Source: Candidatus Vallotiella hemipterorum
GTDB lineage: Bacteria > Pseudomonadota > Gammaproteobacteria > Burkholderiales > Burkholderiaceae
Reading direction: 5' to 3'
DNA length: 64,000 nt
Assembly: GCF_910593725.1 (NCBI RefSeq)
Contig: NZ_OU343031.1
Location: 372,001 to 436,000, forward strand
The position numbers and the translations under genes were made by a program. A model generated the notes under the pieces. That model had not been told where the DNA came from and made no database searches. It worked only from the letters and a program-made list of their open reading frames with translations. This document shows, in pieces, positions 1 through 64,000 of this stretch; the first letter of the stretch is position 1; every line of letters starts with the position of its first letter.

Positions 1-492
1 GATAGCGGCTAGTAATTCTGCGTCTAGTAGTGCACCATGTTGCGTGCGATGGGCATTGCTGATGTTGAATCGTTCGCACAGTGCATCCAGCGAGTTTCGC
101 TTACCAGGGAACATAGCCTTGGCCTGGATAAGTGTATCTATTACATCGCTACAATAATTTCGAAATGGCGGTAGTGCTAGCATCGCAAACTCTGCATCGA
201 GAAAACTGATGTCGAATGGTGCATTATGTATAACAATACTGGCGTTCTTCACGAAATCGGTTAGTACACTAGAAATGTCTGCAAACTTTGGTTTGTCACT
301 TAGAAATTCAGTAGTTAATCCATGCACCGCTAATGCGCCGGGATTGCTGTCTCGCTCTGGATTAACGTAAAAGTGCAGGTTATTGCCAGTCAGTTGCCGG
401 TTTACTATTTCAACACAGCCAATTTCAATAATTCGGTCGCCGCCCTTGGCGTTTAAACCAGTAGTTTCTGTATCGAGTACAAGAAGACGCAT
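1..492 (-). CDS. dnaQ: DNA polymerase III epsilon subunit, proofreading exonuclease (partial)
   Basis: Proofreading 3'-5' exonuclease subunit of the replicative polymerase. Only the first 164 codons are in the window; the frame is still open at base 1, so the C-terminal region that binds the alpha subunit is outside. The start is the ATG at 490-492 (MRLLVLDTETTGLN). The DEDDh exonuclease residues are all visible: Asp7 and Glu9 in DTETTGL, Asp94 in HNAPFD, and His152 with Asp157 in HGALLDAELL, spaced as in the E. coli protein. It lies 15 bp downstream of rnhA on the same strand, the usual rnhA-dnaQ pairing. Replicative proofreading therefore appears intact, in contrast to the polA gene of this window. 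Confidence 0.95.
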   Translation of the reverse strand, partial: MRLLVLDTETTGLNAKGGDRIIEIGCVEIVNRQLTGNNLHFYVNPERDSNPGALAVHGLTTEFLSDKPKFADISSVLTDFVKNASIVIHNAPFDISFLDAEFAMLALPPFRNYCSDVIDTLIQAKAMFPGKRNSLDALCERFNISNAHRTQHGALLDAELLAAI

Positions 493-507
493 GATGGGAT
501 TATCTAT

Positions 508-996
508 TCATAAGAGATCGGCACGCGGTTCGAGGCCGCATATGGCCATTGCTTTCTCAAGCGATGTTACACCCCGGTTAGCTAATGCGTCAGCCCGTTC
601 ATTTTCTGGATGGCCGGCGTGGCCGCGGACCCAGCGCCACTTAATCTCATGTAGTAAACCTAGTGCATCAAGACGATGCCATAAGTCCGCATTTTTAACA
701 GGAGTTTTTGAGGTAGTCATCCAGTTCTTCTTTTTCCATCCGTGAATCCATTCGCTGATCCCCTTTTGGACATAGCGAGAGTCGGTATAAATAATTGCTT
801 CACATGGCCGCTTTAGTACCTCAAGAGCAGCGATGACAGCCATCAGCTCCATTCTGTTATTAGTCGTTGAGAGCTCCCCGCCAAATAGCTCTTTTTCTTG
901 CTTGCCAAAGCGTATCAGCGCTCCCCAGCCACCTCGACCTGGGTTTCCTTTACACGCGCCGTCCGTGTAAATCTCAATAACAGTATTGTATTCCAT
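508..996 (-). CDS. rnhA: Ribonuclease HI
   Basis: Cleaves the RNA strand of RNA-DNA hybrids in the cytoplasm. The product is 162 aa from the ATG at 994-996 ([20 protein letters not shown]). Catalytic carboxylates are visible at Asp12 in YTDGAC, Glu50 in NRMEL and Asp72 in YTDSRY, and the C-terminal [16 protein letters not shown] segment carries the last Asp and a His-rich handle. The frame extends upstream to a TTG at 1017 (169 aa), but no ribosome binding site supports it and the family normally starts just before the first strand, so the ATG is preferred. It probably forms one transcript with the methyltransferase gene (ends at 1019) and dnaQ. Length and motifs are normal for the family. 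Confidence 0.93.
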
Positions 997-1018
997 ACGT
1001 TTGTTAATCAAGCACAAC

Positions 1019-1909
1019 TTAACGATAGCCTATGCTGGGAGCATCATTAGAGAGCGTTTGCGCTTCAGTCGGTTTTAGTGTTACCGCGAGCACCTTATTT
1101 GTAACTTTAGATGGTCCAATTAGCCTCATACCATGCATTCGCTTAATTGCAGTGATGATGTATATAGCTCCGAAAATTGGCCACCAGCGATCGCCGACCG
1201 CTTCTATAAATGCATATTGAGAGAGCCATTTTTTAGTATTTAATGCCGGACGGTAGCAGCCGAAGCAGCCCTGGTCTAGTTCAAAGCAGAGTAACTTGAT
1301 CCAATCTTTTATTCTTGTAAAAGCAATAAAATCGTTTACTGCTGGTATGAATGCACAACCGCTGCAGCGGCTAATCCACTGTCGTACTCCCCAAAGGCTC
1401 AGAGAATTGAAACCGGCAATCACGAGCCGGCCTTCTGGTACCAGAACCCGTTCGGCTTCACGTAGTAGCCGATGCGGATCATGTGTAAATTCAAGTGTGT
1501 GAGGCAAAATTAATAGGTCTACGCTCCGTGATTTGAATGGTAAATCTAGAAAATCGCACCAAAGTGTTTCGCGTTGCGTTAGCATGTTGCAGTTGCTAAC
1601 ATTGATAGTTCTATGAGTGTTTTGGCCTAACGCTAGGCCGCGGCATGGCATGCGATTTTCCCGCAACGTTGGTAAGCGATATGGCGCACTCGCGGCGCTA
1701 GCCGTATCTAACGCTAGGCCGCGGCATGGCATGCGATTTTCCCGCAACGCATCGAGCCTTGGCAAGCCTAACTGAAGTGCATAATAGCCAAACATATCGG
1801 AGACTAAGCGATCAAGTTGGCTCTGTTCCCAGGCGAGAATGTATTGCCCCGGTGCTGATTCGGCCCAGGCCGGCCAGTCTATAATTGATTGGTTCAACAT
1901 TGTTTCCAT
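1019..1909 (-). CDS. Class I SAM-dependent methyltransferase (methyltransferase type 11), substrate unknown
   Basis: The product of 296 aa has the conserved second half of a class I methyltransferase domain ([19 protein letters not shown], then [20 protein letters not shown]). This is the uncharacterised methyltransferase that sits between gloB and rnhA in Burkholderiaceae; its substrate is not known. The N-terminal part contains an in-frame internal duplication: the segment [13 protein letters not shown] occurs twice, 27 residues apart, from a 42-bp direct repeat at 1627-1668 and 1708-1749. The usual GxGxG cofactor motif is not obvious. The start ATG at 1907-1909 lies only 12 bp from the divergent gloB start, so regulatory sequences must overlap coding DNA. 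Function after the duplication is uncertain, but the frame is open throughout. Confidence 0.82.
1627..1749 (-). repeat. 42-bp direct repeat with 81-bp period inside the methyltransferase gene
   Basis: The two copies, 1627-1668 and 1708-1749, are identical (both begin ctaacgctaggccgcggc on the plus strand). The 81-bp period is a multiple of three, so 27 residues were added without a frame change. The 39 bp between the copies encode [13 protein letters not shown] or part of it. It looks like a simple in-frame segmental duplication. Confidence 0.9.
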
Positions 1910-1921
1910 GGATCCTGCGAG

Positions 1922-2773
1922 ATGAGCATACCGTTAAAAGCTAAGTCGACACGTAACACTAATCGTAGGCTGCAATACATCCCAGTTCCGGCTTTTATAG
2001 ATAACTATATCTGGGTTATCACGAACGGATGTGATGCTGTAGTGGTCGATCCAGGCGATGCGGCAGTAATTACTGGCTTTCTAGGACGACACAGCCTTCG
2101 GCTGATCGCTATTTTACTCACCCACCACCATGCTGACCATGTTGGTGGGGTCGCTTCGTTGATCCAGATGTATAGTACAAACAGTCCTGTCCTAGTATAC
2201 GGGCCACGCAGCGAGCCCATCCCAGAAATTACGAATCCACTTATAGGCGAAGATTTAGTCTATATCGAACCACTTGACTTGGTATTATCCATAATTCATG
2301 TGCCTGGCCATACACGCGGACATATTGCATATTTCTCAGATGCCACCTCCTTAGACCAAGCACCGCACTTGTTGTGCGGTGACACGCTATTTTCTAGCGG
2401 CTGTGGACGTCTATTTGAGGGTACTCCACAGCAGATGCTAGCGTCTCTAGATACCCTGATGGCTCTGCCCGATGCTACCGAAGTACATTGCGCGCACGAA
2501 TATACACTATCTAATATTGCATTCGCACTTCAGGTGGAACCAGATAATATAGACTTGCTTGCCTGGCAAGCTCAAGCTCATAATTTACGTGCTGCTGGGG
2601 AAGCGACTTTGCCAACTACGATAGGTCATGAAAAGCGAGTTAATTTGTTTTTGCGCGTTCATTTACCAGCAATTCGCCAGAGACTAGCTGACAAGCGGCA
2701 TGTGTACACGATTGGGCGGCTCGAAACCTTTACTGAGTTGCGTGAATGGAAAAACGTTTTCTGCTGCGGTTAA
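1922..2773 (+). CDS. gloB: Hydroxyacylglutathione hydrolase (glyoxalase II)
   Basis: Hydrolyses S-lactoylglutathione to lactate and glutathione, the second step of methylglyoxal detoxification. Metallo-beta-lactamase fold: the binuclear metal motif THHHADH is at residues 67-73, GHTRGH follows about residue 137, and the late CAHEYT motif marks the glyoxalase II C-terminal domain. The ATG at 1922 gives 283 aa, slightly longer than usual; the family homology starts at YIPVPAFIDNYIWV, about 20 residues in. A TTG at 1889 would extend the frame but would overlap the divergent methyltransferase start, so it was not chosen. Position beside rnhA/dnaQ and before mltD is conserved in many proteobacteria. 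Confidence 0.93.
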   Translation: MSIPLKAKSTRNTNRRLQYIPVPAFIDNYIWVITNGCDAVVVDPGDAAVITGFLGRHSLRLIAILLTHHHADHVGGVASLIQMYSTNSPVLVYGPRSEPIPEITNPLIGEDLVYIEPLDLVLSIIHVPGHTRGHIAYFSDATSLDQAPHLLCGDTLFSSGCGRLFEGTPQQMLASLDTLMALPDATEVHCAHEYTLSNIAFALQVEPDNIDLLAWQAQAHNLRAAGEATLPTTIGHEKRVNLFLRVHLPAIRQRLADKRHVYTIGRLETFTELREWKNVFCCG

Positions 2774-2994
2774 TTGTCTTATCAGATTGGAATGCTATCA
2801 CTGATTATAATGTGGTGATATATTTCTGAATTCCTCATATTTTATTATATAAATATAGCATTCTTTCTGGGCTTAAATAGTCTTTAAGGCCTATATTTAG
2901 CGGGATTTTGCGGTTTTGGGTTGACGTAACGTAGACGTTCTGAATACTATTAGATCGCATTTTCCGTTGCCCCCTTTGGAATTCGAGACGTTCA

Positions 2995-5298
2995 ATGCGA
3001 TTAGTATTCGGCGCGCTGTTGGTATTGCTACTCGCTGCATGTTCAAGCAGTGGTCAGAATATGGTGGGAACCTTTCGGTCATTCGAAGGTAACTCGACCC
3101 AGAAGCATACTCAGATATCTGCTTCCCAGAATACTATTGGCGTTAATCACGGCAGCGCAGAAACCTTGCAGGGCAACGATGATTTATGGAGACGGATTCG
3201 TGCCGGTTTTCAGATCCCGAATTTAAAAAGTCATCTAGTCGATATGCAGACCAATTGGTATGCAAAACATCCCGAATACGTTCGGCGCATGACCGAACGC
3301 TCAAAAAAGTACTTATATCACATTGTTGAGGAGATTGAGCAGCGGCATATGCCCATGGAACTAGCATTGTTACCGTTCGTCGAGTCGGCGTTTAACCCGC
3401 ACGCACTATCTGTGGCGAAAGCCGCTGGCATGTGGCAGTTTGTGCCAGGTACAGGTCGAACTTTTAAACTTAAGCAAAACTTGTTTCAGGATGAACGACG
3501 TAACGTCGTTGCGTCTACTAATGCAGCGCTGGATTATTTGTCAAAGCTATATAGTACGTTCGGTAACTGGTATCTAGCGCTGGCTGCATATAACTGGGGC
3601 GAAGGCAGTGTAAAACGCGCAATTGCGCGTAACTTAGCAAGAGGGCTAAAAACCGACTATCAAAGCTTGCCTATGCCCTCCGAGACGCGAAACTATGTGC
3701 CAAAGCTTCAGGCGGTAAAAAACATTGTGATGGACGCTCGGAAATATAAATTAACGTTGCCGGATATTCCAAATCACCCATACTTTGTTATGGTGACCAC
3801 AGCGCGTGACCTTGACATTAAAGTAGCATCTAAGCTTGCAGTGCTTTCGCAAGAAGAGTTTTACTCGCTAAACCCGGGCTTTAAACAACCAGTAATTCTC
3901 CGGGCATCTCAGCCTCAGATCTTGCTTCCGTTTGAGAACGCGAATCTGTTCGAGCGCAACCTCAAAGACTTTGATGGAAATCTCTCATCTTGGACGACGT
4001 ATAAAGTGACCGAACGCGCAACGCCAGCGGTGCTAGCCAAAAAAATTGGCGTTGACTCAAGTATGCTGATGGCAGTCAATAAAATTCCTGCCGGTATGCG
4101 GCTAAAGGCCGGCTCTACACTGCTAGTGCCTAAAGATGATGGCGATGATGAAGATATCAGCGCTGACGTCGCGGAAAGTGCTGTGCTCACGATAGAACCA
4201 GATGTGCTTGATACTCGAAAGATGTTGATTCGTATTCGGCGCAGGCAGTCAATCGCGGCTGTGGCACTGCGTTATGGTGTAACGGTCGCGCAAATTAAGG
4301 CGTGGAACCATACGAGGCGAGATACTGTGACGGCAGGTCAGAGACTAATGTTACACGTCCCAGTCCAGCGTCCAGCCGCTAAAAAGGTTTTAGTGTTGCA
4401 TACAGGCAAGGTGCATCAAGCAGGCAAGGTGCATCAAGCAGGCAAGGTGCATCAAGCAGGCAAGGTGCATCAAGCAGGCAAGGTGCATCAAGCAGGCAAG
4501 GTGCATCAAGCAGGCAAGGTGCATCAAGCAGGCAAGGTGCATCAAGCAGGCAAGGTGCATCAAGCAGGCAAGGTGCATCAAGCAGGCAAGGTGCATCAAG
4601 CAGGCAAGGTGCATCAAGCAGGCAAGGTGCATCAAGCAGGCAAGGTGCATCAAGCAGGCAAGGTGCATCAAGCAGGCAAGGTGCATCAAGCAGGCAAGGT
4701 GCATCAAGCAGGCAAGGTGCATCAAGCAGGCAAGGTGCATCAAGCAGGCAAGGTGCATCAAGCAGGCAAGGTGCATCAAGCAGGCAAGGTGCATCAAGCA
4801 GGCAAGGTGCATCAAGCAGGCAAGGTGCATCAAGCAGGCAAGGTGCATCAAGCAGGCAAGGTGCATCAAGCAGGCAAGGTGCATCAAGCAGGCAAGGTGC
4901 ATCAAGCAGGCAAGGTGCATCAAGCAGGCAAGGTGCATCAAGCAGGCAAGGTGCATCAAGCAGGCAAGGTGCATCAAGCAGGCAAGGTGCATCAAGCAGG
5001 CAAGGTGCATCAAGCAGGCAAGGTGCATCAAGCAGGCAAGGTGCATCAAGCAGGCAAGGTGCATCAAGCAGGCAAGGTGCATCAAGCAGGCAAGGTGCAT
5101 CAAGCAGGCAAGGTGCATCAAGCAGGCAAGGTGCATCAAGCAGGCAAGGTGCATCAAGCAGGCAAGGTGCATCAAGCAGGCAAGGTGCATCAAGCAGGCA
5201 AGGTGCATCAAGCAGGCAAGGTGCATCAAGCAGGCAAGGTGCATCAAGCAGGCAAGGTGCATCAAGCAGGCAAGGTGCATCAAGCAAATTTGAGGTGA
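2995..5298 (+). CDS. mltD: Membrane-bound lytic murein transglycosylase D with a giant KVHQAG repeat tail
   Basis: Periplasmic lipoprotein that cleaves peptidoglycan glycan strands. The N-terminus is a lipoprotein signal with lipobox LLAAC (Cys16). A transglycosylase SLT domain follows (about residues 95-260), with the catalytic Glu130 in LLPFVESAFNP and the AAGMWQFVPGTG and ALAAYNWGEG motifs. Two LysM-like peptidoglycan-binding repeats are at about 335-380 and 408-455. The protein then runs into 49 tandem KVHQAG hexapeptides (residues 471-764) and ends four residues later. The tail adds 294 aa with one Lys and one His per unit, so it is strongly basic. Its role is unknown; it could bind cell wall or simply be a tolerated satellite. 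The enzyme part looks intact. The gene follows gloB, its usual neighbour. Confidence 0.93.
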   Translation: MRLVFGALLVLLLAACSSSGQNMVGTFRSFEGNSTQKHTQISASQNTIGVNHGSAETLQGNDDLWRRIRAGFQIPNLKSHLVDMQTNWYAKHPEYVRRMTERSKKYLYHIVEEIEQRHMPMELALLPFVESAFNPHALSVAKAAGMWQFVPGTGRTFKLKQNLFQDERRNVVASTNAALDYLSKLYSTFGNWYLALAAYNWGEGSVKRAIARNLARGLKTDYQSLPMPSETRNYVPKLQAVKNIVMDARKYKLTLPDIPNHPYFVMVTTARDLDIKVASKLAVLSQEEFYSLNPGFKQPVILRASQPQILLPFENANLFERNLKDFDGNLSSWTTYKVTERATPAVLAKKIGVDSSMLMAVNKIPAGMRLKAGSTLLVPKDDGDDEDISADVAESAVLTIEPDVLDTRKMLIRIRRRQSIAAVALRYGVTVAQIKAWNHTRRDTVTAGQRLMLHVPVQRPAAKKVLVLHTGKVHQAGKVHQAGKVHQAGKVHQAGKVHQAGKVHQAGKVHQAGKVHQAGKVHQAGKVHQAGKVHQAGKVHQAGKVHQAGKVHQAGKVHQAGKVHQAGKVHQAGKVHQAGKVHQAGKVHQAGKVHQAGKVHQAGKVHQAGKVHQAGKVHQAGKVHQAGKVHQAGKVHQAGKVHQAGKVHQAGKVHQAGKVHQAGKVHQAGKVHQAGKVHQAGKVHQAGKVHQAGKVHQAGKVHQAGKVHQAGKVHQAGKVHQAGKVHQAGKVHQAGKVHQAGKVHQAGKVHQAGKVHQAGKVHQANLR
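4403..5284 (+). repeat. Minisatellite: 49 perfect copies of an 18-bp unit inside mltD
   Basis: The unit caggcaaggtgcatcaag is repeated 49 times head to tail (882 bp) with no substitution seen between copies. Because 18 is a multiple of three, any change in copy number keeps the mltD frame. The unit is 56% GC, richer than the surroundings. Perfect identity implies recent expansion or continuing homogenisation. Both strands stay open through the tract, which creates long false minus-strand ORFs. Confidence 0.98.
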
Positions 5299-5532
5299 GC
5301 GCTATTTTGCGCTATACTCTTAAAGTTTAAGTTAATTAACCAATACCCTATCGCCTACCTTCTAAAAATTGGCAGTCTGCCGCAAGACCGATGCTTTTTA
5401 GCTATTGCTAGCAGCAAGGATCGCTTTTATACACCATAAGTTGTACAAAAGTTAATCAAATCTTGAGCGAATCATGCAGCTCGGGTACAGACAACAGGTC
5501 GGCGGCAGGGTATCTCTAGAAGGAGCTTTTCC

Positions 5533-6690
5533 GTGTTGCCGTCTTTTTCTCCCGCTCTGCTCGCGCTTGCCGATGGCACTATTTTACGCGGCTACTCGAT
5601 CGGTGCCATCGGCAACACGGTTGGTGAGGTAGTATTCAATACTGCGATCACTGGCTACCAAGAAATTCTCACTGATCCGAGCTATGCTCGCCAAATTATC
5701 ACGATGACGTATCCTCATATTGGTAATGTTGGTGTGAATGATGAGGATATGGAGTCGGATCGCATCTACGCGGCTGGCTTGGTAATTCGAGACCTGCCGG
5801 TTCTAGAATCAAATTTCCGCTCTCAACGGACCTTGTCCGACTATCTATCAAGTGAAGGTATAATTGCGATTGCTGGTCTAGACACGCGCCAATTAACACG
5901 TATCCTGCGCGAACGCGGTACGCAGAACGGATGCATCTTTGTTGGTACTGATGAACAACGGGCGGTCGAATTCGCACGCTCGTTTAAGGGTTTAGCTGGG
6001 ATAGATCTCGCAAGAGTTGTATCAACGAGCACTCACTATAAGTGGACTGAAACCGAATGGCGTCTAGGAATAGGTTATCGATCACAACAAACTACTCGAT
6101 GTCGAGTGGTTGTATTCGACTACGGTATCAAGCGAAACATTCTACGAATACTAGCGGAGCGGGGCTGCCATATTACCGTTCTACCCGCGCAATCAAGCGC
6201 TGCTGACGCGCTAGCACTTAATCCGGATGGTGTATTTCTATCTAACGGACCCGGCGATCCGCAGGCGTGTGATTATGCGGTTACTGCGGCACGTGAATTA
6301 ATCAAGCGCGGCATGCCGATGTTCGGTATCTGCTTAGGTCATCAAATTATGGCACTAGCTATTGGTGCGAAAACGTTGAAGATGAAAACTGGCCATCATG
6401 GCGCTAATCACCCCGTCAAGGACCTAGACAATGGTAAAGTTGTAATCACCTCGCAGAACCATGGCTTCGCAGTCGATATATCTACACTGCCGGCTGATGC
6501 AAAAGTCACGCACGTCTCGCTATTCGATGGCACCCTGCAAGGGTTTGCATTGCAAGATAAGCCCGCGTTTTGTTTTCAGGGGCATCCTGAATCGTCGCCG
6601 GGTCCACATGATATTAGCTACCTGTTTGACAAATTCGTTAACCTGATCGAGTTGAATAAAGCTCATCGTAGCTGTTCTGCAAGCACTTAG
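5533..6690 (+). CDS. carA: Carbamoyl-phosphate synthase small (glutaminase) subunit
   Basis: Releases ammonia from glutamine and channels it to CarB for carbamoyl phosphate synthesis, which feeds pyrimidine and arginine pathways. The product has 385 aa. The N-terminal small-subunit domain includes [20 protein letters not shown]; the C-terminal class I glutamine amidotransferase domain has the nucleophile Cys267 in FGICLGHQ and the partners His351 and Glu353 in [12 protein letters not shown]. The start is GTG at 5533, supported by AGGAG at 5521-5525 with 7-nt spacing. carB follows after 98 bp on the same strand, probably one operon. Confidence 0.97.
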
Positions 6691-6788
6691 TACATTTCGC
6701 ATGTGCGCGTGGAATATGTGTCATACCCGGTACCACCAAAGATATAGATATCAGCGCGATACACGCGCATATCAATGAGTAGAGCGTT

Positions 6789-9700
6789 ATGCCAAAGCGG
6801 ATAAATATCAATAGTATTCTTATCATCGGCGCAGGGCCGATTATTATCGGCCAGGCATGCGAGTTTGACTATTCTGGCGTGCAGGCATGCAAAGCGCTGC
6901 GCGAGGAAGGTTACAGAGTAATCCTAGTAAACAGTAATCCGGCAACGATTATGACCGACCCGGATATGGCTGATGTTACATATATTGAGCCAATTACCTG
7001 GGAGGTTATCGAGGCGATCCTTGCCCAAGAACGTCCCGACGCAATCTTGCCGACGATGGGTGGGCAGACTGCACTGAATTGCGCTTTAGACTTATATAGG
7101 CATGGTGTGTTAGATAAATATGGCGTCGAGTTAATTGGTGCGTCGTATGCAGCAATTGATAAAGCCGAAGATCGACAGAAGTTTAAACAAGCCATGCAAT
7201 CAATAGGTCTAAACTCGGCTAAGTCGGGGATTGCCCACTCCTGGGAAGAAGCGTTAAAAGTCCGAGCTGAGATTGCTCAAGCAACTGAGGATAAAGACTA
7301 TCCAATCGTAATCCGACCATCGTTTACACTCGGGGGTTCAGGGGGGGGTATTGCATACAATCGCATTGAGTTCGAGGAGATCTGTAAGCGCGGATTAGAT
7401 CTATCGCCTACGCGCGAGCTGCTAATCGAGGAATCTCTACTAGGTTGGAAGGAGTTCGAGATGGAGGTCATTCGTGACCGCCGCGATAACTGCATTATCG
7501 TCTGCTCTATCGAAAATCTTGATCCAATGGGCATACACACCGGCGATTCAATCACTGTTGCGCCCGCACAGACGCTGACTGATAAAGAATACCAGTTAAT
7601 GCGAGACGCGTCGCTCGCTGTATTGCGTGAGATTGGCGTTGATACTGGTGGGTCTAACGTGCAATTTGCGATTAATCCACGTGATGGTCGTATGATCGTA
7701 ATCGAGATGAATCCGCGCGTATCTCGATCTTCCGCTCTCGCATCGAAAGCAACAGGTTTTCCGATTGCGAAGGTCGCAGCCAAGCTCGCGATCGGTTATA
7801 CACTAGATGAATTACGAAATGAGATTACAGGTGGTCAGACGCCAGCATCATTCGAGCCGACGATTGATTACGTAGTCACTAAAGTTCCACGCTTTGCCTT
7901 TGAGAAATTTCGAGAGGCTGATCCGCACTTAACCACTCAGATGAAATCTGTTGGCGAGGTAATGGCAATTGGACGCACGTTCCAAGAATCGTTTCAGAAG
8001 GCGCTACGAGGGCTGGAGGTAGGCGTAGATGGACTAGATGAAAAGTCTACAGACCGCGATGAGATAACCGAAAAAATTAGCACACCAGGTCCAGACAGAA
8101 TCTGGTATGTTGGTGACGCATTTCGAGCAGGTCTATCACGCGATGAAATCTTCAAGGAAACAGGGATTGATTCTTGGTTTCTCGCTCAAATTGAGCAGAT
8201 CGTCTTAAAGGAAAAAAAACTCGCCACACGCTCGCTAGCTAGTCTATCGCGTGCCGAGCTTTTATTCTTAAAGCAAAGCGGCTTCTCAGACCCACGCCTA
8301 GCTAAGATCTTAGGATCAAGACCGGCTGATGTGCGTGCGCGACGTATTCAGTTAGATATTCGGCCAGTATATAAACGTGTGGATACCTGCGCAGCAGAGT
8401 TTCCTACAAAAACCGCATACTTATACTCGACGTATGAAGAGGAATGTGAGGCTCAGCCAACGACGAATAAAAAGATTATGGTATTGGGTGGCGGCCCAAA
8501 TCGGATTGGTCAGGGTATAGAATTCGATTACTGCTGCGTGCATGCCGCACTAGCGATGCACGAGGACGGCTATGAAACGATTATGGTTAACTGCAATCCA
8601 GAAACTGTATCGACGGATTATGATACATCGGATCGGCTCTATTTTGAGCCGCTGACGCTGGAAGATGTACTAGAAATAGTCGATAAAGAAAAACCTCTCG
8701 GCGTGATTGTTCAATATGGTGGCCAGACACCTTTAAAGCTGGCTCGAGATTTAGAGGCTAATGGTGTGCCGATTGTAGGTACGTCGCCAGATATGATAGA
8801 TGCGGCTGAGGACCGTGAACGCTTCCAGAAGCTATTGCAGTCACTCAATCTACGTCAGCCACCAAACCGAACTGCGCGTGCTGAGGACGAAGCACTACAG
8901 CTAGCTAAAGAGATTGGCTATCCGCTGGTCGTGCGTCCTTCCTACGTTTTAGGAGGGCGTGCGATGGAGATCGTTCATGAGTCGCGTGATTTGGAACGCT
9001 ACATGCGTGAAGCGGTCAAAGTATCGAACGATTCACCGGTATTGCTTGATCACTTTCTAAGTGATGCTATTGAGTGTGATGTAGACTGCATCTGTGATGG
9101 AAATGCGGTTTTTATCGGCGGCGTTATGGAGCATATTGAGCAGGCCGGCGTGCACTCTGGTGATTCCGCTTGCTCGCTACCATCTTACTCTCTGTCAACC
9201 TCGACCGTAAATGAACTTAAATTACAGACCTCAGCAATGGCACGCGCACTGAACGTAATAGGGTTAATGAACGTACAATTCGCGATTCAGCAGATACCTC
9301 AAGCCGACGGCACGTTAAGTGATATTATTTATGTGCTGGAAGTAAATCCGCGTGCATCTCGTACGGTACCGTATGTATCGAAGGCAACTGGTCTGCCACT
9401 AGCTAAGATTGCCGCACGGGTCATGATCGGACAAACGCTGGCTATGCAACGAGTGATACATGAGGTTAAGCCGCCCTACTTCAGCGTAAAAGAAGCTGTA
9501 CTTCCATTTATTAAATTCCCAGCCGTTGATCCGGTATTAGGCCCAGAGATGCGTTCTACTGGTGAGGTGATGGGTATTGGATATACATTTGGCGAGGCAT
9601 TATTTAAGTCTCAATTAGCCGCAGGCTCTCGGCTTCCAGCCTCGGGCACTGTACTACTAACAGTCATGGAGGCAGATAAGCCTAAGGCCGTTGAGGTGGC

Positions 9701-10043
9701 GCGCATGTTACATGAGCTTGGCTACCCATTAGTTGCGACAAGAGGCACAGCATCCGCTATTATGGCTTCAGGCGTGCCGGTTAAAATTGTTAATAAAGTT
9801 AAAGATGGGCGGCCGCATATTGTTGACATGATTAAGAACGGCGAGATTGCGCTCGTATTCACAACTGTCGATGAAACACGGACCGCGATCGCTGATTCGC
9901 GCTCAATTCGTATGAGCGCGCAGGCAAATAAAGTTACTTACTATACGACAATATCAGGTGCTCGCGCCGCGGTTGAAGGCCTGCGCTATTTAAAAAATCT
10001 TAAAGTCTATAATTTACAAGGGCTTCACGCTCGCCTACACTAA
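6789..10043 (+). CDS. carB: Carbamoyl-phosphate synthase large subunit
   Basis: ATP-dependent synthesis of carbamoyl phosphate from bicarbonate and the ammonia delivered by CarA. At 1084 aa it has full length: two ATP-grasp halves (first from about residue 1, second starting near [21 protein letters not shown]) and a C-terminal methylglyoxal-synthase-like regulatory domain. The first ATP-binding glycine loop (GGSGGG, residues 183-187) is encoded by a run of eight G at 7341-7348, a possible slippage site. The ATG at 6789 is the only sensible start. An inverted repeat at 10124-10168 lies between carB and greA. Confidence 0.98.
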
Positions 10044-10123
10044 TTACTAATCTGGCGCGTAATAAGCCAATATAATATAAGACAAGTTTATACTTGTTAG
10101 TAGTACCAAAGTAGCCCTATAAG

Positions 10124-10175
10124 CCGCGGTTGAGCGGTATCCTAGAATTGGGATGCGGTCAACCGCGGTAATTTT
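10124..10175 (+). terminator. Strong hairpin plus T-run between carB and greA (terminator or greA leader attenuator)
   Basis: The arms ccgcggttga (10124-10133) and tcaaccgcgg (10159-10168) pair perfectly, and further pairs are possible towards the loop. The stem is followed by taatttttt (10169-10177). This has the form of an intrinsic terminator for carAB, but it ends only about 15-20 nt before the greA start codon, so it may also sit in the greA leader and control read-through into greA. Confidence 0.72.
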
Positions 10176-10192
10176 TTAATTCTGAGCTGTTT

Positions 10193-10669
10193 ATGAGCAC
10201 TATTCCATTGACAAAGCGCGGTGCCGACCAACTGCGTGATGAATTACAACGATTGAAGTCGGTTGAGCGTCCAGCAGTTATTCGAGCTATTGTAGAGGCT
10301 CGTGCACAAGGTGATTTATCAGAAAATGCCGAGTACGATGCCGCGAAGGAAAAACAGGCATTTATTGAGGGTCGTATTGCTGAACTTGAATCGAAGTTAT
10401 CGTCTGCTCAAATTATCGATCTAAAGTCAGTTGATAAAGATGGGCGAGTTGTATTCGGCGCTATTATTGATCTTAAAGATCTTCATTCGAGTAATAAGGT
10501 TACTTATCAAATCGTCGGGGATGATGAGGCAAATCTTGAACATAGCCTAATCTCGGTTAGTTCACCAATTGCTCGTGCGTTGATTGGTAAGTTCAAGGGA
10601 GATGTAGCGGAAGTACAAGCACCTAGTGGGGTACGAAAGTACGAGATCATCGCAGTGCATTACGAGTAA
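10193..10669 (+). CDS. greA: Transcript cleavage factor GreA
   Basis: Rescues backtracked RNA polymerase by stimulating cleavage of the nascent transcript in the secondary channel. The 158-aa product has an N-terminal coiled coil (residues about 10-75, [23 protein letters not shown] split by [15 protein letters not shown], which carries the acidic tip residues Asp and Glu) and a C-terminal FKBP-like domain. ATG start at 10193. It follows carB as in Burkholderia. No visible defect. Confidence 0.97.
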
Positions 10670-11273
10670 ATATTATCCTTCTATTAATTGTGGTATTCGA
10701 GCGTTGATTCCACAACGCCTGTTCCATCTTTAGCGATGCTATAGGTTGGCGGTCTCGTTAGTATCGGTTCTTGGGCTGCGCCGAGCCCGCTTGAATCTCT
10801 TAATCTTGTAAGCGCGTTCGCAATCGCTGCCTTACTATTTTATATGAAGGCAATAATTAATACCGTAACCGGCACCAGTGCTACTGGCGTTTTCCCATGT
10901 GTTTTTTAGGCGGCAGCGACTAAGAGTCGTATCAAGCCGCGCGCTGGATAATAACAAGCCACTATGTGCTCTAGTAGAGCTATTGTGTACCACAGCCGCT
11001 CATAAGAGGATTCCTAGTTAGACTAGCAAGTCTAGACTAATAGCTAACACTCCACTTATGCAGCGGGCTTTAGCGTATTACGCTTTGCATCTAACGCGAT
11101 CTACCTGGAGAAAAGAGTGCTTGCACTGGTTTTGGTATGGCGTTTACCAGTTGTGCTACGCGCTTAATGTTCTAAGCGATTAGCCAACCTAATGATATAG
11201 CCAGTGTACGAGCGTATACCTAACTTATTGAAGTTAAAGTAGTAGGTTACATTATCGGGTAAGAATTATGTGC
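10670..11273. other. Gene-poor spacer between greA and yhbY
   Basis: No open frame or motif could be supported in these 604 bp. In free-living Burkholderia a small DUF4149-type membrane protein gene usually sits here, so the stretch may be its eroded remains; I could not recognise any residual peptide similarity by eye. Confidence 0.5.
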
Positions 11274-11756
11274 CTACTTAGTTAATTGGTACTGACGCTT
11301 CGAACTTATCTGTCGCTTTTTTGCTTTTTTGACATTGCCATTGGATGTAAGACGTTCATTACCAAGAACTTTAACCCATTGTAGCTTTGGACGCTGTATC
11401 GTGCTAGATGGTTTTACAACCTTAACGACACGTGATGAAGCGTTGGTTCTCAACGTGTTACGGCGCAGAGGGGAAAGAGTACTATTAGCGAATTGCGGCC
11501 TCCAGATCGCGAGTAACTTACCGATATTCTGAATGGGTGCCGCTGATAGACGATTACAGATCATGTCACAAAGAGCGATGCGATCACCACTAAATACTCG
11601 GATTATAATCAGCTGCTGTGCTTTTAGCTGTACATCAATCTCGTTGATGACCGAATCTGTTAAACCGTTTGCACCAATTAAAACGACTGGCTTTAGCGCA
11701 TGGACTTGCGAGCGCAGTGCAGTACGTTTAGTAGAAGAAAGAGTAAGGGCTGGCAT
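11274..11756 (-). CDS. yhbY: YhbY family RNA-binding protein (CRM domain)
   Basis: Small CRM-domain protein associated with 50S ribosome assembly. The 160-aa product begins MPALTLSSTKRTALRSQVHALKPVVLIGANGLTDSVI and contains the GxxG-like loop (IGANGLT) of the fold and the LIIIRVFSGDR strand; the conserved domain occupies about residues 1-95. The C-terminal 60 residues are basic and low in complexity (KKAKKRQISSKRQY), plausibly an RNA-binding tail. It lies divergently from rlmE, 84 bp apart, the same arrangement as in relatives and E. coli. Confidence 0.93.
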   Translation of the reverse strand: MPALTLSSTKRTALRSQVHALKPVVLIGANGLTDSVINEIDVQLKAQQLIIIRVFSGDRIALCDMICNRLSAAPIQNIGKLLAIWRPQFANSTLSPLRRNTLRTNASSRVVKVVKPSSTIQRPKLQWVKVLGNERLTSNGNVKKAKKRQISSKRQYQLTK

Positions 11757-11840
11757 ACAGATAATATGTTAGACATATTAGAGGGGATAAAAAATCATTA
11801 TCCGCCTAAATAGCCGTTACTCGAACTAAATATAACTTTT

Positions 11841-12496
11841 ATGTCAAAAAAAAATTTCATCAATCGTGGCTGCATAATCATATTAATGATCCATACGTCA
11901 AGCTTGCACAGCGCGAAGGATACCGGGCTCGAGCGGTATATAAACTCAAGGAAATCGATACACAGGACCATCTAATCCAGCCTGGACAAGTAATCGTCGA
12001 TCTAGGCGCTGCGCCAGGAAGTTGGAGTCAATACGCACGAAATAAGCTAGTAGCTAACCCCTACCATGCTAGTAGCGGAATTAATGGCACTATTATTGCA
12101 ATGGATATATTACCGATAGAGCCAATTTCTAACGTGCAAGTCATTCAGGGCGATTTTCGAAACGATATAGCTCTAGCGCAGCTAGAAAAGGCTATTAATG
12201 GCCGCAAGATAGACCTTGTAATTTCAGATATAGCCCCCAACCTGTCGGGTATCGCAGTAGCTGATGCCGCGCGGATCGAACACGTGTGTGATTTGGCACT
12301 TAAATTTGCTCAAGATTACCTGGTACCAAATGGAGCGCTGTTAGTTAAATGTTTTCATGGCAGTAAATATAGTCAAATCGTGGAGCGATTTAAGCATCAG
12401 TTTAAGACTGTAGTGCCGCGTAAGCCAAAAGCTTCGCGAGATAAATCATCAGAAATATTTATCCTTGGTCGAGTACTAAAGTATCCGAGAGCATAA
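11841..12496 (+). CDS. rlmE: 23S rRNA 2'-O-methyltransferase RlmE, frameshifted at a poly-A tract
   Basis: Heat-shock methyltransferase that modifies U2552 of 23S rRNA. The expected start ATG at 11841 begins MSKK and runs into A9 at 11846-11854; in that frame the protein is lost at once, but with one extra A (or a -1 ribosomal slip) it reads [20 protein letters not shown] and continues without a stop to 12496 (218 aa). The SAM motif [12 protein letters not shown] and the K-D-K-E catalytic set ([27 protein letters not shown]) are all kept. No ATG, GTG or TTG lies upstream in the downstream frame. Selection thus seems to be maintaining the gene, most likely through polymerase slippage at the A tract. 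The shortest unshifted reading would start at the internal ATG at 12101 and lose the SAM site. Confidence 0.85.
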
Positions 12497-12692
12497 GTGT
12501 GGGCTATTAGCCTGAGGTAGTGTACTGTTTCGACATTACGCAACGCAGCATGTGAGATGCTTGAAGTTTTTTGATATCTGCTTGAGAGTCAATTGCTACG
12601 GCCAGAGGGAATGGACTAGATTAGAATGCCTAAAGTAGTTAGGTTTAGGCTACGAGTTGGATGCCGTCCTATATGAGTAAAGGAGTCGTGCG

Positions 12693-14585
12693 TTGAACAA
12701 CAACATGTTTTCCAAGGCGGCAGTTTGGCTGGTCATCGCACTCGTGCTGTTTACACTTTTCAAGCAATTTGATAAGCCTCGCGTCCAGGAAGGCGTCACG
12801 TATTCAAAGTTCATGGATGACGCGAAAAACGGTAAAATTCAGGACGTCATTATTCAAGGTCGAAATCTAGATATTACTCCTACCTATGGCCGCAAATATC
12901 AAATTGTGTCGCCTGGTGACATTTGGATGGTTGGCGATCTAATGAAGTATGGTGTTCAGGTTAGTGGGAGGGCTGATGGTGAGCCGAACGTACTAATGTC
13001 CGCGCTGTACTATCTTGGTCCGACAATGCTAATCATTGGCTTCTGGTTCTACGTAATTCGTCAAATGCAGAGCGGCGGCAAAGGTGGTGCGTTTTCATTC
13101 GGTAAGTCGCGCGCCCGATTAATTGATGAAAATAACAACACCGTGACTTTTACTGACGTTGCAGGCTGCGATGAGGCAAAAGATGAAGTATATGAGCTAG
13201 TAGATTTTCTGAGCGATCCACTTAAGTTCCAAAAGCTTGGTGGGCGTATTCCATGTGGCGTGCTACTTATTGGGCCACCAGGAACTGGAAAAACATTGTT
13301 AGCGCGTGCAATAGCGGGTGAAGCTAAGGTGCCATTTTTCAGCATTTCTGGTTCAGATTTCGTTGAAATGTTTGTGGGCGTTGGTGCCGCACGTGTACGC
13401 GATATGTTTGAACGAGCGAAGAAGAACGCGCCTTGCATCGTATTTATCGATGAAATCGACGCGGTTGGGCGCCATCGTGGTGCTGGCATGGGTGGTGGAA
13501 ACGACGAACGCGAACAGACACTTAACCAGATGCTGGTCGAGATGGATGGATTTGAAGCTAATTCCGGTGTAATTGTAATTGCTGCAACAAATCGCTCTGA
13601 TGTACTCGACAAAGCGCTACTACGTCCTGGACGTTTCGATCGTCAGGTCTATGTCGGCTTACCAGATATTCGTGGACGAGAGCAGATTTTAAAGGTCCAT
13701 CTACGAAAAGTACCTATCTCGCATGATGTCGATGCTTCAGTAGTAGCGCGCAGCACTCCAGGTTTTTCTGGTGCAGACCTTGCGAACCTGGTAAACGAAG
13801 CGGCCCTGTTTGCTGCGCGTCGCAGCAAGCGAGTAGTCGAAATGCAAGATTTCGAAGACGCCAAAGATAAAATCTTCATGGGTCCAGAGCGCAAGTCGGC
13901 TGTGATGCGCGAAGAAGAACGTCGCAATACTGCATACCATGAATCAGGCCATGCGGTCGTAGCAAAACTACTACCGTACGCCGATCCGGTGCACAAAGTT
14001 ACAATTATGCCTCGAGGCTGGGCGCTAGGAGTCACATGGCAGTTACCTGAGTATGATCGCGTTAATTTATACCGCGATAAGATGCTTGAAGAAATTGCGA
14101 TCCTGTTCGGCGGCAGAGCTGCAGAGGAGGTTTTCTTGCACTCGATGTCTACTGGTGCATCGAATGACTTCGAGAGAGCAACTAAGATAGCTCGTGATAT
14201 GGTGACGCGCTACGGAATGTCCGATGTACTTGGAACGATGGTTTATATTGACACTGAGCAGGATGCCATGTTTGGTCGTATCTCCGCTCGCTCAGTCTCC
14301 GAAGCAACTCAACAGAAAGTTGATTCAGAGATCCGTCGCATCCTTGATGAGCAATATGCGATAGCTCGCAGCCTCCTCGAGGATAACCGAGAGAAGGTTG
14401 AGAGAATGGTTAAAGCATTACGCGAATGGGAAACGATTGATGCAGAACAAATCAATAGTATTATGTCTGGGAATGACCCTCTTCCACCGAATAATCTCCC
14501 TCCACCATCCAGTGACGTTCCAAGCAGCGGAACGGGTGAGGGCATTGAGGTAAAGTCCACAACTAGTGCAACCGCCCATGCTTAA
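12693..14585 (+). CDS. ftsH: ATP-dependent zinc metalloprotease FtsH
   Basis: Inner-membrane AAA protease that degrades membrane proteins and regulators such as LpxC and sigma-32 in proteobacteria. The 630-aa product has two N-terminal membrane segments (about residues 6-22 and 101-121), an AAA module with Walker A GPPGTGKT and Walker [10 protein letters not shown], the second region of homology ending in RPGRFDRQV, and the zinc site HESGH at 416-420. The start is TTG at 12693: AAAGGAG at 12679-12685 is spaced 7 nt from it and [12 protein letters not shown] matches the family N-terminus. The gene lies downstream of rlmE as in E. coli and Burkholderia. Confidence 0.97.
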
Positions 14586-14596
14586 TCTAGCTTATA

Positions 14597-14638
14597 TTTT
14601 ATATAAAGCTGGCGCACTAGCTCCGGCTTTATATAAAA
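14597..14638. terminator. 16-bp stem-loop between ftsH and folP
   Basis: ttttatataaagctgg (14597-14612) pairs with ccggctttatataaaa (14623-14638) with one wobble pair and a 10-nt loop. It follows the ftsH stop by 11 bp and precedes folP by 24 bp. The T-run after the stem is poor, so termination is only one possibility; it may instead protect or process the ftsH-folP mRNA. Confidence 0.5.
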
Positions 14639-14662
14639 CTTTATAGTAGGGTATATTTTTTA

Positions 14663-15565
14663 ATGGCTAGTACCTCTAGCGTAATCGGTTTAGCTAATAG
14701 CACAATATTACAATGTGGTCGCTTTAGACTTACTCTAGCGCGGCCTTTGGTAATGGGTATTTTAAACGTGACACCAGATTCATTCTCTGATGGCGGACAT
14801 TTCGTCAGCTATCACACTGCGCGCGCACAGGCCCAGAAGATGATTGATGAGGGAGCAGATATAATCGATATTGGTGGCGAATCGACGCGACCTGGCGCAT
14901 CTTTGGTTCCGCTTAACAAAGAATTAGCACGCGTATTATTTCTAATCGAATATTTACTAGATACAAATGTTCCAATATCGATTGATACGTATAAGCCGCA
15001 AGTAATGCGTGCTGCACTCAAAGTCGGTGCCGACTTAATTAATGATATCTGGGGTCTTCGTCAGCCAGGCGCTCTCGATGCAGTGCGAGACACTTATTGT
15101 GGGCTGTGTGTGATGCATATGCAGGGTTCACCTAGTACGATGCAACACGAACCAAAGTATTATGATGTTGTAACGCATGTCCATGACTTTCTTGACGAGC
15201 GAATCCGCTTACTAGAGCGGGCTGGAATCTCTACAGACCGGATCTGTGTTGATCCCGGATTCGGTTTTGGAAAGACAACCGAGCAGAATTTTACGCTACT
15301 ACGTGAGTTGCCGCGCGCTATACCTTCTGGCGTACCCACTCTTGTAGGGCTATCACGTAAGTCAATGATCGGCGCAGCTACTAGTCGTGAAATGCCACAG
15401 CAGAGAATGTCTGGCAGTCTTGCTGGTATGCTGGCTGCGATCGATAGAGGTGCGGCGATTGTACGCGTACATGATGTTGCACCAACAGTTGATGCATTAA
15501 AAGTGTGGCAGGCGGTGCAGGGACGATCATGGTGTCATGTACAGTCTATGAACATTAATAAATAG
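14663..15565 (+). CDS. folP: Dihydropteroate synthase
   Basis: Condenses p-aminobenzoate with 6-hydroxymethyl-dihydropterin pyrophosphate in folate synthesis. The 300-aa TIM-barrel protein shows the signatures MGILNVTPDSFSDGG and DIGGESTRPGA near the N-terminus, and later DPGFGFGK and LSRKSMIG. ATG start at 14663. It precedes glmM by 60 bp, the same ftsH-folP-glmM order as in E. coli. With folE2 in this window it shows that folate synthesis is kept. Confidence 0.97.
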   Translation: MASTSSVIGLANSTILQCGRFRLTLARPLVMGILNVTPDSFSDGGHFVSYHTARAQAQKMIDEGADIIDIGGESTRPGASLVPLNKELARVLFLIEYLLDTNVPISIDTYKPQVMRAALKVGADLINDIWGLRQPGALDAVRDTYCGLCVMHMQGSPSTMQHEPKYYDVVTHVHDFLDERIRLLERAGISTDRICVDPGFGFGKTTEQNFTLLRELPRAIPSGVPTLVGLSRKSMIGAATSREMPQQRMSGSLAGMLAAIDRGAAIVRVHDVAPTVDALKVWQAVQGRSWCHVQSMNINK

Positions 15566-15625
15566 TAAACGATGCTAGGCATGCCTCTAAAAAAATCGTA
15601 CAGCACGAAAAAAGAGGAGTTCGAG

Positions 15626-16984
15626 ATGAATCGTCGCTATTTCGGTACAGATGGTATCCGCGGCAAAGTAGGTGAGCCACCGATTACTCCGGATTTTATG
15701 CTCCGTCTCGGATATTCAGCAGGCAAAGTGCTAGCTGGAGTAAGTCCAATAAGCAGTGCGAGGCCAACCATATTAATCGGTAAAGACACTCGAATTTCTG
15801 GTTATATGCTTGAGGCGGCTTTAGAAGCTGGATTTTCTGCGGCCGGTATCGATGTAATGCTAGCTGGACCAATGCCTACACCCGGTATTGCCTATCTGAC
15901 ACGCGCTCTACGTCTAGCAGCTGGTATTGTGATCAGTGCATCGCATAACCCTTATTACGATAACGGTATTAAATTTTTTTCGAGCCATGGCAATAAACTA
16001 CCTGATGAGATCGAGTATGCGATTGAAAGTCAGATCAAACAACCAATAATTTGTGCACCATCCGAGCGGCTCGGCAAAGCGCATCGGCTCGATGATGCAG
16101 CAGGGCGGTATATAGAGTTTTGTAAAAGCACGTTTCCAGCAGAATTTGATTTGCGCGGATTAAAACTTGTCGTTGATTGTGCAAATGGCGCAGCATATCA
16201 TATCGCGCCGCATGTATTCCATGAGCTTGGAGCCGAGGTCATATCGCTTGGTGTTACTCCAAATGGTTTGAATATTAATGATGGAGTAGGTTCTGCTGCG
16301 CCTGATATGCTAGTTGCTACGGTACAAGCTAATCATGCTGATCTTGGTATCGCACTAGATGGTGATTCAGATCGATTAAAGGTTGTCGACGCAGCTGGCC
16401 GTTTATATAACGGCGATGAGCTTTTGTACGTTCTTTTAAAAGATCGCATCATCACACACGGATCAGTGCCAGGCGCAGTCGGAACTCTAATGACGAATCT
16501 AGCAGTAGAAGTTGCATTACAGCAGCTTGGCATTAAATTTGTACGTGCGCCTGTAGGTGATCGTTATATTTTAGAACAATTGCGCGAACGGGGCTGGCAG
16601 CTTGGAGCCGAAGGATCAGGACACATCCTATCTTTAGATCACCACACAACTGGTGATGGCATTGTATCGGCATTACTAGTCCTTGCTGCAATTAAACGTA
16701 GCGGCCAAATGCTAGCTCAACTACTTAACGGGCTTATATTATTTCCACAAATGCTAATTAACATACACATATTACCAGGTGCTGATTGGCAGAATAACGT
16801 CGCGATTCGTAAAGCTGTTGAGCAGGCTAAAAGCGCATTAGGTCATTCTGGACGAGTATTAATTCGAGCGTCTGGCACTGAACCATTGCTAAGAGTAATG
16901 GTTGAGGCCCAGCAGTTAGATAAAGCTAGCGCTTATGCACAGGCCATTGCCGAAGTCGCTCGAGGAGAGTGCGGGGTAGTCTAG
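15626..16984 (+). CDS. glmM: Phosphoglucosamine mutase
   Basis: Converts glucosamine-6-phosphate to glucosamine-1-phosphate for UDP-GlcNAc, hence peptidoglycan and lipopolysaccharide. The 452-aa product from the ATG at 15626 starts [16 protein letters not shown]; the phospho-serine loop is SASHNP with Ser106, the metal-binding loop is DGDSDR and the C-terminal phosphate loop is [12 protein letters not shown]. The frame extends 18 codons further upstream, but GAGGAG just before 15626 and the family start favour the shorter form. Nothing follows it for 1.8 kb, whereas Burkholderia has phosphate-transport genes here. Confidence 0.96.
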
Positions 16985-17643
16985 GTGCTAGAGCAATAAA
17001 AATATAAAAACTATACTAGATACATTTAGTAAAGTCCTAATAAAGCAATACTTAAATTATTAAACAAACTATAAATAATAGAACATGCCTATAAAAAATA
17101 GTAAGTTAGTAATATATAGATTAGTCTGGGTAGACTAGATACTAGCTTTATTTAGAAAAAAGAATTGATCTATTTAAGACAAGCCGCTAAGCTATTAGCA
17201 ATACTTGCGCTGTTTTAGTATATTTATACTAAGAGCATTGAGATACTCTCTCAGATAATTGTACTAAAAAATTACATTATTAGTGATAGTATTACTGCTC
17301 TTAATATAGTAATTTTTCATAAATAGTAGCTAATATTCTTATATCTATTGCATTCTGATTTATGAAATTTTATATATGAATACACTGCATATCTATGACT
17401 TATTTTAAATGAGGAGGGTACGTAGAGTATCTTCCAACTAAACTAGTATTTAGCTCCGATAAAAACATATAGATTTAATCTAGTAGAACTAGATCACTAA
17501 ATTTTTAGTAATGTTTAAGGATCTGAGTTACATTTTTTAAGATTTATATTTTTAAAGTTAAACTTGAAAGTTCTAGTATGTTAAGAATTGATTAAAATAA
17601 ATAGATAAAATTATAATCCGCCGACTAAAACTAGAGCTAGTAT

Positions 17644-17691
17644 ACTGCTAGTCCTATGTTTAATAAATTTATTAAACATAGGACTAGCAGT
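17644..17691. repeat. 48-bp perfect palindrome
   Basis: Two 24-bp arms without spacer: it begins actgctagtcctatg and ends with the exact complement (cataggactagcagt); the centre is aaattt. It could be an erosion product of template switching, a protein-binding site or, as RNA, a very stable hairpin. Confidence 0.9.
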
Positions 17692-17757
17692 TACATATTC
17701 AAAAATCTTAGCCAGATTACTTATTTTTAGTGCTCTTAACATACTGGAGTTATAAAA

Positions 17758-17832
17758 ATGCTATCGCGTTTCTTTGAAAATTTTAGTATGTACGCACCAG
17801 GTGCTCTAATCATAATCTTGCTGAGCATTTAA
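17758..17832 (+). CDS. Possible 24-aa hydrophobic peptide (doubtful)
   Basis: ATG at 17758 preceded by CTGGAGT about 8 nt upstream; reads MLSRFFENFSMYAPGALIII and ends in LLSI before TAA. The C-terminal half is hydrophobic enough for a short membrane segment. An intrinsic terminator follows 135 bp later. I recognise no family. The ORF is short enough to be chance, or the front end of a lost gene; only the ribosome binding site and terminator argue for expression. Confidence 0.2.
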   Translation: MLSRFFENFSMYAPGALIIILLSI

Positions 17833-17967
17833 ATATATTCCTAGTTTATATAAGTAAATATTTAATGTCGGCAAGTAATAAATTCGACTAATGTCGATAT
17901 TAGTATGGATTCTATCCGATAAATTTAGCTCTATTCCAAATATATATAAATGACTAATATTTATACT

Positions 17968-17996
17968 AATCCCATATATATAATATGGGATTTTTT
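17968..17996 (+). terminator. Orphan intrinsic terminator
   Basis: Stem aatcccatat (17968-17977) / atatgggatt (17983-17992), 5-nt loop, followed by T6 (17991-17996). No recognised gene lies within 900 bp upstream, so it implies either a remnant of a lost operon end or a small transcript starting after glmM. Confidence 0.7.
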
Positions 17997-18786
17997 AAAA
18001 AATTTTATAGATTTTGTAACTAAGTTATGCTATATTTAGAATGCAATTAACATAAAATGGCCGGTTATTACGCAATATTATTGCAATGTGAGCAAAGAAG
18101 CTAATACAATATAACTTCTTATAAAGAAGCGTTATTTACTCAATAAGTTTTTTAATTTTTTAAAGAATAAAAATATACTAAGGAGTATTTAACGTCTAGC
18201 TCTTAATATTATTATATAGTTTAGCAGCTTCACGGCATTACATAGTAATAATAAAACTAATTATAGATAGTAGCGCTTATTATGTATGGTAAATTTTGCC
18301 CTGTTTCGGGTTATGAATAAACCATAGTCTATGACGTGGTCAAGCTTATTTTTTACTATGTCTCAAGTTTTATAATTATTTTTACAATAGGTAAATTAGT
18401 AAACCGCACCTCTAGCTACTACTAGCTAGTAGTATTTTTATATATAGAATGACTACTATGCTGGTATATGGAACTCATGTAGTATAAGTAAGTAGCTTGT
18501 GAGCTGGTAGAGGGACAATGTGACTCTACCAGTCAATTGACTCAACCTAGCACTAATCTTGCCTTTAATAGAAGCCTATCTAAGCTAGCTTAATCTTGAT
18601 TCCTATGTAGTAATTACTGTAGAATTATTAGTTTCTTTAAGTTTTAAACGATATAAAGGGTTAAACTTTTTAAGGGAATATATAAGCCTATTCTATTAAA
18701 AATATAAAAAATTACTATTTATTTTTTAACGCTATATTAGTTTGCGTAGGGTTTAACCCCGAAACAGATACAGCATAAAGATAGTC

Positions 18787-19425
18787 TCACGGAGATAAGC
18801 GTACAATATTCCATGTGTTGTCTGGATTGCGTAAGTACTGGATTCTATCGTGCAGACGAGAAGGTCGTCCTTGCCAAAATTCAATTGCGTCTGGAACGAG
18901 CCGATAGCCTCCCCAATATGAGGGCCGTGGCGGATTATTGCCGAACTGTTTGGAGAAGTATGCGACACGTGACTCTAGTTCTTGGCGATTATGTATAATA
19001 GAGCTTTGTTCAGAGGCCCATGCGCCTATGCGCGATCCAAGAGGACGAGAGATAAAATAAGCATCGCTTTCTGTCTCAATAATTTTACCTACTTTTCCTG
19101 AAATTCTAACCTGACGCTCTAGTTCAATCCAATAAAAAAGTAAAGTAGCATGAGGATTATTCGCTAGTTCGCGACCTTTCCGACTCTGATAGTTAGTAAA
19201 AAACGTAAAACCTTGAGCATCAACTCCCTTAACTAATACAGTGCGAGCGTTTGGATGGGAACGATCATCAACAGTAGATAGTGTCATTGTACTTGGTTCG
19301 GGAAGCCCAGCATGAAGAACTTGCTCAAACCAGCGCTTAAATTGCTCAATTGGATTAGAGTCGACATCGGTCTCCAATAATGTATCTAGCATATAGTTTT
19401 TTCGTATACCGGCGAAGGAAATCAT
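18787..19425 (-). CDS. pdxH: Pyridoxine/pyridoxamine 5'-phosphate oxidase
   Basis: FMN-dependent oxidase forming pyridoxal 5'-phosphate, the last step of vitamin B6 synthesis and salvage. The 212-aa product has family segments [38 protein letters not shown] and the C-terminal [13 protein letters not shown]...WNIVRLSP. The ATG at 19425 gives the usual length; a second ATG 11 codons later ([11 protein letters not shown]) is possible. Divergent from tcdA, with 153 bp between the starts. Confidence 0.96.
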
Positions 19426-19578
19426 TTTTTTGAGGTCGCTTGATATATAGCTTTCAGTATATCTGAAAATGACGATAATAGTCTGTCTGAACGATAAGGG
19501 TCTATCCTAGGAAAGGGCTACCAGATTAGTTTTGCTCTATTATCAAGTTGTGAGATATCCCACTTAACTCTAGAAGCC

Positions 19579-20364
19579 GTGGAATTTACGATAGAAGACC
19601 ACATTCGCCGGTTCAACGGCATAGCACGATTATACGGCGCAGACGCTCTGCAGAAATTTGAGCGCTCTCATGTCACGATTATAGGCATCGGAGGAGTCGG
19701 TTCGTGGGTGGCTGAAGCACTGGCGCGCAGTGCGATCGGTCGTCTAACACTAATTGATATGGACCATGTTTCTAAAAGCAACACAAATCGCCAGATCCAA
19801 GCATTGAATGCTAACTATGGTAAGTCGAAGATCAGAGCAATGACTGAGCGGATCGAGGCAATCCATCCACAGTGCATAATTACGCAAGTTGATGACTTTA
19901 TCGGGGCTCATAATCTAGATGCTCTTCTGGACATTAGCTGTAACTTCATTGTCGATGCTATTGATAACTCGCGCGATAAAACAGCTCTAATCGCATGGTG
20001 TGTTCAGCGTCAGATACCGTTAGTAACGGTAGGTGGCGCCGGTGGTCAACTAGATCCAACTCGTATTCGTATTGATGATTTATCTTGTACAATTCAAGAT
20101 CCCCTATTATGTAAGGTGAGAGCGCAGCTGAGAAAACATTACGGGTTCCCGAGACAGCCGAAAACAAAGTTTAACGTTCGGGCTGTTTACTCTGATGAGC
20201 CGTTAATTTATCCACGTATAGACGCTTGTAATTTAGCCAGCGCATCGGCAGGTAGGCTTAACTGTTCAGGCTTTGGATCTAGTGTCTGCGTAACCGGCAG
20301 TTTTGGTTTTTCCGCGGCAGCTTATGTGCTATGCGCTCTAGCCTCCAGTCATATCAGGATATAG
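19579..20364 (+). CDS. tcdA: tRNA threonylcarbamoyladenosine dehydratase (ThiF/E1-like)
   Basis: ATP-dependent enzyme that cyclises t6A to ct6A at position 37 of tRNAs reading ANN codons. The 261-aa ThiF-fold protein has the nucleotide loop IGIGGVGSWVAEALARS, DMDHVSKSNTNRQIQA and a C-terminal FGSSVCVTGSFGFSAAAYV segment, all typical of TcdA (CsdL/YgdL). The start is GTG at 19579; no ATG is near. tsaD, which makes the t6A substrate, is also in this window. Divergent from pdxH. Confidence 0.93.
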   Translation: MEFTIEDHIRRFNGIARLYGADALQKFERSHVTIIGIGGVGSWVAEALARSAIGRLTLIDMDHVSKSNTNRQIQALNANYGKSKIRAMTERIEAIHPQCIITQVDDFIGAHNLDALLDISCNFIVDAIDNSRDKTALIAWCVQRQIPLVTVGGAGGQLDPTRIRIDDLSCTIQDPLLCKVRAQLRKHYGFPRQPKTKFNVRAVYSDEPLIYPRIDACNLASASAGRLNCSGFGSSVCVTGSFGFSAAAYVLCALASSHIRI

Positions 20365-21392
20365 CGCCTAGCAAAATGCTATATCTGTAGTAAATATTTT
20401 ATTTAATTGAGCGGCATTTTCTTGGATTTTATGTAAAGAACCAGTGCAGTATAAAGACTAGTTAAATATCGTATTACACAACTAATAAATCCCACATTAT
20501 GCACAATTTTCCACAGCGGACGTATCGAGTTTTACTGGGTATATTGTCACGGATTTGATGCGGCCATATTACTACTGCATTCCCTCAACCATGCCCGCAT
20601 AATCTAGAAATTAGATTTCTAGTAGTTAAGATACTTCATGCTAAGTAAGCCACTAACTACCAGTATGAGAACAGATTCAAGCCTTACTTAGTCATGTTAA
20701 GATACGATCTGCTAAACGTTATTATGGCTACTTAGGCAGTATATCGTCGGACAGACAACAGGGTTAATAACAGATAAAGTATACGCCCCAAATACTTTAT
20801 ACTGTTTTTATTAATTATCTACTAGAGCGCCATGCTTAGTAGAAGGTATATAGCATAATAGACGACCTAATATGCTGGTAAAATTACACATAGAATCACT
20901 AAACTAGTACATAAGCGCGAATAGTGCGAGGCAAATATAGAGCAGTAGCTCGCATATCGTCATAAGGTTTTTTAAAGTTAATACGTCAGACGTAATATAA
21001 GTAGCCCCCTGAACAAACAGGGTAATCTGTAACGCACTGGGTACACAATACCCAGTAAGTCATCACAACAACTTACTTTGCCGCGCAAGTGTTTTAACCA
21101 TTATATTTTTCGACGATCGCGTCTGCTGCAAGCCGTCTAAGTATTTAGGGGCACTATACGCTCTATTCTTATAATACGAAGACCTACAGACCAAAGCTTT
21201 CTAGATCTAGCGTTTCTATGCCAAGACTATGAATTTCAATATTTGCGTAGTTCTCCTGTATTAGTAAAAGAAGTTTTCGATCGGTGTGACCATAAATAAT
21301 ATGGTGGATTTCTAATGATGGTAGGCAACTTGCCAGAAGAAAAGCTGACGCCGATACTTAGGCTTGAACGTCCGTCTCCGGAATACAGACTG
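20365..21392. other. Gene-poor spacer between tcdA and glnS
   Basis: No supported gene in about 1 kb. Two DnaA-box-like 9-mers lie almost back to back at 20497-20505 (ttatgcaca) and 20507-20515 (ttttccaca). A short perfect hairpin is at 21036-21056 (actgggta / tacccagt), just after a smaller one (ccctg / caggg). Otherwise it looks decayed. Confidence 0.6.
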
Positions 21393-23177
21393 TTACTCGG
21401 ATGTACTCCAACTGTTGCGCAAGCTAACAATTCGGTTGAACACTGGTTTTCCAGGTACTGAGTTGACGCGGTCTGCAATGAAGTAACCATGCCGCTCAAA
21501 CTGAGCTCGCTCTTCGGGTAGGAAGTGCTGTGCGCCAGGCTCCAGGTAGGCAGTTACCACGCGCTTAGCATTGGGGTTGATCGCTTTGAGGAAATCTCGA
21601 CCATTGGCATCCGGATGTGGCTCTTTAAACAGCCTATCGTATAGGCGAACTTCAGCGCAGTAGGCGTGAGCGGCGCTAACCCAGTGAATATTGCCCTTAA
21701 CCTTATAATGGTTAGAACCCTGGGTGCCAGATTTGCTATCTGAGAAATAGTTGCAATGTACTGCAATAATATTGCTATTAATATCCTTATCAACACCCGT
21801 GCATTCGACAACGAAGCCGTAGCGAAGCCGCACGCGATTACCTGGAAACAGTCTAAAATAGCCTTTAGGGGGGGTTTCGTTGAAATCCGTGCGCTCGATC
21901 CATAGCTCTCGAGAAAATGGAAAAGTTCGCGTGCCGCGCTCTATATGATGCGGATGCACGGGCGCGCTGCATATTTCTTTGCTATCCTTTGGATAGTTAT
22001 CTATGATAAGTTTAAGCGGATCGAGTACTGCGATCGCTCGTGGAGGTTTCTCGTCTAGATCTTCGCGCAACGCCGCTTCAAGTAATCCGAAATCGACCCA
22101 TGAACTAACTTTAGTTAACCCAGTACGTTCGCACATCAGCCGGATGCTCTCTGGCGTAAAACCCCGGCGACGCAATCCAACGATTGTTGGCATGCGCGGA
22201 TCATCCCATCCGTCTACGTATTTTCCCTCAACCAGTTGTAACAGCTTGCGTTTGCTCGTAATTACATACGTTAGATTAAGTCTTGAGAACTCAATTTGCT
22301 GCGGCATGGGATGAGTCAAAGCACCAGCATTAATTAGCTCAGAGAGAAACCAATTATACAGTGGCCGATGATCCTCGAACTCAAGCGTGCACAGCGAGTG
22401 CGTAATATTCTCTAGCGCATCGGAGATACAATGTGTATAGTCGTACATCGGATAAATACACCATGCATCACCAGTACGATAGTGATGAGCGAAGCGAATG
22501 CGGTAAATAACCGGGTCTCGCATGTTAATGTTCGGTGAAGCCATATCGATCTTCGCTCGCAATACATGTGAGCCCTCAGGAAATTTTCCTGACTTCATCT
22601 GGCGGAACAGTTGCAAGTTTTCCTCCGGAGTACGGTCACGATAAGGTGATGGTGTACCTGATACGATCAGTGTGCCGCGAGTCATGCGGATCTGTTCTGC
22701 ATTTTGACTGTCCACATAAACCTTTCCGTGCTGGATCAGCAGTTCAGCGAAAGTGTATAACTGATCATAGTAATCGCTAGCAAAGTATAGGTGTTCACGA
22801 TCCTCTTTTTTCCAATCAAAGCCCAGCCATCGGACTGAGTCAATGATTGAGTTGACATACTCCATATCTTCTTTTTCTGGATTAGTATCGTCAAAACGCA
22901 AGTGACAAACACCACCGTAGTCGCGTGCGATGCCGAAATTCGCGCAGATGCTTTTAGCATGTCCAATATGTAGGTAGCCATTCGGCTCAGGCGGGAAGCG
23001 CATCTCAACCCGTTGATTCCACTTACCGGACTGTTTATCATTATCAATAATATTTCGGATAAAATTCGATGTGCTAGCAACCGATTTGGTTGATACCTTT
23101 ATTAGTGCACTAGAGTGGACAGCAGGCTTATGATCGGATTTAGGGCTTAATTTTAAGTCGTTGCGTTTAATATTCAT
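21393..23177 (-). CDS. glnS: Glutaminyl-tRNA synthetase
   Basis: Class I synthetase charging tRNA-Gln. The 594-aa product from the ATG at 23175-23177 (MNIKRNDLKLS) has the HIGH motif as PNGYLHIGHAKS, the KMSKS counterpart as VITSKRKLL, and the two C-terminal beta-barrel anticodon-binding domains. The frame extends eight codons upstream to a GTG, with no support. The first 40 residues are a poorly conserved basic extension before NFIRNIIDNDKQSG, where family similarity begins. Confidence 0.96.
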   Translation of the reverse strand: MNIKRNDLKLSPKSDHKPAVHSSALIKVSTKSVASTSNFIRNIIDNDKQSGKWNQRVEMRFPPEPNGYLHIGHAKSICANFGIARDYGGVCHLRFDDTNPEKEDMEYVNSIIDSVRWLGFDWKKEDREHLYFASDYYDQLYTFAELLIQHGKVYVDSQNAEQIRMTRGTLIVSGTPSPYRDRTPEENLQLFRQMKSGKFPEGSHVLRAKIDMASPNINMRDPVIYRIRFAHHYRTGDAWCIYPMYDYTHCISDALENITHSLCTLEFEDHRPLYNWFLSELINAGALTHPMPQQIEFSRLNLTYVITSKRKLLQLVEGKYVDGWDDPRMPTIVGLRRRGFTPESIRLMCERTGLTKVSSWVDFGLLEAALREDLDEKPPRAIAVLDPLKLIIDNYPKDSKEICSAPVHPHHIERGTRTFPFSRELWIERTDFNETPPKGYFRLFPGNRVRLRYGFVVECTGVDKDINSNIIAVHCNYFSDSKSGTQGSNHYKVKGNIHWVSAAHAYCAEVRLYDRLFKEPHPDANGRDFLKAINPNAKRVVTAYLEPGAQHFLPEERAQFERHGYFIADRVNSVPGKPVFNRIVSLRNSWSTSE

Positions 23178-24306
23178 AGTGTGTATAAAAGCTAGGCCCA
23201 CTTAGGCTAAGCTATGTTTGTAATACAACATTTTATGCGATGTAATAGTTCAGTAAATATAATGAGGCGAGATTATAGTAGTGCTGCTATAGCTATAAGG
23301 AATTTATTGTTTATATTTCGGTTAAAATTCACAGAGTTTCTGTATGCATACGCCAAATAAATCATAAAAAGAAAAAATAGACGCTAAAAGCGTCGATATC
23401 TAAGTAGTCCCTCTATCGCTCGTTTTAGTATCATCTCCTCTGAGGCGTTATTGCTTTTTAAAAAACATATAGTAATTGGCGCGCTAGCTAGAATCGGATC
23501 GTGTGCTCAGCAGCGTATAATAAGCTCAGCTGTGTGGCGCGGCTAGCTACTGCAATAGGCACGTGTCACTAATCTATACTCCCGATGAGTGATAAAAACT
23601 ATTTTATTTACTCTTTATATAAATTAGGCAATATATAACTGCTGAACAAAACAAAAAATTAGGTCGAGCATTTTCTTATCTGTTTTTAGCTATGAAAGAC
23701 TTATGTAACTTTAAAAGTTCAGCTTATTCGGCTTATAAGTAATTAAAGTACCATAGCATGGTAATGCCCGCTCTATGAAGCATAGAATACCGGAAATCGA
23801 GCTCAGATCCTGTTTTGTCATACGATGGGCCTGGCTTTATGCCAAATAAGTTATTTAAAACTTTATTGGTATCCTAGACGAGGATTAGCAGCCTGTATAT
23901 CTTTGGCGGGTTAGCTTCTTAACATCTCAGTTTTTTCCGAACTGCACAGCAAGCTAATGCATAACTTTGTGTGATTAAGCAATGTCTTGGGTCAAGCTAT
24001 CTTAACCTTAGTAAGTCGCGGTTAATTGACTTTAGTAAGTCGTGGTTAAGCCTATGCTTTTGGCTGAAGATACATTGTGTAGTTTTTTAAGCAGCATATT
24101 TATGCAGGTGGTAAGCTCAAGAAAATTAGGACTGCTATAAACAAAATATATCTCCCAATAATTCTATGATAATAACGTTACAGAAATTATATGGTAATAA
24201 GACATATATGCGCATCTCGTATAATCAAACTTTTAAACAAAATATATCCGTATCCGGATTCACTCGATATGCTGCTTATCAGCAATAGGCTACTCGGAGC
24301 ACGCTT
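23178..24306. other. Gene-poor spacer between glnS and alaS
   Basis: About 1.1 kb with no supported gene between two divergent synthetase genes. A tandem pair of near-identical 18-mers, ttagtaagtcg[c/t]ggttaa, lies at 24008-24025 and 24032-24049 (24-bp period). Promoters for both genes must be here but were not located with confidence. Confidence 0.6.
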
Positions 24307-26931
24307 ATGAAAGCCGCTGAAATTCGTGAGAAGTTTTTAAAGTTCTTCGAATCAAAGGGTCATACAATCGTTCGCTCCTCGAGTCTAGTACCTTCCAACG
24401 ATCCAACGCTTTTATTCACAAATTCTGGCATGGTGCAGTTTAAGGATGTATTTTTAAGCACCGAAACTAGGCCATACTCGAGGGCTGTAACTTCACAGCC
24501 TAGCCTACGAGCTGGCGGTAAGCATAATGACCTGGAGAACGTTGGCTATACCACCCGGCACCATACATTCTTCGAGATGCTTGGAAACTTCTCGTTTGGC
24601 GACTACTTTAAGCGAGATGCGATTCACTATGCGTGGGAGTTGCTCACGCGCGTCTATAAGTTGCTGCCAGAGAGACTAACCGTGACCGTGTACTACGAGG
24701 ATGATGAGGCATACCATATCTGGAGCCACGAAATCGGCCTGCCACTTGATCGAATTATTCGAATTGGTGACAATAAAGGTTCGCGCTATGCCTCAGACAA
24801 TTTCTGGCAAATGGCCGATACCGGTCCCTGTGGCCCGTGTTCTGAGATCTTTTATGATCACGGACCACAACTATATGGTGGGCCACCCGGATCAACCGAC
24901 GAGAGTGGTGACCGCTTTATCGAGATCTGGAACCTAGTATTTACGCAATTTAACCGTGATGTGAAAGGTAATCTTGAGCCGCTGATCCAGCAGTGTGTCG
25001 ATACCGGCATGGGCCTGGAAAGGCTTGCTGCAGCGTTGCAGCATGTGCATAGCAACTACGAGATTGATTTGTTCCAACAGCTGATTGCCGCAGCAGCTCG
25101 GGCAACCGGCATATCGGATCTTCAGCATAACTCGCTAAAAGTGATTGCGGACCATATTCGTGCATGTAGTTTTATGATTGTTGATGGCGTAGTACCAGGT
25201 AATGATGGGCGAGACTACGTGTTACGTCGCATTGTGCGCCGCGCAATCCGACATGGCTATAAGCTTGGTTGTAAGCGCCCATTCTTCTATAAACTAGTCG
25301 AAGATCTTATCCATGAGATGGGGAATGCTTATCCTGAATTAAAAACGGCACGACGGCGTATAACCGATGTGCTACATCAGGAAGAGGAACGTTTCTCTAA
25401 GACGATTGAGCAGGGAATGTTGATCCTAGAGGCCATGTTATCTGAGCTTGAGGTGCGTGGAGTGAAGATCTTCGATGGTGAACTTGCATTCAAGTTGCAC
25501 GATACATATGGATTTCCGCTAGATCTGACGGCGGATGTTTGTCGTGAGCGAGGCATTAATATTGACGAGGTAGTGTTTAGTGAGTCGATGAAGCGCCAGC
25601 GCGAGAAAGCTCGTACAACTTCTAAGTTCCAGGTAGCTCAAGAGCTTGATTATAGAGGTGTCAAGACTATATTTCACGGCTATGATCAGCACATATGTAA
25701 CGATGCTAGTGTCGTCGCGCTATATATTAATGATACAGTGGCGTCACTGCTTCAAGCAGGACATAAGGGCATTGTTGTGCTTGACCGGACGCCTTTTTAT
25801 GCAGAGGCGGGCGGCCAAGTTGGAGATCAGGGGGCGCTTATTAATTCGACAACGCGTTTTACTGTATCTGATACATTTACAGTCCGGGCTAACGTAGTTG
25901 GTCACCAAGGCATCCTTGAGAAAGGCGAACTAAAGGTCGGCGATGTTATCAGTGCGTGTATCGATGTGGAGCGACGTGTTCGTACCACGCGCAATCATTC
26001 AGCGACACACCTGATGCATAAAGCGCTGCGCGAGGTATTGGGCCTACACGTTCAGCAAAAGGGTTCACTAGTCAGTCCAGAGAAAACTCGTTTTGATTTC
26101 TTACATAATAAGCCTCTTAGTGATGCCGAGATTCATAGTATCGAGGTATTGGTTAATGCCGAGGTATTGGCTAATACCCCGAGTATTGCTCAAGTAATGT
26201 CATTTGATAACGCTGTTAATCTAGGTGCGACAGCGTTGTTCGGTGAAAAGTATGTTGACGAGGTTCGTGTGATCGACCTAGGTTTCTCGCGGGAGTTATG
26301 TGGTGGTACACATGTGCAGCGTACCGGTGATATCGGTTTGTTTAAGATCGTGTTTGAGGGCAGCGTAGCGGCAAACATCCGTCGCATTGAGGCTATTACG
26401 GGCGATAGTGCAGTGCACTATGTGCATAGCCTAGAAGCGATACTTTCAGGAGCTGCTAGGGTATTAAAAGTTCAACCAATAGAGCTTACTCCGCGCGTTA
26501 TGCAGATCTGGGATCAACTTAGAGTACTAAAAAAGGAACTAGTACAGATTCAATTAAAACTCGCAACGAGCTCGAGAAATGAGTTACTGAGCAAAACAGT
26601 CGACGTATCAGGCGTGCATGTATTGGCAGCTGAGGTTGAGAGTACTAATATAAAGATGCTGCGCGAGATAGTTGATAGGCTAAAAGATACACTTAGTCAT
26701 TCGGTGATCGTACTGGCGACTGTCTCTAGCGGTAAGATCAGCCTGATTGCTAGTGTAACAACCAGTGTAAGTAAAAATATTCATGCCAGTGAATTAGTCA
26801 ACTTTGTTGCAAGACAAGTAGATGGCAAAGGAGGGGGGGGTGCGTACATAGCACAAGCGGGTGGTACTAATATGTCAAAGCTTCCGGAGGCACTTCTTAG
26901 CGTTAAGGAATGGGTCCAAGCACAGCTATAA
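24307..26931 (+). CDS. alaS: Alanyl-tRNA synthetase
   Basis: Class II synthetase charging tRNA-Ala, with an editing domain for mischarged Ser and Gly. The 874-aa product is full length: N-terminal catalytic core ([20 protein letters not shown], motif 2 [18 protein letters not shown]), editing domain with NHSATHLMH and the zinc-site CGGTH, and the C-terminal DHHA1-like region ([16 protein letters not shown]). The glycine run of this last motif is encoded by eight consecutive G at 26833-26840. ATG at 24307, with GGAG at 24295-24298. Confidence 0.98.
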
Positions 26932-27617
26932 ACGCGTTACAAAGATATAAGGAAGGCGCCAGCCAGGCTAGCCTAGAAGAAGCATGACGCTCAATGTTAG
27001 ATGCGCATAGCACCACAGCTATATTCGTTCTAAGGGGGGGTCAAGATGAGATATGAAATTATGTGCAAAATATCAACGTTTTTTCCCAGTAATACTTTAT
27101 GTTGAGAACACTTATTGGTAAACATAATGTATGTCTTATCGGACGACGTAATGTTAATCAATCGATACGTAGTTAAATGTGCCCTAACATTACTGGAGTA
27201 AGTTTAGTGTCTTGTCAGATAAATAACTGTATATACCATCTTGACTTACCTGTCATAAAAAAACTATAGATACAATGTTCTTGTTGCCAATATAGGGTCC
27301 TCGTGACGACTATTACGGATACATTGTTGGAGCGCGCGCTACACTTAGGTTATAAAGTGCTGAGTCTCCATTGTTAGAGGTAGACCAGCAATAATTTTAC
27401 AGAGTATTACTCGCTATTAGTAAGTGCAACGAGTTTAATTTGATGTCGGGAATTATTCTGAAATTGAGCTGAGGTAGCTCTGCTCAATGCATGTCGATAA
27501 GATGTGTAATAAAAACTCTACCAAATTGATGCGCTGACGATATGAACTTTCAGTGCCGTTTTTGCTATATTAATAGGTATGCAAATAAAACCTTATTATG
27601 TTTAAGGTCAAAATAAT
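26932..27617. other. Gene-poor spacer between alaS and the TusA-family gene
   Basis: No supported gene in 686 bp. A run of seven G lies at 27034-27040. No remnant of a known gene was recognised. Confidence 0.6.
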
Positions 27618-27857
27618 ATGAATTCGATGGAAATCTATAAGGAAGTTGATACACGTGGTCTAACCTGCCCGTTGCCAATCTTGCGTGCGAAAAAAGCTTT
27701 AGCAGATATGCAAAGTGGTCAGGTTCTAAAAGTACTAGCGACGGATCCTAGTTCGCATCAGGATTTCGCCGCATTTACGAAGCAGACTGGTAATGAATTA
27801 ATTGCAGTTACTGCTTGTATAAATAAAACGTTTGTATTCCTGATACGCCGGCGTTGA
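27618..27857 (+). CDS. TusA-family sulfurtransferase
   Basis: The 79-aa product has the TusA/SirA signature: EVDTRGLTCPLPILRAKKAL, with the sulfur-carrying Cys in the CPxP motif at about residue 17, then LKVLATDPSSHQDFAAF. TusA passes persulfide sulfur for tRNA 2-thiouridine synthesis in E. coli; which pathway this paralogue serves is not shown. The start could be ATG 27618 or the second ATG four codons later (MEIYKEVDTRG), which is nearer the usual family N-terminus. It faces galU, with a shared terminator-like hairpin between them. Confidence 0.9.
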   Translation: MNSMEIYKEVDTRGLTCPLPILRAKKALADMQSGQVLKVLATDPSSHQDFAAFTKQTGNELIAVTACINKTFVFLIRRR

Positions 27858-27859
27858 GT

Positions 27860-27905
27860 AAAGGCGCCGTAGCTTACCACCTTGTACTTACGGCACCTTT
27901 TTGTG
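27860..27905. terminator. Bidirectional terminator between the TusA-family gene and galU
   Basis: aaaggcgccgta (27860-27871) pairs with tacggcaccttt (27889-27900) with a single mismatch; T residues follow on the plus strand and the A-rich start serves the minus strand. Its position between two convergent stops supports a shared intrinsic terminator. Confidence 0.75.
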
Positions 27906-27914
27906 TCGCCAGTC

Positions 27915-28796
27915 TTAGCCTTCGAGCACTGGAGAGCGAGTATGAAGGTATTCTGAAAACTCGTTGCAAACCTCTGGATGCTGTAACGCAAACTCGACGG
28001 TTGCCTTTAGATAGCCAAGCTTGCTGCCGCAGTCAAATCGCGTTCCGTGATACTTATATGCAAGCACCTGCTCGTCTCCGAGCAGAGACTGAATTGCATC
28101 AGTCAATTGTAGTTCACTGCCCGCACCTGGATTCAATGCACGCAAGTGACTGAAGATACGCGGTTTGAATACGTAGCGTCCGACCACGCCAAAATTGGAT
28201 AGCGCTACCTGTGGGGCTGGCTTTTCAACGATTCCTGACATCTTAATGATGTTATCTTCCCATTCTTTGCCATCGATAATACCGTACGACTTTGTTTCCT
28301 CATGCGGAACTTCTTCTATTCCAATCACTGAGCTATGATAGTGATCAAATACCTCAATCATTTGCTGCATCACCGGCGGCCGACCATACAAGAGATCATC
28401 AGCGAGGATAACTGCGAATGGGTTATCACCGAGGAGCTTTTCCGCACATAATACCGCATGTCCAAGTCCGAGGGCTTCAGGCTGTCTAACGTAGCAACAG
28501 TTAATATGGCTTGGTTTAATTCCTCGTACTAACTCGAGCAATTTATTCTTACCACGAGCTTCAAGTTCTGATTCTATCTCATACGACTTATCGAAGTGAT
28601 CTTCGATCGCGCGCTTACTACGGCCTGTCACGAAAATCATCTCGGTTATCCCTGCGGCAATCGCTTCCTCAACTGCATACTGAATCAGCGGTTTATCGAC
28701 CACTGGAAGCATTTCTTTCGGGCTTGCTTTGGTGGCTGGGAGGAACCGCGTGCCAAGGCCCGCCACTGGAAAAACAGCCTTAGTAACTTCAAGCAT
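27915..28796 (-). CDS. galU: UTP-glucose-1-phosphate uridylyltransferase
   Basis: Makes UDP-glucose for surface polysaccharides and lipopolysaccharide core. The 293-aa nucleotidyltransferase starts [28 protein letters not shown] (signature loop with catalytic Arg and Lys), followed by [13 protein letters not shown] and [15 protein letters not shown]. Length and motifs are normal. ATG at 28794-28796. It lies downstream of valS on the same strand after 107 bp. Confidence 0.96.
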
Positions 28797-28903
28797 CTTT
28801 AATTACCCCGTTTGTTTCCGGTTATACTAGGTTAGCCCGATATTAGGAAAATAGACAGCCCGTCAGAATCATTTTTACACTATAACCTACATATACTTAT
28901 ACT

Positions 28904-31765
28904 TTATGATGAAAGTCTCCTAAGCTGGTCCGTCAAGGACGTTAGAATAGACTTAAAATTCATCAATCTTTTCTGCTCTTGGTTTACAATAGCGGCCGGC
29001 GCGCGGTCTATAAAATACTTATTTTGTAGCTTCGCATTGCATTTAGTAAGTTCGCCTAGAATTCGGCTAATTTCATGAGTCAGTCGCTTGCGTTCGGTAG
29101 TAATATCAATCTCGACCTTCAGTACTAGCTTGATTGTGCCGACCATAACAACAGGAGAACCATGCGACTGTTGATTAAGCGCAGTTTCGTCTGCGAGTAT
29201 CTGGACCTCCGATAACCGCGCAAGAGCCTTCAGATAAGGCGCGAATTCCATCAAGTTTATCGCATTAGCGCTTGCTATTAGCCGAACTCGAGTTGCTGGT
29301 TCTAGGTTTATCTGGCTACGTAGATTGCGGCATGCATCAACTATTGCCTTTAGTTCGGACATCCATTCTTCCGCCTGCCTATCGATCTTCCTAGGCGTGC
29401 TACACGGATAAGGTTGCATCATTATAGAGGCATCTCCAGATGCAATGCCAGCCGGATATTGACCTGCTAATGGCGCAACTTTTTGCCACAACGATTCAGT
29501 AATAAACGGTATTAACGGGTGCGCAAGCCGTAGAATTATTTCGAGCACCGTAAGCAGAGTGCGTCGAGTACTACACTGCTGCGCTGGTGTACCAATCTGT
29601 AATTGGACCTTGGCTAACTCAATATACCAGTCGCAGTACTCTTCCCAGACAAACTTGTAGAGCGCACTTGCAATGTTATCAAATCGGTAATCAGAAAAAC
29701 CTTTCTCAACGTTTGACGCAACCCTTTGTAACAGCGACATGAGCCATCGATCAGCCAGCGAGAAGTGGAGCATGCCGTGCAACCCACAGTCGCCTTGATG
29801 TGAAGCGATACTACAATTATGTCCCTCGCACTTTATCAGCACAAAGCGTGTGGCGTTCCATAATTTGTTGCAAAAGTTGCGATAGCCCTCGCAACGTGCC
29901 AGATCAAAGTTTACATTACGCCCAAGTGTAGCCATCGAGGCCATTGTAAAACGGAGTGCGTCAGTGCCGTAGGCAGGAATCCCGTTTGGAAACGCTTTAC
30001 GTGTCTTTTGCTCGATTAATACTGCCCGCCCTGGATTCATCAACCCGGTTACGCGCTTAGTGATAAGTTTTTCCAGGTCAATACCATCAATAATATCAAT
30101 TGGATCGATTGTATTGCCGCGGCTTTTAGACATTTTCTGGCCTTCAGAGTCGCGCACTAGGCCGTGTACATACACAGTGCGAAACGGCACTTTATCGGTG
30201 AAATGTGTAGTCATCATCACCATTCTAGCAACCCAGAAGAAAATAATATCGAAGCCTGTGACTAATACCGCTGACGGTAGGAAGCGCTTGAGTTCTGGTG
30301 TTAATTCTGGCCATCCAAGCGAGGAGAACGGCACAAGTGCAGATGAGAACCACGTGTCAAGAACATCCGAGTCGCGTTTAAGATTGCCGTTATAAGCCTG
30401 TAAGCGGGCCTGTGCAAGCGCCTCAGATTCATTATGCGCGACGAATACTTGGCCATCATCTGCATACCAAGCAGGAATTTGATGCCCCCACCAAAGTTGG
30501 CGTGAGATGCACCAATCTTGGATATTCTCCAGCCACTGGTAGTATGTAGTAGTCCAGTTTTCTGGTACGAACTTGATGTGGCCTTGCCTTACTACGTCAA
30601 GAGAGGTTTGCGTAATTGACTGACCTGGATAAAATGTATCTTTAGGCGCTGGCCGGCTCATTGCAACAAACCATTGATCAGTCAGCATGGGTTCAATAAT
30701 CGATTGTGTGCGATCGCCACGCGGTATAACCAGCCGGTGCGGCTGAATGGATTCAAGCATGCCGAGCGAGTCGAGATCTGCGACGATGCGCTTACGCGCG
30801 TCGAATCGGTCAAGCCCTCGATAAGGGGCCGGCGCGTTATTATTAATCTTTGCATCAGGTGTAAGCACAATAATCTGCGCTAATCCATGGCGTTTTCCAA
30901 CCTCATAGTCGTTAAAATCGTGCGCTGGTGTAACCTTAACCACGCCCGTTCCAAACTCGCGTTCTACATAATTATCGGTGATTACCGGTATCTTACGTCC
31001 TACTAGCGGTAGTATGAGGGTCTTACCGATTAGCGCTGTATAACGTTCATCTTGTGGATGAACCATCACCGCAACGTCTCCCAGCATCGTTTCGGGTCGT
31101 GTGGTTGCTATGGTTAAGCAGCCTGAGCCGTCAGCGAGCGGGTAGCGGATACGCCAGATATTACCATCCTCCTCTGCGCTGACTACCTCTAAATCTGATA
31201 CCGCAGTCCTCAGCTTTGGATCCCAATTTACAAGCCGTTTTCCTCGATAGATTAGTCCTTGCTGGTAGAGGCGCACAAACACATCAATAACAGCCCGGGA
31301 CATGCCTTCATCCATCGTAAAATATTCTCGTGACCAGTCAGTCGATGCACCAAGTCGCCGAATCTGTTGGGTGATTATAGAGCTCGATTCCTGTCTCCAT
31401 TGCTGGACGTACTCAATAAAGCGCTCTTGTCCTAATGCTTGCCGCGATTTTTTTTGTGCATCGAGTTGTCGTTCCACGACGATTTGTGTAGCAATGCCGG
31501 CATGATCCATACCGGGCACCCATAACGTATTATCGCCCCGCATTCGATGGTAGCGAGCTAATACATCTATAATAGTCTGGTTAAATGCATGACCCATATG
31601 CAGCGTGCCGGTCACGTTCGGTGGTGGAAGATGAATTGCGAAATCAGGGCGCTGTGGGTCTAAAGTTGTCCTTGAGTAGCCGCGTTTTTCCCATTCTGGG
31701 CCCCAATATGCCTCAATCGTTGACGGCTCAAAATTTTTTGCAAGCGTTGTATCGCTGTTGCTCAT
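28904..31765 (-). CDS. valS: Valyl-tRNA synthetase
   Basis: Class I synthetase charging tRNA-Val. The 953-aa product from ATG 31763-31765 ([19 protein letters not shown]) has the HIGH motif as [15 protein letters not shown], the editing (CP1) domain, KMSKS in [14 protein letters not shown] and a C-terminal coiled coil (from about residue 890). An in-frame extension of 28 codons upstream was not chosen because the family begins at the MSNSDT region. Divergent from uvrD with 133 bp between starts. Confidence 0.97.
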
Positions 31766-31898
31766 TGTTAAAATCTGCCTGAAAGGCGGTGGAAATGCAG
31801 TGGAATTAATTATAATAGGGACTGTAATATGCCAACCATAGCGTATCAAGCTAGACTATACCGATATAATGACAGGCTTGTTGTGACTAAGATCGCTC

Positions 31899-34223
31899 AT
31901 GTCTGATTTACTTGATAATCTAAATCTAGAACAATATTCAGCAGTGACTCTGCCGAATGAATCAGCTCTAATTCTCGCCGGCGCGGGCAGCGGAAAAACG
32001 CGTGTTCTTATTACTAGGATTGCATGGTTGATTTCGTGTGGTGAGGTAAATGCTACTGATATTTTAGCTGTTACATTCACGAATAAAGCAGCGCGTGAAA
32101 TGTTATTGCGACTAAGTAAAATACTAACGCTTAACACGAATAGCATGTGGATTGGCACTTTCCATGGATTGTGCAATCGGATGTTGCGTGCCCATTATCG
32201 AGATGCTGGATTACCTCAAGACTTTCAGATTCTAGACTCAGCAGATCAATTAATGGCAATTAGACGATTGATGAAGAGCCTAAACATTGACGATGAGAAA
32301 TATCCCGCAAAGAGTCTACAATACTTTATCAATAACGCAAAAGAGCAAAGTTTGAGGCCTGCAGAAATCGATGCTAGTGATAACCACAACCGTAAGTGGG
32401 TAGAGCTGTATTCTGCCTATAATCAACAATGCCAACGCGAAGGAGTCGTCGACTTTTCGGAATTGCTGTTGCGCTCATATAATTTACTACAATATAATCC
32501 CGCGCTAAGAGCATATTATCAAACTCGTTTCAAGCATATTCTGGTTGATGAGTTCCAGGATACTAGCAAGCTGCAGTATGCGTGGATAAAGCTTTTGGCT
32601 GGTGAGCGCAATGGTGGGATATTTGCGGTTGGAGATGATGATCAGTCAATTTACGCATTCCGCGGCGCTCACGCGGGAAATATGCTTGACTTCGAGCGAG
32701 AGTTTAATGTTCAGCACCTAATTAAGCTTGAGCAGAATTACCGTTCACACGGCAATATTCTCGACGCGGCTAATGTGCTAATTTCTCATAATTCGAAGCG
32801 GCTTGGTAAAAACCTGCGTACGAATGCTTGTCACGGAAAACTAGTACAAGCCTATGGGGCGGCGACTGATTCACAGGAGGCTAGTTGGATTGCGGGAAAA
32901 GTCCAAACTCTTATCGATACGGGGCTGTCACCCGATGAGATTGCGGTGCTTTATCGTAGCAATGCACAGTCACGTATAGTCGAACATATGCTAGTCAATG
33001 CGGGAATTGAATATCGCGTGTACGGTGGCCTGAGATTTTTCGAGCGCCAAGAAGTTAAACATGCGCTAGCCTATCTTCGGCTCATCAATAATTTTAATGA
33101 TGATATAGCGTTTGATCGAGTAGTTAATTTTCCAGCCCGTGGCATTGGTACGCGCTCACTCGAGCAATTAGCTAATACTGCGCGTACATATAATTGCTCG
33201 ATGATGCAGGCAATTCCATATATGCTCGGCAGAGCCGGCCAGCTATTTAACGAGTTTCTCGCGTTAATTGAGCGGATAAGTAATAATACCCGTGCCATGA
33301 GCTTACCGGAGATGGTTGAGGCAGTAATTAGCCTCAGCGGTCTAGAAAAGTTCTACGCTAATAAGCCAGAGAGTCAGGAGCGCATCGAAAACTTGCGGGA
33401 ACTCGTTAATGCAGCCAGTGCATTCGTAGTTGAAGAGGGCTATAATCTTATGCCAGCGCGCTCGATTTTACCCGTATGCTCAACTGAGAACTATGCAGTT
33501 ATACTGGGGGAAAATAATAATAATAAAGAAAAAACCGGGGCGGCTTTGCCGAGTATAGAAGAATTACAGAAGAATCCTAACCAGATAACGCCGATTTCTG
33601 ACTTCCTATCGCATGCATCGCTCGAGCCTGGTGATAATCTAGCCAATACCAGGAAAAATGTAGTGCAATTGATGACAGTACATGCCGCTAAAGGACTCGA
33701 ATTTGTAGCTGTATTTATTACTGGACTTGAAGAGGGTTTATTCCCGCATGAGAATAGTGCAATAAAAAAAGATGCGCTAGAGGAAGAGCGACGCTTGATG
33801 TATGTTGCAATTACACGTGCCAAGGAATCTCTCTATCTGTCCTTCGCCCAAAGCCGGATGCTGCATGGAAAGACACGTTATAATGTACGTTCTCGTTTCT
33901 TTGATGAATTACCAACTAGAGTATTGCAGTGGACCACACCTAGGACAAAATCTAATTTAAGTAAGCGCCAGCGAACCAGTCTGGATAATAACTATGCTGA
34001 TGCCTACTTTAATGACAATACGATAGCGTTAAAGCTAGTTAACCAGAACCAGTGTACACAGAGCGTGTTTCAGATTGGCAAATCTGTATTCCATTCGAAA
34101 TTTGGAGAAGGAAAAATCACCGAGCTAGAGGGGGATGGGTCCGACGCAAAAGCTAGGGTTGAATTTAAGCGACACGGCACAAAGTGGCTTGCTCTTGCGA
34201 TCGCGAAACTACAGCCAGCATGA
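31899..34223 (+). CDS. uvrD: DNA helicase UvrD (superfamily 1A, 3'-5')
   Basis: Helicase of nucleotide excision and mismatch repair. The 774-aa product has motif I AGAGSGKTRVL, motif II VDEFQDTSKLQ, motif III GDDDQSIYAFRGA, motif IV/V region MTVHAAKGLEFVAVF and motif VI RRLMYVAITRAKESLYL, and a C-terminal Tudor-like segment (GKSVFHSKFGEGKITELEGDG). ATG at 31899. An insertion rich in Asn and Lys (ENNNNKEK) occurs before motif V, probably in a loop. Rep is a close relative, but the length and C-terminal domain favour UvrD. Confidence 0.93.
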   Translation: MSDLLDNLNLEQYSAVTLPNESALILAGAGSGKTRVLITRIAWLISCGEVNATDILAVTFTNKAAREMLLRLSKILTLNTNSMWIGTFHGLCNRMLRAHYRDAGLPQDFQILDSADQLMAIRRLMKSLNIDDEKYPAKSLQYFINNAKEQSLRPAEIDASDNHNRKWVELYSAYNQQCQREGVVDFSELLLRSYNLLQYNPALRAYYQTRFKHILVDEFQDTSKLQYAWIKLLAGERNGGIFAVGDDDQSIYAFRGAHAGNMLDFEREFNVQHLIKLEQNYRSHGNILDAANVLISHNSKRLGKNLRTNACHGKLVQAYGAATDSQEASWIAGKVQTLIDTGLSPDEIAVLYRSNAQSRIVEHMLVNAGIEYRVYGGLRFFERQEVKHALAYLRLINNFNDDIAFDRVVNFPARGIGTRSLEQLANTARTYNCSMMQAIPYMLGRAGQLFNEFLALIERISNNTRAMSLPEMVEAVISLSGLEKFYANKPESQERIENLRELVNAASAFVVEEGYNLMPARSILPVCSTENYAVILGENNNNKEKTGAALPSIEELQKNPNQITPISDFLSHASLEPGDNLANTRKNVVQLMTVHAAKGLEFVAVFITGLEEGLFPHENSAIKKDALEEERRLMYVAITRAKESLYLSFAQSRMLHGKTRYNVRSRFFDELPTRVLQWTTPRTKSNLSKRQRTSLDNNYADAYFNDNTIALKLVNQNQCTQSVFQIGKSVFHSKFGEGKITELEGDGSDAKARVEFKRHGTKWLALAIAKLQPA

Positions 34224-34256
34224 CAATGCTTATGGTCGTATATTGAATATACGAAG

Positions 34257-35063
34257 TTATATTATATAATCTGTCCCTGGGCTAGTATGTGGCTCGAAAC
34301 TCAAACAACCACAATAGCTCATGTAAAACGAGCAGTAAATTACTGTCCATAGAATTACACTCACTGGTAATAATGCAGTCAAAACCCCATTTGATGTGTT
34401 TAACACTACTACAGCCAAACCCAGTACTAACGATGTGACTATTATAACTGCGAACCACGTAGCGAGATATACGAGAAATGCGATACGATTGCGCCAGCAG
34501 ATAACAAAGCTACAAAACATCGCTTTTACTGGCGGCACGCTATGCCAAGCAGTGAGTACCGGCGCAAACCAAAACAACATTATTGTTGGCATATAGACAA
34601 CCAAGCCGGATACGATACTGGAAAAGAGGACGCGCCTATAGTCGACGTCATCATCCAGTTTTACTTCGCCGCTCATAATCTTTAGCAGCGGCGTCCAGTC
34701 GCCGCTAATTATCGAGCTTAGGAACAGGCTAGTAGTGACTAGTACGCAGTATATCAGTCCGAGCTGTAACAGACGCCAAGCGACACCGCGACCATGCGAG
34801 CGAAAACCAGTAAAAAGCGTGAGTGGAAAAACGTGTTTATTAGCAAGCACATCGCGGCATGCGCTCATAAACCCAATAGAGAAACCTGGTACGAGTATCA
34901 ACCATAGCGCATATCCAATGACTGGTATATTTACGACTAGCATCATCGAAAATAAATATGTTAATAAAAGAGCTAGGAGGTTTAGTGGATTTTTTTGGAA
35001 AAGCCAGATGCCTTTTCCAATCCAGATATAGCCGGATTTCGCGGACGTCTCAATTAGTTGCAT
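34257..35063 (-). CDS. BPSS1780 family integral membrane protein
   Basis: The product is 268 aa from the ATG at 35061-35063 (MQLIETSAKSGYIWIGKGIWLFQKNPL), which matches the usual start of this uncharacterised Burkholderiales membrane family. About five or six hydrophobic segments are visible, including LLALLLTYLFSMMLVV, LIYCVLVTTSLFLSSII, LVVYMPTIMLFWFAPVL and FLVYLATWFAVIIVTSLVL. The frame is open a further 73 codons upstream, but that would overlap thrB. It begins 10 bp after the thrB stop, so the two are probably co-transcribed, as in relatives. Function unknown. Confidence 0.85.
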   Translation of the reverse strand: MQLIETSAKSGYIWIGKGIWLFQKNPLNLLALLLTYLFSMMLVVNIPVIGYALWLILVPGFSIGFMSACRDVLANKHVFPLTLFTGFRSHGRGVAWRLLQLGLIYCVLVTTSLFLSSIISGDWTPLLKIMSGEVKLDDDVDYRRVLFSSIVSGLVVYMPTIMLFWFAPVLTAWHSVPPVKAMFCSFVICWRNRIAFLVYLATWFAVIIVTSLVLGLAVVVLNTSNGVLTALLPVSVILWTVIYCSFYMSYCGCLSFEPHTSPGTDYII

Positions 35064-35073
35064 AGCAGAATAG

Positions 35074-36042
35074 TTAAAGCCACGGCAACATATCAGCGCT
35101 AATGCGTTCACGCAACACCTGCTCGAAATGAGCTGGGTTGTGCGGCTTAAGCAAGTGAGCATCGCGTGGCAAGTAAAAGTCATAGAGTCGAGATAACCAG
35201 AAGCGAAATGCCCCAGCACGCAGCATATTACGCCAATGCTCTGTCTCGGAAGAGGTAAAAGGTCGTACAGCATGGTAAGCACACAGTAGTGCCTGAGTTT
35301 GAGCCTGATTCAACCGCCCGGTATTTAGATCAACACACCAGTCATTGACAGTTACGGCGACATCGAACAGCCACTTATCACAGCCGGCAAAATAGAAATC
35401 GAAAAAACCACCTAGGGCATCACGCCCGTCGCATGACGTGAATAGCACATTGTCTCGGAATAAGTCACAATGGCATGGCCCGCCGGGCAGTCCCGCATAG
35501 TCGAGCGACGCAAAAAACGACTGATGATACGCTAATTCGCTGGTTAGCAACCGATGCTGCGAATCAGTCACATATGGTAGTACTGCTGGGACATTATCTT
35601 GCCACCAGGGCAAGCCGCGTAAATTCGGCTGATACATCGGGATATCTTTTCCAGCAATATGCATTCTCGCTAGCATTCGTCCGACTTCGGCGCAGTGTGC
35701 AACCTGTGGCGCTAGCCGCGGCGAGCCAGCTAGCCGAGTGACGATTGCGGCAGGCTTATTCATTAACATGCCGAACAATGCGCCATCAGCGCGCCGCATA
35801 GGGTCTGGCACAGGAACATGATGCGCTGCTAGATGGCGCATTAATTCCAGGTAGAAAGGCAACTCGTGCGCAGTAAGTTTCTCAAAGATCGTTAGCACAT
35901 ATTCGCCGGTAGTTGTTGTCAAGAAAAAGTTACTGTTCTCGATTCCGGACGCAATACCGTGGAAATCGATAATCTTACCTATCGCGTAGTGCTGAACCCA
36001 AGCGGCGAGCCGGGCTTCGGAAAGGGCAGTAAAAACGGCCAT
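35074..36042 (-). CDS. thrB: Homoserine kinase (APH-like ThrB)
   Basis: Phosphorylates homoserine, the committed step to threonine. The 322-aa product belongs to the aminoglycoside-phosphotransferase-like ThrB of beta- and gamma-proteobacteria ([26 protein letters not shown] at the nucleotide-binding lobe; catalytic loop [13 protein letters not shown]; metal loop [17 protein letters not shown]). It is unrelated to the GHMP-type ThrB of E. coli. ATG at 36040-36042. Its retention is consistent with amino-acid provisioning by a symbiont, which is inference. Confidence 0.95.
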
Positions 36043-36135
36043 GCAAACGTTATTAGATAGGTTCGAGGGCTGCCGCTATCTAGGCGGTCAGTACTTGAGT
36101 TGCAGGGATGAAGGTCATGTAATGGCCTATAATTC

Positions 36136-36546
36136 TCATGAACCTGCAGCGAGACATCTAGTAACGCGCTTATCTAGCGGCGTATACCAAAGTTTAGAGA
36201 GACTAAGAGCTTGGATGGTTTGCCACGATCGCGATATTTGGTAATCGATGTGCTGCTCGAACTTTTCTTGTAAAAGTATGTCGAGCTGCACGCGTTGAAT
36301 GTTATTTAAGAATGCGAAATACTGAGCACTAATAGCTCTGCTGATTATCTTCATATTCGAGAAGATAATCGTTTCATATACATCCTGCGATGTAGCGGCA
36401 GTTTCGGTTGGTACAGCATACAGTTGTAGCACGTTAACTGCAGCGGCTATCCTGGTAGTGAACACCAGAGCAGCTGCTAATAGTAATGTCTCGACCCGGT
36501 TCGCGACGCGAGGGATTGCGCCAGGCGCAGTATGGAACGGCTTCAT
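36136..36546 (-). CDS. Hypothetical protein with a probable signal peptide
   Basis: The product of 136 aa was not recognised. A GGAG lies 7-8 nt before the ATG at 36546, and residues 18-36 (VETLLLAAALVFTTRIAAA) look like a signal-peptide core with an Ala-rich cleavage region after a basic start. The rest is mixed helical sequence with few charges and no motif. It is on the thrB strand, 93 bp upstream, and could share its transcript. It may be a shortened remnant of a longer exported protein; frame and ribosome binding site argue for recent or present expression. Confidence 0.45.
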   Translation of the reverse strand: MKPFHTAPGAIPRVANRVETLLLAAALVFTTRIAAAVNVLQLYAVPTETAATSQDVYETIIFSNMKIISRAISAQYFAFLNNIQRVQLDILLQEKFEQHIDYQISRSWQTIQALSLSKLWYTPLDKRVTRCLAAGS

Positions 36547-39500
36547 GATGGTTCTCCGAGACGGTAGATGATTTTACCAAACCAGTATGCACCATAGGTG
36601 TCGGCGTGACGCCACCACCGAGTTTTTAATACTCTACATTACAGCCGAGTTCTATAACGATACCGATCAGCCATGTTTTGCATGAGGTAAATGTGCTTTT
36701 GTATCTATGCTGTTATCTTTACTATCTACTTAAGGATGCGAATAGATAGTACTCATGTTAACTAGCGCTACTTTTTATAGTTTCCTCGTAGAGGTCCTGT
36801 TCTAGGTTGTACTGATTATCTTCTAATTGTTATTACAAACAGCTGAAGCAAATTACAAAGAACTAAAAAACGCCAATTGGAATCTGATCTATCGCAATAG
36901 CCTATTGTGAGCTACTTTTCGTTTAGATCATATTGTTAATAACACATATCAGATCTCACTTAGAGAAACCTATCTACTGGATACTATTTATCATAGTGCC
37001 AGTAGACTTTTTAGTACCCCACTAACTGGTGAGTCGTATACGTTGCAGCAATTTCCACCGTCGAACTTCCCACACTAGGTGCTATGCTTAAATGCGTAGG
37101 TCTACGTTAACTGGTTTATTAAGATTAGCTCTTTGATAGTCATAAAAATCGTATTGAATGGGTTGCGTGCTGCACTTTCTAATCCTAGCTGGGTTGACCG
37201 CTATAATACAAGCTTAACAGAAGCCTAAAATCTAAGCTTCTAGTAGAGCTCATAGCGAAGATATGCGCACATCATACGCAACTTAAAGCGTGCTGATAGT
37301 AACTGCACCATAATAGTGGTGGGGCATATCGAATTCTATGACAAGATTGAAACGCATTGTAGTATTACGTCTGCGCATACAGAACATTCTTGTGTACTAG
37401 CGCGCTCTTTAAGGATACGCGGCACAACCTAGAGATGAAATACTTTTGAGCTTTTCTTAGATTAAGTATTAGATACCTAACGATAATTTATTACTATCAG
37501 TACGGATGCTCTAGTTATATGTACAGATTGCATAGAGCAGGCCCTTGACAGGTTAATAAGACATAATAGCGCCTCCCGCTTAAGCGGGTTTATGCCACTA
37601 TAGCATGGTCATTATTATAGATGGTTATAATTATCAGAGCACCAAAATCGTTAAAAATAGTATTCCCGCTCTCGCGGAGCCAATCAAGAGCGCACTGGAA
37701 ATAGATAGAGCAATAGCTGTACAGAAAACCTGCTTTCTCTGCCGGCTTTATCGCGCATTGCTTTACATACTGGATAAGCGTACCGAATGTTGAAAATAAA
37801 GTTGTTAGGCATGGCGGATTAATTCTAACGTGTTCAGGTTAAGTTAATCTGTATCTAAAAATAAAACTTCTCCACTTATTACAAGGCTTTGTTACGGGAA
37901 ACGAGCACTCCAATTTTATTGGAATTCGTTCAAGCTTATCTAGATATAATAAATTCTCTCTTGATGTACAATATACAAAATATGTTAAATCTCTAGATTT
38001 ATGTATATAATACATAGTACGTATATACACTTATACAGTTATAGTTTTACTAACTCCAGTATCTATCCGGATATAATTTTTTATATTTAGGCCTACATCA
38101 GGCTATATTAAGCTAGCTTAATATAGCCTGGAAACTATTTAAAGCTTTTAAGCTACGACGTTATTAAGCCCTCGGCTGCCAGGCGGCGTTTTTAGCTGGC
38201 TGAAGCTTAATATCCCGTTTTATTTTACAACGCAGTGTTTGACCTTCTTTATAATACTACCTATTTCTGATCAAGATTGAGTGTTATTTAGTCGACATGT
38301 CTCTTAATTTATATACTTTTAGCGATTTTTTGATATCTTTCGACTTATTCGCTGTCCATAAAATCCGATCAAAATCCTCTTTATAATATATCCTTATTCT
38401 TTTAAAGAATAAATGTAAGATAAAAAATTGACTTGATGATTAATTGTGACCGAAGATAGTCAGATACATTATTTACTAACTCTTGGTGGATAAGCGATCT
38501 ATGTATAAATAAATTATTATTTAAATAAAATTAGGTAATTATTTTCATTTTTATGTCTAGCTTAACTAAGCTTATGAAGTTCTATTTGTCGCCTTTATAT
38601 TTTATACCTCTTTCAAAGCACTCGAGTAACCCGGGCCATCTAGATGACTTAATAATATAAAAATTAAATTGCCGAAAGAAATAACTACCTCTTTAACTGA
38701 ATATACGCTTAAGCTAATTCAGTCTTCAGCGACTAGCCTATATTGGGGGAGGGGTGCGCATAGAATATATCTAGCCTACTAACGCGCACTAGTAGTACAT
38801 AGATTATGCATTCGTATAGTAAGTAAAGTTTTTAAAGTATTAAATCTATTAAATAATATATCTAAATCACCTTATGGAACATATTTCGTAGATTCAAGGT
38901 GTATGGTAAATAATCGCTATGTGGTAATTAATAAGATTCAGGGTTTTAGGGGGGGCTGTTAGTTCTTTAGGCTAATTAAGTACTATGCTGGCATGACATG
39001 CCATAATTCTAAAATCGGCCAAGCTAAGTTACCTCTTAACTAGCGTGCTTTGTATATTACAATTTTTTTGTAAAGCAGACGGGTTGATAGTAGTTTGGGT
39101 GCCTGTACTATAAATAGTACAGTACTCTACTGTAGCATCTGTTGATACGTAAAATATTTTATTCCTGTCGCTCTTTATGGTCAGCTATATGTATATTTAA
39201 GTAGGGCTTGCGCCCTATAGGGATATCCTATTAATTACCTAGATTCACTTGATATTATACGTGGTTAGTTAGCCCTGATTAATTCTGTCAAGTACATATT
39301 AGTCCACAAAACTCCTCTAGAATAATAGACATATGCCGAACCCACTCTTCTCGATTAGAATGAGAGCTTTCATGGGTACGTTGATAGCTCTAAACCTATC
39401 GAGAGCATCTCTCTAATCGTGTTAGAGTTTTTAAAAAAGACGTTTCGAAAAGTAATATCTAGAAAATAGAACACTATTCTAGTTGTAGTGGCCATTTTAT

Positions 39501-39850
39501 TTATATAGTCACGCGGCACTCAAATTGATCCAAGGTGCTTTATTTACATTTGCGTCCTTGATATGTGGCATCTATTATGCTGGCCGTAAAAGGCTAAACC
39601 CCTCTTTAAAAGCTAGTCTATCAGACAGAGTCGTAAAAAGTTTTGTATAACGCATGTGATAGCAAATGTTTGGGCGGGACCGACACTATAAATGTTAATT
39701 TTACAGTTAGACTAATCCTTGATAACGCTACTCAGCTAACTTAAGCAACTCCGCCATAATCACAGATATTTATAACAATACGATATTTTGATGTTGCGCC
39801 TTTTGGTCTACTAGTTAACCCAAACTTAGAATTATCTCTCTTTATTTAAA
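36547..39850. other. 3.3-kb gene-poor spacer upstream of polA
   Basis: The largest empty stretch in the window. The longest frames (62-63 codons at 37605-37793 and 37839-38030) show no coding character that I can recognise. It holds a palindrome cccgcttaagcggg followed by TT (37575-37588), a 32-bp perfect palindrome (38099-38130), a G7 run (38949-38955) and a long imperfect stem (39352-39419). It appears to be the remains of several lost genes. Confidence 0.65.
38099..38130. repeat. 32-bp perfect palindrome
   Basis: Self-complementary without a spacer: caggctatattaagct followed by its exact complement. No T-run follows, so a terminator is unlikely. Confidence 0.9.
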
Positions 39851-42622
39851 ATGCTTAAGAAGCGGAATTTTCATGATAAAACTTTGCTATTAGTCGATGG
39901 TTCGAGCTATCTATACCGGGCCTACCATGCGCTTCCAGATTTGCGTGGGCCAGATGGTGGTCCAACTGGTGCACTGTATGGCTTTATTAATATGATGAGG
40001 CGAGTGCGTCGCGAGATTCCTACGGAGTATGGCGTATGTGTGTTTGATGCCAAAGGTAAGACATTTCGTGAAGACTGGTACCCAGCCTATAAGGCAAACC
40101 GTTCTCTGATGCCAGGAGATTTATCTAGACAAATTTCGCTCATTCACGTTGCGGTATGTGCGCTCGGTTGGCCTAAGCTAGTGATTAATCGCGTGGAGGC
40201 TGACGACGTGCTTGGCACACTAGCGGTGCGTGCTGCGCAATCCGGCATGAACGTGGTAATCTCTACGGGCGATAAAGATCTTGCACAACTAGTAAATGGG
40301 CGCATTACATTAATTAATACCATGACTAATGAGTGGCTTGATTGCGAGAGTGTGATCAAGAAGTTCGGTGTTCCTCCTGAGCGTATCATCGACTATCTAA
40401 CATTAATCGGCGATACTATCGATAACGTGCCTGGCGTAGATAAGTGCGGCCCAAAGACGGCACTTAAATGGCTTCAGCAATATCAATCTCTAGACGGCAT
40501 CATCGCGCATGCGAACGATATTAAAGGGGCACTAGGCAATAATCTACGTCGTGCTCTTGATTTTCTGCCTACTGCCCGCCGGCTTATTACCGTTCATACC
40601 AACTGCGATCTATCCCCGCACGTTCGGTCCATTACTGAATCTCTACAGCTACGAGAAGAAGCCAAGGATAAATTACGTAATATTTATTTGTGTCATGGCT
40701 TTAAAAAATGGTTTCTCGAGCTCGATAACCAATCTAATGGGGGGATACTGACCACCATTGATAGTGGGGCCAAGCTAGGTCCAAGTGCTGTCAAGACTAG
40801 GGTGGAAATTAATATTGATCGGCAGTACGAAATGATTAATAAATGGGAGCAATTTGAAAAATGGTTAGTAGTGATCAAGAGGTCGACGCTAACGTCGTTT
40901 AATGCTGAAACTACATCTCTAGACCCGCTACATGCCCGCATAATCGGCATATCATTTGCGACCGCTCCTGGATGTGCCGCATATATTCCACTTTTACACT
41001 CCGGACAGGATCATCCGGTACAACTGCCGTATCATGAAGTTCTCGTAAAGCTCAAGCCATGGCTAGAGAGCTCTATACATAAGAAGGTTAGTCAACATCT
41101 AAAGTATAACGCGCAGGTCTTAGCTAATTATGGCATCATGCTGGCTGGCATGGAGCATGATATACTGCTGGAATCATATGTACTTGAATCGCATTACCCA
41201 CATGATATAGATACGCTTGCGATGCGGCACCTCGGCATAAAAACGATAAAATATAAGGATATTGCTGGCAAGGGTAGCGCACAAATCAGCTTTGATAAGG
41301 TTACGGTAGACGTAGCTACGGAATATTGTTCTGAGGATGCGGATATTACGCTGCGCTTGCACCAGGTGCTGTATTCGAGGATTCAAGTTGAGAAAGGACT
41401 AAGCTATATCTACCGCTCGATCGAGCTACCAACATCGCGAGTGCTCCAAATCATTGAGCGCAACGGTGTGCTGATCGATAAAGACAAGCTTATTGGGCAT
41501 AGTAAAGAGCTTTCTATTCGGATACTCCAATTGCAAAATGAGGCGTATGCACTAGCCTGCAGTGAGTTTAATTTAAATTCGCCCAAGCAAATTAGCGAGA
41601 TCCTCTTCCGGAAGTTGCGGTTTCCAGTAATAAAGAAGACCTCATCAGGTGCGCCATCTACAGATGAAGAGGTATTGCAAAAGCTTGCTGAAGACTATCT
41701 TCTACCGAAGGTGTTGCTCAACTACCGCGCCCTAACTAAGCTTAAATCAGCTTATACAGATAGGCTACCTAAAATGATAAAACCGGATACTGGCCGCGTG
41801 CATACTAACTATGCACAAGCCGTAGTCGTGACCGGAAGACTCGCATCTAATGATCCGAATCTACAAAACATCCCAGTTCGAACGCCAGAAGGGAGGCGTA
41901 TCCGAGAGGCGTTTATTGCCCCGCCTGGGAGCAGCATCGTTTCGGTCGATTACTCGCAGATTGAGTTGAGAATTATGGCACACATCTCTGGCGACGAATC
42001 TCTAATAGCGGCTTTTGAACAGGGTCAAGACGTACACAAAGCGACTGCATCAGAGATCTTTGGGGTGATACGGCACGAAATCACGAATGAGCAGCGTCGT
42101 ATTGCGAAAGTTATTAATTTTGGCTTAATCTATGGCATGAGTGCGTTCGGTCTAGCTGCGAATTTGGGCATTGCTCGCGCTGTAGCTAAGCTTTATATTG
42201 AACGCTATTTCGCTCGCTATTCGGGTGTTGAGCGCTATATGTACGAAATACGGATGGAGGCGAAAGCGCGAGGTTTCGTCCAAACCGCATTCGGTCGGCG
42301 GCTATGGCTTCCAGAGATTAGCGGCGGTAGTAGCCCGCGGCGCCAAGCCGCCGAACGAGCCGCAATTAATGCGCCAATGCAAGGTACTGCAGCCGATCTG
42401 ATTAAGCTATCTATGATTGCTGTACAAAATTGGATTGAGCAATCGGGAGTCAAATCGCGGTTAATTATGCAGGTTCATGATGAACTAGTACTAGAGGTTC
42501 CAAATAATGAATTAGAGGTTATTTGTAATAAGGTTCCTAAGCTGATGTGCTCTATTAGAAAGCTCAATGTACCTCTCGTCGCTAAGTTAGGTGCAGGTAT
42601 CAACTGGGAAAGAGCACATTAA
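39851..42622 (+). CDS. polA: DNA polymerase I with a probably inactive proofreading domain
   Basis: Repair and Okazaki-fragment polymerase. The 923-aa product is full length: 5'-nuclease domain (LLLVDGSSYLYRAYHALP, DDVLGTLA, STGDKDLAQLV, GDTIDNVPGV), 3'-5' exonuclease domain, and polymerase domain with motif A SVDYSQIELRIMAH, motif B RRIAKVINFGLIYG and motif C VHDELVLEV. In the exonuclease domain two metal-binding aspartates are replaced: FNAET has Asn351 where E. coli has Asp355, and KYNAQVL has Asn420 where E. coli has Asp424. Glu353, Tyr492 and Asp496 remain. Loss of Asp424 alone abolishes proofreading in the E. coli enzyme, so this polymerase should be exonuclease-deficient. ATG at 39851. 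Confidence 0.97.
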   Translation: MLKKRNFHDKTLLLVDGSSYLYRAYHALPDLRGPDGGPTGALYGFINMMRRVRREIPTEYGVCVFDAKGKTFREDWYPAYKANRSLMPGDLSRQISLIHVAVCALGWPKLVINRVEADDVLGTLAVRAAQSGMNVVISTGDKDLAQLVNGRITLINTMTNEWLDCESVIKKFGVPPERIIDYLTLIGDTIDNVPGVDKCGPKTALKWLQQYQSLDGIIAHANDIKGALGNNLRRALDFLPTARRLITVHTNCDLSPHVRSITESLQLREEAKDKLRNIYLCHGFKKWFLELDNQSNGGILTTIDSGAKLGPSAVKTRVEINIDRQYEMINKWEQFEKWLVVIKRSTLTSFNAETTSLDPLHARIIGISFATAPGCAAYIPLLHSGQDHPVQLPYHEVLVKLKPWLESSIHKKVSQHLKYNAQVLANYGIMLAGMEHDILLESYVLESHYPHDIDTLAMRHLGIKTIKYKDIAGKGSAQISFDKVTVDVATEYCSEDADITLRLHQVLYSRIQVEKGLSYIYRSIELPTSRVLQIIERNGVLIDKDKLIGHSKELSIRILQLQNEAYALACSEFNLNSPKQISEILFRKLRFPVIKKTSSGAPSTDEEVLQKLAEDYLLPKVLLNYRALTKLKSAYTDRLPKMIKPDTGRVHTNYAQAVVVTGRLASNDPNLQNIPVRTPEGRRIREAFIAPPGSSIVSVDYSQIELRIMAHISGDESLIAAFEQGQDVHKATASEIFGVIRHEITNEQRRIAKVINFGLIYGMSAFGLAANLGIARAVAKLYIERYFARYSGVERYMYEIRMEAKARGFVQTAFGRRLWLPEISGGSSPRRQAAERAAINAPMQGTAADLIKLSMIAVQNWIEQSGVKSRLIMQVHDELVLEVPNNELEVICNKVPKLMCSIRKLNVPLVAKLGAGINWERAH

Positions 42623-44122
42623 AACCGTGTACTTACATTACAAGTATCACTTAAATAAAACTGAATACTAAAAAATATAATATGCATTAAAGCATTGTAG
42701 TATGCAGCAGAATCTAGAGACATGCGTAGACCATTTATCCGATTTAAAACTTTTATGGTAAAACTTAAGTTAACTAGCGCCGAAATATATGTGTACGTGT
42801 AAAATAAAATGACATGTAATACTATCTAAGCACTTATTCACCTAGCTGTTAGTCGATAATATGTAGTATCTGTATACTAAGTTAAGCAATGGTTAGTCTA
42901 GTACAAGATAGCGTAGACTAAGACTATTAATTTATTTCGTGTATAGACTGAGCGTATAGTGTCACCCAATACAATTTTATGCTTATTATCGAATAACTTT
43001 TTATAGAAAATAAAGTGCTAGAATATCGAATTTATTAGAATATGTCAGGTGGGATATCAAGCATATCCAGCTTCTATTTTTATATGTTGCTGTACGTCAT
43101 TAACATTAAGTTTAATCACGACATTCTTGGTACTGAATATAGTCAGGAAGGCCAAGCTAAAAGTATACTGCTAGGTATAGCACAGGAAATCATCTGTACG
43201 CTATAGATATAACTTTTCGATACATAATAACCGTAATAAATAATATATAAGCATCTTACATGCAGTAAGTAGTAGCTATTATTTATTAGTATAAATTTTT
43301 AACTTATACAGGCCGAAGTTGATATCCATATACTATTATTTTTAGATATCCTCGATATTATAAGTAACCTATACAGTTAATTTAGAAGCTGTATAAGTAT
43401 TAGTTTATCTAAAACTCGATAAAGTGTATGAATACACTGTATTATAGCCACCCTCTTATAGAGATAGTTAAATATTAACCCTAGATAAATCGACCATAGT
43501 ATACAAAAATCAAAGCCAGAACTTAATCCGTCTTTTATTTATTCAAACTCTACTTAGATTCTGATGGTGCTATTTTTCCGAATAAGAAAACTTCGTGACT
43601 AGCACTATTAGGCGTATGCTATAGGGTACAGGATTAGATCCTAAACAATAGGAGGATGTTGTATATGCCATCCAGTTATTGCTGCGTCTATATAGGCCTA
43701 GTACCTAAGTGTAAATAAAGATACATGCCGATCGAGCTAGACAGCTTTAATGTTTTAGACATTTAGCGTGGATATTCAATACCAGAATAATTTTAAAGAA
43801 GTCTCCTATAATTACAGGATTATATATTAATATAATATATAATCCTGGTTTTTGTAAGTTTACCATTTATGGTTTATAAAAACTTTTTATTATTTTAATA
43901 ATTTTTAAAATAAATTTTTAAACATTTTTAAAAAACTTAACTATATGGAAATATTTATGTACAATATGTATTGTACTTGTATTTTTATATATATAATAAA
44001 AATTTTGTTAGAAAAATATATTGCTGATTTAGCAGTTACTAAACTAAGTAGGCTTAAGCGGTTAGTACCGCTAGCAGTTGTTTGCCGTAAAATGGGGTGA
44101 CTTGCTAAAATATATGCGCATC
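42623..44122. other. AT-rich gene-poor spacer between polA and xseB
   Basis: About 1.5 kb without a supported gene. It ends in an extremely AT-rich tract (43,850-44,030) and holds one hairpin with a T-run (43815-43852). The promoter for the xseB-ispA-dxs group must lie at its end. Confidence 0.6.
43815..43852 (+). terminator. Orphan hairpin with T-run
   Basis: caggattatatatta (43815-43829) pairs with taatatataatcctg (43833-43847), followed by GTTTTT. The shape is that of an intrinsic terminator, but no gene ends within 1 kb upstream. Confidence 0.6.
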
Positions 44123-44395
44123 ATGCCTAATACTACTGCTAAATCCTATAACAGAGCAGATATCCCATTGCCGGATAATTATGAAACAGCACTCGATGAA
44201 CTTGAGTCACTAGTCGAGAAAATGGAAGGGGGGGGGTTAAGCCTTGAACTATCGTTAGCAGCATATCGCCGAGGTGTGGCGCTAGTTGCGTACTGTCAAC
44301 AGCAACTCGAGAGAGTTGAGCAGCAAGTTTGCATACTTGATGGTGAGATGCTTAAGCCCATCCATCCAGAGGCTGATGACGGAGAATGTGCGTGA
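44123..44395 (+). CDS. xseB: Exodeoxyribonuclease VII small subunit
   Basis: Small subunit of the single-strand-specific exonuclease VII. From the ATG at 44123 the product is 90 aa (MPNTTAKSYNRADIPLP), with the family core YETALDELESLVEKMEGGGLSLELSLAAYRRG and CQQQLERVEQQV. Two upstream starts in the frame are possible (ATG 44114 and TTG 44078). No large subunit gene is in the window. The loop EGGGL is encoded by nine consecutive G (44228-44236), the longest G run seen here. The stop TGA overlaps the start of ispA, so the pair is translationally coupled. Confidence 0.92.
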   Translation: MPNTTAKSYNRADIPLPDNYETALDELESLVEKMEGGGLSLELSLAAYRRGVALVAYCQQQLERVEQQVCILDGEMLKPIHPEADDGECA

Positions 44396-45282
44396 GCACT
44401 ATAGCATTTGATGAATGGGTGCGTGAGGTCCTGGCGAGAACTGAGGCGGCGCTTTCACTTGTACTGCCTCCAGCGAATGTTGAGCCGATACAGTTGCATC
44501 AGGCAATGCGCTATGCGGTACTGGGTGGCGGTAAGCGTATTCGGCCTATGCTGTGTCACGCAGCTGGCCAGGCACTAGGTGCTCCTAGCCAGCTGCGTGA
44601 CACAGCATCATGTGCTCTCGAACTAATTCATGTGTATTCGCTGGTTCATGATGATTTGCCATCCATGGATAACGATAATATGCGGCACGATAAGCCGGCA
44701 GTGCACATACAGTATGATGAGGTAACAGGGCTTCTCGTTGGCGATGCACTACAATCGCAGGCGTTTATTGTTCTAGCTTTAGATGTATTCGACGTATACC
44801 GGCAGGTTGCGTTGATGCGTATACTAGCTTGCGCGACCGGCTCGCTGGGTATGGCGGGGGGGCAGGCAATCGACTTAGCAAGCGTAGGCATGCGGTTGTC
44901 GAAGACACAGTTAGAAGTAATGCATCAGATGAAAACCGGTGCATTACTTCGCGCGGCCGTTAAGATGGGGGCAATATGTGGTGACGGTATGTCGGCTGAC
45001 ATTGAGGCCGGGCTCGATGCGTATGCGCAAGCAGTGGGCCTAGCATTCCAGGTAGTTGACGATATCCTAGATGTCACAGCTCGCTCAACCTTGCTTGGCA
45101 AAACTGCCGGAAAAGATGCAGCTAACAACAAACCCACATACGTGTCAACCATCGGGTTGCAAGCGTCTCTGGAACTCGTGGCGCGGCTACGACTCGACGC
45201 GTATGCTGCCCTCGCACCGCTAGGTAAGCGCGGCATACGATTGGCACAAATAGCTGATATGGTGGTCGAACGTGTGAATTAA
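44392..45282 (+). CDS. ispA: Polyprenyl (farnesyl/geranyl) diphosphate synthase
   Basis: Condenses isopentenyl diphosphate with allylic diphosphates to farnesyl diphosphate. The 296-aa all-helical protein has the first aspartate-rich motif HDDLPSMDND and the second VVDDILD. The GTG at 44392 is preferred because GGAG at 44381-44384 is 7 nt upstream and GTGA overlaps the xseB stop; ATG 44386 is the alternative (298 aa). Codons for MLCHAAGQ to QLRDTAS contain two perfect 21-bp inverted arms at 44548-44568 and 44588-44608. With xseB and dxs it forms the common xseB-ispA-dxs operon. Confidence 0.95.
   Translation: MSTIAFDEWVREVLARTEAALSLVLPPANVEPIQLHQAMRYAVLGGGKRIRPMLCHAAGQALGAPSQLRDTASCALELIHVYSLVHDDLPSMDNDNMRHDKPAVHIQYDEVTGLLVGDALQSQAFIVLALDVFDVYRQVALMRILACATGSLGMAGGQAIDLASVGMRLSKTQLEVMHQMKTGALLRAAVKMGAICGDGMSADIEAGLDAYAQAVGLAFQVVDDILDVTARSTLLGKTAGKDAANNKPTYVSTIGLQASLELVARLRLDAYAALAPLGKRGIRLAQIADMVVERVN
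44548..44608 (+). repeat. 21-bp perfect inverted repeat inside ispA
   Basis: Arm 44548-44568 (starts atgctgtgtcacgcag) is the exact complement of arm 44588-44608 (ends gcgtgacacagcat), with a 19-bp loop. In mRNA it would form a very stable hairpin within the coding region. Confidence 0.95.
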
Positions 45283-45353
45283 GCTAGCGCGTACTAGCAA
45301 CAAAATGGGAGCGTTAACGCATACGCCGCAGGATTGCTTGGAATAGAGCGACG

Positions 45354-47222
45354 ATGTACAACTTGCTAAAAACCATTAATAACCCCGACGCGCTTAGGTG
45401 TCTAGAGCGCCGGCAGTTAAAGACACTTGCTGATGAGCTTCGTGCTTTTATGCTTGACAGCGTATCTCAAACAGGCGGGCATCTATCATCGAACCTAGGC
45501 ACTGTTGAATTGACGATCGCGTTGCACTATGTTTTTGATACACCAAGGGATCGGATTATTTGGGACGTTGGCCACCAGACTTATCCGCATAAGATTCTCA
45601 CTGGACGACGGGATAAGATGAGTACACTTCGGCAGTGGAATGGCATCTCTGGTTTTCCGCGTCGTTCCGAGTCGGAGTACGATACATTTGGAACTGCGCA
45701 TTCAAGCACGTCGATCTCGGCGGCATTGGGTATGGCTGTTGCAAGCAAACTTAAAAGTGAAGACCGATATGTGATCGCTGTGATTGGCGATGGCGCGATG
45801 ACTGCCGGCGAGGCATTCGAGGGACTAAATAACGCCGGCGTGTGTGAGGATATCCCGCTTCTGGTGATCTTAAATGACAACGGTATGTCGATCTCACCTC
45901 CAGTGGGTGCGCTCAACCGTTACCTTGCTCGATTAATGTCGGGTCAGTTTTATGCAACTGCAAAAAAGAGCGTTGAGCGAGTGCTACGCCACGCTCCGCC
46001 AATGCTCAAGCTTGCTCGCAAGCTGGAGGAGCATGCAAAAGGAATGGTAGTACCCGCGACGCTGTTTGAGGAATTTGGCTTTAACTATATTGGTCCTATT
46101 GATGGACATGATCTTGACTCACTCATCCCAACTCTACAGAATATCCAAGGCTTATACGGCCCACAATTCCTTCATGTGGTCACAAAAAAAGGCCAGGGTT
46201 ATAAGCTTGCTGAAGCTGATCCAGTTTTATATCACGGTCCCGGAAAATTTAATCCGGCTGAAGGCATTAAGCTGGCTGAGTCTTCAAGGAAAACCTATGC
46301 GCAGGTTTTTGGAGAATGGTTATGCAATGCAGCAGAATTAGATATGCGAATAGTCGGCATTACGCCGGCGATGCGTGAAGGTTCAGGGCTCGTTGAGTTC
46401 GAGAGACGTTTCCCACAACGCTATTTTGACGTAGGCATTGCTGAGCAGCATGCGATAACTTTTGCTGCCGGGTTGGCGGCCGAAGGGTTGAGACCAATAG
46501 TAGCGATCTACTCAACGTTTCTACAGCGCGGCTATGACCAGTTAATTCATGACGTAGCGCTACAGAATCTGCCGGTTATGTTCGCGCTGGACCGAGCGGG
46601 ACTAGTGGGCGCAGACGGAGCGACACATGCGGGTGTTTATGATATAGCGTACCTGCGGTGTATCCCGAATATGGTGGTGATGACTCCGGCTAACGAGAAT
46701 GAGTGTCAACAAATGTTATATATAGGCCTGGAACTTGACGGGCCGAGCGCGGTACGCTATCCACGTGGAATAGCGTCGGAGCAAACTTCAAAAAAGCAAC
46801 TAAGCGTTATTCCGATTGGCAAGGGAGAAATCCAACGGCAGTCGAAGGCTCAAACTAGCCATAGAGTGGCGATTTTAGCATTCGGCTCGATGCTAGAGCC
46901 TAGCCTGACAGCGGCACAGGAATTTGACGCAACAGTGGCAAATATGCGCTTTGTTAAGCCGCTAGACGAGTTGCTGGTTAGGCAGCTCGCAGATACTCAC
47001 GAGTTACTTGTGATTATTGAGGAAGGTTGCATTATGGGGGGGGCTGGATCTGCGTGTCTCGAGTTCCTACAGTCAGCAGGAGTAAATCGAGCAGTATTAC
47101 AATTAGGCCTTCCTGACCGTTTTATTGATCACGGTGAGTCCTCTCGCTTGCTTGCTGAGTGCGGTCTAGATGCAGCTGGAATTGCTAGCGCGATCCGGGG
47201 GCGCTTACTAAGCTCGCAATAA
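45354..47222 (+). CDS. dxs: 1-deoxy-D-xylulose-5-phosphate synthase
   Basis: Thiamine-diphosphate enzyme making DXP from pyruvate and glyceraldehyde-3-phosphate, first step of the MEP isoprenoid pathway. The 622-aa product has the N-terminal motif [15 protein letters not shown], the TPP motif [20 protein letters not shown] and the transketolase pyrimidine domain ([36 protein letters not shown]). ATG at 45354, 71 bp after ispA. Glycines in IMGGAG are encoded in an eight-G run (47036-47043). Confidence 0.98.
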
Positions 47223-47363
47223 CAGGTGAGATGGCAAGGTAAAAAAACCAGGTTCGTTGTATAGACCTCGCCTCAAAATAGATTTTTTTTATTTAGTCTT
47301 TGCATGAGCATTATTCCGACACTGCCATAAATTAAGGCGCGCGCCGGTTATCAAGGAATTCTG

Positions 47364-48173
47364 ATGAACCAGATTAATCACGCTTTTGTAATGCTTGATG
47401 TACAGAGCACGCCGGATAGCCGGCAGATCCCGATCCAGAGAGTCGGCATCAAAGCAATACGTCATCCACTGACAGTAAAAACTGCGGCAGGTGATATACA
47501 AGCAACAGTGGGATCCTGGAATCTTAATGTGCATCTTTCTGCCGAGCAGAAGGGGACGCATATGTCTCGCTTTATCGAGCTACTAGCACAATCTTGGAAT
47601 CCATTAGATATCACTCGTCTCCAGGCTATGCTAGCGAGCATGCTCGAGAAGCTTGAAACTACAGCAGGTCAAATCGAGGTCAAGTTTCCCTATTTCATCC
47701 GGAAAACAGCGCCTGTATCTGGCGTCCATAGTTTACTTGACTACGAGGTGACGTGTAGTGTTGATACCCGAGATAGTAACACACGTTTATTTACTAAAGT
47801 GGTAGTGCCAGTTACTAGTCTCTGTCCATGTTCAAAAAAAATCTCTCTGTACGGTGCGCATAATCAGCGTTCGCATATAACAATCTCTGCTGAACTAGCT
47901 GATGATCTTCCAGTTGAAGACCTAATTCGGATAGCCGAAGAAGAGGCCTCATGTGAGTTATGGGGGCTGCTAAAGCGTCCTGATGAGAAGTTTGTTACCG
48001 AGTGGGCCTACGATAATCCAAAGTTTGTTGAGGATTTAGTGCGCGATGTTACAAGGCGACTCAATGCCGATCCTCGAATAGTTGCCTATGTACTTGAGGC
48101 TGAAAATTTTGAGTCCATCCATAATCACAGCGCATACGCGCTAGTCGAATACGACAAGCGGTTTTCCGACTAG
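47364..48173 (+). CDS. folE2: GTP cyclohydrolase I, type IB (FolE2)
   Basis: Opens GTP to dihydroneopterin triphosphate, first step of folate synthesis, with a metal-flexible enzyme unrelated in sequence to FolE. The 269-aa product has the family segments [22 protein letters not shown] and the catalytic Cys154 in [10 protein letters not shown]. The start ATG at 47364 is preceded by AAGGAA. Common in Burkholderiales after dxs. Together with folP it supports a retained folate pathway. Confidence 0.96.
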
Positions 48174-48240
48174 CTGCCTATATATTGACTAAGGTATCGG
48201 CACTTATATGAAAAATGCCATCGATAGATGATATGCTATG

Positions 48241-49272
48241 CTAGCTCCCCCAGGGATCGGCAGCACTTAAATCCCATCGGGGTTTAACAGTAAACGAGTA
48301 CGACATATTAACTACTTTTGGATTGCGTTGTAGCCGTAGTGCACCTGCGAGCGCGATCATTGCGCCATTATCTGTACATAGTGCAAGGTCGGGATAATAT
48401 ACGTCGAATTTACCCTTGGCCGCAGCATGTAGAGATTCGCGCAACTGACAATTTGCGCTGACTCCACCGGCCACAATGAGTCGACTTATTCCTGTTCGCT
48501 GCAATGCAGAAACTGCTTTTGCAGTCAGTACCTCGACTGCAGCATCAACGAAGCTACGCGCTAAATTAGCTTTTGTCTGCTCACAGATGTTTGATCCGCT
48601 GCGGCGGAGATGCATAAGAACCGCTGTTTTTAGTCCGCTAAAACTAAAATTTAAGTTGCCCGAATACAGCATTGGGCGTGGTAATGAAACAGCGCCTGGA
48701 GTACCTAACTCAGCTAATCGCGAAACCTCAGGCCCTCCTGGGTAGTTTAATCCAAGCAGTTTTGCTGTCTTGTCGAACGCTTCGCCGACAGCATCATCTA
48801 GAGTTTCGCCAAGTATCTTGTATATACCAACATCGGCCACGTACATTAGTTGCGTGTGACCGCCGGAGACTAACAGTGCAACAAATGGAAAAGACGGGGG
48901 GTTTTGTACAAGTAACGGCGATAGCAAATGCCCCTCAAGGTGGTGGATTCCGATGGCTGGCTTTCTAAGTGCCAAGCCTAATCCATTTGCAATACTAGCC
49001 CCGACGAGAAGTGCACCAGCTAGGCCCGGACCCCGCGTGAACGCGATCGCATCAATTGCTGTGCGTGAAACCCCAGCCTGTTGCAACACCTGCTGTAGCA
49101 GTGGTAAGACATGCTTAATGTGGTCGCGTGACGCAAGTTCCGGCACGACGCCTCCATAGTCTCGATGCATAGCATCTTGCGAATGCAGTGCGTGCGCAAG
49201 AAGCCCGAGCTCGCTGTCGTATAACGCAACGCCGGTTTCATCACACGAGCTTTCGATACCTAGAACGAGCAC
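48241..49272 (-). CDS. tsaD: tRNA N6-adenosine threonylcarbamoyltransferase
   Basis: Transfers the threonylcarbamoyl group to A37 of ANN-decoding tRNAs, with TsaB and TsaE. The 343-aa ASKHA-fold protein starts [19 protein letters not shown] and has the metal motif HHLEGH (about residues 110-115) and VSGGHTQL and [16 protein letters not shown] at 49270-49272. It is divergent from dnaG, as the tsaD-rpsU-dnaG-rpoD arrangement of E. coli predicts, except that rpsU is not seen. Confidence 0.97.
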
Positions 49273-50447
49273 GAGAACTGAAAAAATAAGTGACTAGACT
49301 GCATACAGCTTCTCTTGCTTAGCTAAATGGTAGATTTGGCGGGCCGAAATATATGACACCATATTATGGCATTGATTAGTGTAAGAGTGCGAACGTTAAG
49401 CTCAAGAACTATGCTATAGAGTGCAGGCACTAGAATAATTCTATAACCGAGATCTATCTCGGATAAAGCAAGAGTATGCGTCAATAGACGCTATTTTTCT
49501 TGTAAATAAGAGCTATTGCTATAGTGCTTTAATCAGGACTTGCTCCTATTTAACGCTAACTAAATGCATGAAGCAAGCAGCATGCTGAACGAAGACATTT
49601 ACTGATCTAGATTTTTGATCTATATGAAGGAATGTTGCTATTGTAATGTATAGACTAGATATAAAACAGCTCTCTTTAAGAGGATGAGTTTTCTGCAATT
49701 ACGATTGGCTACATCTTAACAATTGTGCTAAATAGATATTAGAAATCTATAATCTCAAGTGTTAGAAGGGCCAATTGCTGAATATAAGTAAAAGCGTCAG
49801 CTACAAAAAAGATCTAATAATTTCAATTATTTATTGAGAAAGTAAAGCAGGTGCATCATTATATAAACGTGTAGTAGGTGAAATTGTATAAATACCGCTA
49901 AGTACTACTAAAAACTGTATTGCCATGCAAGACCACTGCGGATCGTACCTCAGCAGATCTCATATTATATATCATAGTTACATAGTTAAATCTGGGGGTG
50001 GTTAATAGTAATACACATGAGCTGCAGGGGGTTGTATTAATCGTAGTACAAAAAGTGTTATACCTGACTAAAATAACAGGTATCTTAAAACTATGCGTCC
50101 GTTGTGGGCTGTAATTAAGCAACATAAAATATATAAAAGCATGACTCTCAGCGACACTACAATTAAGTCGCTCATTGATCGTTAGTCCAGCGGAATAAAG
50201 ATTCTATTTCGCAGACACGAGGTGTAGTATTAAAAATACCAAGACGACTTATGCTTCTTCGGAAACATATCCCGTCATGCTCGAGGCTCTCCGCTAGTAA
50301 CGTTGTCTTTTAATGCAAAACGTAATAAAACAAGCAGGATTCGCCAACCCATGGGAGATAAGCAAACTTACAGGTTCTGCTGATATAACAGAATTTTTCT
50401 ATAAGTAAGATTATTATCATCTCTAAAGTAGCCTGGCTGATGCGGCT
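49273..50447. other. Gene-poor spacer between tsaD and dnaG
   Basis: 1.2 kb without a supported gene. Proteobacteria normally have rpsU (ribosomal protein bS21) here, and Burkholderia also yqeY; neither ORF is visible in any frame. Confidence 0.65.
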
Positions 50448-52319
50448 GTGATTCCACGCTCATTTCTGCAGAACTTATTAAACCGCGTTGATATTGTCAA
50501 CGTAGTAGGGGAGTGTGTACGTCTAAAAAAGAGTGGGGCAAATTTTAGTGGGTTATGCCCGTTTCATAAAGAAAAAAATCCCTCTTTTATTGTTAGTCCA
50601 GCGAAGCAGTTCTACCACTGCTTCGGCTGTGGTATACATGGTACAGCAATCAGTTTTCTCATGCAGTATCACGGCTTGACGTTTCCAAAGGCTGTTAATG
50701 AGTTAGCACAGTCTACTGGATTCGCCGTTCCACACGAAACCGCGCTAGGCACATATAGTGTTAAGAGTCCGCTGCGACTAGGGGGTGGTGCCGATCTGCC
50801 ATCTACTTCTCCTAGAACAGCACGCATATTTATTGATATTATGCGCATTGCGACTGACTACTACTGTAAGCAGCTGCGGAGTGCACCAGATGCGATTCAG
50901 TACTTAAAAAAACGGGGTGTGACAGGTAAGATAGCACTCTACTTTGGCTTGGGGTATGCGCCAAATAACTGGCAAAACCTAGGGTCAATTTTTACAGACT
51001 ATCTCGACGACGCATTACTTGATGTAGGTCTAGTAATTATTAGCAATAAGGTCTCAAGTAGCGTCGGGGAACGTCGTTATGACCGTTTTCGCCAGCGCAT
51101 TATGTTCCCTATCCGAAATATGCGTGGACAAGTAATCGGTTTCGGCGCACGCGTGCTATATGCCCGCGGAAAACCAAAATATTTAAATTCACCAGAAACG
51201 CGACTATTTAATAAGGGGACTGAGTTATATGGCCTTTTTGAGGCACGTCTTGCGATCCGAGAGAGGGGCTTTGTTCTAGTCGTAGAAGGTTACATGGACG
51301 TTGTTATGCTGACGCAATTAGGTTTTCCGAACGCGGTGGCAACTTTGGGTACTACGTGCACACCCGTACATGTACAAAAATTAATGCAGCAGACGGACAC
51401 GATAATTTTTAGCTTCGATGGTGATACAGCGGGACGCCGTGCAGCTCGCCGAGCTTTGAATGCGTGTCTTCCGCATGCATCAGACAATCGCACGATCCGT
51501 TTTCTATTTCTGCCTGCAGAACACGATCCAGACAGTTATGTCCGAGAGCACGGCGCCAAAATATTCGAGGACCAGATTAAGCGGGCAATGCCGCTCTCAC
51601 GGTTTCTGCTGAACGAAGTTTTAGCGGACAAAGAGATTGGGCAGCCAGAAGGACGAGCCAAGGCCTTGTATAATGCCAAGCCACTGTTGCAGATGTTGCC
51701 ACCTAACGCACTAAGGGCTCAGATTATACATACGCTAGCAGCTCAGATATCGATGACCATCGAAGACGTAGTGAAGTTCTGCGAAATTGGCAAGCGAACT
51801 ACAGGTACAGTTCGCGTTCCAGTAAAGATCGATCGTTGTTCTGTTACCGACCACGAGCATCGAGCGCTACGTAATATAATTATGTATCCATGTATCGTCG
51901 CAATGCTTAGTGTGCAGGAATGCAACACGCTAGCTACACTTTCCAGACAAAAAAATCTGTTTTCTGAGACGATTGCATATACGCAGACACTAGGAAACAC
52001 GGCTGATTATCAGTTGCTTAGGGATTTGCTACTTAATTCTCCAAATTCGTCAATATATAAGGAAATATTTCGAGAAATTTTCTTATATGATGAAAACGTG
52101 CGTGATTTACTAGATACATCGCCGGATGACAATAGCATACGCCAACGTGATAAGCAGAAACAAATCGCAGCTGATGAAGTCAAGACAGTCATCTCAAAGA
52201 TGCGTTATGACGCTTGCTCTGAGCGCCTTAAGATTTTATCTCGGCAGATAAAACTAGAGGGGGAACAAGCCAGGGAGTTTGCTGAATTATCAAGGCAACG
52301 CGCCGATCTGAAACGCTAG
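50448..52319 (+). CDS. dnaG: DNA primase
   Basis: Synthesises RNA primers at the replication fork. The 623-aa product has the CHC2 zinc ribbon (Cys37, His40, Cys58, Cys61 in CPFH and CFGC), the TOPRIM core (LVVEGYMDVVMLTQLGF, FSFDGDTAGRRAARRAL) and a C-terminal helicase-binding domain. The start is GTG at 50448 (MIPRSFLQNLLNRVDIV), which matches the family. The stop TAG (52317-52319) lies inside a 17-bp hairpin. rpoD follows on the same strand 442 bp later. Confidence 0.97.
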   Translation: MIPRSFLQNLLNRVDIVNVVGECVRLKKSGANFSGLCPFHKEKNPSFIVSPAKQFYHCFGCGIHGTAISFLMQYHGLTFPKAVNELAQSTGFAVPHETALGTYSVKSPLRLGGGADLPSTSPRTARIFIDIMRIATDYYCKQLRSAPDAIQYLKKRGVTGKIALYFGLGYAPNNWQNLGSIFTDYLDDALLDVGLVIISNKVSSSVGERRYDRFRQRIMFPIRNMRGQVIGFGARVLYARGKPKYLNSPETRLFNKGTELYGLFEARLAIRERGFVLVVEGYMDVVMLTQLGFPNAVATLGTTCTPVHVQKLMQQTDTIIFSFDGDTAGRRAARRALNACLPHASDNRTIRFLFLPAEHDPDSYVREHGAKIFEDQIKRAMPLSRFLLNEVLADKEIGQPEGRAKALYNAKPLLQMLPPNALRAQIIHTLAAQISMTIEDVVKFCEIGKRTTGTVRVPVKIDRCSVTDHEHRALRNIIMYPCIVAMLSVQECNTLATLSRQKNLFSETIAYTQTLGNTADYQLLRDLLLNSPNSSIYKEIFREIFLYDENVRDLLDTSPDDNSIRQRDKQKQIAADEVKTVISKMRYDACSERLKILSRQIKLEGEQAREFAELSRQRADLKR

Positions 52320-52334
52320 ATCGGCGCGTTGCCT
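52293..52334 (+). promoter_or_regulatory. 17-bp perfect hairpin across the dnaG stop codon
   Basis: Arm 52293-52309 (aggcaacgcgccgatct) pairs with 52318-52334 (agatcggcgcgttgcct) around an 8-nt loop. The stop codon begins in the loop and enters the second arm. No T-run follows directly, so it is more likely an mRNA stability or processing element than a simple terminator; the E. coli rpsU-dnaG-rpoD mRNA is processed between dnaG and rpoD. Confidence 0.8.
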
Positions 52335-52761
52335 CTTGCAAAAAAAGATGATCATCGTGCTATATTGAGAGGATTCTAAATGGGGGTTATTTCTAGACAG
52401 AATAAAATAGATGCAGCATTACTATAAAAACTCCTGGGTAGCCAGGGATTAGGTTGCATTAAAAGTGCAAATTGATAGTTATAAAGATAATGATTCTATT
52501 CGAAAAGAAACATTTATTTTTTAGATATGTCTTGCCGGAGGCAATTATCCGATCTAGTCGGCTAAAAACTATAATGCTGCTCTCCAAAATAGAAGTTTTT
52601 ATAAAGCGACTTTGCAATGTGGTCTAATCGCAAGGCGTATAAAGCGAGAGATATGTAGTTTTAGCCGCTAGATACTAGACATACTAGACAAATAAGACTG
52701 TATTAATACGAGTAAAGCAGCAACCATCTGACAAGCCCCGCAAGTCGAGACTAAAGCCGTA
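52335..52761. other. Spacer between dnaG and rpoD
   Basis: About 430 bp with no ORF. It begins just after the dnaG hairpin; promoters for rpoD are expected here but no convincing -35/-10 pair was picked. Confidence 0.5.
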
Positions 52762-54807
52762 ATGGCGACATCCATGACAAAAAAGCTGAATAAAGTACTA
52801 CTTAATAAGGAAATGAAGCAACTCGATGAGTCGGCCGGCTCATTCACGACAGTGAAGGGTGAGAAGATTAAAGCGCGTGATCGCAGGGCGAAGGAAAAAG
52901 CACTGCTAAAAGATGCATTTGCATCTCGTCAACCAGGTACGGCTGAGGAGCTTGAGGAGCGCCGCTCAAAGCTTCGGGCTCTGATTAAGCTAGGCAAAGA
53001 AAGAGGCTTCTTAACCTATTCTGAAATTAATGATCACCTACCAGACAATTTTGCAGAAACTGAGGCGATTGAAAGCATTATTAGCACGTTTAATGATATG
53101 GGCGTGGCAGTTTATGAACAGGCACCTGATGCAGAAACTCTGCTACTTAACGATAATGCGCCTTCGTTATCGTCCGACGACGAAGTTGAAGAGGAGGCCG
53201 AGGTCGCATTATCATCAGTAGACTCTGAATTCGGTCGCACAACAGATCCGGTGCGTATGTACATGCGAGAGATGGGTACTGTTGAGCTATTGACGCGAGA
53301 AGGTGAAATTGAAATTGCTAAGCGTATCGAAGACGGTCTTAAGCATATGGTCCGGGCAATTTCAGCTTGCCCAACGACGATTATAGACATCCTTGCGATG
53401 GCTAAGCGGGTTACTAGTGATGAAATCCGTGTAGACGAACTAGTCGATGGCCTCATAGATCCAAATACAGAGGATATAATTAGTGCATCTGATGCAGATG
53501 AGATGGCATCAGAATCTGATAGAACAGACACGAGCCACGAAGAAGGAGATGGGGGGGGTGCTGGAGCGGATGCAGCCAGCACTGCGCAGCTTGATGCGCT
53601 GAAGCACGCCTCTCTAGAGCGCTTTGCTCTAATAAGCGAGTGGTTTGAAAAAATGCGGCTTGCATATGAAAAGGAGGGGTATAAGTCTCAGCTATACCTA
53701 AGGGCGCGAGATGCTATTCAAACAGAGTTAACATTGATCCGATTTACTGCTAGAACGGTTGAAAGACTATGCGATACGTTGCGCATGCAGGTTGATGAGG
53801 TACGTCAAGTAGAACGACAGATCTTACATATTGTCGTCAATAAGTGTGGGATGTCACGCGAAGAATTTGCCTGGCGCTTCCCTGGTAATGAGACTAATTT
53901 AGACTGGGCAGAACAGATTATTATAGAGGGGCCGCCCTATGGAGCAGTACTTGCGCGAAATATCCCCGCAATTCGCGAACAGCAGCAGCGATTGATTAAC
54001 TTGCAGGCGCGCGTTGTATTGCCGCTAAAAGACCTGAAAGAAACAAATCGCCAAATGGCGGCAGGCGAGCTCAAAGCAAGGCAAGCTAAGCGCGAGATGA
54101 CTGAGGCCAACTTGCGGCTAGTTATTTCTATTGCGAAAAAATACACGAATCGTGGTTTGCAATTTTTAGATTTGATCCAGGAAGGTAATATAGGCTTAAT
54201 GAAAGCGGTTGATAAGTTTGAATATCGGCGGGGCTATAAGTTCTCTACGTATGCGACATGGTGGATTCGTCAGGCGATTACTCGATCGATTGCAGATCAG
54301 GCTCGTACGATACGAATTCCGGTGCATATGATCGAGACAATTAATAAAATGAATCGGATATCACGGCAAATCTTGCAAGAAACAGGTCTCGAGCCTGATC
54401 CTGGCACACTTGCTGAAAAAATGGAGATGCCAGAAGAAAAAATCCGAAAGATTATGAAGATCGCAAAGGAGCCAATTTCTATGGAAACCCCGATCGGCGA
54501 CGACGACGATTCACATTTAGGTGATTTTATCGAAGATAACAATACACTAGCACCAGCTGATGCCGCATTACACGAGAGCATGCGAGATGTCGTCAAAGAG
54601 GTGTTAGATTTATTAACACCGCGTGAAGCAAAAGTATTGCGAATGCGCTTTGGAATTGAGATGAGTACAGATCATACGCTTGAAGAAGTCGGTAAACAGT
54701 TCGATGTAACACGAGAGCGAATCCGCCAGATCGAGGCAAAGGCATTACGTAAATTGCGTCATCCAAGCCGTTCAGATAAACTAAAGTCTTTCTTGGAGGG
54801 AAACTAA
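52762..54807 (+). CDS. rpoD: RNA polymerase sigma factor RpoD (sigma-70)
   Basis: Primary sigma factor. The 681-aa product has region 1.1 at the N-terminus, region 1.2 ([21 protein letters not shown]), the non-conserved region with an acidic Gly/Ala-rich segment (about residues 250-275, including a GGGAGAD run encoded by G8 at 53551-53558), regions 2.1-2.4 ([44 protein letters not shown]), region 3 and the region 4.2 helix-turn-helix ([20 protein letters not shown]). ATG at 52762. Last gene of the dnaG-rpoD block. Confidence 0.98.
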
Positions 54808-54832
54808 GTCCTATTTTCGAAATAACTAATTC

Positions 54833-54911
<79 letters not shown>

Positions 54912-55599
54912 ATATCTAGCTAGGTTTATACAAATCTCGCTCAGCTTATATTTGAGAAAAGTATCTAATTCGTACTAACACATATACCTAAAAAGTCTTT
55001 CTTGTAAGTATTACCTTCTCAAGGTATATATTAATTTATAATAGGCAATATTCTATTTTATCACCATATACCTCTATATTACTAGCTAACCCCCATATTC
55101 AGAAGTTATTAAAAATATTACATATATATTATAAAATATGGTTATTATCAATAATATTTTGATTAATTAAATGGAAAAACGGGGCATTAGATTGGTAATT
55201 AAAACATATCTACATATATCTTGCTTATATCGTTATATTTCCCCTGAATATATAGAATTCAATTTTTTAATTAATTCCGCAGGAGCAACATTATTACTAA
55301 TATAGATATCTTATCTATAAGATATAAAACTTATTTTCTTAAAGAATAGTTCAATAACAGAATTAAGAAGACATATAATATAAGACACAAATAATATAAT
55401 ACCCTTAATAGATGTAAAACTTCCCGCTTTTGCTCAGTCTTCTTAAATTTATCGCTTGAAAACCTAGAACAAAATCAGCTAAAAGCTGAATTAAAAGTAT
55501 TATATAGTTGCTAAACTATTAGTTTCATGCTTGCTTGATACTGTGCGACAAGTAAAACAGTAAGTAGTTACTAAGACTAAGAAATTTTCTAAAAAGCTC

Positions 55600-55628
55600 T
55601 TGACGTTTCGTAGAATTACACCGAGAAT
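55600..55628 (+). promoter_or_regulatory. Candidate rRNA operon promoter
   Basis: TTGACG (55600-55605), 17 bp, then GAGAAT (55623-55628), about 280 bp before the 16S gene. The -35 is the typical rRNA one; the -10 is weak. Confidence 0.5.
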
Positions 55629-55704
55629 GCTAGTTCTTTGTTGTTAACACAATAAAACGCAAAAAAATCTTTAGCTCAAATAAGTTAAAGCTAATTTAGC
55701 GCGA

Positions 55705-55716
55705 TGCTCTTTAAAA
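55705..55716 (+). promoter_or_regulatory. boxA-like antitermination element of the rRNA leader
   Basis: tgctctttaaaa closely resembles the NusB/S10 boxA core TGCTCTTTAACA. It lies just before the 16S processing stem, the usual place. Confidence 0.75.
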
Positions 55717-55721
55717 AAGTA

Positions 55722-55745
55722 ACAGCCGATAAGTGTGGGTACTTG
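55722..55745 (+). other. Upstream arm of the 16S RNase III processing stem
   Basis: This 24-nt segment (starts acagccgataagtgtg) is complementary to 57461-57484 (ends acttatcggctgt), enclosing the whole 16S gene, as in other rRNA precursors. Confidence 0.85.
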
Positions 55746-55906
55746 ATGGTCAGGCAAAACTACACTTTACATAAAATATAAAGTGTAAAAAGCAAAGAAA
55801 ATAATCAAGTCTCATGCAAAATTAAAGTAATTTTTAGAAATTTAAAAATTATCAATATTTTGAGTTGAGCGACAAAGCCTAAAAAGCTAAAATAAGTAAC
55901 AGGTTT

Positions 55907-57441
<1,535 letters not shown>

Positions 57442-57460
57442 GAGCGAAATGTCTGTACTA

Positions 57461-57484
57461 CAAGTACTCACACTTATCGGCTGT
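57461..57484 (+). other. Downstream arm of the 16S RNase III processing stem
   Basis: Complement of 55722-55745; lies between the 16S 3' end and tRNA-Ile. Confidence 0.85.
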
Positions 57485-57505
57485 AAAGTTACGGGGACAG
57501 ACAAA

Positions 57506-57582
57506 GGGTCTGTAGCTCAGTCGGTTAGAGCACCGTCTTGATAAGGCGGGGGTCGTTGGTTCAAATCCAACCAGACCCACCA
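57506..57582 (+). tRNA. tRNA-Ile (GAU)
   Basis: 77 nt with acceptor gggtctg/cagaccc, anticodon GAT at 57540-57542 and an encoded CCA at 57580-57582. First spacer tRNA of the rRNA operon. Confidence 0.98.
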
Positions 57583-57636
57583 TACGTGGCGTGTCTAGCG
57601 AGTAACAAATCCTGTGCAAAACCTAATAAGTTATAA

Positions 57637-57709
57637 GGGGGCATAGCTCAGATGGGAGAGCACCTGCTTTGCACGCAGGGGGTCGTCGGTTCGATTCCGT
57701 CTGCCTCCA
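57637..57709 (+). tRNA. tRNA-Ala (UGC) without an encoded CCA
   Basis: Acceptor gggggca/tgcctcc, anticodon TGC at 57670-57672, discriminator A at 57709. The next bases are CAC, not CCA, so the 3' end must be made by a CCA-adding enzyme. The other two tRNAs of this window encode CCA. An 18-bp hairpin starts at the discriminator base. Confidence 0.95.
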
Positions 57710-57760
57710 CACTGCTTAATTACTAATATTTAAACCTAAATGTTAGTAATTAAGCAGTGT
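57709..57760 (+). repeat. 18-bp inverted repeat abutting tRNA-Ala in the 16S-23S spacer
   Basis: Arms 57709-57726 (acactgcttaattactaa) and 57743-57760 (ttagtaattaagcagtgt) pair perfectly with a 16-nt loop. It occupies the place where CCA would be encoded. Confidence 0.92.
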
Positions 57761-57785
57761 ATAAAAATATTTATACGACTGTAGC

Positions 57786-57797
57786 GTTCTTTAACAA
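57786..57797 (+). promoter_or_regulatory. boxA of the 16S-23S spacer
   Basis: gttctttaacaa, close to the boxA core, placed between tRNA-Ala and 23S as is usual for rRNA antitermination. Confidence 0.75.
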
Positions 57798-57954
57798 TCT
57801 GGAAAAGCAGTCTATCTATTAAATACATCTTAAAATAGATGTAAAAATAGATGGGTAGAATCATTTACTTTTTAAGTTAATTAAAATACTTAAAAAGTAT
57901 TGCACAACACAAAACTTAGACTTTAACAAGTCTATTAAAAACGGACTTGTTATA

Positions 57955-60841
<2,887 letters not shown>

Positions 60842-60962
60842 TATAACTAGTCCGTTTTAATGTTTTGTCGTTAATTTATGCTAACCTCTACCGACTGCTT
60901 TTCTCCAGATTTGTTGTACTATATGCTGTATAGAATCAAACAATAACTAACTCTTTTCTTTT

Positions 60963-61079
60963 TGCCTGATGACCATAGTAAGTTGGACCCACTCCTACCC
61001 ATCCCGAACAGGACCGTGAAACGACTTCACGCCGATGATAGTGCGGATTGCCCGTGTGAAAGTAGGTAATTGTCAGGCT
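60963..61079 (+). rRNA. rrf: 5S ribosomal RNA
   Basis: About 117 nt: tgcctgatgacc at the start pairs with the terminal gtcaggct; the centre has the conserved cccatcccgaaca and a gtgcggattgcccgtgtgaa segment. Confidence 0.95.
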
Positions 61080-61092
61080 TTTATTTTGTGCC

Positions 61093-61127
61093 AGTACGCC
61101 CGTTTCAGATATAGAAACGGGCGTACT
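61093..61127 (+). terminator. rRNA operon hairpin 1
   Basis: agtacgcccgtttc (61093-61106) pairs perfectly with gaaacgggcgtact (61114-61127), 14 nt after the 5S gene; a T-rich stretch follows. Probable intrinsic terminator of the rRNA operon. Confidence 0.85.
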
Positions 61128-61167
61128 GTATTTATTAATTAACGAGTTTAATTAATAAATACAGTAC
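61123..61167 (+). repeat. Second hairpin overlapping hairpin 1
   Basis: gtactgtatttattaatt (61123-61140) pairs with aattaataaatacagtac (61150-61167). The first five bases are shared with the right arm of the preceding hairpin, so the two cannot be fully formed together. Confidence 0.85.
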
Positions 61168-61781
61168 CGATCATTAGCGGATTTAATTTACTTAGTTCAC
61201 TAACTATAGTTCCTAACATTTTGTATTACCTAAATAATTTATATAAAAAATAAAATAATGTACAAAGTATGCTAATGTTTTATAGAGGTAACTTCTGTAA
61301 TAAAGCACGTTCGTACAGTATGTGTATATACTTATTAATAAAGGTATGGAAAGTTTTGTTAGCTACATACTTTAATGAGAACATGCGCATGTTGCTTTAG
61401 ACGAGTTTTTTAAAGATTCCGTCTGAATATATACAACCTAAGTAATTTGTATTCAACGCCCTAAAAACTATCTATTGTTATGTTGTAAGCTAAATAGGAA
61501 TACGCCAGCAATAAGATTTCTACAGTTTCGGATCAGTGTAAAAAGTAATGCAAGATTTTCCTCTATAACGCGCTAGATATTAATGCGATAGGCCGGATAT
61601 TTATCTTGCCTGCACTAGCGTTGCCTGTGCTATAAACCTATAGTGCAGACATGAGGTGATATTGCTTAATATAAGTAGTTATTTCGTATTATGGGGGTGT
61701 ACACGTATACAAAAAAGTATATTTTGATGCCGCAATATATCTAACATCTTAAAAACTTTACTTTTTATTCCAGAGTATCGG
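61168..61781. other. Gene-poor spacer between the rRNA operon and rsmH
   Basis: 614 bp with no supported gene. In most proteobacteria mraZ lies directly upstream of rsmH; no MraZ reading frame is visible here. A promoter for the division cluster must be within this stretch. Confidence 0.6.
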
Positions 61782-62735
61782 ATGGCTTTAGCAATAAAAA
61801 ATCTGGGATGGCATTGTCCAGTCTTGTTAGATGAGGCGGTTAACGCTCTAATCACGCGCACTAATGGAATCTATATTGATGGAACATTCGGCCGAGGACA
61901 TCATAGTCGCTTAGTGCTTACCCGGATTGATTCCGGCGCTCGATTGATTGTATTCGACAAAGATCCTCAGGCTATCCAGGCAGCATACCAGGTTGCTGAT
62001 TCACGCCTAGATGTCGTTCACGGTAGCTTCACGAAATTACGAGAAGTACTAACGTCATACGGAAATATCCGTCTATCTGGTATATTACTTGATTTGGGCG
62101 TGTCATCGCCACAAATTGATGATCCGGCTCGAGGTTTTAGCTTTCGTCATGACGGTCCACTAGATATGCGAATGGATCCGACGTGCGGTGAGTCCGCTGC
62201 GCAATGGCTTGCGCATGTGGACGAGCGGGAGTTAATCAGGGTGATACGGGATTACGGGGAGGAGCGGTTTGCGATTCAGATTGCAAAGGCGATTTCTGCT
62301 CGTCGCGCAGCATCTAGGTATCTTGGTCCTCTTGAGCGTACAAGTGAACTTGCTAAGATTGTTGGGCGCTCTGTTAAGACTCGCGAGAAAGGTCAGGACC
62401 CAGCTACCCGTACCTTTCAAGCAATACGGATTCATATTAATCAAGAGCTTTCAGAGCTACCTATAATTCTCGAGACCGCATTAGAATCGTTAGAGCAAGG
62501 GGGGCGTTTAGTGGTTATCAGCTTCCATTCTCTAGAAGACCGTATTGTCAAGCGGTTCCTACAATCGAACTCGCGCGCTCCAGCTATAAACCGTTACATA
62601 CCTATTCGGGTAGCGGATTTACCTACTCCACCGCTACGTATTCTAGGGCGTGTTTTTGCTAGCGAAGCAGAGGTTGTAGCTAACCCACGTGCTAGATCTG
62701 CCGTAATGCGTATTGCCGAGCGGGTATTAGAATAA
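61782..62735 (+). CDS. rsmH: 16S rRNA (cytosine(1402)-N4)-methyltransferase
   Basis: Methylates C1402 in the 16S decoding centre. The 317-aa product starts [20 protein letters not shown], with the SAM loop [38 protein letters not shown] and [17 protein letters not shown] at 61782. First gene of the visible division cluster; its TAA stop overlaps the presumed ancestral start of ftsL. Confidence 0.97.
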
Positions 62736-62764
62736 GCCGGCTTAATTTTTCCCTGCTTATTGTT

Positions 62765-63079
62765 ATGCTTACCCTAGAGGTGGGTTGTGCGTTGTCGGTC
62801 GTGAACGCAACGAACAGGCAACGCGAGGTGTTTATTGATCTTCAGCATGCCCAGTTTGAAGAGTATGAGCTACACTTAAACAATGCGGAATTACAATACC
62901 AACAAAGTGTACTATCTAAAACCTTACGAATTGTACGTATTGCTACAGCCGATTTAAATATGCGGCCAGTAGTTTTAGATTGTACTCAGTTAGTGCAGGA
63001 CTCTCCACAAGCAAGCGATACAAGAGCGACAGCATCTGGTCTCCAGACGTCAATTTTTATGGCAGAAACAGTCCAATGA
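62765..63079 (+). CDS. ftsL: Cell division protein FtsL (start codon uncertain)
   Basis: Small bitopic division protein that forms a coiled coil with FtsB in the FtsQLB complex. From ATG 62765 the product is 104 aa: GCALSVVNATNRQREVFIDLQHAQFEE, then a heptad-like stretch to about residue 60. This start leaves less than one membrane segment. The frame continues upstream as [10 protein letters not shown], which is the expected family N-terminus, back to an ATA at 62732-62734 overlapping the rsmH stop; with it the membrane segment would be complete. No ATG, GTG or TTG supports that longer form. The last 25 residues are not conserved. The stop overlaps the ftsI start (ATGA). Confidence 0.85.
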   Translation: MLTLEVGCALSVVNATNRQREVFIDLQHAQFEEYELHLNNAELQYQQSVLSKTLRIVRIATADLNMRPVVLDCTQLVQDSPQASDTRATASGLQTSIFMAETVQ

Positions 63080-64000
63080 AACTGCCAGATTATGATCGCA
63101 GTCGTGTGTTTCCCTCATCAGCCTCCGTATGCTCAGTTCACTTATTAATGTGGCGCTCTAGGCTTGTCGTATTTCTTCTATTTATTGCGTTTATTATACT
63201 AGTAGTGCGTGCATTTTGGATTCAGGGACCAGGTAGCGCATTTTATCAAAAACAAGGTGAAAGCCGCTACCGTAGAACCATAGAGTTGCCTGCCACTCGC
63301 GGCAGGATCCTAGATCGTAATGGACTAGTATTGGCTATAAGTGTGCCAGTTCAGGCGATTTGGGCTATTCCTAAATTAGTGCCGCATGATTTGGGCCAAA
63401 ATAAATGGGCAGAGCTTTCCAGGCTGCTCTTAATAAGTGAAAAAAAACTGCGGGCAAAGTTGTCGAGAGACAAGACATTTGTCTATGTAAAACGGCAGGT
63501 ATCATTAAAAATAGCTCAACGAGTGGTCTCACTAGATATCCCCGGTATATACGCACGCCACGAATATAAACGCTTTTATCCGGAAAGTGAGATTACCGCG
63601 CATATGATCGGCTTTACTAATATTAAAGACGAAGGACAGGAAGGAATAGAACTGGCGAACCAGAAAGAGCTAGCAGGTGTCCCGGGTATCCGCCGCGTGA
63701 TTCAAGATCGAATGGGACGTATTATCGATGATGTTGGTGAGTCAGTTAAACCACGCAATGGTTCGGATATTGCATTATCGCTAGATAGAAAAATCCAGTA
63801 TATCGCGTTTGCCAACCTTAAAGCAGCAGTTACTCAGTTTAAGGCGAAAGCTGGCAGTGCGATTGTTATTGACACGAAGACGGGCGAAGTACTTGCGCTA
63901 GCTAACTATCCAACATATAACCCGAATGACAGATCGCACATTACTAGCCAACAGTTACGTAATCGTGCGTTAATTGACGTATTTGAGCCCGGTTCAGTTA
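63076..64000 (+). CDS. ftsI: Peptidoglycan D,D-transpeptidase FtsI / PBP3 (partial)
   Basis: Septal transpeptidase. 308 codons are in the window and the frame is open at its end. After a short cytoplasmic start (MKLPDYDRSR) there is one membrane anchor (LVVFLLFIAFIILVVRAFW), then the pedestal domain with ATRGRILDRNG and HEYKRFYPESEITAHMIGF, and the start of the transpeptidase domain (GSAIVIDTKTGEVLALANYPTYNPND). The SxxK nucleophile lies beyond the end. ATG at 63076 overlaps the ftsL stop. Confidence 0.97.
   Translation, partial: MKLPDYDRSRVFPSSASVCSVHLLMWRSRLVVFLLFIAFIILVVRAFWIQGPGSAFYQKQGESRYRRTIELPATRGRILDRNGLVLAISVPVQAIWAIPKLVPHDLGQNKWAELSRLLLISEKKLRAKLSRDKTFVYVKRQVSLKIAQRVVSLDIPGIYARHEYKRFYPESEITAHMIGFTNIKDEGQEGIELANQKELAGVPGIRRVIQDRMGRIIDDVGESVKPRNGSDIALSLDRKIQYIAFANLKAAVTQFKAKAGSAIVIDTKTGEVLALANYPTYNPNDRSHITSQQLRNRALIDVFEPGSV

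Follow-up and report, generated by a model that had tools for sequence, protein, structure and literature searches.

A hotspot for in-frame minisatellites of differing sequence at the C-terminus of the lytic transglycosylase MltD in Vallotia symbionts

The gene for an MltD-type lytic transglycosylase of Candidatus Vallotia tarda ends in a tract of repeated DNA that codes for 294 of the 767 residues of the enzyme (~38%). The locus raises two questions: how such an array came to stand at this particular gene end, and whether the encoded tail is of any use to the enzyme. The genome under study, that of an adelgid symbiont, has two contigs, of which the first accounts for 1,123,864 of the 1,196,295 bases. 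For Candidatus Vallotia tarda, the symbiont of Adelges laricis/tardus, a plasmid of 72,431 bp has been reported (PMC8692619). The array was analysed within a stretch of 64,000 bp, referred to as the window (Table 1).

The array at the end of V. tarda mltD

Table 1. Positions of the features discussed (window coordinates, except for the last row)
Feature	Position	Strand	Basis
ORF holding a 42-bp duplication (presumably methyltransferase-like)	1019-1909	-	ORF
mltD-type lytic transglycosylase gene, 767 aa	2995-5298	+	ORF; Pfam SLT and LysM; core dN/dS
SLT catalytic domain, residues 115-215	3337-3639	+	PF01464, E 1.5e-26
LysM domain, residues 413-451	4231-4347	+	PF01476, E 2.5e-11
Native tail remnant, 14 residues ahead of the first GKVHQA	4363-4404	+	Tail comparison, eight genus members
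49 identical 18-bp units (GKVHQA x49)	4403-5284	+	TRF; 49/49 identical
Promoter-like TTGAGG-17-TATACT upstream of carA (presumed)	5290-5318	+	Consensus scan, 1 found vs 0.3 expected
Downstream gene, presumably carA-like	5533-6690	+	ORF
GKTAER x10.4 array	L116:14456-14643 (G005:C1, about 652,456-652,643)		GST-domain gene

The SLT domain typical of MltD-type enzymes was detected with 92.7 bits (Pfam cut-off 21.3), and the C-terminal LysM domain with 43.8 bits (cut-off 20.9) in one stretch. The N-terminus, up to LAAC, is taken by us to be signal-peptide-like with a lipobox-like end. TRF reported an array at 4403-5286 with a period of 18, 49.1 copies, 100% matches and 0 indels. Direct checking found the unit sequence CAGGCAAGGTGCATCAAG in all 49 units, and the ORF reads the array as GKVHQA x49 followed by NLR and the stop codon. 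A first-pass annotation, made from the letters of the window, had described 49 identical in-frame units ending mltD. These three lines of evidence confirmed the description, and the tract is in frame throughout, with no stop or frame change. The annotation had also placed the array after several LysM domains; LysM does precede the array, but one domain, not several, scored above the Pfam cut-off.

When the genome of V. tarda was searched with the 18-bp unit allowing up to 2 mismatches, there were 48 matches in the phase used, all inside the array and none outside it; a reversed control pattern gave 0. A plasmid search gave 0 matches. Elsewhere in the window, TRF detected no array exceeding 2.2 copies at a score of at least 50. 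The window also contains a perfect 42-bp direct duplication (1627-1668 and 1708-1749, with 81 bp between) repeating a 13-letter protein stretch. The Plasmodium histidine-rich protein family PF05403 (HRPII/III) matched residues 469-637 of MltD with a score of 51.2 (cut-off 45.8). This was judged to be a low-complexity match and not homology, because it falls on a bacterial 18-bp repeat whose relatives occur only in Vallotia. Judging by titles and abstract openings, no published description of the V. tarda mltD array was found.

Arrays of differing sequence at the same gene end in sister genomes

The search for mltD covered 41 genomes and found the gene in 36, V. tarda included. The genus members comprise, besides V. 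tarda, Vallotia lariciata (G004), the Vallotia of Adelges kitamiensis (G002), a fourth Vallotia (G005) that is probably V. cooleyia by elimination, Mycetohabitans endofungorum (G006), Mycetohabitans sp. B8 (G001), and two further genomes of Mycetohabitans type (G003 and G007). Among 30 mltD loci (L009-L038), TRF arrays with a score of at least 200 were found in 4/4 Vallotia and in 0/26 others, where the best array was an imperfect 33-bp repeat of 2.5 copies. The V. lariciata array consists of TGQVHQ and then TGRVHQ units, 12.4 copies in all, a number that may be understated in this short-read assembly. The A. kitamiensis symbiont has KAARVS x6.2; the array of G005 is a mixture rich in His, built around a 27-bp core unit. 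In G005 the array was added after a full-length native tail, whereas in the other three Vallotia it stands in for part of that tail. All four arrays lie at the extreme C-terminus, with 0-4 residues beyond them, and the tails are 83 to 311 residues long. The V. tarda array is the longest of the four and perfectly homogeneous. It is a coding minisatellite, consisting of head-to-tail in-frame units within an ORF and differing in copy number from the related units of V. lariciata. The length polymorphism between symbiont lineages anticipated by the first-pass annotation was thus seen between symbiont species, in both unit and length; with one assembly per species, this is the scope of the comparison.

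To judge how unusual this clustering is, 20-kb stretches were sampled, 20 per chromosome, from the four Vallotia and one Mycetohabitans-type chromosome, mltD being left out, and their arrays were counted. Arrays were regarded as comparable if they had at least 4.5 copies, a period of at least 9 and at least 90% identity. The four Vallotia (1.6 Mb) yielded 0, 0, 0 and 1 such arrays, the Mycetohabitans-type chromosome (400 kb) 2. At the sampled rate, the chance of an array in a given 315-bp tail is 2e-4 per genome (95% upper limit 1.1e-3). Since the locus had been chosen for the V. tarda array, only the other Vallotia arrays count in this test; even one further independent array birth at mltD is unlikely by chance, and two are far more so. 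The C-terminus of MltD in Vallotia is a hotspot for coding minisatellites of differing sequence.

The single array in the Vallotia sample consists of perfect 18-bp units inside a GST-domain gene of G005, which we take to be sspA-like. It apparently grew from a single GKTAE present in two Mycetohabitans-type relatives, and the seven remaining genus members have no array of this type in that gene. Separately, the Mycetohabitans-type genome G003 has an in-frame 18-bp ARHSDL repeat of 7.6 copies (L144:15532-15667), close to the basic C-terminal end of a frame of 489 residues; this frame has no Pfam match and is presumably PhaM-like.

Of its 18 positions, the V. tarda unit shares 13 with one V. lariciata sub-unit and 12 with the other. 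In shuffles, 13 or more matches at any rotation occurred in 605 of 200,000 cases, and for in-frame rotations the p values were 0.0007 and 0.0056. These two arrays therefore probably have a common origin, followed by separate homogenisation. The A. kitamiensis unit does not appear clearly related to the others (in-frame p 0.04 and 0.12 against the V. lariciata sub-units, 0.38 against V. tarda), and no relation to other tails was found for the 27-bp unit of G005. Judged by these comparisons, the four Vallotia carry three apparently unrelated kinds of mltD unit, and at least two, probably three, array births are needed; alternatively, one ancestral array was replaced by others. Core trees united V. 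tarda, V. lariciata and the A. kitamiensis symbiont with support 100 in three data sets. The order within the trio varied: V. tarda grouped with V. lariciata (87) when all sites were used, and with the A. kitamiensis symbiont (56 and 68) in the two other data sets. Derivation of the V. tarda unit from a Mycetohabitans-type tail was not established (p 0.006 for one of four tails, 0.086 to 0.326 for the rest).

The first-pass annotation had read the perfect identity of the units as recent expansion or homogenisation, and the comparison with V. lariciata upheld this: there are 0 differences among the 49 units, as against a dS of 0.63 in the mltD core of the two species and units differing at 5 or 6 of 18 positions. 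In V. lariciata the two sub-units sit in separate blocks, the pattern expected of homogenisation in progress, which counts in favour of the explanation preferred below.

The right flank of the V. tarda array has a history of its own. The promoter-like site begins 3 bases past the TRF end of the array; its first hexamer codes for the last Leu-Arg of MltD, and the mltD stop follows directly after this hexamer. The same layout is found 231, 203 and 277 bp past the array in V. lariciata, the A. kitamiensis symbiont and G005, respectively. By pattern it is present in six of the eight genus members; in G001 the first hexamer carries a base change, and in G003 the layout was not detected within the stretch examined. 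The layout is 203-277 bp away in the sisters but adjoins the array in V. tarda, where a deletion thus took out the spacer and the old stop and fused the mltD array to the promoter-like site ahead of carA (window 5287-5318). Common descent of the right flank, suggested by ANLR in V. tarda and DTLR in V. lariciata, was ruled out, because the final codons of V. tarda mltD consist of promoter DNA, whose counterpart in V. lariciata stands 231 bp past the array.

Tail composition and the competing explanations

The sequence of the MltD tail is not conserved in the family and order; it is of low complexity and positively charged throughout. The tail behind the LysM region was net positive (K+R over D+E) in 111/111 loci, with a median length of 87 residues and a median charge of +17.6 per 100 residues, although in a few distant loci the counted tail takes in further LysM-like sequence. 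These loci represent 108 distinct genomes (G015, G017 and G019 occur twice) and include three Vallotia. Together with V. tarda, which is not among the 111, they derive from 101 of the 115 matching genomes of a family search of 120 and, outside the family but within the order, from 8 further genomes. The background was taken from 618 mechanically called ORFs of at least 250 aa, not all of them genes, in the sampled Vallotia stretches: their final 87 residues averaged +0.87 (sd 3.87), and 0/618 reached +15 or more. The Vallotia tails have +17.0, +10.4, +21.7 and +25.1 per 100, those of Mycetohabitans type +22.9 to +24.5. The basic character noted in the first-pass annotation is thus borne out, and it is ancestral.

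The enzyme core, by its dN/dS of 0.06-0.115 between V. tarda and the seven other genus members (dS being saturated in some pairs), is under purifying selection. Counting the SLT domain family alone, each of the four Vallotia has one match, mltD, vs 6 and 4 in two Mycetohabitans-type genomes.

A joint reading of these observations is, in our view, somewhat the best bet: arrays would arise at a hotspot on a polycationic, disordered MltD tail whose composition, not sequence, is kept, and which serves in proximity to the wall. Maintenance of a basic, open and disordered composition at the MltD end would allow in-frame arrays to be tolerated that would harm other genes. Beside a LysM wall-binding domain, such a tail would most likely hold the enzyme electrostatically near anionic envelope polymers, a role that we infer from the conserved charge alone. 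Its exact length would then matter little, and neutral tail length would be compatible with the data. Several points count against this explanation. The TGQVHQ sub-unit of V. lariciata, whose tail charge is the lowest of the four Vallotia, has neither Lys nor Arg, so not every unit preserves the charge. Basic units could have been inherited from the basic ancestral sequence, although the comparison of units with relatives' tails did not establish such descent. Outside Vallotia, the 105 genomes include one with a 9-bp array of 5.4 copies at 95% identity (L251) and 14, L251 included, with weak or imperfect repeats; given these short repeats, the mutation bias to which low-complexity DNA is subject may be sufficient. 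The higher density of arrays in the sampled Mycetohabitans-type chromosome, with mutS and mutL intact, than in Vallotia also counts against it. Finally, AF2 predicted strand throughout the tail alone, not disorder; its five models scored 88.7, 87.4, 52.1, 48.3 and 34.6, two of them confidently. For perfect repeats, those of random sequence included, AF2 has been reported to return confident but unrealistic solenoids (PMC11795689). The tail is presumably disordered.

As to mechanism, either replication slippage or unequal recombination dependent on RecA probably both duplicated and homogenised the units. These are favoured because recA scored over its family cut-off in 6/6 genomes and because contraction of the 15-mer repeats of E. 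coli tolA is reported to be RecA-dependent, falling to 15% without recA (PMC3477136). The family cut-offs for mutS and mutL were exceeded in 0/4 Vallotia vs 2/2 Mycetohabitans-type genomes, and the mutS remnants of Vallotia contain stops; the cut-off for recG was exceeded in one of four Vallotia (the A. kitamiensis symbiont). In V. tarda, recG is present as fragments with inner stops (G000:C1:524730-526538, in the L166 region). Pseudogenes of mutL, mutS, recG and recQ have been reported for Vallotia (PMC8692619). Genes resembling uvrD, without inner stops, were present in 6/6 genomes, none of them over the cut-off, which only 1/14 control genomes passes. Loss of mismatch repair found no support as a sufficient cause, because the sampled Vallotia (1 array in 1.6 Mb) are poorer in arrays than the Mycetohabitans-type chromosome (2 in 400 kb), which keeps mutS and mutL intact, and because tolA contraction was reported to be unchanged without mutS (PMC3477136). 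General growth of arrays was not seen in the 1.6-Mb Vallotia sample. DNA hairpins as a common driver were rejected: of eight mltD array strands (four genomes, both strands), one had z < -2, in the A. kitamiensis symbiont (-2.8), the V. tarda strands giving -1.4 and -0.5. The presumed sspA-like array of G005 folds well (z -8.6 and -6.2).

Neutral turnover is a doubtful but serious competitor. It holds that arrays, harmless at a gene end, drift in and out while the native tail decays, the charge being a leftover. The terminal position of the arrays, the wide range of tail lengths in symbionts prone to drift, and the frequency of imperfect low-complexity repeats in the ancestral tail region (seen at 14 loci outside Vallotia) would all agree with it. 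However, other gene ends are equally free, yet no other C-terminal array was found in the 1.6-Mb sample, and three differing units all leave a strongly basic tail, the chance of drawing units that basic from Vallotia ORFs being 0.003 with thresholds set post hoc. A still less likely proposal starts from erosion of the native basic tail in the reduced genomes: selection would repeatedly recruit newborn minisatellites to rebuild a polycationic end on the one SLT-type lytic transglycosylase that is left. If true, this would be compositional rescue of a protein region through tandem-repeat birth, with three unit kinds in four sister symbionts.

Metal binding by histidine, suggested in the first-pass annotation, found little support as a conserved role. 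The tails contain 50 (V. tarda), 15 (V. lariciata), 35 (G005) and 4 (A. kitamiensis symbiont) His, but the four Mycetohabitans-type tails have 0 and 22 further relatives 0-4 per tail; a His-rich metal tail as the ancestral role was ruled out on these counts. A role of His peculiar to Vallotia may nevertheless exist, V. lariciata and the fourth Vallotia being His-rich as well. A host-specific gain of function would give the repeats, which contain much His in three of the four Vallotia, a metal or a host factor as ligand in the bacteriocyte; this would fit the restriction of arrays to insect symbionts. The proposal is very improbable, as the A. kitamiensis unit is His-free and no motif is common to the units.

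The assembly does contain the V. tarda array. An assembler must assign the number of turns of a short loop from long reads, and the published account describes Illumina 2x100 and Nanopore data assembled by Unicycler in bold mode, with a reported coverage of 323x. Although 882 bp exceeds the 2x100 reads, inflation of the copy number or of the whole array by the assembler is the least credible explanation, given the Nanopore data, the arrays at the mltD end of sister genomes reportedly sequenced by Illumina or PacBio, and the length of two of these (111 and 224 bp), short enough for reads or merged reads. As the tract rests on long reads, there is more doubt about the figure 49 than about whether the array exists.

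Comparison with known systems

Coding repeats are already known; one gene end growing apparently unrelated arrays in sister lineages helps to part selection on composition from selection on sequence. The mltD end is a natural test case for whether a charged disordered tail has a function, and for array birth and homogenisation in clonal symbionts whose repair is eroded. Among adelgid symbiont populations, the length of the tract could be used as a marker.

In obligate insect endosymbionts, protein lengths of orthologues have been reported to vary more than in free-living relatives; unlike the case of mltD, the account available to us describes neither tandem arrays nor a recurrent site (PMC4007534). 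Like mltD, tolA of Escherichia coli contains an in-frame repeat (15-bp units) of variable copy number in a cell-envelope protein, and its rearrangement is described as RecA-dependent and indifferent to mutS; the tolA units, however, differ from one another and the region is internal, whereas the 49 units of mltD are identical and terminal, and the unit varies among sister species (PMC3477136).

The MltD proteins of other Burkholderiales share with Vallotia the SLT and LysM core and the low-complexity positive tail, some with imperfect repeats of 9-33 bp, but have no array of the Vallotia kind; one of 105 distinct genomes has the 9-bp array of 5.4 copies. The p60 protein encoded by iap is a wall hydrolase. 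In Listeria monocytogenes it is a LysM protein with a coding repeat, ACAAAT (Thr-Asn), of variable copy number, as in mltD; its 6-bp unit, reported in 2-7 copies in the strains of PMC3917698, lies between domains and is not basic, whereas the unit of V. tarda mltD has 18 bp, is present in 49 copies and forms the C-terminus of the enzyme.
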